In this document: positions 1-58,570 of the stretch, in pieces
Layout: every line of letters starts with the position of its first letter
Position numbering within the stretch: position 1 is the stretch's first letter
From: an uncultured Gammaproteobacteria bacterium
GTDB taxonomy: Bacteria; Pseudomonadota; Gammaproteobacteria; SZUA-229
Assembly: GCA_913065105.1 (NCBI GenBank)
Contig: CAJXZZ010000005.1
Location: 1 to 58,570 of the forward strand
DNA: 58,570 nt
Reading direction: 5' to 3'
Notes under the pieces: model-generated
Databases searched by the model: none
Told to the model about the DNA's origin: nothing
The model's input: only the letters and a program-made list of their open reading frames with translations
Position numbers and translations under genes: made by a program

Positions 1-1
1 A

Positions 2-307
2 GTGGATATATCTGTAAGGTATTCACCTGATAATACATGCAGGACTGACAGTCCTATATATATGTTAATCACAAATAATAGTAGTCGAGAAATTATCAAT
101 ACATCATTTAATCTGTCAGTAAAAAAGACAGATAATAGTGAAAGCTTCATACAGTTGTTGGCAAAAAATTATTCTACTGACAAGATTATTAAGGCGGGTG
201 ATTCGTACGGAGGCTGCTGGGCATATCCGAAATTAATTACTGCCTATTATGTCCCTGAAAAATTAATATATGAAGTCAATCGTAAACTGATCGTGTTCAG
301 AGATTAA
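2..307 (+). CDS. C-terminal part of a small secreted or membrane-anchored hypothetical protein
   Basis: The frame is open from the first bases of the window and ends at a TAA, leaving about 101 residues. A GTG sits at position 2, but no ribosome binding site can be seen because the window begins there, so the gene probably starts upstream. The visible part is hydrophilic and polar, with a Cys near the start and another in a Gly-Gly-Cys-Trp stretch near residue 71, which could form a disulfide. It resembles the extracellular part of small exported proteins with a beta-sandwich look seen in gammaproteobacteria. I cannot name a function. Confidence 0.55.
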   Translation: MDISVRYSPDNTCRTDSPIYMLITNNSSREIINTSFNLSVKKTDNSESFIQLLAKNYSTDKIIKAGDSYGGCWAYPKLITAYYVPEKLIYEVNRKLIVFRD

Positions 308-494
308 GAGTTAGTCATAAATAAAGTCATTTTAATGGAAGTGGTTTAGACTGTTAATAATTAATCGTAGCCTTACGATGGTAGAGTTGAGAAGCTTTTA
401 TTTTTTCACTATGTTTTTTATTTTTGTGTAATGCTGTATTCAGCGTTATCAGTTTTTTTAGCCTGGAGGAGTGCAGGCTATAAGTTGTTTTAAT
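308..494. other. Intergenic region with a short hairpin between convergent genes
   Basis: This gap separates two convergent genes and is AT-rich. A hairpin with arms AGCCTG (460-465) and CAGGCT (474-479) lies near its right end. The T-run lies on the plus-strand 5' side of the hairpin, so it does not form a standard intrinsic terminator in either direction. Nothing else is recognisable. Confidence 0.4.
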
Positions 495-1613
495 TTACTC
501 AGATGGCTCTGAAAACTCTTCTTTGATCTGGAGGACGCCGGGCAACTCTTTTTCTAGTAACGCAACAATCGTAGGGTCAAACTGCTTTCCAATCTCGCTT
601 CTGAAATAGTTCATAGTGTCTTCAACGCTCCATGCTTGTTTGTAAGGGCGGATAGATGTTAAGGCATCAAATACATCCGCCACTGTCGATAAGCGAGCCT
701 GGATAGGTATTTTCTCACCTTTGAGTCCATTAGGATAGCCGCTGCCATCCCATTTTTCATGGTGCGCTAATGCGATAGTATGTGCCATTTTTAGCATGGG
801 TGACTTACTGCTGCCTAAAATGTCTGCGCCGATCTGTGCGTGCGTTTGCATGATTGTCCATTCTTCATCATTGAGCTTGCCGGGTTTCAATAAAATGCTA
901 TCCGGTATGCCTAATTTTCCGATATCGTGCATAGGGCTTGCGTTTAATATCATGTCCACTTGTTCTTCATTTAAGCCTGACGCTTTACCCAGCAGTGCGG
1001 CAATCTTGCTCATTCGAATAATATGAAGTCCTGTTTCATTATCCCTGTACTCAGCAGCACGGCCTAATCGCCGCACCACTTCCAGACGACTTTCATGCAA
1101 GTTCTTTTGCGCATCTTGAAGTTCCTGAGTACGCTGATTAACTTTATATTCCAGAATTACTTTCTGATTTTTTACAATCTTGTGCGCCTGCCATATCTTA
1201 AGAAGATTATTTATCCGCGCTAAAAATTCTCTGATGTCAAAAGGAAAATTAATATAATCATCAGCGCCTTCCAGTAATGCACGTCTTCGGTGTTCCTGCA
1301 GGTTAACGTCGGTTAAAACCAATACAGGAGGGACAGCATTTTCTACGCCACCATCAGCAGAAGATTCTCTGAGTGAATTTATAACACCAAAACCATCCAT
1401 GCCCTGCAGCTTTATGTCTAAGATGATTAGATCCAGATTTTCATTTTCAAAATAGTCAACGACACTAAACGGATCGTCTGTGATCTGGATATCTGCAAAA
1501 CCATTCTTGTTTAGCAGCTTCTTTATAATTGCAGTATTGGATTTACTCTGACTGACTATCAATATAGTTGCCGACTGCAAGTCTTCTACTAATTTGTCTA
1601 AGTCTATAATCAT
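495..1613 (-). CDS. HD-GYP domain response regulator (putative c-di-GMP phosphodiesterase) with a degenerate receiver
   Basis: This 372-residue protein has an N-terminal receiver (about 15-135), a coiled-coil linker (about 145-180) and a C-terminal HD-GYP domain. The HD pair is at 229-230, followed by IGKLGIPD, and the GYP motif is at 292-294. HD-GYP proteins hydrolyse cyclic di-GMP at a bimetallic centre, and the visible metal ligands look intact. The receiver keeps an Asp at the phosphoacceptor position (D66). The usual acidic pair is replaced by Ser-Gln (21-22), and the conserved Lys before Pro-Phe is a Phe (123). Phosphorylation is therefore doubtful. No histidine kinase gene lies beside it. 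The domain call is secure, the regulation is not. Confidence 0.9.
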   Translation of the reverse strand: MIIDLDKLVEDLQSATILIVSQSKSNTAIIKKLLNKNGFADIQITDDPFSVVDYFENENLDLIILDIKLQGMDGFGVINSLRESSADGGVENAVPPVLVLTDVNLQEHRRRALLEGADDYINFPFDIREFLARINNLLKIWQAHKIVKNQKVILEYKVNQRTQELQDAQKNLHESRLEVVRRLGRAAEYRDNETGLHIIRMSKIAALLGKASGLNEEQVDMILNASPMHDIGKLGIPDSILLKPGKLNDEEWTIMQTHAQIGADILGSSKSPMLKMAHTIALAHHEKWDGSGYPNGLKGEKIPIQARLSTVADVFDALTSIRPYKQAWSVEDTMNYFRSEIGKQFDPTIVALLEKELPGVLQIKEEFSEPSE

Positions 1614-1749
1614 AAGTTAGGAAACAGTAATCATTGAGGATTTTACTTTACCAATCTGAAAAATAGCTGTGGTTTCATTCGCGGTTTATAAAAATGTTAG
1701 GGTCAGGGTAATAACTAATAAACTTGTTTATTGCATATTGCTTCAAAAG

Positions 1750-2286
1750 TTAACTCTCTGTAATTATGTAATCACCGCTATCAATGTTGTTTATCGTCCA
1801 GTCACCGATACTGTAACGTATAAGTCGTAAGGTTGGGAAGCCCGCCGCTGCAGTCATGCGCCTTACCTGTCGGTTACGTCCTTCTGTAATGCTTAATTCT
1901 AACCATGACGTCGGTATCTGTTTACGTTCGCGTATGGGTGGGACCCTTGGCCATAGATTTTCAGGTTCGGACATTTTTTTAGCTGTCGCAGGTTTTGTTA
2001 ATCCGTCTTTAAGTTTTATGCCTTTACTTAATTGTTTTATAGCGTCGTCTGTTATTTCGCCTTCGACCTGAGTCCAATAGGTCTTTTTCATTTTATTTTT
2101 TGGGTCGGTGATTTTATGTTGAAGTTTGCCGTCGTCGGTAAGTAGTAACAGGCCTTCGCTATCACGATCGAGCCTGCCGGCGGCATAGATATTTTTTTGT
2201 GTGATGAAATCGGCGAGTGTTTTGCGGCCCTGTTCATCGGTGAACTGGCAGAGCACGTCGAAGGGTTTGTTAAATAATATAATCAT
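1750..2286 (-). CDS. rluE: 23S rRNA pseudouridine synthase, RluE type
   Basis: This 178-residue protein belongs to the RsuA/RluB/E/F family, which converts uridine to pseudouridine in rRNA. The catalytic Asp is D40 in [14 protein letters not shown]. The C-terminal RNRQVRRM motif (about 136-143) is also present. The short length and the absence of an N-terminal S4 domain point to RluE, which in E. coli modifies U2457 of 23S rRNA, rather than RluB or RluF. It stands alone, with the fold-back repeat at 2334-2499 upstream of its start. The family is certain and the exact target uridine is inferred. Confidence 0.9.
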
Positions 2287-2333
2287 AGTTAACGGTCTGA
2301 TGACGAAACTTTTCGGTTAGTTAAAAATCATTT

Positions 2334-2499
2334 ACCGCAGAGACGCTGAGGCGCAGAGGAAGATATTATTTTGTAGGTGGGGTATAAGCACAGGAGTTTC
2401 CTGTGAAAACGTCTACAAGATACTTTAGGATAACCTGCATATTGTTTAATGTAAGCATTTCTACTTATGGTTTTCTCTGCGCCTCAGCGTCTCTGCGGT
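2334..2499. repeat. Inverted repeat (27-bp arms) of the GCAGAGACGC type
   Basis: The arms at 2334-2360 and 2473-2499 are reverse complements with one mismatch, separated by about 112 bp. They begin ACCGCAGAGACGC and end GCGTCTCTGCGGT. The element fills most of the gap between two co-oriented genes. A degenerate relative appears at 6541-6625. Repeats of this composition are scattered between genes in many environmental bacteria, and their function is not known to me. Confidence 0.8.
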
Positions 2500-2549
2500 G
2501 AGATTTTTTGACATTGCATTTGAACTGTTAGTAATGTCCGTTAAACAGA

Positions 2550-3443
2550 CTATAAATTATACCAGCGCTCGCGTCGGCCTCGTGCAGCATCAAGACGGTT
2601 GAATATATTAATCATTGCATCTGCATTGATGCCTGACCAGCGGATATCGTTTTTCGCGCCTTTGAATTCGGCGTCGGTTACGATGGTGGTTAGTTTTTTT
2701 GTCATCGGCAGGATGTGTTGATGCTGTTCAACTAACGTCTGTATGCGTTTGGAGCCACGAAATTTCATTTCTGAAATTTTGTCGATGTTCTCCATTATAT
2801 GTTCGACGCCGGGATATTTTTTTAACAGGTTCGATGCCATCTTATAGCCGATACCAGGGATGCCAGGGATGTTGTCTACCTTGTCGCCAGCCAGCGCTAA
2901 CAGGTCTGCGATTAGCTCTGGTTTTACACCAAAGTTTTTTTCTACGTCTTTGTAATGCAAGATTTTATTGCGGGCATAATCCCACCATACATCGCCGGGT
3001 CTGAGTAGCTGGGCAAGGTCTTTGTCAGCACTGAGAATGGTTATTCTAAAACCGTCTGCACGTAGTTGCGTTGCCAGTGTGCCGATGATGTCATCACCTT
3101 CATAACGATTACTGGAAAAGTCGGCAATACCGGCAGCGCGGCAAAAGTCGCGGCAGTGTTTAAACTGACTTTTTAGTTCAGCAGGTGCGGGTGGGCGATT
3201 GGCTTTGTATTCGGGAAAAATTTCACGCCGGTAAGAGTTAGTTTGTTTGGCATCGAATGCACAGGCGATGTATTCTGGTTGCTCTAACTCGATTAATTCG
3301 CGTAAAAACTCGGTAAAACCATAAACCGCATTACTGGGGTTGCCTTCACTATCGACTATAGTTTCGTCGTAGACGTGCCAGCCGCGAAATATATAGATGC
3401 TACTATCGACCAGGTAGGCGTGTTTTTTGCTATGTTGTGTCAT
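2550..3443 (-). CDS. Stand-alone 5'-3' exonuclease / flap nuclease (PolA N-terminal domain family)
   Basis: This 297-residue protein matches the 5' nuclease domain of DNA polymerase I without any polymerase domain. Metal-binding motifs include D13 in LVDSS, EGDD at 115-118 and SADKD at 138-142. The helix-three-turn-helix DNA-binding segment follows, with GDKVDNIPGIPGIG from 186. Such proteins remove RNA primers or flaps, and E. coli Xni/ExoIX is the usual stand-alone relative. This protein is longer than Xni and keeps the acidic motifs, so it is probably an active nuclease. It diverges from the PhoX-like gene on the plus strand. Confidence 0.9.
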   Translation of the reverse strand: MTQHSKKHAYLVDSSIYIFRGWHVYDETIVDSEGNPSNAVYGFTEFLRELIELEQPEYIACAFDAKQTNSYRREIFPEYKANRPPAPAELKSQFKHCRDFCRAAGIADFSSNRYEGDDIIGTLATQLRADGFRITILSADKDLAQLLRPGDVWWDYARNKILHYKDVEKNFGVKPELIADLLALAGDKVDNIPGIPGIGYKMASNLLKKYPGVEHIMENIDKISEMKFRGSKRIQTLVEQHQHILPMTKKLTTIVTDAEFKGAKNDIRWSGINADAMINIFNRLDAARGRRERWYNL

Positions 3444-3503
3444 TGAAAAGCATTCTACTCGAGTGGGTTTGAATGTGCATGGGTATTCGCAGGAGCTGTT
3501 GTT

Positions 3504-4664
3504 GTGATTGATAAAACAAAAAGACGGTTTTTAAAGCAGGGGCTCTGTGGCTTAAGTGTTTATGGCGTCGGTGCTATCTGGTCTAACGCTTTACTGGCGG
3601 ATGACAATAAACCACAGAATTTTGTCCTGGCGTCGGCAGACAAAAATGGCGTGCGACTACCGACAGGCTATTCTTCCCGAATCGTTGCGCGTTCCGGTCA
3701 GGCAGTGATAACAGGAAAAGATTTTCTCTGGCATGCAGCGCCCGATGGCGGCGCCTGTTTTGCTACTGATAAAGGCGGCTGGATTTATGTATCCAACAGT
3801 GAAATGTCGCCAACTGGTGGTGCAGGGGCATTGGTTTTTGATGCGAATGGTGATGTGACTGATGCTTATTCTATCCTTGAAAATACTAATAATAATTGTG
3901 CAGGCGGCGCGACCCCCTGGGGTAGCTGGTTGTCTTGTGAAGAAATTGATAGCGGACAGGTCTGGGAATGTTATCCGGACGGTAAGAAACCCGCGGTAAT
4001 GCGCCCTGCATTAGGTGTATTTAATCATGAGGCGGTGACGGTCGACACAATTAACCATCATCTCTATTTAACGGAAGATAAAAAAGATGGTTGTCTGTAT
4101 CGATTTACTGCGGATAGTTTTTTCAGTGAAGATCATGCGGATCTGTCATCTGGGTTACTGGAAGTTGCCACCAGGCAGAAAGATTCCGATAAATTGGCAT
4201 GGGCGGATGTACCCGATCCGCAGGCAAGCCGGCAGGCAACACGTTATCAGGTTCCCTCTGCGATGACGTTTAATGGTGGTGAAGGTATTGCTTATTATGA
4301 CGGGAAAATTATATTTACCACAAAAGGCGATAATAGGGTCTGGTCTTATAACACGCAGAGTCAGCAGCTTGGTATCCTGTATGATGCTTCGGACTTTTTA
4401 ACGCCCCTGTTAACGGGTGTGGATAATGTGACTGTTTCAAAAAACGGTGATATTTATGTGGCAGAAGATGGCGGTGATTTACAGATAGTGGTTATTGATA
4501 GTCGGGGTGAACTATATCCGATTGCGCAACTCGAAGGCCATGATCGTTCAGAAATAACGGGTATAGCCTTCAGTCCGGACGGTAAACGTCTATACTTCAG
4601 TTCACAACGAGGGATATCAGGGCAGTCTGAGAATGGTATCACCTATGAAATACAGGGGTTTTGA
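3504..4664 (+). CDS. PhoX-family (DUF839) protein with Tat signal
   Basis: This 386-residue protein starts at GTG 3504, with AGGAG at 3491-3495 as the ribosome binding site. Residues 6-30 form a twin-arginine signal (KRRFLKQ followed by a hydrophobic stretch), so it should be folded in the cytoplasm and exported by the Tat system encoded at 45717-47450. The body has DUF839/PhoX features, including NNCAGGATPWGSWLSCEE and repeated beta-propeller-like segments with HEAV and EDGGD. PhoX enzymes are Ca/Fe-dependent alkaline phosphatases. This one is shorter than classical PhoX (about 600-700 residues), so phosphatase activity is inferred. There is no obvious Pho box upstream. Confidence 0.8.
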   Translation: MIDKTKRRFLKQGLCGLSVYGVGAIWSNALLADDNKPQNFVLASADKNGVRLPTGYSSRIVARSGQAVITGKDFLWHAAPDGGACFATDKGGWIYVSNSEMSPTGGAGALVFDANGDVTDAYSILENTNNNCAGGATPWGSWLSCEEIDSGQVWECYPDGKKPAVMRPALGVFNHEAVTVDTINHHLYLTEDKKDGCLYRFTADSFFSEDHADLSSGLLEVATRQKDSDKLAWADVPDPQASRQATRYQVPSAMTFNGGEGIAYYDGKIIFTTKGDNRVWSYNTQSQQLGILYDASDFLTPLLTGVDNVTVSKNGDIYVAEDGGDLQIVVIDSRGELYPIAQLEGHDRSEITGIAFSPDGKRLYFSSQRGISGQSENGITYEIQGF

Positions 4665-4763
4665 AGTCGCCTTACTGTATTCTCAAAATAAAATTCGCTA
4701 TATATAATAGAGTTATCGTTGTAATATCTGTTTCTAATTGTTCTTAAAGAAAAATGTATAAAT

Positions 4764-5798
4764 ATGTCTGGAATTTCAAATAAAGCGGTTATTGAATTAT
4801 CTAAAAAAGGAAGCCGACTGTTTCGTGGTGGCCAGCTGGAAGACGCTGAAAAAGCTTATTTAGAAGCCAAAGAATTAGACCCCGAAAATCCCTATGTGCT
4901 TTCAGGCCTGGGTGATGTGTACCGTAAACTTAATCGTTTTGAAGAGTCTGGCGAGAATTACGATGCGGTGCTTAAAAAAGACCCTGGCAATGTTTTTGCT
5001 CTGCGTGGCGCCGGCGATGCGCGCCGGGGTATGAAGCAGCCTCAAAGCGCCCTTCCGTTCTGGTTGCGATATCTGGAAATTAATCCAAAAGATAGCCATG
5101 TAATGGTGCGTATCGCTGATGCATATCACAAGCTGTCGGATGCTGAGAATGCCATTGATTTTTATCAGCAGTCGCTGGAAATTAAACCGTATGATCCATT
5201 TGCATTATTAGGTCTGGGCAATGTTTATTATGCACGACATGATGATGAGAAAGCGCTGAATTGTTTTGAAAAATTATTATCAAAAAATACATCGCATAAT
5301 GTCGTGCTGATGACCATGATCGGTAATATCTATCGCCGTCGAAAAGAATTTGATCGCGCTATGGATCATTATGAAAATGCTTTAGAGCTTGATCCCAAAA
5401 ATAATTTTGCTCTGTTTGGCATGGGTGATTGTTTTCGTGGCCAGTTGAACATGGAGAAAGCAGTCTACTGGTGGGGTAAGATTCTTGATCAAGAACCTGA
5501 AAATCAGACACTTTGGACACGTGTTGGCGATGCGCTGGTATCACTGGATCGTATAGATGAAGCAGTGCAGCATTATCATGCCAGCTTAAAAGTGGGGCAT
5601 GATCTATATGCAATGTTAGGGCTAGCAAGAGCGGCACAAAAACAGGGCGATTACGATAAAGCCTGTTACCACTGTGAGCAGGCGCTGGAAGTTGATAACG
5701 ATAATACGCGCGCCTTAGAAGAATTAGCGCGAATTTGTGATAATGCGGGATATACAGAAAAAGCTCAGGAAGTTCGAGCACGCATTATTACATCGTAG
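4764..5798 (+). CDS. Tetratricopeptide repeat protein
   Basis: This 344-residue protein is almost entirely TPR units: roughly nine to ten repeats of about 34 residues run from residue 10 to the end. They carry the typical A-Y/A-L-x-DP pattern, for example YENALELDPKNNFALFGMG. There is no signal peptide or catalytic motif, so it looks like a cytoplasmic scaffold. A 100-bp gap separates it from the PhoX-like gene, and the membrane protein gene at 5822 follows after 23 bp, suggesting co-transcription. The partner it binds cannot be deduced. Confidence 0.85.
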   Translation: MSGISNKAVIELSKKGSRLFRGGQLEDAEKAYLEAKELDPENPYVLSGLGDVYRKLNRFEESGENYDAVLKKDPGNVFALRGAGDARRGMKQPQSALPFWLRYLEINPKDSHVMVRIADAYHKLSDAENAIDFYQQSLEIKPYDPFALLGLGNVYYARHDDEKALNCFEKLLSKNTSHNVVLMTMIGNIYRRRKEFDRAMDHYENALELDPKNNFALFGMGDCFRGQLNMEKAVYWWGKILDQEPENQTLWTRVGDALVSLDRIDEAVQHYHASLKVGHDLYAMLGLARAAQKQGDYDKACYHCEQALEVDNDNTRALEELARICDNAGYTEKAQEVRARIITS

Positions 5799-5821
5799 CG
5801 TTTAAATAATAGTAGCTTGAA

Positions 5822-6502
5822 ATGTCATACCTCACTCTGGTAAGCGCACTCATTGCTGTGCTCGGTCTGGCGTTTACCGTTACAGGTATCCGTCGATTGT
5901 TTCAGCGCCGTTTTCTCAGGGCGGCAGGGCTTGAGTTTTCTGCTCTTGTTATACTGCTACTGGCATCGTCATTTTTCTTGCTGGCATCAAATTTATACAC
6001 CTACCAGCGCCTGGTCTACGAGCAGGTAATCGCCGAAATCACTTTTCAACAATTTGCTACGCAAGAATTTAGTGCTGATATTAAAGCGCTGGATTCCAGT
6101 TTTCAGCAAACGGTGAACTTAAAGGGCGATGAGTGGCAGCTCGATACACAGGTGTTGACCTGGCAGGGTATGGCGACATTGTTTGGCCTGGACGCAAATT
6201 ATCGTTTGCACAGGATATCGGGTCGATATGCCGATATTGATGAAGAGCAGCAAAGTCCACGCAGTGTTTTTTCACTGGTAAAAAAACAGCCGTTAGTTAA
6301 AAGTGAAAAGTTCGATTTGTGGCAGTTCGCCAATAAACATCAGGACTGGCTGCGCTGGGTCGATGCCGCTTATGGTAGTGCAGTGTTCTTGCCGATGACG
6401 GATGGTGCAAAATACAGTATCGCCATCAGTCGTACGGGTTTAATTGCCAGGCCAGCTAACGAGGAAGCGCGCAAAGCGGTGAGTCAGTGGATTGGTTTGT
6501 AG
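5822..6502 (+). CDS. Hypothetical membrane protein with two N-terminal transmembrane helices
   Basis: This 226-residue protein has two hydrophobic helices (about 3-22 and 37-56) with a short Arg-rich loop between them. A soluble C-terminal domain of about 160 residues follows. The loop composition suggests both ends may face the periplasm, but this is inference. I recognise no catalytic motif. It follows the TPR gene by 23 bp and is probably transcribed with it, so the two may form a membrane-associated complex. Similar proteins are sometimes labelled as efflux-pump related without support. Confidence 0.65.
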   Translation: MSYLTLVSALIAVLGLAFTVTGIRRLFQRRFLRAAGLEFSALVILLLASSFFLLASNLYTYQRLVYEQVIAEITFQQFATQEFSADIKALDSSFQQTVNLKGDEWQLDTQVLTWQGMATLFGLDANYRLHRISGRYADIDEEQQSPRSVFSLVKKQPLVKSEKFDLWQFANKHQDWLRWVDAAYGSAVFLPMTDGAKYSIAISRTGLIARPANEEARKAVSQWIGL

Positions 6503-6833
6503 TTGTATGTTCATGTTTGACAATTAAAAGCTAACAATTTACCGCAAAGGCGCAGAGAGAAACCTTGCGTATTTTCTGCTGCGCGGAGGGCGCAACACAA
6601 AAAACTCAGCGCCTTAGTGCCTTGGCAATTGCTCCTGCATTGCGCTATTCACGGGCGTCCTCGGCAATTGCTCCTGCATTTCTCTACCACCTACGTCCAT
6701 GTAGGCGTGCCCTAATCTGTGGTTAAAATGTCTGTTTAATAGTGCCAAAAATCGTATAGCCCTAAATTAATACAGTTTATTTTTCAATAAACACCTATAA
6801 TGTGCGCCCATTTTTCCCTATTTGAGAATCACC
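6503..6833. repeat. Intergenic region with degenerate inverted repeat and duplicated GGCAATTGCTCCTGCATT units
   Basis: No gene is visible in this 331-bp gap. ACCGCAAAGGCGCAGAGAG at 6541-6559 and the ACTCAGCGCCTTAGTGCC region at about 6604-6621 look like worn arms of the same repeat family as 2334-2499. An 18-bp word, GGCAATTGCTCCTGCATT, occurs twice, near 6624-6641 and 6663-6680. A similar sequence recurs at about 35822-35839. The typA promoter lies at the right end. Confidence 0.7.
6796..6801 (+). promoter_or_regulatory. Probable -10 element of typA
   Basis: A perfect TATAAT lies 32 bp before the chosen GTG start of typA. No good -35 hexamer is visible at 16-18 bp; TACAGT at 6771-6776 is a weak candidate at 19 bp. 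Confidence 0.45.
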
Positions 6834-8651
6834 GTGAGTATTAAAATCCGTAACATCGCTATCATCGCCCATGTCGACCACGGCAAAACTACACTGGTTG
6901 ATAAACTGCTTGAGCAATCTGGCACACTGGATGAGCGTAAAGCACCGGGCGAGCGGATCATGGATTCGAACGATCAGGAAAAAGAGCGTGGTATTACTAT
7001 CACCTCGAAAAATACCGCGATTGACTGGAACGGTTACCACATCAATATCGTCGATACACCGGGACATGCAGATTTTGGTGGTGAGGTTGAGCGTGTGCTT
7101 TCTATGGTCGATTCAGTTTTACTGCTGGTTGATGCAGTTGACGGTCCGATGCCACAGACCCGTTTTGTTACCCAGAAAGCCTTCGCTATGGGTTTTAGGC
7201 CAATCGTTGTCATTAATAAAATTGACCGTGATGGTGCTAATCCGCATCGTGCGCTGGATTTAACTTTTGATCTATTTGATAAGCTGGGTGCGACCGACGA
7301 GCAGCTGGATTTTCCGGTGATCTACGCTTCAGCGGTTAATGGTTATGCTGGTCTTGACGCGGATATTACTGAAGGTGATATGACGCCTTTATTCGAGGCA
7401 ATTCTTGAGCATGTGCATGCGCCAGACGTTGATGTCGATGGCCCTTTCCAGTTGCAGATTTCAACCCTCGATTACAATAGTTATGTCGGCATCATCGGTA
7501 TCGGCCGCATCCGCCGCGGTAAGGTCACAACCAATATGGCAGTGAAAATTATCGGTGATGACGGTAATGTGCGTGGTGGCCGCATCGGCCAGGTACTGGG
7601 TTTCCATGGTCTGGAGCGCGTAGAGGCTGCCGAAGCACAGGCAGGTGATATCGTTGCGATTACCGGTATTGATCCGCTATCCATCTCCGATACCATCTGT
7701 GACCCGAATGAGGTTGAAGCTTTACCTCCGATGACGGTTGACGAACCAACGATCAGCATGATGTTTCAGGCAAACTCGTCGCCATTCTCCGGTCAGGAAG
7801 GTAAATATGTCACCAGTCGAAATATCTGGGATCGCCTGCAGCAGGAACTAAAACATAATGTCGCGCTTCGCGTAGAGCAGGTAGAAGGCGACAAGTACAA
7901 AGTATCCGGTCGTGGTGAGCTGCATCTTTCGGTATTGATCGAGACCATGCGTCGTGAAAATTTTGAGCTGGCTGTGGGGCGTCCGGAAGTAATCATCCGT
8001 GAAGAAAACGGCGTTAAGCAGGAGCCTTATGAAGAACTCACCGCCGATGTTGAAGTTGAGCATCAAGGTGCTGTGATGGAAGCGCTGGGTAAACGTAAGG
8101 CGGATCTGAAAGATATGGTGCAGGATGGTAAAGGCCGGGTCAGGCTTGATTTTATTATTCCAGCGCGTGGTCTGATCGGATTTAGAACCGAGTATCTCTC
8201 GATGACACGTGGTACCGGTTTGCTGTATAGCGTGTTTGATCATTACGGCCCAACCGTGACAGATAATATCGGCCAGCGTCCAAATGGCGTGCTGATCTCT
8301 AATGCCAGAGGCAAAGCGGTCGCTTATTCACTTTATCCATTGCAGGAGCGTGGCAAACTGCTGGTCGGTAACGCTGATGAAGTTTACGAAGGCCAGATAG
8401 TGGGTATCCACGCACGTGATAATGACCTGGTGGTTAACCCGATTAAACCTAAGCCGTTAACCAACGTACGTGCATCAGGTACCGATGAAGCATTGACCTT
8501 GTCACCGCATATTAAATTTACCTTAGAACAGGCGCTGGAATTTATCGATGACGATGAGCTGGTCGAAGTTACGCCGGACAATATCCGTATCCGTAAGAAA
8601 CTTTTGAAAGAGAATGAGCGTAAGAGCACGGGTCGTGGTAAGAAGAAGTAA
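6834..8651 (+). CDS. typA: Ribosome-associated translational GTPase TypA/BipA
   Basis: The protein has 605 residues from GTG 6834. An in-frame TTG at 6822 would add four residues, but the GTG gives the usual [18 protein letters not shown] start and a length matching the family (607 in E. coli). The G1 motif AHVDHGKT is at 12-19. [12 protein letters not shown] and the switch segment RGITI follow, then EF-G-like domains III and V and the BipA-specific C-terminal domain with a basic tail. TypA binds 70S ribosomes and is needed for 50S assembly and growth under cold or stress. It is monocistronic, ending at the terminator at 8705-8736. Confidence 0.97.
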
Positions 8652-8704
8652 TGTTTCTTCAGTCTTTAAAGTATGCGGCGTGATCTAAACTGAGCCGCAA
8701 TAAT

Positions 8705-8736
8705 AAAAAAGCCGGCTCTTGAAAGTCGGCTTTTTT
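8705..8736 (+). terminator. Intrinsic terminator of typA
   Basis: A-run, GCCGGC stem (8711-8716), short loop, GTCGGC (8725-8730) and six T residues. The A-run on the left means it may also stop transcription from the minus-strand gene cluster, but that cluster's last gene reads away from typA only up to 8748. It is nearly identical to the terminator after the EF-G gene at 13094-13123. Confidence 0.9.
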
Positions 8737-8747
8737 ATGGTTCATGA

Positions 8748-9314
8748 TTAATAGATAACGGCGCCTTCTGTTAAGCCGTTATTCGTTGTGCGGTCATATT
8801 CATCATCTGCGTAAATATATTTTTGTGTGGTTGAATTACCTATATCATCAACCATTCGTGATAGCTGACGACAGTCTGGTTGTGGCTGGATCTCATTAAA
8901 TAACTTATCCATTTCTCTGGCAGCGGCCAATCCGTTATTACCGTGGTTTTTTTCGTGTTGCGTTAACGCGGTATTAAATTTATTAAATACTTCTATGGTA
9001 TTTTTGTCTGTTACGTAATTGCTTAATACGGGCAGGGTGTGAACCACATGTACTGTCGTCTGGATATTGTTGAGCTGGCATCCATAAGGGCCGGGGCCAG
9101 ACTGATATTTCCAGCTAACGTACCAGTCTGTATGGCCGTTAAATGTTCCACCGCCTTCACGTATGGGTGAGCGGCGCATTAGTTCAGGCTTTATCTCATA
9201 GGGCGTGCGTGGTGAAATTTCGTAATATTTGTATTCTACGGATTCAATTGTTTCAGCATTGATTGAGAAACTAAAAACTAGTAGAGCGGAACTAACGGAT
9301 AAGAAGATACGCAT
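8748..9314 (-). CDS. DUF922 family predicted secreted zinc protease
   Basis: This 188-residue protein has a clear signal peptide (1-20, cleavage after INA), so it is exported. The HEKNH sequence at 120-124 is an HExxH zinc-binding motif within a segment typical of DUF922, a family predicted to be secreted Zn-dependent proteases. Conserved aromatic residues (TDWYVSWKY, 62-70) and several Cys residues support the family call. It is the third gene of a tight minus-strand set after the solute-binding protein gene and a small exported protein (6-bp gap). Its substrate is unknown and proteolysis is predicted from the motif only. Confidence 0.8.
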   Translation of the reverse strand: MRIFLSVSSALLVFSFSINAETIESVEYKYYEISPRTPYEIKPELMRRSPIREGGGTFNGHTDWYVSWKYQSGPGPYGCQLNNIQTTVHVVHTLPVLSNYVTDKNTIEVFNKFNTALTQHEKNHGNNGLAAAREMDKLFNEIQPQPDCRQLSRMVDDIGNSTTQKYIYADDEYDRTTNNGLTEGAVIY

Positions 9315-9320
9315 GGTTAT

Positions 9321-9707
9321 TTAAAAAGTGTATTTGAAGATGTTAGAAACCGGTTTATCTAGTTCATTCGCATTTTGAAACATGCTGCCTGGGTTGGGGT
9401 TTTCCACTGAATCGTAATTATATCTCGGAAATAGTTCTGCATTTATCCTTGGTTTTAAGATCAGTTCTTCTTCGTCCTCGCGCCACGGATTGTTTTCATC
9501 GGGCGCGGCGCGCCATTCGTTGTTGTCATCGTAGACCATGTCTGACAGTGGTGTGCGATATGATTCTGGCAAATTAAGTATACCGTTCGCGCCGGCAAAA
9601 ACAGCAGCGCTTGCAAAAAACAACAGTAAGAAACCGTTAAAATAGTTTATTGTTTTATGGTGAACAGTAACAGGGTCTAAGGAATTGTTTTGAAAGCGCG
9701 CAGTCAT
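9321..9707 (-). CDS. Small exported acidic hypothetical protein
   Basis: This 128-residue protein has a hydrophobic segment at about 24-42 that could be a signal anchor or a late signal peptide ending near ASAAVFAGA. The remainder is rich in Asn, Asp, Glu and Pro. I recognise no family. It sits 4 bp after the solute-binding protein gene and 6 bp before the DUF922 gene, so all three are probably translated from one mRNA. That context suggests a periplasmic or envelope partner of one of them. Confidence 0.65.
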   Translation of the reverse strand: MTARFQNNSLDPVTVHHKTINYFNGFLLLFFASAAVFAGANGILNLPESYRTPLSDMVYDDNNEWRAAPDENNPWREDEEELILKPRINAELFPRYNYDSVENPNPGSMFQNANELDKPVSNIFKYTF

Positions 9708-9711
9708 GTTT

Positions 9712-10521
9712 TTATTTTGTTAGCTGGCGTTGCCACTTGAGACTATTGAACCAGTATTCATGCGAGCTTTCGATCCAGTTGTCGGCATCATGAGCGATGA
9801 TCCATGAATTTAAAAAATTTAGCATCTGCTGATTGTTTTGATTGATCGCGAAAGCTTCTTTGGTTGTAAGCAACGGGTGTTTCAATGGCAGGTCAACGAC
9901 GTTTGGGTGTTTCAATGAGATAAACTCAGGGATGGGTGAAGAGGAAACGAAGGCATGTACAGTGCCATTGATAATAGCCGAGGTGGCATCTTTTTCTGTT
10001 TTTCTTAGATCAATTTTTGCATTGGGGAAAATCTTTTTTGCCAGGTCGGCTGACACCGTGCCTTCGACAGCAGTGATGTAGACTTTTTCGTTATTTAGAT
10101 CTTTTATATTTTTGAAGTCTTCAGTTAGAGATAAATTGGTGACCAGGCTGTAGCCTGAGCTCGAATACGGGTTGGAATAATTTATCTCTAGCGCACGTTT
10201 AGGTGTTATTGAAAGCCCCGAAGCGATGATATCGATGTCGCCTTTTTTTAGTGCGGGGATCATTTCGCTCCATTGATATTCTTTGAACTTGATCTTGACA
10301 CCCATGTCGGTCGCTAATTGTTTCGCAACATCGATTTCAAAGCCGATGAGCTCTCCTTTGCCGTTTTTCATTACCCACGGAGGTAAAACAGAAACGCCTA
10401 CTTTTATCTCACCTTTTTTCTGAATGTGATAGAGAACGTCTTTATTGTCTGAGTTCGCATACAGGGTTTGATTGAAAGCGAAAGTAATAATAAGTAAAAG
10501 GAGTGGTCTAAGAAGCTTCAT
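9712..10521 (-). CDS. Family 3 extracellular solute-binding protein
   Basis: This 269-residue protein has a signal peptide (1-22, ending LYA). The mature part matches periplasmic amino-acid-binding proteins, with GEIKVGVSVLPPWVMKNGKGELIGFEIDVAKQLA-type features, DIIASGLSITPKRAL and VEGT. Such proteins capture polar amino acids or related ligands for an ABC importer. No permease or ATPase gene is nearby, so this is an orphan. It may serve an importer elsewhere or act as a sensor. It leads an operon with the small exported protein and the DUF922 protein. Confidence 0.9.
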   Translation of the reverse strand: MKLLRPLLLLIITFAFNQTLYANSDNKDVLYHIQKKGEIKVGVSVLPPWVMKNGKGELIGFEIDVAKQLATDMGVKIKFKEYQWSEMIPALKKGDIDIIASGLSITPKRALEINYSNPYSSSGYSLVTNLSLTEDFKNIKDLNNEKVYITAVEGTVSADLAKKIFPNAKIDLRKTEKDATSAIINGTVHAFVSSSPIPEFISLKHPNVVDLPLKHPLLTTKEAFAINQNNQQMLNFLNSWIIAHDADNWIESSHEYWFNSLKWQRQLTK

Positions 10522-10982
10522 TGCTGGGTTCCAGTAAACGGTGAATAATTAAGCAAATAGTTGAATCTATATACTGCGTTATTTGCCTGGGTAACGCAAT
10601 TCTCAATCAGTATACAAGTTTATAACGTAGGTGGTTGTGGTCCGTCTTGTAAGTGTTGAGACAGTTTATTTATATGCCATGAAGCTCTTATGGATGGTCT
10701 CGATTGCGAGGTCAGAATGGATGAATTATCAAAGCGCACGATATGCCATGAAAATAACTGGTATTTCATTGCTTTACGGTAATCACGGAGCAAAAGTTGA
10801 TTATAACGATTTCCTGATTCTATCTATTAAAGTACACATTTATCTCTAACTTTAATGTATAATTCGCCGGCTAATTAATCCTGAATTTGTGTCGTCGTAG
10901 AGCTGGTTGTGAATAGCCGGCTTTGTCACTTTAAGGGGTTGTGACTTTTTAACGAATTAATGTACATATTACGAGTAGAACC
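10522..10982. other. Divergent intergenic region holding the structured leader of the EF-G gene
   Basis: This 461-bp gap separates the minus-strand solute-binding gene from the EF-G gene. An open frame at 10631-10849 has no family resemblance and an unusual composition, and is not called. On the EF-G side a TATAAT lies at 10858-10863. It is followed by an inverted repeat GCCGGCTA (10866-10873) with TAGCCGGC (10914-10921), then GTCAC (10925-10929) with GTGAC (10941-10945) and five T residues. The leader is about 110 nt. Confidence 0.5.
10858..10863 (+). promoter_or_regulatory. Probable -10 element of the EF-G gene
   Basis: A perfect TATAAT, directly preceded by TG, lies 120 bp upstream of the ATG. 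No convincing -35 is seen at 17 bp. Confidence 0.4.
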
Positions 10983-13073
10983 ATGGCAGACGTAGACTTA
11001 AGCAAATATAGAAATATCGGCATTTTCGCCCACGTGGACGCCGGTAAAACGACGACGACAGAACGTATCCTGAAACTGACCGGAAAAATTCATAAAACCG
11101 GTGAAGTTCATGACGGTGAAGCAACTACCGATTTCATGGAACAGGAGCAAGAACGTGGTATTACTATTCAATCTGCGGCGACTAGCTGTGAGTGGAAGGG
11201 TCACCGTTTAAATATTATTGATACACCGGGACACGTTGACTTCACCATCGAAGTATATCGTTCACTGAAAGTACTGGACGGCGGTATCGGAGTATTCTGT
11301 GGTTCTGGCGGTGTTGAGCCTCAATCTGAGACAAACTGGCGTTATGCCAATGAGTCAGAAGTCTCTCGTATCATCTTTATTAACAAATTAGACCGTATCG
11401 GTGCTGATTTCTACCGCGTGGCTAAACAGGTAGAAGATGTGTTGGGCGCTGTTCCTCTGGTTATGGTTTTACCTATTGGTATCGAAGATAAATTTAAAGG
11501 CTGTGTTGATCTGCTAACCCGTAAAGCCTGGATATGGGATGACGAAGCAGATACTACTGCTTACCGTATCGAAGAGCCGCCTGCAGAGATGGCTGATCAG
11601 ATTGAAGAGTGGCGTGAGAAGTTAATCGAAACTGCAGTAGAGCAGGACGATGATGTTATGGAAATGTACCTTGATGGTACCGAGCCACCGATGGAAGACA
11701 TCAAGCGTTGTATCCGTAAAGGTACACTGACGATGGACTTCTTCCCGACTTACTGTGGTTCTGCATTTAAAGACAAAGGTGTTCAGTTAGTACTGGATGC
11801 TGCTGTTGATTACCTGCCTGATCCAACTGAAGTTAAGCCTCAGCCAGAAGTTGATCTAGAAGGTGTAGAGACAGGTGAATTTGCCATTGTTGATCCAGAC
11901 AAGCCATTGCGCGCACTGGCATTCAAAATTATGGATGACCGTTTTGGTGCATTGACCTTCGTCCGTATCTACTCGGGTCGTATGGGTAAAGGCACGACGG
12001 TATTGAACACCTTTACCGGCAAAACAGAGCGTATCGGCCGTATGGTTGAGATGCATGCCGATGAGCGTATCGAGTTAGATCACGCACAGGCAGGTGACAT
12101 CATCGCGGTTGTGGGTATGAAGAATGTGCAAACTGGTCACACATTGTGTGATGAGAAACAGCCTGCGACATTAGAGCCAATGGTGTTCCCTGATCCAGTT
12201 ATCTCTATCTCTATCTCACCTAACGATAAAGGTGCCTCTGAGAAGCTGGGTATCGCTCTAGGTAAGATGATCAAAGAAGATCCATCCTTCCGTGTTGAGA
12301 CTGATGAAGATTCTGGTGAGACCATCCTGAAAGGAATGGGTGAATTACACCTTGATATCAAGGTTGATATCCTTAGGCGTACTCATGGTATCGATGCGAC
12401 TATCGGTAAACCTCAGGTTGCTTACCGTGAAACCATTACACAACGTACCGAAGATTCTTACACCCATAAGAAACAATCAGGTGGTTCGGGTCAGTTCGGT
12501 AAGATCGATTACGTTATCGAACCAGGCGAGCCAGGTTCTGGTTACGAATTCGAGTCTAAAGTTACCGGCGGTAATGTACCACGTGAATTCTGGCCAGCGA
12601 TTGAAAAAGGCTTCAGGGGTATGTCTGTTAAAGGTGTTTTAGCTGGTTTCCCATGTCTGGACTGGAAAGTGACATTGTTGGATGGTCAGTTCCACGCGGT
12701 TGACTCCTCTGCAGTTGCATTTGAACTGGCAGCGAAAGCCGCTTACCGCCAGACCATGCCGAAGGCAGGTCCTCAGCTGATGGAGCCGATCATGAAGGTT
12801 GATGTATATACACCTGAAGATCACGTCGGTGATGTTATCGGTGACTTAAACCGTCGTCGTGGCATGATCAAATCACAGGAAGCTAACCCAACAGGTGTTC
12901 GCATCAAAGCAGAATGTCCACTGAGTGAGATGTTTGGTTACATCGGTACCCTGCGTACCATGACATCGGGACGTGGTCAGTTCTCTATGGAATTCCTGCA
13001 TTATGTTGCAGCGCCTAGAAACGTGTCTGAAGATGTTATTAAAGAAGTAAAGGAACGCGAAGCGGCTAAATAA
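10983..13073 (+). CDS. fusA2: Elongation factor G, probably the second (paralogous) copy
   Basis: This 696-residue translocase has the G1 motif AHVDAGKTT at 16-24, [20 protein letters not shown] and NKLDR. EF-G domains II to V follow. EF-G uses GTP hydrolysis to move tRNAs and mRNA through the ribosome. It is not in an rpsL-rpsG-fusA-tuf operon. Details such as [12 protein letters not shown] instead of the common NKMDR form suggest the paralogue found in many gammaproteobacteria. Whether it acts in elongation or in ribosome recycling cannot be read from the sequence. It has its own promoter, a structured leader and a strong terminator. Confidence 0.9.
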
Positions 13074-13093
13074 GTCTGTTTTGAGTTACCACG

Positions 13094-13123
13094 AAAAAGC
13101 CGGCTCTTGAGCCGGCTTTTTTT
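13094..13123 (+). terminator. Intrinsic terminator of the EF-G gene
   Basis: Perfect GC-rich stem GCCGGCTC with its complement GAGCCGGC, flanked by an A-run and a run of seven T residues. The symmetry makes it likely to work for convergent transcription from bioF as well. Confidence 0.92.
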
Positions 13124-13174
13124 ATTGTAGATGCGGGTTTATGCAATGGCACCGTTGTGCGGATAAATTCGTAG

Positions 13175-14350
13175 CTACATCTGATCTATTAACTGATTAA
13201 GCGTATCGACCAATTGATCTATATGCTCACTCGTGTGCTTTGCAGAAAGTGTAATTCTTAGACGCGATGTGCCTTCCGGTACGGTGGGTGGCCGAATGGC
13301 GGTCACCAGGAAACCACGCTCAAATAAATCCTGGCTGATCTGTAGCGCTGAATAGTCGTTACCAATAATGATCGGCTGAATCGCAGTTTCACTGTGCTCG
13401 ATGGGTAGATCTGATTGCGCGCAACAGCGCTTAAAATATGCAATGTTGTCGTTTAAGTTGCTCAGGTGCCGTGATTCGTTCTGAATGATGCGCAGGCTAC
13501 AGCGTGTGGCTTCAGCGATGGCAGCGGGCATGGCGGTGGTATAGATATAGGTCCTGGCCTGCTGGATGATGGTTTCGATAAGCTCATCGCTGCCAGCGAT
13601 AAAAGCACCGGCTGTTCCTAGTGCTTTACCTAAGGTCGCCATGTAAATCGGCACCTCAGTATTCTTTAAATTGAAGTGCTGTAAGCAGCCTTTACCGGTT
13701 TCGCCCAATGTACCAAAGCCGTGGGCATCATCCACCATTAACCAGCTGTTGGTTTTTTTACATAATTTAGCTAAAGCCGGGACGTTGGCGATATCACCGT
13801 CCATACTGAAAACGGCATCGCTTAAAAGTAGTTTTACTGTACCGGTGTGATTACTATTTTTTATTTTTTGCTCAGCACTGGCGACATCATTATGCAGATA
13901 GCGCTGTATACGTGCGCCACTGACCAGGCCGCCATCGATGAGAGAGGCATGATTCAGGCGATCTTCAAAAACGTAATCGCCTTTTTTGACTAAAGCCTGA
14001 CAAAGGCCGAGATTTGCCATGTAGCCGGTGGAAAATAAAAGGGCGCGTGGATAACCGGTGAATTCAGCAAGTTCTTCTTCTAACTGATGATGCGATCTGC
14101 TGTGGCCGTTAACCAGGTGCGCTGAGCCGCTACCGACGCCGTAAGTATTTACGCCGTCGATCATGGCCTGCTTGACTTGCGGGTGGTTTGCCAGACCGAG
14201 ATAATCATTGCTGCAAAAGCTGATGACGTTTTTACCATCAACCATCATCTCTATCTGCTGTGGACTATCTGTAATGCGGCGTGAACGGTACCGGTGCTGT
14301 TGTTTTCTCTCGGTGAGTGCCTTTCTGAGTGTCAGGTTGAGGTCTTTCAA
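13175..14350 (-). CDS. bioF: 8-amino-7-oxononanoate synthase (biotin synthesis)
   Basis: This 391-residue PLP enzyme condenses pimeloyl-ACP with L-alanine to give 8-amino-7-oxononanoate. Family features include CSNDYLGLANHP, the GSGSAHLVNGH segment, DDAHGFGTLG and the PLP-lysine motif TLGKALG. The start is a TTG at 14350; the frame is closed by a stop eight codons upstream and there is no ATG nearby. It lies 33 bp after bioB on the same strand and is surely co-transcribed. The other bio genes are not in the window. Confidence 0.96.
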   Translation of the reverse strand: MKDLNLTLRKALTERKQQHRYRSRRITDSPQQIEMMVDGKNVISFCSNDYLGLANHPQVKQAMIDGVNTYGVGSGSAHLVNGHSRSHHQLEEELAEFTGYPRALLFSTGYMANLGLCQALVKKGDYVFEDRLNHASLIDGGLVSGARIQRYLHNDVASAEQKIKNSNHTGTVKLLLSDAVFSMDGDIANVPALAKLCKKTNSWLMVDDAHGFGTLGETGKGCLQHFNLKNTEVPIYMATLGKALGTAGAFIAGSDELIETIIQQARTYIYTTAMPAAIAEATRCSLRIIQNESRHLSNLNDNIAYFKRCCAQSDLPIEHSETAIQPIIIGNDYSALQISQDLFERGFLVTAIRPPTVPEGTSRLRITLSAKHTSEHIDQLVDTLNQLIDQM

Positions 14351-14383
14351 TGGAGCAACTTTGGTTGCATATCAACGGGTAGT

Positions 14384-15370
14384 TTATGCAAAAACTGCTT
14401 CGTTAGCATGGTCAGAAGAGAATTCGTGTTTTTTGTTGATGCCTAATTTTTCAAATAACAACTGATCATGGTTTTCATCTGGGTTATCAGTGGTTAATAG
14501 TTTGTCGCCATAGAAAATAGAATTTGCGCCGGCCAGAAAACACAGTGCCTGCATCTCATCTGACATTTCAGTGCGGCCTGCAGATAGTCGCACCATCGAT
14601 TCAGGCATTAATATACGCGCTACTGCGATAGTACGGACAAACTGAATTGGCTCGATTTCATCAACGCCGTGTAAAGGTGTGCCTTCAACCTGCACCAGCA
14701 TATTGATCGGCACACTTTCAGGATGTTTAGGTAAGTTGACCAGTTGCTGTAAAAATGAAACACGGTCAGTCTGTTTTTCACCCATGCCAACGATGCCGCC
14801 ACTACAAACATTTATGTTCGCATTTCTTACATATTCTAGTGTGTCGAGTCTGTCCTGAAATGTGCGGGTGGTAATAATGTCACCGTAATACTCAGGTGAG
14901 GTGTCCAGGTTATGGTTGTAATAATCCAGCCCTGCTTCTTTCAGGCGCTGTGACTGGTCATTGGTCAACATGCCCAGGGTAACGCAGGTTTCCAGGCCGA
15001 TACCTTTGACGGCAATAATCATATCGATCACTTTATCGAGGTTTTTGTCGGTAGGATTACGCCATGCTGCGCCCATACAGAAGCGACTGGCGCCATTTTC
15101 CTTTGCCAGCTGGGCTTTTTCGATGACTTCGTCAAGTGGCAATAAACGCTCACGTTCGACAGCAGCGTCATTTTTAGCGCTCTGTGAGCAGTAACCACAG
15201 TCTTCCGGGCAGGCACCGGTTTTAATGCTCAATAAGGTACTTACCTGAACCTGATTAGGGTCGAAGTGCTGGCGATGTATGGATTGTGCCTGAAATAACA
15301 GGTCATTAAAGGGTAAATCAAATAAGGCAGATATTTCTGTTTTTGACCAGTCGTTGCGTAATTCTGACAT
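14384..15370 (-). CDS. bioB: Biotin synthase
   Basis: This 328-residue radical-SAM enzyme inserts sulfur into dethiobiotin. The CxxxCxxC motif for the 4Fe-4S cluster is C54, C58 and C61 in [11 protein letters not shown]. The second conserved cluster region, with NLDTSPEYY and [10 protein letters not shown], is also present. It is the first gene of a bioB-bioF operon and diverges from comF across about 73 bp. No clear BirA operator palindrome is visible in that gap. Confidence 0.97.
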
Positions 15371-15443
15371 TAGTAATGGTTTTCTTTATGTTGGCTAGAT
15401 ACAATTGAGGCTATTTTACACTACACATGGATGAGTAGCCAAA

Positions 15444-16193
15444 ATGGAATTTGCACAAAAGCTGTTATCAAATCTATTTCCTTCGCGCTGTCTTTTCTGC
15501 CAGAAAACGGTGAACACGCTTACTGTCAGTGGCTCATCTGGTAATAAAAATATAGACGTCTGTGCGGATTGTTACAAAGACCTGCCGCACAACAGTAACT
15601 GCTGCATACGCTGTGCTCTACCATTGGCGGAAGATATCAACAATAAGGTTTTATGTGGTCGCTGTTTGCAAAAGCTGCCAGCATTTGATTATGGTTATAG
15701 TCTGTTTCGGTATGAAGACGATGTCATCGGTCTTGTGCACCAGTTAAAGTTTGCTGAAAAGATAAGCTACGCGCGAAGTATCGGTGAGATGCTGCTAACT
15801 AAGATCGAGCGAGAGGTATTGCCAGAGCAGGGAAGACCAGACTGTTTATTACCGGTACCTTTACATCGGTCTCGACTGCGACAACGTGGTTTTAATCAGT
15901 CGATGGAAATATCACGCATCATCGCTAAAAAACTTGAAATACCAATTGATTATGATGCCGTGGTTCGCCAGCGGATCACCGTATCTCAGACGGGATTAAA
16001 TGCACAGCAACGGCGGAAAAATATCAAAGATGCTTTTCGTGTGGTGGTCGATAACAACTATAAACATGTGCTGATTATTGATGATGTTGTAACTACCGGT
16101 TCAACTGTCAATGAACTAGCAAGGATATTGAAGAAAAGTAAAGTAGAGCGTGTCGGTGTGTTAAGTATTGCACGGGCACCAGTGAAGGGTTAA
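15444..16193 (+). CDS. comF: ComF family phosphoribosyltransferase-like protein
   Basis: This 249-residue protein has an N-terminal zinc-finger-like region with CxxC pairs (CLFCQ, CADC, CCIRC, CGRC) and a C-terminal type I PRTase domain with VLIIDDVVTTGSTVNE. ComF/GntX proteins take part in DNA uptake or processing in competent bacteria. Together with dprA at 30260-31414 it is consistent with natural transformation, although both genes are also widely kept for other reasons. It lies next to bioB as in many gammaproteobacteria (the bioF-bioB/gntX neighbourhood). Confidence 0.93.
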   Translation: MEFAQKLLSNLFPSRCLFCQKTVNTLTVSGSSGNKNIDVCADCYKDLPHNSNCCIRCALPLAEDINNKVLCGRCLQKLPAFDYGYSLFRYEDDVIGLVHQLKFAEKISYARSIGEMLLTKIEREVLPEQGRPDCLLPVPLHRSRLRQRGFNQSMEISRIIAKKLEIPIDYDAVVRQRITVSQTGLNAQQRRKNIKDAFRVVVDNNYKHVLIIDDVVTTGSTVNELARILKKSKVERVGVLSIARAPVKG

Positions 16194-16194
16194 A

Positions 16195-16236
16195 CGTCAT
16201 CGCCAGACTTCGCTCGCAATGGCGGAGAAGTAATTT
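16195..16236. repeat. Fragment of a dispersed TTGCGAGCGAAG-type repeat with hairpin potential
   Basis: In the reverse sense the sequence reads CGCCATTGCGAGCGAAG and continues to GGCGATGACG. This matches the core of a short repeat seen between genes in many bacteria. CGCCA (16201-16205) and TGGCG (16220-16224) can pair, and a run of seven T residues follows about 10 bp later. It may act as a weak terminator between convergent comF and ubiA. Confidence 0.55.
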
Positions 16237-16238
16237 TT

Positions 16239-17330
16239 TTAGACCCTGTCAGCAAACTGATAATCTAGAAACACACCGATAAACAGAACCAGGCCAAACC
16301 AGTTGTTATTTAAAAACGCCTGAAAGCAGCGCTCGCGTTCTCTATCCTTGATTAAATATTGTTGATAAGCAGAAAACAAGCTGGCGGCCGTCACGCCTAA
16401 ATAATAAAAACCGCTAAGTTCAGCACGAAGACCGATGAGTATTAAATTTACAATTAGTAGAAGCTGGATTATGCCAATAATTAATTTATCCTGGTTGCCA
16501 AATAAAATTGCTGTTGATTTAACGCCAATCTTAATGTCATCGTCATAATCTACCATGGCATACATTGTGTCGTAGGCGGTCGCCCATAAAATGGTGGCTA
16601 AAAAAATCAACCAGGTGACAGCGGTAACTTCATTCGCCTGAGCGGTATATGCCATCGGTGCGGCCCAACCAAAAGCGGCACCTAAATGTATCTGGGGTAA
16701 ATAATGATAACGTTTCATGAAGGGGTAGCTGACGGCAAGAATAATGCCGCCGATAGACATCCAGATGGTTAATTCATTCATCAGTAGCACTAATGCAAAA
16801 GCAGCCAAACTGAGGATGGTAAATACTAGTAGCGTTTCTTTTTCAGTAATCTTTCCTGAGGTAAGCGGACGTTGTTTTGTACGTTCAACTTTGCTATCAA
16901 TATGCCGGTCAGCGTAATCATTGATTGCACAGCCTGCAGAGCGCATCAAAATAACACCCATAACAAATACAAATAAAACTAGAGGGTCGGGCCATCCTTC
17001 GGCGGCAATCCATAGAGCGATTAGTGTGGGCCACAATAATAAAAGGATGCCAATCGGTTTATCCAGACGTGTCAGCTGGACATAAAGCCCGATTTTTTTA
17101 TAACTGTGGGTTTGTTGAAAAGAAGTGGCCCATTGATTTATGATTACAAATAAATGGCGATAGGCTGCCTCTAGTTTATCCAGTAACGGATGGCTGGCAA
17201 GATAGTCGATAAATTTATCAATTTGTTTAAGGGTGGATATAAAAAAAGGTAGAAAAATTTGCCGCCAGAAAACTTTAATCTTTGACTGAGATGCAGAAAT
17301 AAGGTTTGAAAATGATGTAGACGTATCCAT
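16239..17330 (-). CDS. ubiA: 4-hydroxybenzoate octaprenyltransferase with N-terminal extension
   Basis: This 363-residue membrane enzyme prenylates 4-hydroxybenzoate in ubiquinone synthesis. The UbiA motifs are clear: LDKPIG at 89-94, NDYADRHID for the first Asp-rich Mg-diphosphate site and DYDDDIKIGVKS for the second. About eight to nine transmembrane helices are present. The usual protein begins roughly ten residues before LDKPIG. Here about 78 extra residues precede it, amphipathic and including a hydrophobic FLPFFIS patch. I found no ATG, GTG or TTG codon in the extension that would give a normal start. chorismate lyase (ubiC) is not adjacent. Confidence 0.93.
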   Translation of the reverse strand: MDTSTSFSNLISASQSKIKVFWRQIFLPFFISTLKQIDKFIDYLASHPLLDKLEAAYRHLFVIINQWATSFQQTHSYKKIGLYVQLTRLDKPIGILLLLWPTLIALWIAAEGWPDPLVLFVFVMGVILMRSAGCAINDYADRHIDSKVERTKQRPLTSGKITEKETLLVFTILSLAAFALVLLMNELTIWMSIGGIILAVSYPFMKRYHYLPQIHLGAAFGWAAPMAYTAQANEVTAVTWLIFLATILWATAYDTMYAMVDYDDDIKIGVKSTAILFGNQDKLIIGIIQLLLIVNLILIGLRAELSGFYYLGVTAASLFSAYQQYLIKDRERERCFQAFLNNNWFGLVLFIGVFLDYQFADRV

Positions 17331-17450
17331 TGAAGAGATTTTACCTGATTCTTATATATTATCTTGCTATGTTATCAATATGTCAGACAAAATCAGTGGT
17401 ATAGTTTTTATCGGCCCGAATTTTATAGCACTTAATAAGTCATTTATATC

Positions 17451-17990
17451 ATGAAAAATATACGTCGTTTTGAAAATTATATGCCTCAGATTGATGAAAC
17501 AGCATTTATCGATGAAAGTGCAGTAGTCACAGGCAATGTCGTTATTGGAGAAGACAGTTCTGTCTGGCCATGTTGTTCGATTCGAGGTGATATTCATTCG
17601 ATCACTATCGGTGAGAGAAGTAATATACAGGATGGCAGTATATTGCATGTAACACATGATAGTGAATATGCGCCAGGCGGTAACAAGCTGACGATTGGCA
17701 ACGATATTACCGTTGGGCATAACGTTGTTTTACATGCCTGTACGGTTGAGAATCTGTGCTTGATCGGCATGGGTTCGGTAGTGCTGGATGGTGCTGTTGT
17801 ACAGTCGGGAGCGATGGTCGGTGCGGGTAGTCTGGTACCACCGAATAAAGTTCTTGAGGGCGGGTTTATGTGGTTAGGCAGTCCGGTTAAAAAAGTTCGT
17901 GAACTCACTGACAAGGAAAAAGCTTTTCTTGGTTATTCGGCCGGGCATTATGTCGATCTTAAAAATCGCCACTTTAAGCAAAGCAGGTAA
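17451..17990 (+). CDS. Gamma carbonic anhydrase-like protein (YrdA/PaaY family)
   Basis: This 179-residue protein is a left-handed beta-helix hexapeptide-repeat protein, with many V/I-G-x-x-x units between residues 15 and 140. The His ligands typical of gamma-type carbonic anhydrases are present in LHVTHD and VGHNVVLHAC. Such proteins form trimers with a metal at each interface. E. coli YrdA and relatives often show weak or no carbonic anhydrase activity, so catalysis is inferred. It diverges from ubiA over 120 bp. Confidence 0.9.
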   Translation: MKNIRRFENYMPQIDETAFIDESAVVTGNVVIGEDSSVWPCCSIRGDIHSITIGERSNIQDGSILHVTHDSEYAPGGNKLTIGNDITVGHNVVLHACTVENLCLIGMGSVVLDGAVVQSGAMVGAGSLVPPNKVLEGGFMWLGSPVKKVRELTDKEKAFLGYSAGHYVDLKNRHFKQSR

Positions 17991-18046
17991 TACATTTATG
18001 TTGCCTTGTTACTCATTATTCGATTCCGTGAATTATTAATTTGGGC

Positions 18047-18070
18047 GTCATAAATCTGTCAATTTGTGAC
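18047..18070. promoter_or_regulatory. Imperfect palindrome upstream of the GAF-GGDEF-EAL gene
   Basis: GTCATAAAT and AATTTGTGAC form an imperfect inverted repeat about 95 bp before the GTG start. It could be an operator. The role is not known and chance cannot be excluded. Confidence 0.25.
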
Positions 18071-18162
18071 GTATTAGCGACTATTTTTCCTGATTATATA
18101 CTATACTCCTCACTATAACGGACATAACTTATTGATTAATATTGGAATAAATCCAGGTTCTA

Positions 18163-20067
18163 GTGAAAAAAGAAACAACTTTAAATGTCGTAAATCTTAG
18201 CCGCAGTCTCCAGGAAAAAGAAACTGAGATAGGATTATTGCAGAAAACGTTCACTGAAATAGGCAGTGAACTCGATCTGGATAAAGTCTTTCAGATTGTC
18301 TCCGAACGTGCGCGCGAATTGATTAATGCTGAAACTATATTAATCCCCTTGCTTGATGATAATTGTGAAACTTATACCTATCGTGGTGGTGCCGGCAAGA
18401 ATGCTGATGAAATTGTTGGTGAATCGTTGCCCTTGGAATATGGTGTTTGTGGATGGGTGTGGAAACAGAAAAGACCCTGGTGGCAGGGTATGCTGGATGA
18501 GCTAAGTGACGAAGAAAAAAATCTCTGGGAAAGAGAGGCTGGCAATATGATCCTCGTGCCATTGCAGGGGAAGAGGCATTTTCTCGGTGGCATAGCGGGC
18601 CTTAATAAACAGGATGGCAGCACTTTTGATAAAAATGATTTAAATTTACTCCAGCTTTTTGCCAGTATTGTTTCTGTCGCAATAGAAAATGCCATGGCCG
18701 TAAAAAGCATGGAGGCATCACATGAGTTAAATGAAGATTATCGCTTTAAGCTGGAAAATCTAAACAAGCAACTGATTGAAAGCAGCAAGGAGCTTGAATA
18801 TCTGTCGTTATACGATTCTGTTACCGCATTACCCAATCGATCACTATTTCATGACCGCCTTGCTCGGGATATATCTGAAGCTAAACGCAACGATACCGAG
18901 GTAGGGGTTTTATTGATTGATATTGATAGCTTCAAGGACATAAATGATACGCTGGGACACGATTACGGTGATCGCCTGCTGAATAAAATTGCACGGCGGT
19001 TTGAGGAGGAGATTAAAAATAATGAAACATTGGCACGACTTGGTGGTGATGAATTTATTATTGTGCTGCCTGATCATAATCGGGTAAAAGTGATCAAACG
19101 TGCAGAACAACTTATATATAGTTTGAAAGATGCATTTAAAATTGAGCAGAACACTATTGTTGTTAGTGCAAGTGTCGGTGTTTCTGTTTATCCAGAGCAC
19201 GGTAAGACAATTAGCAACTTATTAAGCCATGCTGATTTTGCGATGTATGAAGCAAAAAGCGGTAACCTTAGTATATGTGTATACAATCCGGACAACGATC
19301 ATCTGGTGCAGGGCCATCTGGCAATGGTTGCCGATGTTCGAAAAGCATTAGATGAGAAACATTTTGATCTGCATTATCAGCCAAAAATAAGTACTGAAAC
19401 AGGGCGAATAGTTGCCGCAGAAGCGTTAGGTCGCTGGCATAGTGAGTCTAGAGGTAACGTGCCGCCAATTATATTTATTAAGGTTCTTGAGCAGAATGGC
19501 TTGATTGATGAATACACCTATTGGGCTGTAGAAACGGCTCTGGCACAGGCTAAGCAATGGCAGAGTGGTTATAGCACATTGCGTATCGCGGTTAATGTGT
19601 CGCCGCAAACTTTGATGCACCCGGATTTTATAGATAATATTAATCTGATTATTAAAGATGAAAAAGATGGTGAATTGTTAACTTTCGAAATCACTGAAAA
19701 TTTATTTTTATCCGAATTTGATCGGCTAGCTGACGTGCTTGAGCATGTGTGTTCATTAGGTGTGGAGTTATCGATTGATGACTACGGTACGGGTTACTCA
19801 TCATTAAGCCGTCTACGTCGCCTGCCGGTTAGAGAGTTAAAAATTGATCAGTCTTTTATAAAAGAAATGGTAGCGAATAAGGATGATGAAGCCATTGTGC
19901 ATTCAACAATAGAGCTTGCGCATAATCTGGGATTAACCGTTGTAGCTGAAGGCGTAGAGACACAAGGTGCATTTGACCTTCTGGATCATCTAGGTTGCGA
20001 TATTATTCAGGGATACTTAATTAGTAGACCTGTGCCGAATGATGAGTTTGAGGTGCTGTTGCAATAG
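18163..20067 (+). CDS. GAF-GGDEF-EAL cyclic di-GMP turnover protein
   Basis: This 634-residue protein, from GTG 18163, has a short coiled coil (15-30), a GAF domain (about 38-178), a second coiled coil (185-212), GGDEF (about 215-375) and EAL (about 385-634). GGDEF at 294-298 is intact, so diguanylate cyclase activity is possible, but the RxxD inhibitory site is missing. The EAL motif at 420-422, the DDYGTG loop and VAEGVE are conserved, so phosphodiesterase activity is also possible. It has no transmembrane segment, so the GAF domain probably reads a cytoplasmic small-molecule or redox signal. It is monocistronic. Confidence 0.93.
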   Translation: MKKETTLNVVNLSRSLQEKETEIGLLQKTFTEIGSELDLDKVFQIVSERARELINAETILIPLLDDNCETYTYRGGAGKNADEIVGESLPLEYGVCGWVWKQKRPWWQGMLDELSDEEKNLWEREAGNMILVPLQGKRHFLGGIAGLNKQDGSTFDKNDLNLLQLFASIVSVAIENAMAVKSMEASHELNEDYRFKLENLNKQLIESSKELEYLSLYDSVTALPNRSLFHDRLARDISEAKRNDTEVGVLLIDIDSFKDINDTLGHDYGDRLLNKIARRFEEEIKNNETLARLGGDEFIIVLPDHNRVKVIKRAEQLIYSLKDAFKIEQNTIVVSASVGVSVYPEHGKTISNLLSHADFAMYEAKSGNLSICVYNPDNDHLVQGHLAMVADVRKALDEKHFDLHYQPKISTETGRIVAAEALGRWHSESRGNVPPIIFIKVLEQNGLIDEYTYWAVETALAQAKQWQSGYSTLRIAVNVSPQTLMHPDFIDNINLIIKDEKDGELLTFEITENLFLSEFDRLADVLEHVCSLGVELSIDDYGTGYSSLSRLRRLPVRELKIDQSFIKEMVANKDDEAIVHSTIELAHNLGLTVVAEGVETQGAFDLLDHLGCDIIQGYLISRPVPNDEFEVLLQ

Positions 20068-20114
20068 TAACAATCAGCTGCAGGTATTAAATTAATGTTT
20101 TTTGATGTACTTGT

Positions 20115-22078
<1,964 letters not shown>

Positions 22079-22137
22079 TTACTTTCGATAAATTACTTAC
22101 TATAGAGTGGCAGCGACAGATAAAGGCAGGTAAAACA

Positions 22138-22626
22138 ATGAAAATAATAGCAATGCAGTTAGTTTTGGTGGCATTAATGCTACCGATATCAGGTGTTTAC
22201 GCAGATCAGGGGGCTGGCGGAGATAATCCGGCAGTGTATCGTCAGCAGGTTAATAAACCTGTTTTGGAGGTTTATGACACGTTATATAAAAGTCTGGAGG
22301 ACGCCCGGTTTTTTGTTGTTTTTGAGCCCAATATTGGAAAAAATATTGCGCATTTTTCAGAAAAATGGGGAGATGATTATAACCGGAATAATATTACAGA
22401 AATACGCAGCATGATTTTCTGTAATGCCTGGTATGCTAATAAAGTAAGTAATCTGGATCCTGACATGCTGGGGTTCTGCCCGTTACATCTCAGCCTGATT
22501 GAACGCGAGGGAAAAACCACCGTGTTGTTTAACCGGCCGGGGGTCATTGCGCAGAATAGTCCGGCAAAAGAATTGTTGATGAAGATTGAATCCGAGATAA
22601 TCGAAGCGATACAACAGGGGTTGTAG
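22138..22626 (+). CDS. Secreted DUF302 domain protein
   Basis: From ATG 22138, preceded by AGGCAGG, this is a 162-residue protein with a signal peptide (1-22, ending GVYA). The mature part has the DUF302 pattern: an N-terminal alpha-beta unit, a region with MIFCNAWYANKV, and a C-terminal segment LLMKIESEIIEAI. DUF302 proteins are small, often periplasmic and functionally uncharacterised. Some occur near sulfur or metal genes. The two Cys residues (in IFCNAW and GFCPLH) could form a disulfide. It diverges from hemB. Confidence 0.75.
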   Translation: MKIIAMQLVLVALMLPISGVYADQGAGGDNPAVYRQQVNKPVLEVYDTLYKSLEDARFFVVFEPNIGKNIAHFSEKWGDDYNRNNITEIRSMIFCNAWYANKVSNLDPDMLGFCPLHLSLIEREGKTTVLFNRPGVIAQNSPAKELLMKIESEIIEAIQQGL

Positions 22627-23057
22627 ACAAGATTAATGACGATTGTAGCAATCCCCGCTATTCTTTATTATTTGCTGCTGTGGAGTCAATACGGCCGAAA
22701 AATGATTTGCTATATGGGAATTATACAGGGTGCAAGGTTGATATATTTGAAGGTGCCTGTGGGGGAGAAAAAGCCAGAGTAGATCAAAGTAAATGATGTA
22801 ATGATAAATCTGTAAACGCAGGTATGTAGTTTATTTAAATGCAATAAAAGCGAGAGCTGGAAAATACCGGGTTTTTTATCTTTATTAACTATAACTGCCG
22901 TGATTACTGGAATTCTTCACTGGAATTGCTATAAATAACGTATCTAAATGCGATCAAATTCAGAGTGTTAACAGGTATTTAAGTTACTTATCTGTTAAGC
23001 GTCTATCTCACATAGCAATTCTTAAGAATTGCTCGTTCGGTTTTTTGGGGAATAAAC
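22627..23057. other. Intergenic region upstream of the REC-REC-PAS-GGDEF-EAL gene
   Basis: No gene or known RNA is visible in this 431-bp region. The only clear structure is a 20-bp perfect palindrome at 23014-23033, listed separately. The rest is AT-rich and without obvious repeats. Confidence 0.5.
23014..23033. promoter_or_regulatory. Perfect 20-bp palindrome followed by a T-run, 24 bp before a GGDEF/EAL gene
   Basis: The half-site is AGCAATTCTT and the second half is its exact reverse complement. CGTTCGG and six T residues follow at about 23034-23046, so the transcript could form a hairpin plus U-run just before the ribosome binding site. This could be an operator or an attenuator-like hairpin. 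Confidence 0.55.
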
Positions 23058-25631
23058 ATGCCCGATAGTGCTACAAAGCAACGTATTTTTATGGTTGAAG
23101 AGTCTGCCACGTTGCGCTATATGCTTGGCAAATCATTAACCAAACAAGGTTATGAGGTTATCAGTGTAGTCAGTTTTGAATCTGCAATTGATGCACTTCA
23201 GGAAACAGAGCAGCGCTTGCATGCTATTTTGGTGGGTTGGCCAAATTACGAACATTTTGAAGAATCCAAGCATTTATTGCTGCTGTTAGATCGCGAGCCT
23301 TATAGCGAAGTACCAGTAATTTTATTATCCAATGACGCAGAAGTCGAATTGCTTAACTGGATGAGTACGCGTAGTACGACGGCTCTAATTCCATGGGAAA
23401 GCTACCAGGAAGTGGTGTCATCACTACAGACGATGTTGGATCCTGAGACTAAGGAGCCGGTTTTAGAACAACGCACGATTCTTCGCGATGCGAAAGCCAC
23501 TCGGGTTTTATTTGTTGATGATTCAAAAAGTATCCGTACCTATTATCAGCGCTTACTTGAGCGTAATGATTATGAAGTAGTGACGGCCGGTTCTGTTAAT
23601 GAAGCTTATGAGATTGCACTTAAGCAGTCTATCGATATTGCTATCATTGATTATTTTATGCCCGAGCAAAACGGTTACGTGCTGTGTCAGAAATTACGTG
23701 ACAATGCACTCACCGCCGATATAAGGACCGCTGTCATTACCGGCACCTATCTGGATTCAGTTATCCGTGACTGCCTTGAGGCCGGTGCTATTGAATGTAT
23801 GTTTAAAAATGAAGCAGAAGAATTATTTCTGGCACGATTATCAGGAATGCGTCGATTCATTGAAGTGCAACGTTCTATTGAAAAACAACGTGAAAACCTG
23901 GCGGCAATTCTAGAGTCTGTAGGCGAAGGTGTTTACGGTGTCGATAAAGACAGCTGTATCACATTTATGAATCCGGCCGCATTAAAATTATTAGGGCTGC
24001 ATGATGTTAAACCGCTTCTTGGAGTGGTTGCCAATGAAGCATTTCACACGAGTAATTATGAGAGTGGTCGTGACTTATTAAAAGAAGCTTATTATTCAGG
24101 TGAGCAACTTAACGGATGGGAAACACAGTTCCGTCATCAAAGTGGTAAAGAAATACCTGTTGATTGCACATTGTATCCATTGTCCGTAAATGGAAAACAG
24201 GAAGGTTCAGTTATCGCGTTTCGAGATATTTCTGAACGTAAGATGATGGAAGAAAAATTACGTTGGCAGGCCACACATGATCATCTGACGGGTTTATATA
24301 ATCGTCGCTATTACGAAAGCCACCTTGATAAAGAGATTAATAAAGTACAGCGTTCAGGGATTATGAGTGCTGTAGTGTATCTGGATCTTGATCGTTTTAA
24401 ATATGTGAATGACACCGCCGGGCATGAAGTGGGTGATCAACTATTAATTGATTTAAGCCAGGAAGTAAACAAGCATCTACGTAGGCATGATGTTGCTGCA
24501 CGTATTGGCGGTGATGAATTTGCTCTGATTTTAAATAATGTAGATGAAGCTCTGGCGATTAAAATTGCTGATGAAATCAGAATATCACTTTCACATCTGC
24601 GAGTACGTCATGAAGATAAGGTGTATCACGTTAATGCAAGCTTTGGCATTGCGATGATGGATATGCCAAATATAACTGCCGGTGATCTGATGGCAAATGC
24701 TGATATCGCATGCCACATATCTAAACGTCTGGGCAGAAATCAGACTCATCTGTATGAGAAAGACAGTGATGAACGTAATACCATGGGCAGTGAGCTTGGC
24801 TGGTCAGCGCGCATTAAAGATGCGTTAGAAAAAGATAAGTTCGTGCTGCATTATCAGCCGATCATGCGTATCAAAGATGTTGATCTATTAAACTTGCCAG
24901 CTCAGGACGGCGTGTTATGGCAAAGACACTTAAACGATACGAAAAAAGCCCTTAATTATGAAGTTCTTGTTCGAATGATTGATGAAGAGGGTAAAATTAT
25001 CTATCCAGATAGTTTTATACCGACGGCAGAGCGATTCAATCTGATGACAGATATCGATATGTGGGTACTGGAAAATGCATTGCAGGAAATGGTTGCAACA
25101 GGATTGTCGGGTAAACAGTTGCATCTTTCAATTAACATCTCGGGTAATACCGTCGATAGTGATGACTCACTGGATAAAATCAAATCGATGATTGAGAAAT
25201 ATAATGTTAGTCCTAGTTCGTTAACATTTGAGGTTACTGAAACATGCGCTATTGCCAGTCTTGAGCAGGCTAATGACTTCATAAGTGAATTAAGAAGAAT
25301 CGGTTGCCGTTTTTCTCTGGATGATTTTGGGTCTGGTTTCTGTTCGTTCTCTCAGTTAAAAAATCTGCCTACCGATTATGTCAAGATTGATGGTCAGTTT
25401 GTTCGTAGTATGGCTCGTGGAGCAACAGATAGAGCGATAGTTACAGCAATGAATGATGTCGCGCATTCATTAGGGCGTTATACGGTAGCAGAATATGTTG
25501 AGAGTCCTGAGATAGTGCGGTTATTGAAGATATGTGGCGTAGATAAAATTCAGGGGAATTATATCTCTGTACCGCTTACCGAGTTGCCTGGTGGTAATGT
25601 GATTAAGTTGCCGCAGACACATAATTATTAA
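23058..25631 (+). CDS. Hybrid REC-REC-PAS-GGDEF-EAL cyclic di-GMP turnover protein
   Basis: This 857-residue protein has two receivers (about 8-128 and 147-265), a PAS domain (about 280-395), GGDEF (about 405-565) and EAL (about 583-850). The first receiver has Gly (60) where the phosphoacceptor Asp should be. The second is complete, with DD at 154-155, D198, T228 and K250. GGDEF at 484-488 is intact and an RxxD inhibitory site (475-478) is present. The EAL motif reads EVL (635-637), preceded by an insertion, and VAEGVE is VAEYVE, but the catalytic acidic residues are kept. Both activities are therefore possible. It converges with hemF. Confidence 0.92.
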   Translation: MPDSATKQRIFMVEESATLRYMLGKSLTKQGYEVISVVSFESAIDALQETEQRLHAILVGWPNYEHFEESKHLLLLLDREPYSEVPVILLSNDAEVELLNWMSTRSTTALIPWESYQEVVSSLQTMLDPETKEPVLEQRTILRDAKATRVLFVDDSKSIRTYYQRLLERNDYEVVTAGSVNEAYEIALKQSIDIAIIDYFMPEQNGYVLCQKLRDNALTADIRTAVITGTYLDSVIRDCLEAGAIECMFKNEAEELFLARLSGMRRFIEVQRSIEKQRENLAAILESVGEGVYGVDKDSCITFMNPAALKLLGLHDVKPLLGVVANEAFHTSNYESGRDLLKEAYYSGEQLNGWETQFRHQSGKEIPVDCTLYPLSVNGKQEGSVIAFRDISERKMMEEKLRWQATHDHLTGLYNRRYYESHLDKEINKVQRSGIMSAVVYLDLDRFKYVNDTAGHEVGDQLLIDLSQEVNKHLRRHDVAARIGGDEFALILNNVDEALAIKIADEIRISLSHLRVRHEDKVYHVNASFGIAMMDMPNITAGDLMANADIACHISKRLGRNQTHLYEKDSDERNTMGSELGWSARIKDALEKDKFVLHYQPIMRIKDVDLLNLPAQDGVLWQRHLNDTKKALNYEVLVRMIDEEGKIIYPDSFIPTAERFNLMTDIDMWVLENALQEMVATGLSGKQLHLSINISGNTVDSDDSLDKIKSMIEKYNVSPSSLTFEVTETCAIASLEQANDFISELRRIGCRFSLDDFGSGFCSFSQLKNLPTDYVKIDGQFVRSMARGATDRAIVTAMNDVAHSLGRYTVAEYVESPEIVRLLKICGVDKIQGNYISVPLTELPGGNVIKLPQTHNY

Positions 25632-25662
25632 CTGTCCTGTTATGTCCGGTGTTGCCTCGGCT

Positions 25663-26586
25663 TTACTTGAGCCAGTCTTTTGGTTTTAAATAATAATTGT
25701 AAAGTTTTTCTTCTTCAGAGTTTTTAGCAATCTTTCTGTTGTATTCAAAATGCACGATTGGTGGCAGTGACATCAATATTGATTCCGTGCGTCCTCCCGT
25801 TTGCAGGCCAAATAATGTGCCGCGGTCATAGACAAGATTAAATTCAACGTAACGACCTCGACGGTATAACTGAAATGCACGTTGTTCGTCGCTGTAAGCT
25901 TCATTTTTTCGGCGTTGTATAATCGGTAGATAAGCATCAATGTAATGGTCGCCTACGCTTTTCATAAAAGCAAAGCTATTAGTAAAGCCCGCATGGTTTA
26001 AGTCATCAAAAAACAAGCCACCAATGCCACGCTGCTCATCACGGTGTTTAATGTAAAAATATTCATCACACCAGTTCTTATATTTATCGTATACATCTTC
26101 ACCAAATGGGTCGCAGGCATCTTTAGCTGCCGTATGCCAGTGTATGCAGTCTTCTTCGTTGCCATAGTATGGTGTTAGATCAAAACCGCCACCGAACCAC
26201 CAGACCGGGTCTTCATTATCTTTTGTGGCAATAAAAAATCTTACATTGGCGTGTGATGTAGGGATCTTTGGGTTTTTTGGATGTATGACTAAAGAAACGC
26301 CCATTGCCTGAAATTCTCGTCCAGCAAGTTCAGGTCGATGCGCCGTCGCTGATGCAGGTAATTGTGAGCCGGATACATGAGAAAAGTTAACGCCGGCCTG
26401 CTCAAAGATATCGCCATGACTTAATACGCGTGTGATGCCGCCGCCTTTGCCTGATTCTCGCTGCCATTCATCAGTAATAAAGTCTTCTTTACCATCTTCT
26501 TTTGCTAAAGCGTTACAGATGTTCTGTTGAAGTCCTATAAGGTAAGATTTAACGGCTTCGATGTCGGGTATGTCTTTGGTATTCAT
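25663..26586 (-). CDS. hemF: Oxygen-dependent coproporphyrinogen III oxidase
   Basis: This 307-residue enzyme converts coproporphyrinogen III to protoporphyrinogen IX using O2. Typical segments are present: ARFFIATK-like [39 protein letters not shown] and the C-terminal [20 protein letters not shown] region. It is about the normal length. It ends the LysM-dprA-smg-topA-tsaC-hemF run, with a 31-bp gap after tsaC. Its presence indicates aerobic haem synthesis. Confidence 0.97.
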
Positions 26587-26617
26587 TTTTTAATAGGGTT
26601 GTAATGTTTAATGGCGT

Positions 26618-27169
26618 TTATTGTCGGATGACATGATTATCGCATAGTCGAATTATTTTTGATGCTTTGCTTGCCTGTTTGTTGTTTGAAAGAATAATTT
26701 TGTCGACGCTATGGTGAAAATATTTATGTAGTTCGAGAGCATTTTTCGCTGGCGTTTTCCCTGATATGTTAGCACTAGTGGAAATAATGGCATGGCCCAA
26801 TGCGTGGCATAACTTTTTCACATCATCATGTTTGCTAATTCGAATAGTTAAGGTGTTTTCAGCACCGATTAACCATAATGGTGCTTTTGGGCTTGCAGTG
26901 ACGACCCAGCTCGTCGGTTCAAGGTTTTGTGCAATGATTTTTTCTTCTTGTTTGCTTATCGTGGCCAAAGATTTTATTTGATCGATGTCACCAGCCAGCA
27001 AAATAAACTGTTTATTCAAAGGCCGTTGTTTGATGATATTTATTTCTTCAACAGCGTCGCGGTTGTAAGGGTCGCAGCCGAGACCATAAATCGTGTCGGT
27101 GGGGTAGGCGATGATGCCGCCATTTTTGATGATGTGTGCGGCATGACGAATAGAAAAATCACTTGCCAT
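26618..27169 (-). CDS. tsaC: Threonylcarbamoyl-AMP synthase
   Basis: This 183-residue protein of the YrdC/Sua5 family makes threonylcarbamoyl-AMP from Thr, bicarbonate and ATP, the first step of t6A37 tRNA modification. The family signature IAYPTDTIYGLGCDP (about 15-29), the KQRP motif and STSANISGK are present. Short length without the Sua5 C-terminal domain makes it TsaC. It lies 8 bp after topA and is clearly in that operon. Confidence 0.95.
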   Translation of the reverse strand: MASDFSIRHAAHIIKNGGIIAYPTDTIYGLGCDPYNRDAVEEINIIKQRPLNKQFILLAGDIDQIKSLATISKQEEKIIAQNLEPTSWVVTASPKAPLWLIGAENTLTIRISKHDDVKKLCHALGHAIISTSANISGKTPAKNALELHKYFHHSVDKIILSNNKQASKASKIIRLCDNHVIRQ

Positions 27170-27177
27170 GAAAAAAA

Positions 27178-29616
27178 TTACTCGTCTTTTTTCTGGGCTT
27201 TTTTCTTAGTTGCTTTTTTCTTTACAGATTTCTTTTTGGCTGTTTTTTTCTTGGCCGTTTTCTTTTTCGCTGCCGCTTTTTTCTTAACGACTTTTTTCTT
27301 TGCGGCCTTTTTCTTGCCGCGACGGAAAGGTGCGGCAGCGAGTAGTTCTTCACACTCTTTTTGAGTTAATGATGCTGGCTCTTTATCTTTGGGGATTTTG
27401 GCATTTTTTAAGCCGTCAGTAATGTAGGGGCCCCAACGGCCATTCAATACCTCGATGTCTGTGCCAGGGAAATTTTTGATGTGTTTGTTGGCGTCAAACT
27501 CTTTTTTAGCTGTGACCAGTTCCATCGCCTGTTCATAGGTGATGTTGTACGGGTCAATGTCTTTGTCCTGATATTCTTTGTTGATAGAGACAAACTTGCT
27601 GGCATACTTCACGTAAGGGCCAAAGCGACCATAGTTGGTCGACATTGCTTCACCTTCAGGGGTTTCGCCTATGTCACGCGGCAGCTGCATAAGAAACTCT
27701 ACAGTGTCCATGTCGACGTCGTCCATTTTCATGCCGGGTCTTAAGCTGGCGAAAGCCGGTTTTTCCTCATCGTCTTTATCGCCTATCTGCACGAAGGCAC
27801 CATAAGGCCCCATGCGGACGCTGACAGGTTTGCCCGTCTTTGGATCTGTTCCTATGTGGCGAGATTGCGCGACATCGGCGCGGCTGACGTTCTCATCTTT
27901 GTCTTCACATTGTTCTTTGAAGGGTACCCAGAAGTCTCGCAGTAATGGGATCCACTCGGTTTCGCCGCGAGAGACGCTATCCAGTGCATCTTCTAAATTT
28001 GCGGTGAAGTCGTAATCAAGGTATTTCTCGAAATGTTCGGTTAGAAAACGAGTCACGATTTTGCCTATATCTGTGGCGGTAAATCGTCTGTTTTCAAGCT
28101 CAACATAATCACGGCTGATCAATGTCGTGATAATACTGGCGTAGGTTGATGGCCGGCCGATGCCATATTCTTCTAGCGTTTTAACTAAACTTGCTTCGGT
28201 GAATCTGGGTGGTGGCTCGGTGAAATGTTGCTCATTTCGGATCTCAATCAGTTTGAGTTTTTCGCCTTCTTTTAAATCTGGCAGCAGTTTTTCTTTATCG
28301 TCATCTTTATCTTCATCCTGGCCTTCCATGTAAACAGCCATGAAGCCTGGGTGGCGAATGGTAGAGCCTGATGCGCGGAATGTATTACCTGCGCCACAAC
28401 CAAATGTTGCACTGACCGTATCTAATGTGGCGTATATCATCTGGCATGCCATAGTGCGTTTCCAGATCAAATCGTATAAAGCATACTGATCATCTTTGAG
28501 ACGGTCTTTTATTTCTTCAGGAATACGATTGACAGAAGTAGGTCGTATTGCTTCATGTGCCTCTTGCGCATTTTTTGATTTATTTTTATAAATGTTTACA
28601 GATTCAGGTACATTATCTTTGCCGTAGCGACTCTCGATCAGGTCACGTATTTCAACGATAGCTTCGTCAGCCAGGTGTAATGAATCGGTACGCATGTAGG
28701 TGATGAGACCAACGGTTTCGCCACCGATATCGATGCCTTCATAAAGCTGCTGGGCGGCACGCATGGTGCGCTGTGTTGAAAAACGTAGTTTCCTTGCCGC
28801 ATCCTGCTGCAGTGTCGAGGTGGTAAAAGGTGCAGTCGGGTTACGTTTGCGTTGTTTCTTCTCTACCTTGTCAACGTTTAATACATTATTGCCCGCGCTT
28901 AATAATGTATTTCGTGTGGATGTTGCGCGGGTTTCATCGGTAATGGAGAATTGTTTTATTTTCTCGTTTTCAAACTGATACAGTTTTGCGGTAAAGTTTT
29001 TACTGTCTTTTACCGTGTCGGCTTCAATGGTCCAGTATTCTTGCGGGTCAAAGTTATCAATTTCAATCTCGCGCTCAACGATTAAACGCAAAGCCGGGCT
29101 TTGCACACGTCCGGCTGATAAGCCTCGCTGTACTTTTTTCCATAATAATGGTGAAAGATTAAAGCCTACGAGATAATCCAGTGCGCGGCGTGCGAGCTGA
29201 GCATTGATCAAATTAGTGGATAATTCTCCCGGGGTTGCGATGGCTTGTTGGATAGCCTTTTTGGTGACCTCGTTAAAAGCCACGCGGTGAACTTCTTTAC
29301 CTTTTAATAAATCTTTCTCTTTCAGTATCTCGTATATATGCCAGGCAATGGCTTCGCCTTCACGATCTTGGTCAGTTGCGAGATAGAGTGTGTCAGCCTT
29401 TTTTAGCAGGGATATTATTTTGTTAACGTGTTTTTCATTGCGCTCGATCAGCTGGTACTTCATTTCGAAGTCATGTTCTGTATCGATGGCGTTGGATTTT
29501 GGGATTAAATCACGTACGTGACCATATGAAGCATAGACTTTGAAGTCTTTACCTAGATATTTTTCGATGGTTTTCGCTTTGGCGGGCGACTCTACGATAA
29601 CAAGGTTTTTGCTCAT
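27178..29616 (-). CDS. topA: DNA topoisomerase I with lysine-rich tail
   Basis: This 812-residue type IA enzyme relaxes negative supercoils. The Toprim domain starts at residue 3 (LVIVESPAKAKTIEKYLG) with DxDxE at TDQDREGE. The catalytic Tyr is Y307 in GLITYMRTDS. The C-terminal third lacks the tetra-Cys zinc ribbons of E. coli TopA. It carries instead glycine-rich repeats (MGPYGAFVQIG, GRFGPYVKY, GRWGPYIT) and ends in about 45 residues that are mostly Lys and Ala. The tail resembles histone H1-like DNA-binding segments. It lies between smg and tsaC. Confidence 0.97.
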   Translation of the reverse strand: MSKNLVIVESPAKAKTIEKYLGKDFKVYASYGHVRDLIPKSNAIDTEHDFEMKYQLIERNEKHVNKIISLLKKADTLYLATDQDREGEAIAWHIYEILKEKDLLKGKEVHRVAFNEVTKKAIQQAIATPGELSTNLINAQLARRALDYLVGFNLSPLLWKKVQRGLSAGRVQSPALRLIVEREIEIDNFDPQEYWTIEADTVKDSKNFTAKLYQFENEKIKQFSITDETRATSTRNTLLSAGNNVLNVDKVEKKQRKRNPTAPFTTSTLQQDAARKLRFSTQRTMRAAQQLYEGIDIGGETVGLITYMRTDSLHLADEAIVEIRDLIESRYGKDNVPESVNIYKNKSKNAQEAHEAIRPTSVNRIPEEIKDRLKDDQYALYDLIWKRTMACQMIYATLDTVSATFGCGAGNTFRASGSTIRHPGFMAVYMEGQDEDKDDDKEKLLPDLKEGEKLKLIEIRNEQHFTEPPPRFTEASLVKTLEEYGIGRPSTYASIITTLISRDYVELENRRFTATDIGKIVTRFLTEHFEKYLDYDFTANLEDALDSVSRGETEWIPLLRDFWVPFKEQCEDKDENVSRADVAQSRHIGTDPKTGKPVSVRMGPYGAFVQIGDKDDEEKPAFASLRPGMKMDDVDMDTVEFLMQLPRDIGETPEGEAMSTNYGRFGPYVKYASKFVSINKEYQDKDIDPYNITYEQAMELVTAKKEFDANKHIKNFPGTDIEVLNGRWGPYITDGLKNAKIPKDKEPASLTQKECEELLAAAPFRRGKKKAAKKKVVKKKAAAKKKTAKKKTAKKKSVKKKATKKKAQKKDE

Positions 29617-29656
29617 GCGATTTTTCAGATAGCTCTATTTAGTATAACTAGTGGGT

Positions 29657-30151
29657 TTAATGAAGCTGGTCGATAGTTTCATCAAAAATAAAATCTTCCA
29701 TTAAGGCAAGAGCGTTTTCTTCGCCTGGATGAGTATGCAGCACTATCATGATAATCCATTTTAGCTGTTCGGCATCAAGTGGATGTCCTAGTGCGACAAC
29801 TCGGTCGAGGATTAATTCTCGTGTTACCGAGGTAAGGATGTTTGTTTGTTCTAGAAAATTTAAAAAACCGATGCTTTCCATGTCGAGTAGCTTTTTTTCT
29901 TCTTTGCTATAAATTCGCGTGCTGGTTTCTTTAACCGGGGTGAATTGTTGCTTTTCCTGTAGATTAGCTAAATCTTCTAACCAGTCAAAAGCCTGATTAA
30001 TCTCCTGATTATGGAAACCCATTTCTTCCAGGCGAAGTTGAATGCTGTCACGTTCATCAGTTACGCGACTGGTTTCACTAGGCTCATCATCGTCCAGATA
30101 ACGTTCAAATAAAAACATTAGGACATCAACGACGGACTGTTTAATTATCAT
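29657..30151 (-). CDS. smg: Smg family protein (DUF494)
   Basis: This 164-residue acidic protein is of the Smg/DUF494 family, which usually sits between dprA and topA as it does here. It begins with VVDVLMFLFERYLDDDE-like sequence and has the conserved helical C-terminus with DRVVALGHPLDAEQLKWIIMIVL. The molecular role is not established. Its place next to dprA suggests a link to DNA processing, which is only inference. Confidence 0.93.
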   Translation of the reverse strand: MIIKQSVVDVLMFLFERYLDDDEPSETSRVTDERDSIQLRLEEMGFHNQEINQAFDWLEDLANLQEKQQFTPVKETSTRIYSKEEKKLLDMESIGFLNFLEQTNILTSVTRELILDRVVALGHPLDAEQLKWIIMIVLHTHPGEENALALMEDFIFDETIDQLH

Positions 30152-30259
30152 TTAAAAAACCTGCGGATACGGAAATAGCTCATATAAGCCACTTAAAATA
30201 ACTTATAAGTTAGTAAGTTACCTAAATATAAAATGTCTAGTTAACTAACGGTTGCTTGC

Positions 30260-31414
30260 TTAACTTATATTTGTATAACGGCCATCCTGGCAGACAACAA
30301 TGCCTTCAAGCTCTAAAATAAGCAACATGGAAGCGACTTCAGCTGCGCTAAATTTGCTGCTAATGACCAGTTCATCAATACTGGAAGGCTCATAAGCGAG
30401 GCATTTGAGCAGTTTTTGGTGATCCGGGTCAAGTGTCTGATGTAAATCTTTGCCATTTTCCGGGGTATTTGTTGTGGGTTTTTGGGGGTAGATGGGTTTT
30501 TTGTCCACGCAGATGCATAATTCTTCCAGTATGTCATTGGCTGTTTCAACCAGTTTTGCGCCCTGACGAATGAGTTGATGGCAGCCTCTGGCCATAGGGT
30601 TGTGTATCGATCCCGGAATTGCAAAGACTTCTTTATTTTGCTCCATGGCTAATCGTGCGGTAATCAAAGAGCCACTTTTTAGTGCGGCTTCTACTACCAG
30701 TGTACCAAGAGAAAGTGCACTGATGAGTCGGTTGCGTCGTGGGAACAGTCCGGGTAATGGCTGTGTACCGATGGGCATTTCAGAGATGACTGCGCCATGT
30801 TGAGTGATCTCTTGTGCCAGCTTTTGATGGCTTGCCGGATAGATAATATCAAGCCCATGAGCAACGACTGCGATTGTGCCAGCCAGTCCCTGTAATGCGC
30901 CTTCATGGCTGGCGCCATCAATACCACTGGCTAGCCCACTGGTTATGGTAATGCCTGCGTTGGATAGATGGCTGGCAAATTCTTTGGCTGTGCTGCGGCC
31001 GGCAGCGCTAGGGTTGCGAGTACCAACTATCGCCAGTTGTGGTTGTGCCAGATAATCGGGATCACCTCTTACATATAATATGGGGGGTGCATCAGGCAGA
31101 TTTTTTAATTGTGCAGGATAATGCTTATCAAAAAAAGTGATGATATGGTGATCATCCTCAAGGCTCCAGTTAAGGTCGGCGTTAATATCTGGTCTTTGAT
31201 GATTGGTAAGAGCGCTAATTGTTTCAGGTTTTATGGCTATAGCAGAAAGTTGTTTGTGGCTGGCATTAAATATAGCGTCTACACTGCCAAATGTCTCAAG
31301 CAGGGTATGGCATGTGCGGCCACCAACGCCAGGAGTATGTCGTAGGTAAAGCCAGTTTTTGAGGGAGTCGATGTGTTCGGCGTTCCTTGCCGTCGCGGTC
31401 CTGTGTTTATTCAT
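30260..31414 (-). CDS. dprA: DNA-processing protein DprA
   Basis: This 384-residue protein loads RecA on incoming single-stranded DNA during transformation. It has an N-terminal SAM-like helical region, the Rossmann-like core with AIVGTRNPSAAGR, SGLASGIDGASHEGAL, GLDIIYPASH and PLPGLFPRRNRLISALS, and a C-terminal winged-helix domain (about 320-384). All are intact. Together with comF it is compatible with natural competence, though dprA also occurs in non-competent species. It follows the LysM gene by 49 bp. Confidence 0.96.
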   Translation of the reverse strand: MNKHRTATARNAEHIDSLKNWLYLRHTPGVGGRTCHTLLETFGSVDAIFNASHKQLSAIAIKPETISALTNHQRPDINADLNWSLEDDHHIITFFDKHYPAQLKNLPDAPPILYVRGDPDYLAQPQLAIVGTRNPSAAGRSTAKEFASHLSNAGITITSGLASGIDGASHEGALQGLAGTIAVVAHGLDIIYPASHQKLAQEITQHGAVISEMPIGTQPLPGLFPRRNRLISALSLGTLVVEAALKSGSLITARLAMEQNKEVFAIPGSIHNPMARGCHQLIRQGAKLVETANDILEELCICVDKKPIYPQKPTTNTPENGKDLHQTLDPDHQKLLKCLAYEPSSIDELVISSKFSAAEVASMLLILELEGIVVCQDGRYTNIS

Positions 31415-31463
31415 CCATGAATAATACTTTATTATTAAGCGGTGTGCTTAATTAGAACAACTG

Positions 31464-32651
31464 TTAAAGCCTTGGCGTGTGAACGTAGTCGAGATTATGG
31501 ATAGTACGCACTGATTCCAGCGTTAAAGCATAGCTGACGCGATCAAAGGTTTTGAAAATCATCACCAGGCCGCTGCGCTCATTGGGCAGTTTTACTGGTT
31601 CACTACTGTGTTTGTTATGCCTGTCACGTATTACGTCTCCCTTAGTATAGGTGGCCAGTAAGTGGCCGACCTCCATGCCATCTCGTTCCCCGACATTGAT
31701 GACCACAATCTGGAATTGGGCAACGGCAGATAGTGCGTCATATAGTGAAATTATCTGAGCGTTAACATCTCTGTCGGGCAGATGAGGGAAGTACAGGTTG
31801 TCTATTTTGCTTCTGTCTTCAGGTAATAAACGGTCACCTATTAATATTTCTCGTTCGGTAAAAGTTAGGTCGCCCGAGGCCGGGTCGTCATAGGCAGTGA
31901 TACGTACATCGCCAGCATATTTTGCTTCATAGCCTAATATTTCATCGGAGTCAGGGTCGCGTAGTACTTCACCTGGATTGAATACGGCAAAACGAACTCT
32001 TTCTTTGTCTATTTCGCCACGGATGTAGACACGAGTTCCTTCACCCAAAATAAGGTGGCTGTCCTGACTGCCTATTATGCGAGGAGCATTTTCAAGCTGT
32101 TCTTTGGTGACCACTCTGGGTTTGGTTAAAAATTGCCGGATGGCGTCACCGGGAATACTTGGAATGCTAGCTGCAAGCCCTGATGAGCGCATGCTTGGGC
32201 TGAGTTTTTTAACCGGTAAACCTTTGTAATCGCTGTTTACGTCATTGGCTTGCTGAATTTCTTTGTGTTGTGCCTCATTGACCATTATTTGAGGCTGGCC
32301 ATTAACATAAATCAGCGTTAATACATCACCAGGGAAAATTAAATGGGGGTTTTGAATCTGCCTGTTATTCTGCCAGATTTCGGGCCAGTACCAGGGATCC
32401 TGCAGGAACATGCTGGAAATGCCCCATAATGTATCGCCTTTTTTAACCGTGTATTGTCTTGGGTATGAGGCTTTTACGCGAATTTCTTTTTTAGCGGGAG
32501 CTGCGGGTTCAACTTCGGCGATAACTGCTGGTTCTTCCACTGCAACAGGGCGAGGCTCTGATGAGCTGCATCCAGATATAATGGTAAGTAGCCCTGAAAG
32601 CAGGAAAAAGGGTACAATAATGCGCGATTTGGGAGTAGGTGAGTTATTCAT
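31464..32651 (-). CDS. LysM domain lipoprotein
   Basis: Started at ATG 32651, this is a 395-residue protein with a lipoprotein signal ending in TIISGC. The longer frame to 32735 would place 28 basic residues before the signal and is unlikely. A LysM domain (QYTVKKGDTLWGISSMFL, followed by NPHLIFPGDVLTL) should bind peptidoglycan. The C-terminal 220 residues form a conserved region seen in proteins coded beside dprA in gammaproteobacteria. It probably anchors to the outer membrane and contacts the cell wall. It leads the operon and faces def across about 220 bp. Confidence 0.88.
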   Translation of the reverse strand: MNNSPTPKSRIIVPFFLLSGLLTIISGCSSSEPRPVAVEEPAVIAEVEPAAPAKKEIRVKASYPRQYTVKKGDTLWGISSMFLQDPWYWPEIWQNNRQIQNPHLIFPGDVLTLIYVNGQPQIMVNEAQHKEIQQANDVNSDYKGLPVKKLSPSMRSSGLAASIPSIPGDAIRQFLTKPRVVTKEQLENAPRIIGSQDSHLILGEGTRVYIRGEIDKERVRFAVFNPGEVLRDPDSDEILGYEAKYAGDVRITAYDDPASGDLTFTEREILIGDRLLPEDRSKIDNLYFPHLPDRDVNAQIISLYDALSAVAQFQIVVINVGERDGMEVGHLLATYTKGDVIRDRHNKHSSEPVKLPNERSGLVMIFKTFDRVSYALTLESVRTIHNLDYVHTPRL

Positions 32652-32872
32652 TTTTATTTTTATACCCTGGTTTTTTCGCCCTGAATTCTTATGAAAGTAT
32701 GTTTTTACGGGCGGTAGTTTTCTTACTATTCTCAATAGTTTAGTAGATAAACTTCAATTACAGAAGCAAGTTTTTCAATGAGTGTAGCAGAAATAACAAT
32801 ATACGCGCTGATTACGGCCGATTTTAAGCGAGATTATCAGCTGATAATATCAGAAACATTTATAGATACATT

Positions 32873-33391
32873 ATGACAATACTAGACATATTACATTACC
32901 CGGATAAACGTCTGCGTACCGTGGCAAAACCGGTAGAGAAAGTGGACGATACCATCAAAAAACTGGTGGATGACATGTTTGAAACCATGTACACCGCACC
33001 GGGCATCGGTCTGGCGGCTACCCAGATAAATGTGCATCTACAGGTGATAGTGATAGATGTGTCTGAAGATAAAACTCAACCTTTGTGTTTAATAAATCCT
33101 GAGATTATTGCCGAAGAAGGCATCGAGAGCTGTGATGAGGGTTGTTTATCGGTGCCAGATATCTATGAAACGGTTGAGCGTTCTGAAAAAGTAACGGTTA
33201 AGGCGCTTGATCAAAATGGTGATGAATACACACTACAAGCCAATGAACTGCTGGCAGTATGTATTCAGCACGAAATGGATCATTTACAGGGAAAATTGTT
33301 CGTTGATTATTTATCGCCATTAAAATTTCAGCGCATAAAAAAACGCTTGTTAAAAGCTCAACGTGAAGCCAGCCAGCCAGCTGTTTTGTAA
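32873..33391 (+). CDS. def: Peptide deformylase
   Basis: This 172-residue Fe/Zn enzyme removes the formyl group from nascent N-terminal Met. Its three motifs are intact: [15 protein letters not shown] and QHEMDHLQG. It is the first gene of def-fmt-rsmB, with a 50-bp gap before fmt. Length is typical. Confidence 0.98.
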
Positions 33392-33441
33392 TTCTATATT
33401 TACCCTATTTTCATTAACTCTTTTATATAACAAAAACTATT

Positions 33442-34401
33442 GTGAGCAATCATCTACGTATTATCTATGCCGGTACGCCGTTTTTTTCGGTTGCTGCGCT
33501 GCAAGCATTAATCTTGTCAGAGCATGAAGTGGTCGCAGTATATACTCAGCCCGACCGTCCTGCCGGGCGTGGTCGCGGTCTCATGGCGTCACCGGTAAAA
33601 GAAAAAGCGCTGGAATATGGCATTCCTGTGTTTCAACCGGAAACATTAAAAGATGAGCAGGCACAGGACGAATTAAAAGCGCTGAATGCAGACTTGATGG
33701 TAGTGACCGCATATGGCCTGTTATTGCCGGAAGCGGTGCTGGAGGCTCCACGACTGGGTTGTATCAATATCCATGCCTCACTGTTGCCGCGGTGGCGTGG
33801 GGCCGCGCCCATTCAGCGAGCTATTCTGGCAGGTGATAAAAAAACAGGTATCAGCATCATGCAGATGGATGAAGGTCTTGATACCGGTGATGTGCTGGCT
33901 GTGGGAGAATACGAGATCGCTGCTGACGAAACGGGTGCCAGCCTACATGACCAGCTGATGCTTTTGGGCGCTAAAGCATTAATGCTGGCTTTGCCTGCGA
34001 TTGCTGCACAAACATCTGATCAGGTTAAGCAGGATGGAGCAGATGCCTGTTACGCATCAAAACTCAATAAAGCAGAAGCAAAAATAAACTGGTTGCTGCC
34101 GGGCGAAGAAATTGGACGGGCGATCAGAGCGTATAATTCCTGGCCGGTCGCCTACTGTTTCTACGAAAAAAATAATAAACCATCAATTTTGCGTCTCTGG
34201 CGAGCTGAAATTATTAAAAAGCACACTGATGCGGTTGCGTTATTGCCAGGTAAAGTAATTGCTGAAACTGCAGCAGGAATTGATATTATGACCGTTGATG
34301 GCGTACTTCGTATCACTCAGCTGCAGGCAGAAGGTAAACGCATGATGTCGGCTGCCGATTTTCTTAATGCGAACTCTTTACTCGGTCAAACCTTGAGTTA
34401 A
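33442..34401 (+). CDS. fmt: Methionyl-tRNA formyltransferase
   Basis: This 319-residue enzyme, from GTG 33442, formylates initiator Met-tRNA using 10-formyl-tetrahydrofolate. The catalytic region NIHASLLPRWRGAAPIQRAILAGD and the downstream Asp in MDEGLDTGDVL are present, followed by the C-terminal OB-like domain. It couples functionally with def just upstream. Four bases separate it from rsmB. Confidence 0.98.
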   Translation: MSNHLRIIYAGTPFFSVAALQALILSEHEVVAVYTQPDRPAGRGRGLMASPVKEKALEYGIPVFQPETLKDEQAQDELKALNADLMVVTAYGLLLPEAVLEAPRLGCINIHASLLPRWRGAAPIQRAILAGDKKTGISIMQMDEGLDTGDVLAVGEYEIAADETGASLHDQLMLLGAKALMLALPAIAAQTSDQVKQDGADACYASKLNKAEAKINWLLPGEEIGRAIRAYNSWPVAYCFYEKNNKPSILRLWRAEIIKKHTDAVALLPGKVIAETAAGIDIMTVDGVLRITQLQAEGKRMMSAADFLNANSLLGQTLS

Positions 34402-34405
34402 TGCT

Positions 34406-35800
34406 GTGACAAATCTCTCTCATCCCGAGCAGTCGAAATCTAAAAAATCTAAAACCAGTGTGGCGCGACAGGCAAGTTTAAAAACTTTGAAGCAGGTGTT
34501 TGGCGGCCAGTCTTTATCTGCAGTGCAGGCGCATACGATTGATAAACTTGAAGATGCGCGCGATCGTGGATTAGCCAATGAGATCGTCAATGGTGTGTTA
34601 CGTTGGCGCTGGCAGCTGGAGTTTTTTGTCTCGCGCCTGGTTAAAAAACCATTGAAGAACAAAGACCTTGATGTGCAGTTGGTATTGCTAATGGCTGTCT
34701 ATGAATTGAAAGAGTGCCGTACACCGGATTATGCCGTTATCAATGAATCGGTTGAGCTGGTTAGAAAGTCGGGTAAAAAATGGGCCGCTGGATTAGTGAA
34801 TGCAGTTTTAAGAGGCTTTACTCGTGAAAAAGAAAAACTGATTTCTTCGATCAATGATGACCAGGTTGAATATTCACATCCAGTCTGGATGTTGAAAAAA
34901 ATAAAAAATGACTGGCCGGAAGACCACTCTTATGGCTGGCAGCGCATTTTAAATGCAAATAATCAACGACCTGCTTTCTGGTTGCGAGTTAATCAGCAGC
35001 AGTCTAATGCATCTCAGTATCAGCAGTTACTCAATGATCTTGACATTGGATCTGAGGCTAGTGCCCTGGCAGATCATGCATTAAAGCTATCACGGGGCAT
35101 TGATGTACGTTTGCTGCCCGGGTTTGCAGAAGGCTCGGTCTCTGTTCAGGATGTCGGTGCGCAGTTGGTGGCGCAATTGCTGGATGCTTCTGCAGGTCAT
35201 AGAGTGCTGGATCTATGTGCGGCGCCCGGTGGTAAAACCTGTCACATCCTCGAGCGTTATGGCTCGATTGATAAATTGACTGCTGTTGAATTTGACGAAC
35301 AAAGAATGCAACGTGTAACCGAGAATCTGCAGCGCCTGAGACTATCTGATGCAGTTATGGATGATCCCAGAGTGGAGTTGATCGTTGGCGATGCTCGTGA
35401 ATATAGAAGTTGGTGGGATGGTAAATTGTTTGATCGTATACTTATCGATGCGCCATGCTCTGCCAGCGGAGTGATCCGACGCCACCCGGATATCAAAACT
35501 TTACGGCGAGAGTCTGATATTGAACCGCTGGTGAAAATGCAGTCAGAGATCTTGCTGTCAGCATGGCAAATGTTAGCACCAGGCGGTGAGATGCTATATG
35601 TAACCTGTTCGATCTTTAAAGATGAAAATCAGAATCAGATGGCTAATTTTTTAGCTCATATAGGCGATGTCGACAATGATGCGGCTGAAATAAAAATAAA
35701 GACTGATTGGGGTGTGTCGTGTAATTATGGTCGACAACTGTTTCCCGGAGAAAGTGATGCGGATGGATTTTATTTTTGCAAGCTGAAGAAGTTGCAGTGA
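34406..35800 (+). CDS. rsmB: 16S rRNA (cytosine-967-C5) methyltransferase
   Basis: This 464-residue protein, from GTG 34406, has an N-terminal NusB-like RNA-binding domain (about 18-160) and a SAM-dependent RNMT domain. The SAM motif is DLCAAPGGKTCHI, and the two catalytic Cys are in DAPCSASGV and TCSIF. It methylates C967 of 16S rRNA in E. coli. It ends the def-fmt-rsmB operon. In many gammaproteobacteria trkA follows, and here it does after a repeat-filled 402-bp gap. Confidence 0.97.
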   Translation: MTNLSHPEQSKSKKSKTSVARQASLKTLKQVFGGQSLSAVQAHTIDKLEDARDRGLANEIVNGVLRWRWQLEFFVSRLVKKPLKNKDLDVQLVLLMAVYELKECRTPDYAVINESVELVRKSGKKWAAGLVNAVLRGFTREKEKLISSINDDQVEYSHPVWMLKKIKNDWPEDHSYGWQRILNANNQRPAFWLRVNQQQSNASQYQQLLNDLDIGSEASALADHALKLSRGIDVRLLPGFAEGSVSVQDVGAQLVAQLLDASAGHRVLDLCAAPGGKTCHILERYGSIDKLTAVEFDEQRMQRVTENLQRLRLSDAVMDDPRVELIVGDAREYRSWWDGKLFDRILIDAPCSASGVIRRHPDIKTLRRESDIEPLVKMQSEILLSAWQMLAPGGEMLYVTCSIFKDENQNQMANFLAHIGDVDNDAAEIKIKTDWGVSCNYGRQLFPGESDADGFYFCKLKKLQ

Positions 35801-36202
35801 AGCTAGTACTGAAATCATTCCTCGGCAAATGCTCCTGCTTTACCCTACTACCGTCCATCCATGGACATATGCATTGCTCTACTAAGTGACATTCATGTCA
35901 CGAAGACGTTTTTCAGCATACGGCCTGCAGGGATGCAGGAAGTGCAGATCACGCATGGAGAAGTTATCTGCCACTCCCTCCATGGAGATAATCGCACCGC
36001 CGTCCATGGCTCCTTGCGAAATACCATCCATCCATGGATATACACTGAAATCATTCCGGACGATTTTCAGCATACACTCCATCCATGGAGATAAAAATGA
36101 AAAATGAGAATATTGAGCGTAAACTTCGCGCATGAAAAATGAAGGTGTTTTAAAATTTATCCTGGTTACAATGTTAGTGTTACTTAGTTAGTTGGCATAA
36201 TT
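35801..36202. repeat. Cluster of CCATGG-cored palindromic repeats between rsmB and trkA
   Basis: This 402-bp gap holds at least five copies of a CCATGG-centred palindrome. The cores lie at 35859-35864, 35980-35985, 36004-36009, 36032-36037 and 36083-36088, usually inside (A/C/G)TCCATGGA(T/G/C). The sequence at about 35998-36039 (CCGTCCATGGCTCCTTGCG and continuing to ATCCATCCATGGAT) is the same unit as found at 40937-41085. A CTCGGCAAATGCTCCTGC word at 35821-35838 also recurs from 6661. Open frames on both strands here are made of the repeat and are not called as genes. Confidence 0.85.
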
Positions 36203-37579
36203 ATGAATATTATAATTTTAGGTGCGGGTCAGGTTGGCGCGAGTGTAGCTGAAAATCTGTCGTCAGAAGCTAATGACATTACCCTGGTAGATACTAATAC
36301 GGTTGTGCTGAATGATTTAGGCGACCGACTGGATATCCAAACAGTCAACGGTCATGCTTCTCATCCTGATGTTTTAAAAAAAGCGGGCATCAGCGATGCC
36401 GATATGCTGGTAGCAGTGACCAATAGTGATGAAACAAATATTGTTGCCTGTCAGATTGCGCACAGTCTGTTTCATACGCCGACGAAGATTGCGCGCGTCC
36501 GATCTCAGGAATATCTGAAATACAAGGAATTATTTAATGATAAAACCTTGCCCATCGACGTTTTAATTAGCCCTGAGCAGTTGATCGCAGAACATATCCA
36601 ACGTTTGATTGAATATCCAGGTGCTTTGCAGGTACTGGATTTTGCCGATGGTCGGGCTCGATTAGTCGGTGTTAAGGCATATTACGGTGGCCCGCTGGTT
36701 GGGCATGAAATTTCTGATTTAAGAAAACATATGCCCGGGATCGATTCACGTGTGGCGGCTATCTTCAGGCGTGGTAAAGGTATCGTGCCTGATGGGCATC
36801 AGGTGATAGAAGCGGATGATGAAGTATTTTTTATCGCGGCACGAAAAGATATCCGTGCAGTGATGTCCGAGTTGCGCAAACTGGATAAACCCATCAAACG
36901 CATCATGCTGGCCGGTGGTGGAAACATTGGTAAACGCCTGGCGGAATCACTAGAAAATAAATACCACGTAAAATTGCTGGAGCGTGATCCCGAACGTGCA
37001 AAGCAACTATCCTGTGAATTAAGTAAAACGATTGTGTTGCTTGGCGATACAGCGGATGAAGATCTACTGCTGGAAGAAAATATCGATCAAATGGATGTTT
37101 TCTGTGCTTTAACCAATGATGACGAAGCAAATATTTTATCATCGATGCTAGTTAAACGTTTGGGCGCACGAAAAGTTATGTCCTTAATTAACCGCCATGC
37201 TTATGTCGATTTGATGGAAAGTGAGGGCACTATAGATGTGGCGATTTCGCCACAGCAAATCACTATCAGTGGTTTGCTCGCTCATGTGCGACGTGGCGAT
37301 GTCGTTGCAGTGCACTCGTTACGTCGAGGTGCAGCAGAGGCAATCGAAGCGATTGCTCATGGTGACAGCCAGAATTCTAAAGTGGTAGGTAAAACGGTTG
37401 AACAGATTAACCTGCCTGCAGGGACTACAATCGGTGCCATCATTCGTGGTGAAGAAGTGATCATGGCGCATCACGATATAGTCATTGAAAATGAAGATCA
37501 TCTGATCCTGTTCTTGCTGGATAAAAAGAAATTCAATGCTGTTGAAAAACTGTTTCAAGTCGGCGTGACTTTCTTTTAA
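36203..37579 (+). CDS. trkA: Trk K+ uptake regulatory NAD-binding protein TrkA
   Basis: This 458-residue protein has two tandem TrkA-N/TrkA-C modules. The first Rossmann motif is [17 protein letters not shown] near residue 3. The second is [18 protein letters not shown] near 235. It binds NAD(H) or ATP and gates the TrkH channel at the cytoplasmic membrane. The trkH gene follows after 19 bp, so the two subunits are co-expressed. Confidence 0.97.
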
Positions 37580-37598
37580 ACAGGGAAGTTTTTAAATT

Positions 37599-39050
37599 AT
37601 GCATGCAGCAATCATACAGCGCATCATGGGACAGTTTTTGATGCTGTTCAGTATCACGCTATTACCCCCTGTAGTTATTGATCTGCTCTACCAGGAAGAT
37701 GCAGCGCGAGCATTTTTTTATAGTTATTTATTATTATTAAGCGCTGGTTTCCTTTTATATCTTCCAGTGAGAAAACAGAAAAATGATTTACGATTACGTG
37801 ATGGTTTTATCGTGGTCGTATTGTTCTGGATAGTGTTAGGTATTGCTGGTGCAGTGCCTTTTTATCTATATGAGAATCTGGACATCAGTATTACGGATGC
37901 TTTATTTGAATCTATATCTGGTTTGACGACTACCGGTGCTACGGTTTTGATTCATCTGGACAGTTTGCCACACAGTATTTTATTCTATCGACAGGAGTTA
38001 CAGTGGTTAGGTGGTATGGGTATCATCGTATTAGCTGTCGCCGTTATGCCGATGTTAGGTATCGGCGGTATGCAGCTATACAAAGCTGAAGCTCCCGGTC
38101 CAGTAAAAGACAATAAGTTAACGCCACGCATAGCCGAAACCGCAAAAGCGCTCTGGTATATTTATCTGGGTTTAACAATAGCCTGTGCAGCCGCTTACTG
38201 GTTTGCAGGTATGAATCTATTTGATGCGGTGGCGCATAGTTTTTCTACCGTTGCGATTGGTGGTTTTTCTACGCACGACGCCAGTATTGGTTATTTTGAT
38301 AACCAGGCGATTGAAATAGTGGCTATCGTTTTTATGTTTCTTGGTGCAGTAAATTTTGCATTGCATTTTTCTGTAGTGCGTTCGAAAAGTTTGATGCCGT
38401 ATCTCCGAGATTCAGAATTTTTACTGTATGCCAGCTTGTTAATAATTATTTCAATTCTCAGTGTGTATGCTCTGTATAGCCAGTCTGCAAATCATGATTT
38501 CGCAAATGCTTTCCGTGAGGCAGTTTTTCAGACAGTTTCGATTGCGACAACGTCTGGTTTTGTTACCTCAGATTATGCCAGCTGGCCAGTTTTTATCCCT
38601 GTGCTTTTATTGTTTTCCAGTTTTATTGGTGGCTGTGCGGGTTCTACCGGTGGTGGTATCAAAGTTATTCGCGTGCTGTTATTAATCAAACAGGGGCAGC
38701 GGGAGATGTTACGTTTGATCCACCCAAATGCACAGGTCACAGTAAAAGTAGGAAAAATACCGGTTGATAATTCGATTATCGATGCGGTATGGGGTTTTTT
38801 TGCAGCCTACGTCGCATTGTTTGCTTTAATCATGCTGGTCTTAATGTTTAATGGGCTAGATCAGATTACAGCTTTTTCTGCGGTGGCTGCGACGATAAAT
38901 AACCTGGGTCCGGGCTTAGGTGAAGTCAGTGCTAATTATGCTAGCCTCACTGACTTCAATAAACTGTTACTGTGTTTTTCTATGCTTCTTGGCCGACTGG
39001 AAATATTTACCTTGTTGGTATTATTGATGCCTGCATTCTGGCGTAAATAA
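37599..39050 (+). CDS. trkH: Trk potassium uptake membrane subunit TrkH/TrkG
   Basis: This 483-residue polytopic membrane protein forms the K+ path of the Trk system. Four pore-loop repeats are visible, with selectivity-filter-like sequences SGLTTTGAT, STVAIGGFST, TTSGF and NNLGPGLG. About ten to twelve hydrophobic segments are present. The intramembrane loop SSFIGGCAGSTGGGIKV is well kept. It is sandwiched between trkA and the acyltransferase gene, 16 bp away. Confidence 0.97.
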   Translation: MHAAIIQRIMGQFLMLFSITLLPPVVIDLLYQEDAARAFFYSYLLLLSAGFLLYLPVRKQKNDLRLRDGFIVVVLFWIVLGIAGAVPFYLYENLDISITDALFESISGLTTTGATVLIHLDSLPHSILFYRQELQWLGGMGIIVLAVAVMPMLGIGGMQLYKAEAPGPVKDNKLTPRIAETAKALWYIYLGLTIACAAAYWFAGMNLFDAVAHSFSTVAIGGFSTHDASIGYFDNQAIEIVAIVFMFLGAVNFALHFSVVRSKSLMPYLRDSEFLLYASLLIIISILSVYALYSQSANHDFANAFREAVFQTVSIATTSGFVTSDYASWPVFIPVLLLFSSFIGGCAGSTGGGIKVIRVLLLIKQGQREMLRLIHPNAQVTVKVGKIPVDNSIIDAVWGFFAAYVALFALIMLVLMFNGLDQITAFSAVAATINNLGPGLGEVSANYASLTDFNKLLLCFSMLLGRLEIFTLLVLLMPAFWRK

Positions 39051-39066
39051 GGTTTTGTAGGCTCTC

Positions 39067-40020
39067 ATGAGTATTAGTGACTCCAATCAAGATAGATATC
39101 GTTTTCATTTATCACTTTTGCACCCGCGTCACTGGCTTACATGGATCGCTCTGGGTATTTTTTTTATATTCACGTTTTTACCGATACCTGTCATCGACAG
39201 TATCGGTTGTTGGTTGGGAAGCCTCGCCTCACGAAAAAATAGAAAGCGTTTTAAGATAGCGAAGATAAATCTTTCATTATGCTTTCCTGATAAAGCAGAC
39301 GAAGATATTGACCGCATGGTTGTGGAGCATTTTAGAGCACAGTTTCGTAGTGTATTGCATTATTCTATTTTATGGTGGCGGCCTATTTCTACGGTCAGAA
39401 AAATAATACACAAAACTGGGTTTGAGAAAATTGCACAATATCAGCAGCAAGGAAAAAAAATTATTATATTGTTAACGCATAATGTTGGTCTAGAATTTTC
39501 TGGCGCAGCTATATCGATGGATCATAAAACTATCGGTCCTTATAAAACTATGCGCAATCCAGTGATTGACTGGATGGTGGCTAAAGGTAGATTGCGTTTT
39601 GGGAAAAAACATGGCAATAAATTATTTACTCGTGAGGATGGATTAAGGCCATTGATACGTGAGGTACGTGCCGGCAGTATCTTGGGTTATTTTGCAGATG
39701 AAGATCTTGGTGAGAAAAATTCTGTTTTCGCTTCCTTTTATGGTGTGCAAAAAGCAACTATCCCAGTTCTTGGGCGGTTAGCCAAAACATGTGATGCAGT
39801 TGTATTGCCATGTGTTAGTTGCTATGAGCCTGAAAGCGGTCGTTACTTGATTAAGCTGCTACCAAAAATTGAAGGTCTGCCAAGTGGTGACGATGAGGTG
39901 GATAGTGAGAGCATGAATAAAGCCATTGAGCGTGCTATCGATTATTGTCCTACGCAGTATTTATGGACGTTACGTTATTTTCAAACGCGGCCTGAAGGCG
40001 AGGAAGCGGTTTATGATTAG
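39067..40020 (+). CDS. LpxL/HtrB-family lysophospholipid acyltransferase
   Basis: This 317-residue membrane-anchored protein has one N-terminal helix (about 24-44). The acyltransferase HX4E motif is THNVGLE, and ADEDLG follows near 212-217. LpxL/LpxM-like enzymes add secondary acyl chains to lipid A, and close relatives act on phospholipids or other lipids. The family is clear but the acceptor and chain length are not. It overlaps ttcA by 8 bp and is expressed with trkA-trkH. Confidence 0.87.
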
Positions 40021-40834
40021 CCATGCGATTACGATTGAGCCGATGACAGATACACAATATGAAAAGCGTTTGTATAAACGTTTGAAACATGGTGTCGGTG
40101 AAGCAATTTTAAAATACAACATGATTGAGGATGGTGATCGCGTGATGGTGTGTCTGTCTGGCGGTAAAGACAGTTATGCCATGCTCGACTTATTAATGGC
40201 GCTGCAGAAAAAAGCGCCGGTATCATTTGAATTAATTGCGGTGAATCTCGATCAGAAACAGCCGGGTTTTCCTGAGCATGTATTACCTGCATATCTGAAT
40301 GATCTTGGGGTTGAATATCATATCGTCGAGCAAGACACCTACAGTATTGTTAAGGATAAAATCCCAGAGGGTAAGACCACTTGCGGATTATGTTCGAGGT
40401 TACGTCGTGGGATTTTATATTCTTTTGCTGAGAAGATCGGCGCGAGTAAAATTGCCCTGGGTCACCATCAGGACGACATTATCGAAACGTTTTTTCTCAA
40501 TATGTTTTTTAATGGGCAGTTAAAGACCATGCCGCCTAAATTGTTAAGTGATAATAAGAAACATATTGTTATTCGACCTTTAGCATTATGTAAAGAAAAA
40601 GATATTGCGACTTATGCTGCGTTGAAACAGTACCCTGTCATTCCATGTAATTTGTGCGGTTCGCAAGAAAATATGCAACGTAAAGTGGTGAAAGCAATGA
40701 TTCAGCAGTGGGAGCAGGAATACCCGGGGAGATCTGACCTGATCATGCGAAGTATGCAAAATGTTGTGCCTTCGCATTTGGTAGATGATGAGTTGTTTGA
40801 TTTTCAGGGTTTGGGAAAAATTGCAGGCGTGTAA
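40013..40834 (+). CDS. ttcA: tRNA 2-thiocytidine(32) synthetase
   Basis: From ATG 40013 this is 273 residues. A GAGG about 8-10 bp upstream supports this start, and it overlaps the preceding stop. The PP-loop is [10 protein letters not shown]. Two Cys pairs, CGLCSRLRR and PCNLCGSQ, bind the 4Fe-4S cluster needed for thiolation of C32 in tRNA. The frame is open about 90 bp upstream, but that part overlaps the acyltransferase and is not typical. It ends the trkA-trkH operon. Confidence 0.95.
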
Positions 40835-41407
40835 CTCTACTGAGGGTTTGCGCTGAAGCAGTGTTTTCTTCTGGTTAGTTGACCCCGCAGCCGATAGCCG
40901 TCACTCTTGCTTTTTTCGGTAACAGTTATTGACACTCCGCCATCCATGGCTCCTTGTGCCATACCGTCCATCCATGGATGTAACCGCACCGCCTTTCTGG
41001 CTCTTTGCGGAATACCGCACATCCCTGTGCATCGACACACCGCCATCCATGGCTCCTAGCGTCATACGGTCCAATCCATGGACGTAAAAAAACCCCAACC
41101 GAAGTTGGGGTTTCGAGCTTCCTGCTTGGTGATGAGCCTCGCGCTGTAGCTATTCCGTAGAATTATTTACAAATCCGTGTAAACTTTAGCCTTTCCGTGG
41201 TCCGTGTCCATGTTAAATATTCTTAAGCTACCTATGTCCTTATGTCCTTGTATGGCTCTTTCCTTGTGTCCATGTGAGTATTATGGCTGTGTTGATTAGT
41301 TTCTGCCATCAGTCAGATGAGGAAGCTTATGTAGGGAAAGGCCTACAAATTTTTTCATCGGTTCTAAAATTTAAGACGGGCACTATTGTGATGAGGTTTG
41401 GCATACT
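40835..41407. repeat. Repeat-rich intergenic region with CCATGG array between ttcA and dtd
   Basis: No gene is visible in this 573-bp gap. Three units of about 50 bp follow one another: 40937-40986, 40987-41039 (diverged) and 41040-41086. Each reads roughly ACCGCCATCCATGGCTCC, then a short spacer and TCCATGGAT. Then comes a terminator-like hairpin at 41087-41114. The rest, up to the dtd start, holds several TGTCC-rich words (about 41200-41275) and otherwise nothing clear. Confidence 0.8.
41087..41114 (+). terminator. Hairpin with T-run, possible terminator
   Basis: CCCCAAC (41093-41099) and GTTGGGG (41104-41110) form a perfect stem with a GAA-type loop, an A-run before and TTT after. The T-run is short. 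It lies 250 bp after ttcA and may stop read-through towards dtd. Confidence 0.55.
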
Positions 41408-41872
41408 ATGATTGCGTTATTGCAGCGTGTTAAATCAGCATCAGTCACTGTCAGTGGCGAAAATATTGCCAGTATTCCGCAGGGCTTGCTGGTGTTGCTG
41501 GGGGTTGAAAAAGATGACGATGCTCTGACGGCTGAAAAACTTGCGGAGAAAATATTGAAATATCGTGTTTTTTCCGATGCTGAGGACAAAATGAATTTAA
41601 GCCTGCTGGATATTAAGGGCTCTGTATTGATGGTGCCGCAGTTTACTCTGGCGGCGGATACTCAAAAAGGTCTTAGGCCAAGCTTTTCAAGTGCCGCCAG
41701 CCCTGAAAAAGGATTAGCACTGTTTACACAGCTTATTGATATAATGCGTGTAAAAGGTGAGTCTATGGCTGATGGTCTACCCAAAGACTGGTTGCAGACA
41801 GGTCAGTTTGGAGCGGACATGGCAGTAGAACTACTCAATGATGGCCCGGTTACCTTTAATTTGACCATGTGA
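41408..41872 (+). CDS. dtd: D-aminoacyl-tRNA deacylase
   Basis: This 154-residue enzyme hydrolyses D-aminoacyl-tRNAs formed by mistake. The family motifs are clear: [15 protein letters not shown] at the start, [12 protein letters not shown] and [13 protein letters not shown]. The residue before the PQFTL motif (Val in place of the common Ser) differs slightly, but the fold is evident. hisB starts 39 bp downstream, so it may be co-transcribed with the his genes. Confidence 0.96.
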
Positions 41873-41911
41873 ATTACGAATATGATACATAACATTAGGT
41901 TGGAGAAATAA

Positions 41912-42505
41912 ATGACGCAGCGTCAGGCAAGTGTTGAACGCGATACACTGGAAACTCAGATTCAGGTAACAGTTAATCTGGATGGCACCGGTGAATGTAA
42001 GCTTGATACCGGTGTACCTTTTCTAGAGCACATGCTCGATCAGGTGGCGCGCCATGGTTTGATCGACCTTGAAATTAAAGCCAAAGGTGATCTGCACATC
42101 GATGCACATCACACCGTAGAAGATATAGGTATTACGCTGGGTCAGGCATTTACAAAAGCCATCGGTGATAAAAAAGGCATCGTACGTTATGGCCATGCTT
42201 TTGTTCCGCTCGATGAGGCACTGTCACGCGTCGTAATCGATTTTTCTGGCCGCCCCGGTATGGAATATAACGTGAACTTTAAACGTTCAAGTATTGGTGA
42301 CTTTGATGTTGATCTGTTCCACGAGTTTTTTCAGGGCTTCATCAATCACGCCAATGTAACGTTACACATCGATAACCTAAGCGGCACCAATGCGCATCAT
42401 ATTGCTGAGACTATGTTTAAAGCATTTGGCCGCGCCGTGCGTATGGCCATCGCAGCTGACCCGCGTATGCAGGGTGTTATGCCCAGCACTAAAGGTAGTC
42501 TTTAG
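41912..42505 (+). CDS. hisB: Imidazoleglycerol-phosphate dehydratase
   Basis: This 197-residue enzyme dehydrates imidazole glycerol phosphate in histidine synthesis. The Mn-binding His clusters are in [23 protein letters not shown] and NAHHIAE. It is the monofunctional IGPD and lacks the phosphatase domain found in E. coli HisB. It heads hisB-hisH-hisA-hisF-hisI-hisE. A 138-bp fold-back repeat begins at its stop codon. Confidence 0.98.
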
Positions 42506-42641
42506 TGCTCTGTGCGAAGCATCTTTTCCGTCATGACTACGTTAAAAATAGCCTCAAAATTCTCACTTACTCTGTGTAAGCTGCGCTTTTTCGACTATTT
42601 TTGCCTAGCCCTGACGAAAAATATACTCCGCACAAAGCACT
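42504..42641. repeat. 138-bp fold-back element between hisB and hisH
   Basis: Arms of 30 bp at 42504-42533 and 42612-42641 are imperfect reverse complements (about 24 of 30). Inside are AAAAATAG (42544-42551) with CTATTTTT (42595-42602) and CTTAC (42566-42570) with GTAAG (42576-42580). The whole folds into one long hairpin, like a MITE or ERIC-type element. The left arm covers the hisB stop. Confidence 0.75.
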
Positions 42642-42654
42642 CCAACTAAGTATA

Positions 42655-42676
42655 ATTATTAAAATAATAGTTTTTT
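42655..42676 (+). terminator. Weak AT-only hairpin with T-run
   Basis: ATTATT (42655-42660) and AATAAT (42663-42668) are complementary, and six T residues follow at 42671-42676. AT pairs only, so it is a weak terminator at best within the his gene set. Confidence 0.3.
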
Positions 42677-42723
42677 AACATGATTTTTTATTTTTCACTC
42701 TTATATCAAACTGAGAAACAGTT

Positions 42724-43374
42724 GTGAGTTCAACAATCGCTGTCGTTGATTACGGCATGGGCAATTTACGTTCTGTGTCAAAGGCTCTAGAGCATGTAGT
42801 GCTGGATAATCAGCGTGTAATTATCAGTTCGGATGCACAGGAAATTGCTGATGCTGAACGTGTGGTGTTCCCCGGTCAGGGTGCAGCACGCGCCTGTATG
42901 CAACATCTGCAAGAATTGGATCTGAATGAAGTGGTTTTACAGGCAGCGAGAGAAAAACCGTTTTTAGGAATCTGTATGGGCATGCAGGTGTTGATGGCAC
43001 ACAGCGAAGAGAATCAGGGTGTCGACTGTATGAATTTGTATGCAGGCGAGGTGCGCGCTTTTGCCGATGCGGCTCTAAAGTCACAGATGCAATCATTGAA
43101 AATTCCGCACATGGGATGGAGCATGGTGTCGCAGAAACAGGCGCATCCACTGTGGCAGGACATACAGGAAAATAGCCGATTTTATTTTGTGCATAGTTAC
43201 TATGTCGCTCCGGAAGATACAGCACTGGTTGCCGGCACAACAGAGTATGGCATCGAATTTGTTTCTGCTATCGCCAGAAAAAATGTGTTTGCAGCGCAGT
43301 TCCACCCTGAAAAAAGTGCGCATGATGGTTTACAATTACTTAAAAACTTCTGCCGCTGGGACGGCCAAGTTTAA
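42724..43374 (+). CDS. hisH: Imidazole glycerol phosphate synthase, glutaminase subunit
   Basis: This 216-residue class I glutamine amidotransferase starts at GTG 42724. The nucleophile Cys is in LGICMGMQVL, and the His-Glu pair is in QFHPEKS. It feeds ammonia to HisF to close the imidazole ring. It is the second his gene, separated from hisB by 218 bp of repeat, and is followed by hisA after 44 bp. Confidence 0.97.
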   Translation: MSSTIAVVDYGMGNLRSVSKALEHVVLDNQRVIISSDAQEIADAERVVFPGQGAARACMQHLQELDLNEVVLQAAREKPFLGICMGMQVLMAHSEENQGVDCMNLYAGEVRAFADAALKSQMQSLKIPHMGWSMVSQKQAHPLWQDIQENSRFYFVHSYYVAPEDTALVAGTTEYGIEFVSAIARKNVFAAQFHPEKSAHDGLQLLKNFCRWDGQV

Positions 43375-43418
43375 TCGCCAGTTATGATGGCTAAATTTAA
43401 TATTTCTCGAGAAGGGCT

Positions 43419-44150
43419 ATGTTATTAATACCTGCAATTGATTTAAAAGATGGACAATGTGTGCGCCTGCGTCAGGGTGATATGGATGAAAGTACAGTAT
43501 TTTCTGATGATCCGGTCGCGATGGCAGGGCAATGGGTAGAGGCGGGTGCGCGACGTTTGCACATTGTAGATCTCGATGGTGCTTTTGCGGGTAAACCAAA
43601 AAATGCCGATGTGATACATAATATTGCTTCTGCTTATCCTGATTTAAAAATTCAGCTCGGTGGCGGTATTCGTGATGAAGCGACCATCGCAGGCTATCTG
43701 GATGCTGGTGTAGATTATTTGATCGTTGGCACTCAAGCCGTCAAAGAACCGCATTTTATAGCCGAAGTATGCGCCGAGTTTCCAACCCACATTATTGTTG
43801 GTCTGGATGCTAAAGACGGTAAGGTTGCAACCGATGGCTGGTCGAAATTATCCAAACATGATGTCATTGATATGGCAAAACGTTTTGAAAATGATGGTGT
43901 CGAAGCTATTGTTTATACCGATATATCACGTGATGGTATGATGCAGGGTGTGAATGTGGAGGCCACCTTAAAGATGGCGCAGCAGATTAATATTCCGGTG
44001 ATCGCTTCGGGTGGCATCACCTCGATGGATGATGTCAAAGCCTTAAGTGCGGTTGCTGACGAAGGCATCATGGGTGCGATTACAGGTCGTGCAATCTATG
44101 AAGGTACTATCGATTTAAAACAGGCGCAGGCTTGGCTGGACCAGCAATAA
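43419..44150 (+). CDS. hisA: ProFAR isomerase
   Basis: This 243-residue (beta-alpha)8 barrel isomerises ProFAR to PRFAR. Catalytic Asp residues are in IPAIDLKDG near the start and YTDISRDGM. The phosphate-binding loop SGGITS is present. Its stop overlaps the hisF start in TAATG, so the two are co-translated. Confidence 0.98.
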
Positions 44151-44923
44151 TGGCATTAGCAAAACGTATTATTCCCTGTCTGGATGTCGATAACGGCCGC
44201 GTTGTAAAAGGCGTACAGTTTGTTGATATCCGTGATGCCGGTGATCCCGTAGAGGTCGCCCGTCGTTATGATGCGGAAGGTGCAGATGAGATTACCTTTC
44301 TGGATATAACAGCTAGTTCTGATGATCGCGAGACGATTGTGCATGTGGTGGAAAAAGTCGCAAACGAAGTGTTTATCCCCTTAACCGTAGGCGGTGGTAT
44401 TCGTACAATAGATGATGTACGTAGAATGTTGAACGCGGGTGCAGATAAAGTAGCGATAAACACGGCAGCAGTTTTTAATCCAGAATTCGTGCGAGAGGCT
44501 TCAGATATCGTTGGTTCTCAATGTATCGTGGTGGCTATTGATGCCAAACAGGTCAGCGGCGAAGGTGAGCCGCTACGCTGGGAAATTTTTACTCATGGTG
44601 GCAGAAAACCGACGGGCCTGGATGCTATCAAGTGGGCGATGAAAATGGTTGAATATGGCGCAGGTGAAATTTTACTGACAAGTATGGACAGGGATGGCAC
44701 CAAAATTGGCTTTGATCTGCCGCTAACCCGCGCTATTTCTGAAGCAGTGAGTGTCCCCGTAATTGCGTCTGGTGGGGTCGGGAATCTTGATCACCTTGCA
44801 GATGGCGTCATCGAAGGTAAGGCTGATGCAGTATTAGCGGCCAGCATCTTCCACTTTGCTGAATACACCGTGCAAGAAGCCAAGCAGCATATGGCCGATC
44901 GCGGTATCGAGATGCGCCTGTGA
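44150..44923 (+). CDS. hisF: Imidazole glycerol phosphate synthase, cyclase subunit
   Basis: This 257-residue barrel protein starts at ATG 44150 in the TAATG overlap with hisA. The upstream frame to 44132 is within hisA and is not needed. Catalytic Asp residues lie in [17 protein letters not shown] and [14 protein letters not shown]. It works with HisH to make imidazole glycerol phosphate and AICAR. Confidence 0.98.
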
Positions 44924-44942
44924 GCATTAGTAAATTAAGCAA

Positions 44943-45326
44943 ATGAACTGGCTAGATGAAATTCGTTTTGATGAGAAAGGACTGATCCCCACCATTGCGC
45001 AGGATGCTACTAGCGGTAAAGTCCTGATGATGGCGTGGATGAGCCGTGAGTCATTACAGCTCACCGCAGAAAAAAAGCAAGCCGTGTACTGGTCGCGTTC
45101 CAGAGGAAAACTCTGGCATAAAGGTGAAGAATCAGGCCATACGCAAAAAGTGCTGGATATACGTTTTGACTGTGACGAAGATGTTATTTTGTTAAAAGTT
45201 GAACAGCAAGGTGGTATTGCCTGTCATACTGGGCGTGAGAGTTGCTTTTATCGCCAGTTACAGGGTGATCAGTGGGTAGAAGTTGAATCGGTTATTAAAG
45301 ACCCAGAACAGATTTATTCAAAATAA
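44943..45326 (+). CDS. hisI: Phosphoribosyl-AMP cyclohydrolase
   Basis: This 127-residue protein is the cyclohydrolase domain alone, opening the adenine ring of PR-AMP. The metal ligands appear in DCDED, and [10 protein letters not shown] near the C-terminus is the usual signature. The pyrophosphohydrolase step is in the separate gene hisE 6 bp downstream, so the E. coli HisIE fusion is absent. Confidence 0.97.
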
Positions 45327-45332
45327 AATGAT

Positions 45333-45668
45333 ATGAATAACCAAGAGATACTGACACAGTTAATGGCGATACTGGAGCAGCGCAAAGGTGCAGCACCAGA
45401 TTCATCTTATGTCGCTAGCCTGTATGATAAGGGATTAGATGCTATCCTTAAGAAAGTGGGTGAAGAAGCCACAGAGACTGTGATGGCAGCCAAGGATATG
45501 GCGCACAATGGTGATCCAGAAAAGCTTGTCTATGAAGTAGCGGATCTCTGGTTCCACACGATGGTATTACTGGCGGATCAAGGGTTATCTGCAGATGATG
45601 TATTAAAAGAGCTGGCACGTCGCTTTGGCGTTTCCGGTCATGACGAGAAATCGGCACGAAAGCAATAG
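45333..45668 (+). CDS. hisE: Phosphoribosyl-ATP pyrophosphatase
   Basis: This 111-residue all-alpha protein hydrolyses PR-ATP to PR-AMP. The MazG-like motifs [16 protein letters not shown] and [14 protein letters not shown] are intact. It follows hisI by 6 bp and precedes tatA by 48 bp. This his-tat order is common in gammaproteobacteria. Confidence 0.97.
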
Positions 45669-45716
45669 TATTTGTAGCTGTTTATTAAGAATTAAAGAGA
45701 TAAGAGAGTAAAGATT

Positions 45717-45944
45717 ATGGGTATTAGTATTTGGCAATTATTGATTTTATTGGCTGTTGTTATTTTAATCTTTGGCACCAAAAAATTAAAAAATGTGGGT
45801 GGTGATTTAGGCTCGGCAATCAAGGGTTTTAAATCAGCGGTGAAAGACGGCGATGACAATGCAAAACAGGAAAAAGTGGCTCAGGATTCAGCTGATACTG
45901 ACGCTGCAAATACCGAGTCGGTAAAAAAAGAAGATAACGTTTAG
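45717..45944 (+). CDS. tatA: Sec-independent translocase subunit TatA
   Basis: This 75-residue protein has one short N-terminal transmembrane helix (about 5-20), the FGTKKL hinge and an amphipathic helix, followed by a charged tail. TatA polymerises at the cytoplasmic membrane to let folded proteins with twin-arginine signals through. It is the first of tatA-tatB-tatC; tatB starts 64 bp downstream. Confidence 0.96.
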
Positions 45945-46008
45945 TTTTTTATTGACGCTGTACCAGAACGATATATTTTGGTACGCGTTATAAATGACAC
46001 AGTAAATT

Positions 46009-46416
46009 ATGTTTGACGTTGGCTTCTGGGAAATTCTATTCATTCTTGTGCTAGCTCTGGTTATTATTGGACCAGAGCGGTTACCCGGTGCTGCGCGACA
46101 GGTGGGTTTATTTGTAGGTAAAGCACGCCGTTATGTTGAGGGTGTTCGCAGTGAAGTTGAATCTGAGCTTGATATTGGTGAATTTAAGCGCATGCTACAC
46201 AATCAGGAAGTACAGATAACTGAATTACAGCAACAGTTAAAAACAGGTATTAATGAAGTAAGTACAGATATAAAAAAAGAATTACCTTCTTCTGATTTTC
46301 TAAGCGATACTCCTTCCCATTCTGTACATGAAGAACAAGATTCCGATGTAAAAAACGTAGGGTCTGAAGACTCGGCTTCTGCTGATGCAGTGCAAACTAA
46401 GCAAGATAAATCCTAA
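46009..46416 (+). CDS. tatB: Sec-independent translocase subunit TatB
   Basis: This 135-residue protein starts MFDVGFWEILFILVLALVIIG, then GPERLPG, the TatB hinge, and an amphipathic helix. TatB with TatC forms the receptor for Tat signals. The C-terminal part is hydrophilic and low in complexity. tatC starts 14 bp downstream. Confidence 0.95.
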   Translation: MFDVGFWEILFILVLALVIIGPERLPGAARQVGLFVGKARRYVEGVRSEVESELDIGEFKRMLHNQEVQITELQQQLKTGINEVSTDIKKELPSSDFLSDTPSHSVHEEQDSDVKNVGSEDSASADAVQTKQDKS

Positions 46417-46430
46417 CTGCTGGCAGATTG

Positions 46431-47450
46431 ATGGCAGAGCAAGAAGAAAATCCTCCACAAGATCAGCGTAATGAGCTGGATGAGAAAGAACAGACGCTGA
46501 TGGATCATCTGGTCGAATTACGCGACCGTTTGTTACATATGGTGTTAGCTATCCTTGTTGTTTTTATTGCACTGTTTGCATTTTCTGAAGATATTTTCAC
46601 CGTAGCGGCCGATCCTTTGCTGGCCTTGATGCCGGAAGGCACATCGATGATTGCTACCGGGGTGACCTCTCCCTTTTTAGTGCCGTTTAAGCTGGTCCTG
46701 TTATTATCGGTATTGTTAACGATTCCTTTTTTATTGCATCAGATCTGGTCATTTATCGCGCCCGGTTTATACCGTCATGAAAAACGTATGGCAGGTCCTT
46801 TACTGGTATCCAGCGTGCTGCTTTTTTATTGTGGAATTGCTTTTGCCTACTTTGTAATTTTCCCCATACTGTTTCGCTTTTTTATTGGTATCGCGCCGGA
46901 GGGTGTAGCGGTAATGACCGATATCGGTCAGTACCTTGATTTCATCATCGCGATTTTTCTTGCTTTTGGTATCGCTTTTGAAGTGCCGGTGGCTACTTTT
47001 TTAGTAATCGCTGCAGGTATAACAACCCCCGATAAACTGGCGGGTAAACGTCCTTATATTATTATCGGTGCATTTGTTGTTGGTATGTTGCTGACCCCGC
47101 CAGATGTAATTTCGCAATCACTGCTTGCTATCCCTATCTGGTTATTGTTTGAGCTCGGGCTGATCATGTCTCGCATTTTCCTCAAAGAAAAGCCGGAAGA
47201 AAACGTGATAATGCAAACTGACGAGTTTGAATTGATTGAAGAAAGCGCCTATTTCCATGAGGGAGAGATGCCTGAAGATCAGCAGACTGAGTCGCAATCA
47301 GCCGTAGCAGATGAAGAAGATCAAGAATTAAGTGATGAAGAAATGGAAAAACTGTTTGATGAAGCTGAACAGGAAGAAGAAGATAATAGCCGCGACGATG
47401 AAGATGACTCAGACGATGAGCCAGATAACGAGCCAGATAAAAAAGCTTGA
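46431..47450 (+). CDS. tatC: Sec-independent translocase subunit TatC with long acidic C-terminal tail
   Basis: From ATG 46431 this is 339 residues (a TTG three bases earlier is also in frame). The core (about 22-250) has six transmembrane helices and the conserved LVELRDRLL start, FSF/PGLYRHEKR and the FGxAFExPV segment. TatC recognises the twin-arginine signal. From about residue 252 there is an extra tail of about 88 residues, very rich in Glu and Asp, that is absent from E. coli TatC (258 residues). The tail should lie in the cytoplasm. Confidence 0.96.
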   Translation: MAEQEENPPQDQRNELDEKEQTLMDHLVELRDRLLHMVLAILVVFIALFAFSEDIFTVAADPLLALMPEGTSMIATGVTSPFLVPFKLVLLLSVLLTIPFLLHQIWSFIAPGLYRHEKRMAGPLLVSSVLLFYCGIAFAYFVIFPILFRFFIGIAPEGVAVMTDIGQYLDFIIAIFLAFGIAFEVPVATFLVIAAGITTPDKLAGKRPYIIIGAFVVGMLLTPPDVISQSLLAIPIWLLFELGLIMSRIFLKEKPEENVIMQTDEFELIEESAYFHEGEMPEDQQTESQSAVADEEDQELSDEEMEKLFDEAEQEEEDNSRDDEDDSDDEPDNEPDKKA

Positions 47451-47454
47451 AGAT

Positions 47455-47496
47455 AGCGTAAAGGCTTCTCTGTGCTTCTACGGTTTATGCTTTTAT
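47455..47496 (+). terminator. Possible terminator after tatC
   Basis: AGCGTAAA (47455-47462) pairs with TTTATGCT (47484-47491), with one G-U pair and a 21-nt loop, followed by TTTATT. The loop is large and the call is tentative. Confidence 0.35.
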
Positions 47497-47593
47497 TCTG
47501 TGTGCGGTTAATTTTAATTCGTTTAAAATATCTCATTAGTGTAAAATCATGACTCAAATACAATCATAGAAAAGAGAAGGGCAGAGAGCTCTT

Positions 47594-49129
47594 ATGGTCG
47601 ATCGAAGCGTCCCCCGAAGACCCACCCTCCTGATTATCCTGGATGGTTTTGGTGTCAACCCAAGTCGAATTAATAATGCAGTGCAAGAAGCGGATACACC
47701 GCGACTGGATGAATATTTTTCTAGAAACTCCCATACTACGTTAGATGCCTGCGGTACTTCTGTCGGTTTGCCTGACGGCCAGATGGGTAATTCTGAAGTT
47801 GGTCATATGACACTGGGCAGTGGCTCGGTGATAAGGCAGGACCTCGTTCGTATCAATGATGAAATCGAAAGCGGTGATTTTTTCAGTAATGCAGCATTAG
47901 TTGCTGCAGTAGAAGATGCCGCTACCAATGAGCGTCCATTGCATCTTGTTGGTCTTACCTCCAATGGTGGTGTTCATAGCCACATCAACCACCTCAAAGC
48001 TTTAATCAAGTTGTGTGCTGACCATAAGGTGAGACCGGTGGTGCACATGACGACGGATGGTCGTGATACTGCGCAAATGTCGGCATTGACGTTTCTCGCT
48101 GAAATCGAAGGTCTGCTGGAAGATGCTAATGGCAGTATCGCTACAGTGAGTGGCCGTTATTACTCGATGGATAGAGATAATCGTTGGGATCGAACTGCAC
48201 TTGCCTGGAATGCGATGGTGAAAGGTGAAGGCCATCACGCAGAAAATGCACGCTACGCAATTGAAGCAGCTTATGCGCACGATGAAACCGATGAGTTTAT
48301 AAAACCAACGGTGTTAGATAATGCAGAGTTAATTACGTCTGGTGATAACGTTATTTTCTTCAATTTCCGCAATGATCGCTCGCGTCAGCTCACTATGGTG
48401 TTAAGTCAGGATGATTTTGCTGAGTTTGATACCGGTGATTTCGAAGGTGCATTGGTGACCTGTTTAACTGAATATGACCCTGAGTTTTTATTGCCCATTG
48501 GGTATGCACCTGAGCGTCCACAGGCAACAGTGGCTTCTGTTGTAAGTCGCGCCGGTTATAAGCAGATGCATTGTGCAGAAACTGAAAAATATGCACACGT
48601 TACCTATTTCTTTAATGGCGGTAAAAAACAACCATTCGCGGGTGAAGATCACGTCATGGTTAACTCACCAGATGTCGCTACTTACGATCTACAACCAGAA
48701 ATGAGTGCGGCAGGTGTTGCTGATAAAGTTATCGAGGGCCTGCAGTCCGGTGGTTATGGATTTATCATGGTCAATTTTGCCAATGGCGATATGGTTGGTC
48801 ACACGGCGGTTCGAGAGGCGGTAATTAAAGCTGTTGAAGCTTTAGATAGAGAAGTTGGACGTGTGCTGGATGCAGCAGCAGAATGTGGTTTTTCTGTGAT
48901 ATTAACCGCCGATCATGGTAATTGTGACGAGATGGTGGATCCTGTTACTCAGGAGCCGCACACGCAACACACGCTGTACCCGGTACCCTGTGTCGTTATT
49001 GATGAAGCCAACTGGCATCTGCGTCCAGGCTGCGATTTAAGTGCCGTTGCACCCACAATATTGCAGTTAATGGGCTTACAGCAACCGCCTTCAATGACAG
49101 GTAAATCGTTATTGTTGTGTGAGTATTAA
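47594..49129 (+). CDS. gpmI: 2,3-bisphosphoglycerate-independent phosphoglycerate mutase
   Basis: This 511-residue enzyme interconverts 3- and 2-phosphoglycerate in glycolysis and gluconeogenesis. It has the alkaline-phosphatase-like fold with two Mn ions. Visible motifs are LIILDGFG, the catalytic Ser in GQMGNSEVGHM, GRDT near residue 153, DRDNRWDR, and the metal site TADHGNCD. It has an in-frame ATG at 47594 and its own terminator at 49144-49189, and is not part of the tat operon. Confidence 0.98.
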   Translation: MVDRSVPRRPTLLIILDGFGVNPSRINNAVQEADTPRLDEYFSRNSHTTLDACGTSVGLPDGQMGNSEVGHMTLGSGSVIRQDLVRINDEIESGDFFSNAALVAAVEDAATNERPLHLVGLTSNGGVHSHINHLKALIKLCADHKVRPVVHMTTDGRDTAQMSALTFLAEIEGLLEDANGSIATVSGRYYSMDRDNRWDRTALAWNAMVKGEGHHAENARYAIEAAYAHDETDEFIKPTVLDNAELITSGDNVIFFNFRNDRSRQLTMVLSQDDFAEFDTGDFEGALVTCLTEYDPEFLLPIGYAPERPQATVASVVSRAGYKQMHCAETEKYAHVTYFFNGGKKQPFAGEDHVMVNSPDVATYDLQPEMSAAGVADKVIEGLQSGGYGFIMVNFANGDMVGHTAVREAVIKAVEALDREVGRVLDAAAECGFSVILTADHGNCDEMVDPVTQEPHTQHTLYPVPCVVIDEANWHLRPGCDLSAVAPTILQLMGLQQPPSMTGKSLLLCEY

Positions 49130-49143
49130 TTACTTATAAAATT

Positions 49144-49189
49144 AAAGCCCAGCCAGGTTAAATATGAAATAACCTGGCTGGGCTTTTTT
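49144..49189 (+). terminator. Intrinsic terminator of gpmI
   Basis: A long perfect stem, AAAGCCCAGCCAGGTTA (49144-49160) with TAACCTGGCTGGGCTTT (49170-49186), is followed by more T residues. It is a strong terminator. Confidence 0.95.
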
Positions 49190-49495
49190 ATTGCCTACAC
49201 TATCACCAATATTTTTTGATGATTACTTATTAATCAATAAAATACGATCTCAATCTCTATAAATACCTATAATCACGCCTTATATGCCTGATATATATCG
49301 ATATATACGTTTATATATCAAAAACTTGTGAAGTGTGTCTAGTTTTCGACACTCATGTCGATTAATTTTCCATTGGTACTCTATACTGCAATAAACCTTT
49401 GCGGTTTCTAAATGTTACAAAATGCTTGTGGTCCATTCTGGCCTGTATTTTTTCCAATTTTTGGATCGTTTTACAATAAGACTAATGGAGTTCTT
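49190..49495. promoter_or_regulatory. Palindrome-rich upstream region of the membrane protein / VWA lipoprotein pair
   Basis: This 306-bp AT-rich region is empty of genes. It holds TGATATATA (49289-49297) paired with TATATATCA (49312-49320), a 16-bp perfect palindrome centred at 49299/49300 (49292-49307), and TCGACA (49346-49351) paired with TGTCGA (49356-49361). TATACT at 49382-49387 could be a -10 element. The arrangement looks like operators ahead of a promoter, by inference. Confidence 0.4.
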
Positions 49496-50944
49496 ATGTC
49501 GTTATCTGAAATTTATTTGATTGTGCCGAACCCTGTTCTTTCCGGCATGATCTGGTTCTTTGTTGTTTCCGCTGTGTTGTATCTCGCGCGGCTACCGGCA
49601 AAAAAATATATTCTGGCTTTCAGTGAGGTAATTCATAATGCCCTGCGTCTTGCAGCGAGTTCAGTGAATTCGGCTGATTCCCGTTTGCAGGCGCGTAACC
49701 GTGAAGTGCTGCTTGAAGCGGGTCGCGAAGCCTCTGAACGTATGATTGAACGTGAGTTTGAGCGAGTTGAGAACACGGTGATGAATGACCTGTCGCAATA
49801 CCCAGCCTTGCAGCGTAAGTTGAGCGAACGTATAACCAGCATCGATGAAGATTATAAGCAGAGTACGGAAGTGCCACCAGATCCACCAGACTGGTGCAAG
49901 GTGGTTGAATCGGTTGCAAAAATCGACAGCAACGGTGATGCCATGGTGGCACATATTCTGAAAGACATACATAAGTCGATGATCAAAGCACAGGACAAAG
50001 CGATTAAAGAACACAGGCGTGCCTGTATGGAACGCCACGGCGTTTTAAAACGCATGATGCCGCACTGGCGCTCAGTGAAACGGGTACTCGGAGAAGTTGA
50101 CAATAATATATCCAGCATCCTCGAGCGTGCAACGAAAATCAGTCGTTACATGCAAGATTATGAAGAAATCATTAAGGGCAGCGACCGTGCCACGCGCGTG
50201 TTGTCATCCTCGGCAATGAGCCAGTTTTTTGTATCGGCATTTGTGCTCGCCATTGCTGTTGGTGGCGCGGTTGTGAACTTCACGCTGATCGCACGGCCGA
50301 TGGCTGAAATGGTTGGCGGCCAGAATTTTATCGGCAATTTTAAAGTGTCAGAAATTTCAGCTGTGGTGATTATCCTGGTAGAAATTTCTATGGGACTATT
50401 CCTGATGGAATCGTTGCGCATTACGCGCCTGTTCCCAGTGATAGGGGCGCTCAATGATAAACTGCGCGTACGCATGATCTGGATTACTTTTGGTTTCTTG
50501 TTTGCGCTCGCCAGCGTTGAAGCTGGCCTTGCCTTTATGCGCGAGATTTTGATGGAAGACGAACTGGCCACCAGTGCAATGTTGCGCGGTGATGGCATGA
50601 GTACGATAGCAACCGCTGACTTTGCCTGGATAACCACGGCCGCACAGATGGGTATGGGATTTATCCTGCCGTTTGCGTTAGTGTTTGTAGCTATTCCGTT
50701 GGAGACTTTTGTATCTTCAACTCGTACCGTTGTTGGCGTTGTAACATCTGCACTATTGCGAGCATTGGCTTTTGTACTACGTCTGTTAGGTAATATCTCG
50801 CGTTATAGTGGCAAGATTGTGGTCAATCTCTATGACCTGATTATCTTTGGGCCACTATGGCTGGAGAGTGTCATTACCCAAAAGATATCTACGGGTAAAG
50901 CGAGTAAAAGCGTAGTTAATTCAACTTACCAGGAGGCTACATGA
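49496..50944 (+). CDS. Polytopic membrane protein with long coiled-coil/charged domain, unrecognised family
   Basis: From ATG 49496, with GGAG five bases upstream, this is 482 residues. An upstream start at 49412 would add 28 residues and lacks a ribosome binding site. It has one helix at about 13-32 and then about 200 residues of charged helical sequence. Three helices follow at about 243-264, 284-304 and 326-347, and two more near 382-402 and 413-432. I recognise no catalytic motif or named family. The gene overlaps the VWA lipoprotein gene as ATGA, so the two are co-translated. A membrane scaffold or transporter-like partner is only inferred. Confidence 0.75.
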   Translation: MSLSEIYLIVPNPVLSGMIWFFVVSAVLYLARLPAKKYILAFSEVIHNALRLAASSVNSADSRLQARNREVLLEAGREASERMIEREFERVENTVMNDLSQYPALQRKLSERITSIDEDYKQSTEVPPDPPDWCKVVESVAKIDSNGDAMVAHILKDIHKSMIKAQDKAIKEHRRACMERHGVLKRMMPHWRSVKRVLGEVDNNISSILERATKISRYMQDYEEIIKGSDRATRVLSSSAMSQFFVSAFVLAIAVGGAVVNFTLIARPMAEMVGGQNFIGNFKVSEISAVVIILVEISMGLFLMESLRITRLFPVIGALNDKLRVRMIWITFGFLFALASVEAGLAFMREILMEDELATSAMLRGDGMSTIATADFAWITTAAQMGMGFILPFALVFVAIPLETFVSSTRTVVGVVTSALLRALAFVLRLLGNISRYSGKIVVNLYDLIIFGPLWLESVITQKISTGKASKSVVNSTYQEAT

Positions 50945-51609
50945 AGCTCTCAATTTTGACTAAAATTATAACAATGTGTCTGTTTGTGTTTCAGGGCATT
51001 TTGCTTTCGGGTTGTTCTGACTCTGGCCCAACTAACAGTGGCGTCTATCTGCTATTAGACACCTCAGGCACTTATACAAAAGAACTGAGCAATGCGCAAA
51101 AGCTGGTAAATGTTATGTTGGTGAAACTGGAACCTAACGATTCGTTTGCTGTAGCGCGCATCGATACCGGCAGTTTCAGTGAAAAGGATATTATTACCAA
51201 AGTAACGTTTAATGATCGTCCGAGTGAAGCAAATAGACAGAAGCGTCATTTTCGTGATGACATGGATCAGTTCGTTAAGGATGTAAAACCATCCAGGTAT
51301 ACTGATATTACTGGTGGCGTATTACAGGCAGCTGAGTATCTGAACGAAAAAGCCACGGGTAAAAAAACGATCCTTATTTATTCAGATCTGAAAGAAGAGT
51401 TGCCGGAAGGTTACATACGTGATATTCCATTCCAGCTTGAAGGGTTTGATATTATCGCGCTTAACGTAACCAAATTGCGCAGTGATAACGTTGATCCACG
51501 AGAATATATGGACAGACTTGAAGAATGGCAGCGCCGTGTTGAAGAAGGCGGCGGCAGTTGGCGTGTAATTAATGATATGGACAAGCTTGAAAGCGTTCTT
51601 CGAGGTTGA
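50941..51609 (+). CDS. VWA domain lipoprotein
   Basis: This 222-residue protein has a lipoprotein signal ending LLSGC (Cys 25). A von Willebrand A domain starts with YLLLDTSGT, where D40, S42 and T44 form the MIDAS first loop. A Thr near 119-122 and D147 (IYSDLKEE) supply the other ligands. VWA domains bind proteins through a Mg ion. The start ATG overlaps the upstream stop, so it is translated with the membrane protein. Outer-membrane or inner-membrane attachment is uncertain; the residue after Cys is Ser, which does not signal inner-membrane retention. Confidence 0.85.
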   Translation: MKLSILTKIITMCLFVFQGILLSGCSDSGPTNSGVYLLLDTSGTYTKELSNAQKLVNVMLVKLEPNDSFAVARIDTGSFSEKDIITKVTFNDRPSEANRQKRHFRDDMDQFVKDVKPSRYTDITGGVLQAAEYLNEKATGKKTILIYSDLKEELPEGYIRDIPFQLEGFDIIALNVTKLRSDNVDPREYMDRLEEWQRRVEEGGGSWRVINDMDKLESVLRG

Positions 51610-51616
51610 AATAAAA

Positions 51617-51632
51617 AACTCTGATCAGAGTT
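51617..51632. other. 16-bp perfect palindrome after the VWA lipoprotein gene
   Basis: AACTCTGATCAGAGTT is its own reverse complement. No T-run follows. It could be a second hairpin in the 3' UTR or a protein site. Confidence 0.4.
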
Positions 51633-51642
51633 GAGATGATTG

Positions 51643-51673
51643 GTAAAAAGCCGTTTTTAAAACGGCTTTTTAC
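51643..51673. terminator. Bidirectional intrinsic terminator between the VWA gene and msrA
   Basis: GTAAAAAGCCGTTTT is followed by its exact reverse complement. There are A and T runs on both sides, so it can stop transcription from both convergent genes. Confidence 0.9.
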
Positions 51674-51690
51674 TTATTGTTGCATACTCA

Positions 51691-52311
51691 TTAATCTATG
51701 CTCACACCGGTGCCGCCTAAACCACAATAACCATTCGGGTTTTTTGCCAGATACTGCTGATGGTAGTCCTCAGCATAATAAAATTCAGGGGCTTCGATGA
51801 TTTCAGTGGTGATAGGTCCGTATCCTGCTTTGGCCAGTTTCTGCTGAAAATAATCACGCGAAACTTCGGCTGCGTTGCGCTGTTCCTCATTGAAAGTATA
51901 GATACCTGAGCGGTATTGTGTGCCTTGATCATTGCCCTGGCGCATGCCCTGTGTCGGGTTATGTGCTTCCCAGAATGCTTTAAGTAATAACTCGATGCTG
52001 ATCTTTTCAGGATCAAACACAACCAGAACCACCTCATTGTGTCCGGTCATACCGCTACAGACTTCCTGATAACTTGGGTTAGGCGTTAATCCAGCGGCGT
52101 AGCCTACGGCGGTGGTGTAGACGCCGTCGATTGGCCAGAATTTTTTCTCAGCGCCCCAGAAGCAACCCATACCGAATATGATCTGTTGCAGGTGGCCGCA
52201 AAATGGGGATTGTAAAACATTGCCGTTAACAAAATGTTTATCTGGTACTGGCATGCGTGCATCACGACCGGGCAGTGCCTGTTCTTTTGTTGGTAAATTC
52301 TGTAGGCCCAT
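51691..52311 (-). CDS. msrA: Peptide methionine sulfoxide reductase A
   Basis: This 206-residue enzyme reduces methionine-S-sulfoxide in proteins. The catalytic Cys is in [13 protein letters not shown] (about residue 50). YRSGIYTF and GHNEVV, and the C-terminal resolving Cys in [12 protein letters not shown], are present. About 45 residues precede the catalytic core, as in the longer MsrA type of E. coli. It is monocistronic. Confidence 0.97.
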
Positions 52312-52534
52312 GTTTTATCTCTATTGAGTGGTGTTTATATCTTACTGTTAACCAAGGTAATAATCACTCAGTCGACGAATGGGTATTGATATATATTGTT
52401 AGATACATAAGATAGTTCTAATATTGTGTACTTATTGTTGTGTGTTTTCTAAATATTACAATTATAGGTAATGCTGAAACAAGTCAGTATCGATTGCCAG
52501 ATTAAATTTTAATTGGATCAAAAAGAGTGTTGTT

Positions 52535-53938
52535 ATGAAACTTCTTCAAGTTATAAAATCAATTTTCGTTTTATTTGTTCTTGCTGCGCTTGTTTCGTGC
52601 AGTAGCAGTGATACCTCTACAGCAAATGCAGAAACTGGTCGTGTTTCACTGTTAATCACCGACGCCCCTTCAGTTGCTTTCGATCAGATCAATCTGACGA
52701 TAGAGTCCATCAGTTTTATTCCCGAGCAAGATGATGGCGCAGAAGATGAAGATATAGCCACGAAAGAAGTAATTCTTTTTGATGAGACCCGGGTTATCAA
52801 TTTGCTCGCATTGAAAAACTTTTCAGACTTACTTGCTACAACAACAGTACCCGTTGGCAGCTACAGTAAAATTCGTTTGCATGTTAGCCAGGTAGAGCTG
52901 GTCAACTTGAATCCTGACGGTTCTGTGGCAGAGTCCTATATTGCAAAATTACCGGCGAATGGAAAAATCGATTTAAACCCGCAAGGTTCATTCGATGTGA
53001 CTAGTGGCGGTCATCTGATGATCGAACTCGATGTCGATGCAGAAAAATCTATCCATATCGTAGAAACAGGCAAGGGTTATAACTTCCGCCCCGTTATTTT
53101 TGTCAACATCCTGGGCGAAGAAGAACTAAAACTGACAATCCTGGATGGAAAAGTGCTGGCAAAAACAGATACTGGATTCCAGTTATGTAAAGTTGATGCT
53201 GTCGAAGTTAATGATAGCTGCCTTGCCATTTTAATATCAGAAAATACGGTGGTACAGGATGAGAATATAGTCGTAGTCACTGCTGGCGCTATCGACAACG
53301 AAGATATTGTGACAGTGTTGGGCAAAGCAGGTGCGCAGAACGTAAGTGCTTTGCATGTTGTACTCGCCCCGGCAGATAAATCAGTTAACAACCAGGCGTT
53401 ATTCTCAGGTGAAGCAACGTCGGTTGTTGATCTTGATAACAGCTTTGATATGAAAACGGACGATGATAATTCAGTTGTTCTACCTGGCACATCATTAACG
53501 GTAACGATTGCTGATGGCGCTCGTGTATTTGATCGATTTGGAACCGTTGTTACTCAAGATAAAATTGCCATTGGTACGGATGTTGATGTGTTTGGCCTGG
53601 CGATGCCTGATTTAAGTACCATTGACAAAGTTAAAGCGGCATTTGTTATTTATGATGACAATGTTGAGAGTGTCAGCATCACAGGAACCATTGCAGATAT
53701 ATATGGAACTGAATCGAAAATTTCAGTAACAGTTGTTGATGGTGCGACGACTGTTAATAAATGTGTTGCTATCGAAAACGCACATCTCCTTTTACTGAAA
53801 ATAGTTGGTAATGACATCGTGCGGGAAGAAATCACCATTAACGATCTGCATATAGGGATGGTTGTCGATGTATACAGTGACGATGATGATATGAATTGTA
53901 TGCCTGCTGATGTAGTACTGGTAATCGACATGCCTTAA
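52535..53938 (+). CDS. DUF4382 lipoprotein with DUF5666-like repeats
   Basis: This 467-residue protein has a lipoprotein signal ending ALVSC (Cys 22). Residues about 35-190 match DUF4382 (VSLLITDAPSVAFDQINLTIESI). The C-terminal half contains beta-rich segments resembling DUF5666 units and is low in Lys and high in Asp. The function is unknown. It is likely an outer-membrane-attached surface or periplasmic protein. It has its own terminator at 53962-53988. Confidence 0.8.
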   Translation: MKLLQVIKSIFVLFVLAALVSCSSSDTSTANAETGRVSLLITDAPSVAFDQINLTIESISFIPEQDDGAEDEDIATKEVILFDETRVINLLALKNFSDLLATTTVPVGSYSKIRLHVSQVELVNLNPDGSVAESYIAKLPANGKIDLNPQGSFDVTSGGHLMIELDVDAEKSIHIVETGKGYNFRPVIFVNILGEEELKLTILDGKVLAKTDTGFQLCKVDAVEVNDSCLAILISENTVVQDENIVVVTAGAIDNEDIVTVLGKAGAQNVSALHVVLAPADKSVNNQALFSGEATSVVDLDNSFDMKTDDDNSVVLPGTSLTVTIADGARVFDRFGTVVTQDKIAIGTDVDVFGLAMPDLSTIDKVKAAFVIYDDNVESVSITGTIADIYGTESKISVTVVDGATTVNKCVAIENAHLLLLKIVGNDIVREEITINDLHIGMVVDVYSDDDDMNCMPADVVLVIDMP

Positions 53939-53961
53939 AGAGGGTTGGTCTTCCAGGTAAG

Positions 53962-53988
53962 AGCCTCGCATCATGCGGGGCTTTTTTA
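53962..53988 (+). terminator. Intrinsic terminator of the DUF4382 gene
   Basis: AGCCTCGCA and TGCGGGGCT pair around a TCA loop (one T-G wobble), followed by six T residues. Confidence 0.88.
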
Positions 53989-54188
53989 TGGTAGCTGGTT
54001 TTACAATAAGCTGTATTCGCAGGCAGTGTTATATGAATAACGGTTATTTTTGTTTCATGTGTCCGTTTATCTCTTGCCTAAGATAGGTGGTAAAGATTTT
54101 GTGACGACAGGGTTGTCAGGGCGCACAAGAAGATACGTGCATGAATGTTGTTTTCTCTATAATAAATATTGAAGCAGTTTAATGTTGG

Positions 54189-55499
54189 CTAAATTAAATC
54201 TTTAAGTGATTTATTGTTAACAGACTCAATTAGCGCGTTCTCCATGGTTGAGATCGTTTGAGTAACTGATTCAGGGCTGTCTACATTATCTGGGCGTAAG
54301 GTAGGCGTTTCTTCAGCGCTGCGCGCAGCATTTAATATCATTTTTATACTGATGTTTTCAATAGATTGACCAGGCAAGAAGTATTGGTTTTTGTCGCCAG
54401 AAGTTACTAATAACCTACTGCTGAGTAATGCTGAGATAACGATCATTAGTGCGTTTTCAGAAATATTTGTTGTTTTTGCTAGCGTTTTTAGTGTCCATTC
54501 CTGTTCGTTATTATGAAAGCTTACAGCGATGAGTTGCATTACTGTGAGCGCAAGCTTTTCACGAAGCCGACAGCTTAAACGAATAATCTGTGACTGGTCA
54601 CTGATGTGGTCTGGGTTTTGATGGTAATAAGATATCGAAGAGCCGGTTAATACGATGAGCCAGCTAATGTAAATCCAGATCATAAAAATGATTAAGATGG
54701 CGAAGGTAGAGTAAATTGCAGTGTAGTTTGTTGAATTAACAATAAAGGCAGTAAATAATGTGCCAATAATCTTCCATAAAATGGTTGCAATGACTGCGCC
54801 ATACAAGGCGGATTTTAGCCGAACTTTGGTGTTGGGTATGAGTATATAAATTAAGGTGAAAGTGACGATGGTTAGAATGTAAGGTACAGTTTCCCCGAGT
54901 AATAATATAATTGTACCAAAAGGTTCAATCGCTGCAATCTTGTCCATGATTGTAGATGAGTTGAATGAAGCGTTTATACCTGCGGCAGTAAATAGTAGAA
55001 GCGGGCCAATTAGTATAACGCTGAGATAATTGCTGAAACGTTGAAATATATTGCGTGTGGTAGTTATCCGCCAGGTGTAATTAAAAGCACTTTCAATTTT
55101 TTTAACCAATGATAAAACGGTAAAAATTAGAAGTAGCAGACCTAAGGAGCCTAATACACCCACTTTCATGTTATCTACAAACGAAATTATCTGCTGACTT
55201 ACCTGTAAGCCTTTTTCACCTAAAGGTTCTAAGAGGCCTGACAGCATAGGTTCTAGTTCATTGTGCGCACCAAAACCTTTGAGTACAGAAAAGCTAACAG
55301 CGAGTAAAGGTACGATAGAGAGTAAAGTGGTATATACCAGACTCATGGCGCGGAGCGAGGGTAGTCCACCACTTAAATCACGGGAAGCGGCATAAAATAT
55401 TCTTAATGCCTGTATTGCGAATGCCTGAATTTTACTTGCCTTTTTCAGGTCTGTTTCCCATAGTAGCTGGGTGAATTTTTTTTGTATGTTAGTAAACAT
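54189..55499 (-). CDS. YihY/BrkB family inner membrane protein
   Basis: This 436-residue protein has six transmembrane helices between about 45 and 285. The family signature SLVYTTLLSIVPLLAV is near the start, and WIYISWLIVLTGSSISYY closes the membrane part. A C-terminal cytoplasmic domain of about 150 residues includes a winged-helix-like segment. The family was once misnamed ribonuclease BN and its biochemical role is unsettled. It lies 15 bp after the tandem-thioredoxin gene on the same strand and is probably co-transcribed. Confidence 0.9.
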   Translation of the reverse strand: MFTNIQKKFTQLLWETDLKKASKIQAFAIQALRIFYAASRDLSGGLPSLRAMSLVYTTLLSIVPLLAVSFSVLKGFGAHNELEPMLSGLLEPLGEKGLQVSQQIISFVDNMKVGVLGSLGLLLLIFTVLSLVKKIESAFNYTWRITTTRNIFQRFSNYLSVILIGPLLLFTAAGINASFNSSTIMDKIAAIEPFGTIILLLGETVPYILTIVTFTLIYILIPNTKVRLKSALYGAVIATILWKIIGTLFTAFIVNSTNYTAIYSTFAILIIFMIWIYISWLIVLTGSSISYYHQNPDHISDQSQIIRLSCRLREKLALTVMQLIAVSFHNNEQEWTLKTLAKTTNISENALMIVISALLSSRLLVTSGDKNQYFLPGQSIENISIKMILNAARSAEETPTLRPDNVDSPESVTQTISTMENALIESVNNKSLKDLI

Positions 55500-55514
55500 T
55501 TTTTAATTAGATAA

Positions 55515-56561
55515 TTAGTTGCTTATTTTACGTTGTTTTAAGCGCCAGTCCTGATAATCACCGGGCTGTTTATAACCCTGCTTGTTGACGTATTCCAGCA
55601 CACCCCATAAACGATAGAAATGCGCTACTGAATCGACACGAATAATTTCATTACCATCTGGGTCAAAAAAGACAATGCTGGGCGCATAGAACAGATCGAG
55701 TGAGCGCGCCCATTCTTTTGCTGTTGTTGTTTTACCCTTGGGTGTTATGACAGGAGTATCGGTCCACATATTAAGCTGTATCGCATTCATTTTCCTGATT
55801 TCCTGAATGCTTAACTCTTTAGCCAGTGGGGCACTGTGCAGCAGGTCGCAGGTATGGCAGTTACCCTGTTCGAAAAAAACCGCAGTGGCTTTTTTGTTTT
55901 TTAATAGTGCAGCAAGATCGTAAGGTTCTTCAAGGAAAAAATCACGTTCATTTAGCCCGCCTAGCAGAAAATATTCACCCTGGTTGGCGCGTGCAAAATA
56001 ATCAGAAAACGTTTCTTTTTTATAGAACTCTTCAGTGACATATTGTAATGCTGCACGAAATTTATAAGGTGGGTAATATCCACGAAGGCGAAACACGGGC
56101 TTGCCATCCACATCATAAAAAACCAGGGACGGTGTGAAATTTGCTTTGTAATGAATGGATAGTTCACGCTCCGTATACGCTTTTCCGTCAGTGTCAATGA
56201 CATCATCGATACCCCAGATATCGAAAGCAATAAGGTCGTAGTTTTTTTGTAGATAGTTTTTGATATCGGCGTCAGACAGGCTGGTTTTAATAAACTGTTC
56301 ACAATAGGCGCAGCGTTTTTGTCCAAAGTAGGTGATGATGCCTTTTTTTCCAGCTTTTTTTGCTGTGGATAGTTCATCGTTGAGGTTGCCGTCTGAGAGC
56401 TTGAACCAGTCAGGGTAAACTAGCTCATCGGCCAGTTGTGAGTCATCAAAAGATAGATTTGAATCATTATTATCTGAGTCAGATGGTGTAGAAGAGTAAG
56501 CTGTCATTGAAAATAGCAATAACAGTATGGAAAGTGCGACGAATTTTTTGTACATTATCAT
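55515..56561 (-). CDS. Exported protein with two thioredoxin-like domains (SoxW-like)
   Basis: This 348-residue protein has a signal peptide (about 1-24). It has two thioredoxin-fold domains: the first with CAYC at 84-87 and a cis-Pro at FTPS (142-145), the second with CHTC at 235-238 and YAPS near 290. Both redox Cys pairs are intact, so it should act as a periplasmic thiol oxidoreductase. Single-domain relatives include SoxW of sulfur oxidisers. A Met two codons later is an alternative start. It is divergent from the thioredoxin-HEAT gene across only 33 bp. Confidence 0.82.
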   Translation of the reverse strand: MIMYKKFVALSILLLLFSMTAYSSTPSDSDNNDSNLSFDDSQLADELVYPDWFKLSDGNLNDELSTAKKAGKKGIITYFGQKRCAYCEQFIKTSLSDADIKNYLQKNYDLIAFDIWGIDDVIDTDGKAYTERELSIHYKANFTPSLVFYDVDGKPVFRLRGYYPPYKFRAALQYVTEEFYKKETFSDYFARANQGEYFLLGGLNERDFFLEEPYDLAALLKNKKATAVFFEQGNCHTCDLLHSAPLAKELSIQEIRKMNAIQLNMWTDTPVITPKGKTTTAKEWARSLDLFYAPSIVFFDPDGNEIIRVDSVAHFYRLWGVLEYVNKQGYKQPGDYQDWRLKQRKISN

Positions 56562-56594
56562 CTTGTTATCTTACAGATTAGGTGAATTGAGTAT

Positions 56595-57266
56595 ATGACA
56601 AAAGGCCAGAAAAATATCGTGTCAGCGACGAATTCATCCCCCAGAGTTTTAATGCTCATGGGGACACAATGTACGTTTTGCGGACCAATGATGCAAGTGT
56701 TGATGGAATTAATGAAATCCGGGCAGATTGCAGAATTACGTGTGGTTAATGTAGAAGAGAATCCTGAGCTGGCTCTGCAACATGGTGTCAGAAGTGTGCC
56801 ATGGCTGCAGATAGGACCTTTCCAGTTGGCAGGCTCCCGTTCAAAAAAAGAATTATTGTTATGGATAGAGCGCGCTTCAAGTTTTGAGGGTGTGAGTGAC
56901 TACCTTGAAGAAGTGTTGTCAGAAGGCAAAATTGAATATGCCAACAAGTTGATTCAGCGATACCCGCAGGCACTTGAGAATGTTATCGATTTGATGGCGG
57001 ATCCCGAAGCAAAAATAAATGTGCGGCTGGGCGTGGGGGTAATTATTGAAGACATGGCAGTATCAGCAGAATTTAAAACTGTCATACCTCGATTGATAGA
57101 GTATTTGTCCAACAAAGATGCACGAATACGCGGTGATGCCTGTCATTATCTGTCATTAACAAAAGATGTTTCCTATGTTCCGGCTATCAAAAAACTGCTA
57201 TCGGATGAAAATGAAGAAGTCCGAGAAATAGCGCAGGACAGCCTCGATGAGCTGCTGGTTAAATAA
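56595..57266 (+). CDS. Thioredoxin-like domain fused to HEAT repeats
   Basis: This 223-residue cytoplasmic protein begins with a thioredoxin-like fold containing CTFC at 26-29 and the cis-Pro site SVPW (68-70). From about 105 it changes to helical HEAT-type repeats, with units ending RIRGDACHYLSL and EVREIAQDSLDELL. Thioredoxin domains exchange disulfides and HEAT repeats bind proteins, so the fusion may bring redox activity to a partner. I know no specific partner. The glycosyltransferase gene begins 5 bp downstream. Confidence 0.8.
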   Translation: MTKGQKNIVSATNSSPRVLMLMGTQCTFCGPMMQVLMELMKSGQIAELRVVNVEENPELALQHGVRSVPWLQIGPFQLAGSRSKKELLLWIERASSFEGVSDYLEEVLSEGKIEYANKLIQRYPQALENVIDLMADPEAKINVRLGVGVIIEDMAVSAEFKTVIPRLIEYLSNKDARIRGDACHYLSLTKDVSYVPAIKKLLSDENEEVREIAQDSLDELLVK

Positions 57267-57271
57267 GCTAA

Positions 57272-58300
57272 ATGACAACTGACTGTATTACCAGCGGGGC
57301 GATAAAGGTCAGTATATTGATGCCGGTGTTTAACGCTGAAAAAACTTTAGCTGAATGTGTCGACAGTATTCTCGGTCAGACACTCGAAGGATTTGAGCTT
57401 GTTATTGTCAATGACCACTCCACCGATAAGTCAGTAGAGGTATTGCAGTCATATAATGATTCACGCATCAATATAATTGAAAATGATAAACAAGGTATCG
57501 TTTCAGCGTTGAACCTGGGCCTGAAATCCTGCCAGTCCGATTTCGTCGCAAGAATGGACGCAGATGATGTGATGTATGTCGACAGATTAAAAAAGCAGTT
57601 TGAGATAATGGCTGCAGATTCATCGATTACCCTGTGTGCTACACAGGCACGAAAGTTTCCTGAGCAAGTAATCAAAGCCGGGTATGTTGAATACATGCGC
57701 TGGCAAAATGCCTGCTTATCCAGGCAGGATATCGAAAACCAGATTTATATCGAATCGCCTTTCGCCCATCCTTCCGTCATGTTTCGCAAAAACCGAGTGA
57801 TTGCTTTAGGGGGTTATAAACATGGTGAATTCCCTGAAGATTATGAATTATGGTTACGTCTATTTCATGCGGGTGAGAGCATGATGAAACTCGATGAAGT
57901 ATTAATCGACTGGCGTGAATCAGATACTCGTTTATCAAGAACGTCAGCTCGATATTCTGATGCAGCATTCGAGTTACTGCGTGCAGAATATTTGGCTAAA
58001 GAAGCACGCTTACAGAACCGGGATATTGTTTTCTGGGGTGCCGGTCGAAAAACCAGGCAGCGAGCTCAGTATTTAATTGATAAGGGGATTAATCCCGTTG
58101 CCTGGATTGACATCGATAGTAAAAAAATAGGTAAGGTGTATCACGGTGCCACAACTTTTTCGCCTGATTGGCTGTTAGATGTTAATGAAAAACCGTTTGT
58201 TTTAAATTATGTACGTAACCACGGCGTGCGTGAGCTGTGTCGTCAATATCTTGATAAGGCAGGCTATGTCATGGGTAAAGACTATCTGGATGTTGCCTGA
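57272..58300 (+). CDS. Family 2 glycosyltransferase with C-terminal nucleotide-binding-like domain
   Basis: This 342-residue protein has a GT-A domain (about 11-245). VSILMPVFNAEKTL and the metal-binding DADD at 96-99 are typical of GT2 enzymes, which transfer a sugar from a nucleotide donor. After about 250, a second domain has VFWGAGRKTRQRAQYL and ends near NGV-like NHGVREL, resembling the Rossmann-like domain of other sugar-modifying enzymes. The substrate is unknown. It is probably co-transcribed with the thioredoxin-HEAT gene. Confidence 0.88.
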   Translation: MTTDCITSGAIKVSILMPVFNAEKTLAECVDSILGQTLEGFELVIVNDHSTDKSVEVLQSYNDSRINIIENDKQGIVSALNLGLKSCQSDFVARMDADDVMYVDRLKKQFEIMAADSSITLCATQARKFPEQVIKAGYVEYMRWQNACLSRQDIENQIYIESPFAHPSVMFRKNRVIALGGYKHGEFPEDYELWLRLFHAGESMMKLDEVLIDWRESDTRLSRTSARYSDAAFELLRAEYLAKEARLQNRDIVFWGAGRKTRQRAQYLIDKGINPVAWIDIDSKKIGKVYHGATTFSPDWLLDVNEKPFVLNYVRNHGVRELCRQYLDKAGYVMGKDYLDVA

Positions 58301-58570
58301 ATTGTGCACGAACTCATAGTATGAGCCATATTTATTAGCCTTTTATTATTCAAAGATTTATAAAGCAGACCTTCGGTACACATATCTGACTGAGGAAAAA
58401 CGACCCGAAGCGGATGTTCAACATCAACATCCAAAACAGAAGTGACATAGCAACGGGAACAGTTTACGATAGCTTAGGCCAATAATTATAAGAGAGACAA
58501 GGAGTGATAAAACGGCTTTCCTCTGGTTCTGGACAACAAATTCCAGTACGTCAACCACAGTTTCAATTTG
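58301..58570. other. Right-end intergenic region with a possible truncated gene start
   Basis: No complete gene is present. From GTG 58504, an open frame runs to the window end with 22 residues (starting MIKRLSSGSG, then QQIPVRQPQFQF). The IPVR-x-x-x-F-x-F pattern recalls the start of a metal-dependent hydrolase family, but that is a faint resemblance. A purine-rich stretch (about 58491-58503) precedes it. The stretch at 58365-58440 looks conserved in character but has no recognised feature. Confidence 0.3.

Follow-up and report, generated by a model that had tools for sequence, protein, structure and literature searches.

What is the task of two overlapping genes that lie between strong terminators in the genome of an uncultured gammaproteobacterium, one encoding a membrane protein that resembles no named family and the other a small lipoprotein with a VWA domain? 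The genes are part of a stretch of 58,570 nucleotides (contig CAJXZZ010000005.1), which in its full length is referred to here as the window. A preliminary description, made from the DNA sequence alone, had singled them out as an unrecognised two-gene module in which a MIDAS lipoprotein accompanies a membrane protein. This description holds: the pair is a real, old, conserved and unnamed module, and literature searches returned no paper on it.

The gene pair and its boundaries

Gene A (49496..50944, + strand) encodes an inner-membrane protein of 482 amino acids, characterized here through 155 distinct homologues, an analysis of topology by hydropathy and charge, and an AlphaFold2 model. Gene B (50941..51609, + strand) encodes a lipoprotein of 222 amino acids with a VWA domain, for which 147 homologues were aligned. 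The coordinates and the four-base ATGA overlap of the two genes are as previously reported, and both genes have good ribosome sites. We place the start of A at 49496 and not at the in-frame ATG further upstream at 49412, because the homologues begin there and the GGAG ahead of it is conserved. The terminators that had been noted on both sides are recovered by folding. The upstream boundary is an intrinsic terminator behind gpmI (49144..49186, + strand) with a 17-bp stem and a T run (-30.6 kcal/mol, z -7.6), and the downstream boundary is an intrinsic terminator behind B (51642..51674, + strand) with a stem of 15 pairs (-19.2 kcal/mol, z -6.9), which is possibly bidirectional and shared with msrA. 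A DNA alignment of nine relatives revealed a partly conserved region upstream of A (49346..49425, + strand), which contains the inverted repeat TCGACA-N4-TGTCGA at 49346-49361 (hairpin z -2.5), a TATACT box that resembles a -10 element and marks a putative promoter, and an AACC...GGTT leader. These blocks are common to the nine relatives despite the differing genomic sites of their modules. Full-length conservation of the proteins across 155 distinct copies rules out that A and B are chance open reading frames.

How constant is the association of the two genes? A was found in 24 of 58 related genomes and B in the same 24. A scan at one genome per species returned at least 506 encoding loci, and in the best 80 of these, mostly from Gammaproteobacteria with some from Alphaproteobacteria, B lies directly behind A in every case (80/80). 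When B is counted as present beside a copy of A at 30 bits or more, 147 of the 155 distinct copies have it. A check of the neighbourhood in other genomes, proposed with the first description, thus finds A and B adjacent across families and classes. In a class-wide gammaproteobacterial sample A is present in 41 of 276 genomes, and a broader profile detected it in 53 of 369; outside the class it is largely confined to one family.

Gene A encodes an unfamiliar membrane protein

Hydropathy and charge, averaged over the copies of A that have B, predict five transmembrane (TM) helices followed by a C-terminal amphipathic region, with the N-terminus outside and the C-terminus inside. This orientation is deduced from the position of the hydrophobic cores (about 12-27, 244-261, 285-302, 331-344 and 386-400) and from the placement of lysine and arginine, which cluster behind TM1, in the stretch from TM3 to TM4 and behind TM5. 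TM1 (~13-30) would lead into a cytosolic coiled coil of ~200 amino acids (~32-228), after which the predicted order is TM2 (~244-266), periplasmic loop 1, which contains E271, TM3 (~285-307), TM4 (~327-350), periplasmic loop 2 (~351-377) and TM5 (~378-405), with the amphipathic region behind it. The helical domain of about 200 residues between the first two helices had been recognised correctly, and the six helices initially assigned to the protein become five plus the amphipathic region. The AlphaFold2 model places long helices at 32-123 and 149-227 in the cytosolic part; as the model is of moderate quality (pLDDT 78, pTM 0.51), a novel fold is not claimed. Five residues, N261, E296, E342, Q384 and E403, are near invariant within the TM helices, which is unusual for helices that face lipid. 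Conserved acidic and amide residues at such positions would fit an ion-handling core better than the scaffold role that A had been given at first.

Family searches did not name the protein. The window A has no Pfam, NCBIfam or PADLOC match above cut-off, PHROGs offered no convincing family, and 62 homologues of A gave only scattered weak or coiled-coil matches at chance level (7tm_6, DUF7341 and others). PDB sequence profiles yielded nothing below E 0.5 for either A or B. Searches with the fold of A (Foldseek/VIA, against the PDB and viral models) returned no match at E<=0.001, and what they did list were long-helix proteins, namely SMC arms, TTYH, MscK and tape measure proteins, with Z about 10, a value that is usual for coiled coils. 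None of the structure matches backs a channel identity for A.

Membership of the MotA/TolQ/ExbB group was considered and rejected. An hhalign comparison of A with five MotA/TolQ/ExbB proteins from the same genome gave E 0.13-0.56, hardly above the reversed profile, against 1e-7 for positive controls; PF01618 does not appear in the family listing of the 62 homologues; and A has five hydrophobic cores where three (or four) TM helices would be expected. The same genome has, on another contig (C17, ~27.5-30.8 kb), a divergent MotA/TolQ-like protein of 313 amino acids followed by a MotB/OmpA-like TM protein of 294 amino acids. This couple adjoins a 2-oxoglutarate-oxygenase-like open reading frame and may be a separate motor-type system.

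Gene B encodes a lipid-anchored VWA domain with a conserved metal site

B carries a signal peptide with the lipobox LSGC25, whose cysteine is present in 147/147 aligned copies. The AlphaFold2 model (pLDDT 90, pTM 0.83) assigns the VWA fold with confidence and depicts a bare domain of 200 amino acids on a short linker, with no additional binding domain. Against VWA domains of the PDB the model gave 61 Foldseek matches at E<=0.001 (best E 9.6e-6) and VIA Z of 14-15.6 over ~160 residues. Pfam VWA_2 is matched in 45 of 57 homologues of B at E<=1, with weak scores (best 6.4e-7); the window B itself has no match above cut-off in Pfam, VWA models included, or in NCBIfam or PADLOC, and since so many of its homologues match VWA_2 this miss is a matter of sensitivity only. 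The MIDAS consists of D40-S42-T44, T121 and D149, conserved in 147/147, 146/147, 140/147, 141/146 and 145/145 copies, respectively. The first three residues were identified correctly in the preliminary description; its last aspartate, D147, has to be replaced by D149, and T121 also belongs to the site. In the B proteins of four loci (L050, L175, L179 and L180) Asp or Glu takes the place of Thr as third residue and Ser that of Thr121, which in the alignment is a paired change inside the metal site.

The likeness of B to VWA proteins (PF00092, VWA_2 PF13519) lies in the fold and in the metal-site residues. B differs from other VWA/MIDAS proteins in being a minimal, lipid-anchored VWA domain that is associated one-to-one with a membrane gene belonging to none of the known families. 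Among bacterial VWA proteins, those of MoxR AAA+ systems (BatA/BatB, NorD/ViaA) invite comparison, as BatB and NorD are among the fold matches of B; however, no MoxR AAA+ family was noticed among the recurrent neighbours of the pair, and the partner here is a polytopic membrane protein. B is therefore of a known domain kind, a name for the domain and not for its function, while A is unfamiliar and matches no well-characterised family.

Where is B located? Ser or Gly predominates directly after the lipidated cysteine (+2), where Asp is rare, and the +3 residue is strongly conserved as acidic. Under the E. coli rule, which is well established but may not hold in these bacteria, Ser or Gly at +2 sorts a lipoprotein to the outer membrane. 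That the acidic +3 residue acts as a local retention signal is speculation.

Loss of B is accompanied by erosion of the periplasmic side of A

Five divergent homologues of A (L169, L170, L172, L174 and L241) have no adjoining B, and none was found elsewhere in their genomes. Of the TM columns conserved among copies of A with B, these homologues keep 27% in the periplasmic half of the bundle vs 63% in the cytoplasmic half (p 5e-5), the halves being assigned from the inferred topology, whereas equally divergent A proteins with B, picked as controls after the scores had been seen, keep 76% and 68%, respectively. A per-sequence comparison of copies without and with B gave p 0.003. The copies without B are mostly of one clade and represent few independent losses, so that both p-values overstate independence. 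Lost in 5/5 of them are E271, M272, V273, E342 and Q384, of which E271, E342 and Q384 are kept in about 98-99% of the copies with B; R32, G300 and R324 are kept in 5/5. This selective erosion of the periplasmic TM half where B has been lost puts the action of B, as far as sequence comparison can tell, at the periplasmic face of A.

Further copies qualify this picture. One A whose partner B has a degenerate MIDAS (L167) displays the same periplasmic-side tilt, and two other copies with a degenerate-MIDAS partner do not. Covariation between A and B, for example of E356 in A with K62 in B, leans weakly towards the periplasmic loops of A, with p 0.04-0.2 depending on settings and a sensitivity to pseudocounts. 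E271, in periplasmic loop 1, is the obvious candidate for a MIDAS ligand. Its coupling to the metal site appears suggestive and not strict: in two copies of A whose B is intact this position is alanine, and the ligand may therefore differ or be shared.

Two loci are worth recording in their own right. In L244 a main-family A that keeps E271, a point against the docking model proposed below, is followed directly by a glycerophosphodiester-phosphodiesterase-like gene in place of B, apparently a recent loss of B. In L170 a secD-secF-like pair with the same strand orientation immediately precedes the homologue without B (6853-8259).

A model for the A-B unit

We propose that A and B form one envelope unit in which the lipoprotein B, through its metal-MIDAS, docks on the membrane core of A and controls it, a reading that we prefer tentatively and hold to fall slightly short of an even chance. 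The cytosolic coiled coil of ~200 amino acids would serve oligomerisation or the binding of a cytosolic partner. B would be exported and lipid-anchored, its VWA MIDAS predicted to hold a divalent metal, and would dock via this metal on the periplasmic face of A, probably on an acidic loop residue such as E271. Docked B would then assemble, gate or couple the membrane core of A, which may be ion-conducting or force-coupled. The physical docking, the bound metal, the ligand residue and the conduction of ions or transmission of force by A are all steps that we infer. The outer-membrane sorting signal of B is a serious difficulty for direct docking: a B sorted to the outer membrane would have too short a linker for direct contact with A, and in that case a model of B as force transducer or tether would be better.

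What precedents exist for such an arrangement? In alpha2delta-CaV and CLCA-TMEM16 a membrane-anchored or secreted VWA protein engages, through its MIDAS, an extracytoplasmic loop of its partner; the VWA domain of CLCA4 potentiates TMEM16B, and the MIDAS is required (PMC11231702). The docking of B on A is a prediction, and the analogy is one of working principle: neither CaV nor TMEM16 was detected as a relative of A, and a conductance of A is putative. The most far-reaching form of this idea, that A represents a new proteobacterial family, made up of ion channels of the inner membrane or of motors driven by ions, under obligate periplasmic control by a VWA lipoprotein, a separately evolved counterpart of alpha2delta and its channel, we regard as unlikely, at about one chance in four. 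The partnership of VWA proteins with inner-membrane complexes is an idea already published for TolQ-like motors: a survey from 2025 suggested that vWA proteins act as force transducers for these motors and reported one family paired with TolQ without TolR (PMC12204202). Those pairs share with A-B a VWA gene beside an inner-membrane protein that has a cytosolic helical part, with no TolR/ExbD, and by this analogy A-B may work similarly. They differ in that A is not a MotA/TolQ/ExbB protein by profile and has five TM helices, and in that their VWA protein is TM-tethered with a trans-pore Asp, whereas B is a lipoprotein.

These comparisons bear on the strongest of the alternatives, a membrane motor in which A would be the unit driven by protons or sodium and B would form the periplasmic or outer-membrane arm. 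The gross plan of A, an N-out TM1, cytosolic helices and then TM helices with acidic residues, is that of TolQ-like motors; the tight pairing of vWA with TolQ in the survey is a precedent; and the +2 residues of B, which favour outer-membrane sorting, would suit such an arm. Nevertheless, the profile values of A are far from those of the positive controls, its TM helices number five and not three, and B has a lipobox and no trans-pore helix with a conserved Asp. We consider this alternative improbable, with about one chance in five.

A weaker alternative holds that B is a surface or periplasmic adhesin that uses its MIDAS to bind peptidoglycan or an external ligand, with A as a signalling or scaffold partner. 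VWA MIDAS proteins do act as adhesins, as in CglB (cited in PMC12204202) and Bd0875 (PMC11003981), and the lipoprotein signal of B is outer-membrane-like. Against adhesion or matrix anchoring stand the bareness of the domain, which has a short linker and no extra binding domain, and the fact that, where B is lost, A itself erodes at the periplasmic face. This leaves the adhesin reading somewhat less probable again than the motor.

The pair matters beyond this locus. It occurs in ~15% of the gammaproteobacterial genomes sampled and also in other proteobacteria, with an A that has no family in the libraries searched, and its carriers include cultured bacteria such as Thiohalophilus thiocyanatoxydans and a Microbulbifer. 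It provides a compact and testable example of one-to-one coupling between a membrane protein and a MIDAS lipoprotein. It could reveal whether bacteria control inner-membrane machines by metal-dependent docking of VWA domains.

Flagellar and chemotaxis context

Could the pair be a component of the polar motor or of a chemosensory array? In ~19 of the best 80 of at least 506 loci fliA lies directly upstream of A, preceded by cheA-cheW-parA-MCP-cheR-cheD-cheB or by fliEFGHI genes, and a DUF1249 gene and a Sel1-SPOR gene follow the pair. The P-ring gene flgI is commoner in carriers of A (31/41) than in non-carriers (119/235; p 0.004). However, the fliA linkage is the synteny of one clade, and the window genome, which is 99.7% complete, keeps the pair intact although neither FlgI nor CheB was found in it. 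FlgI is also missing from 10 of the 41 carriers in the class sample and from all five carriers found in the window genus, four of which are only 75-84% complete. The pair thus needs no flagellum, and a flagellar part is rejected as its general function; as an accessory role, we give it a low probability, around one chance in ten. In L072 (9072-13458) and similar loci the block fliA-A-B-DUF1249-Sel1/SPOR is kept in two distinct flagellar/chemotaxis cluster contexts.

Mobility of the module

The module is patchy, and it often moves or is lost. In the window the pair is flanked by gpmI and msrA (49127-51700), and in three genomes of the same genus (G017, G016 and G005; loci L254, L257 and L258) gpmI and msrA adjoin directly, the pair being absent from this site. 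A-B lies at another site in G016 and G005, and G017 is without it. That this patchy, relocating cassette, with its varied sites and empty gpmI-msrA sites in sister genomes, is an anti-phage or conflict system with A as membrane effector is highly improbable, as A and B have no PADLOC match and no convincing PHROG family, the pair was not found in phage, plasmid and viral collections, no recurrent defence-type neighbour was noticed in the clustered flanks of the best 80 of at least 506 loci, and the long-term conservation of the pair is strong.

The identity of A exceeds that of GpmI in G018 (88 vs 81%) and in G047 (64 vs 42%, with a GpmI that is possibly paralogous), and falls below it in G021 (48 vs 68%). 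This inconsistency from genome to genome suggests transfer or deep differential loss.
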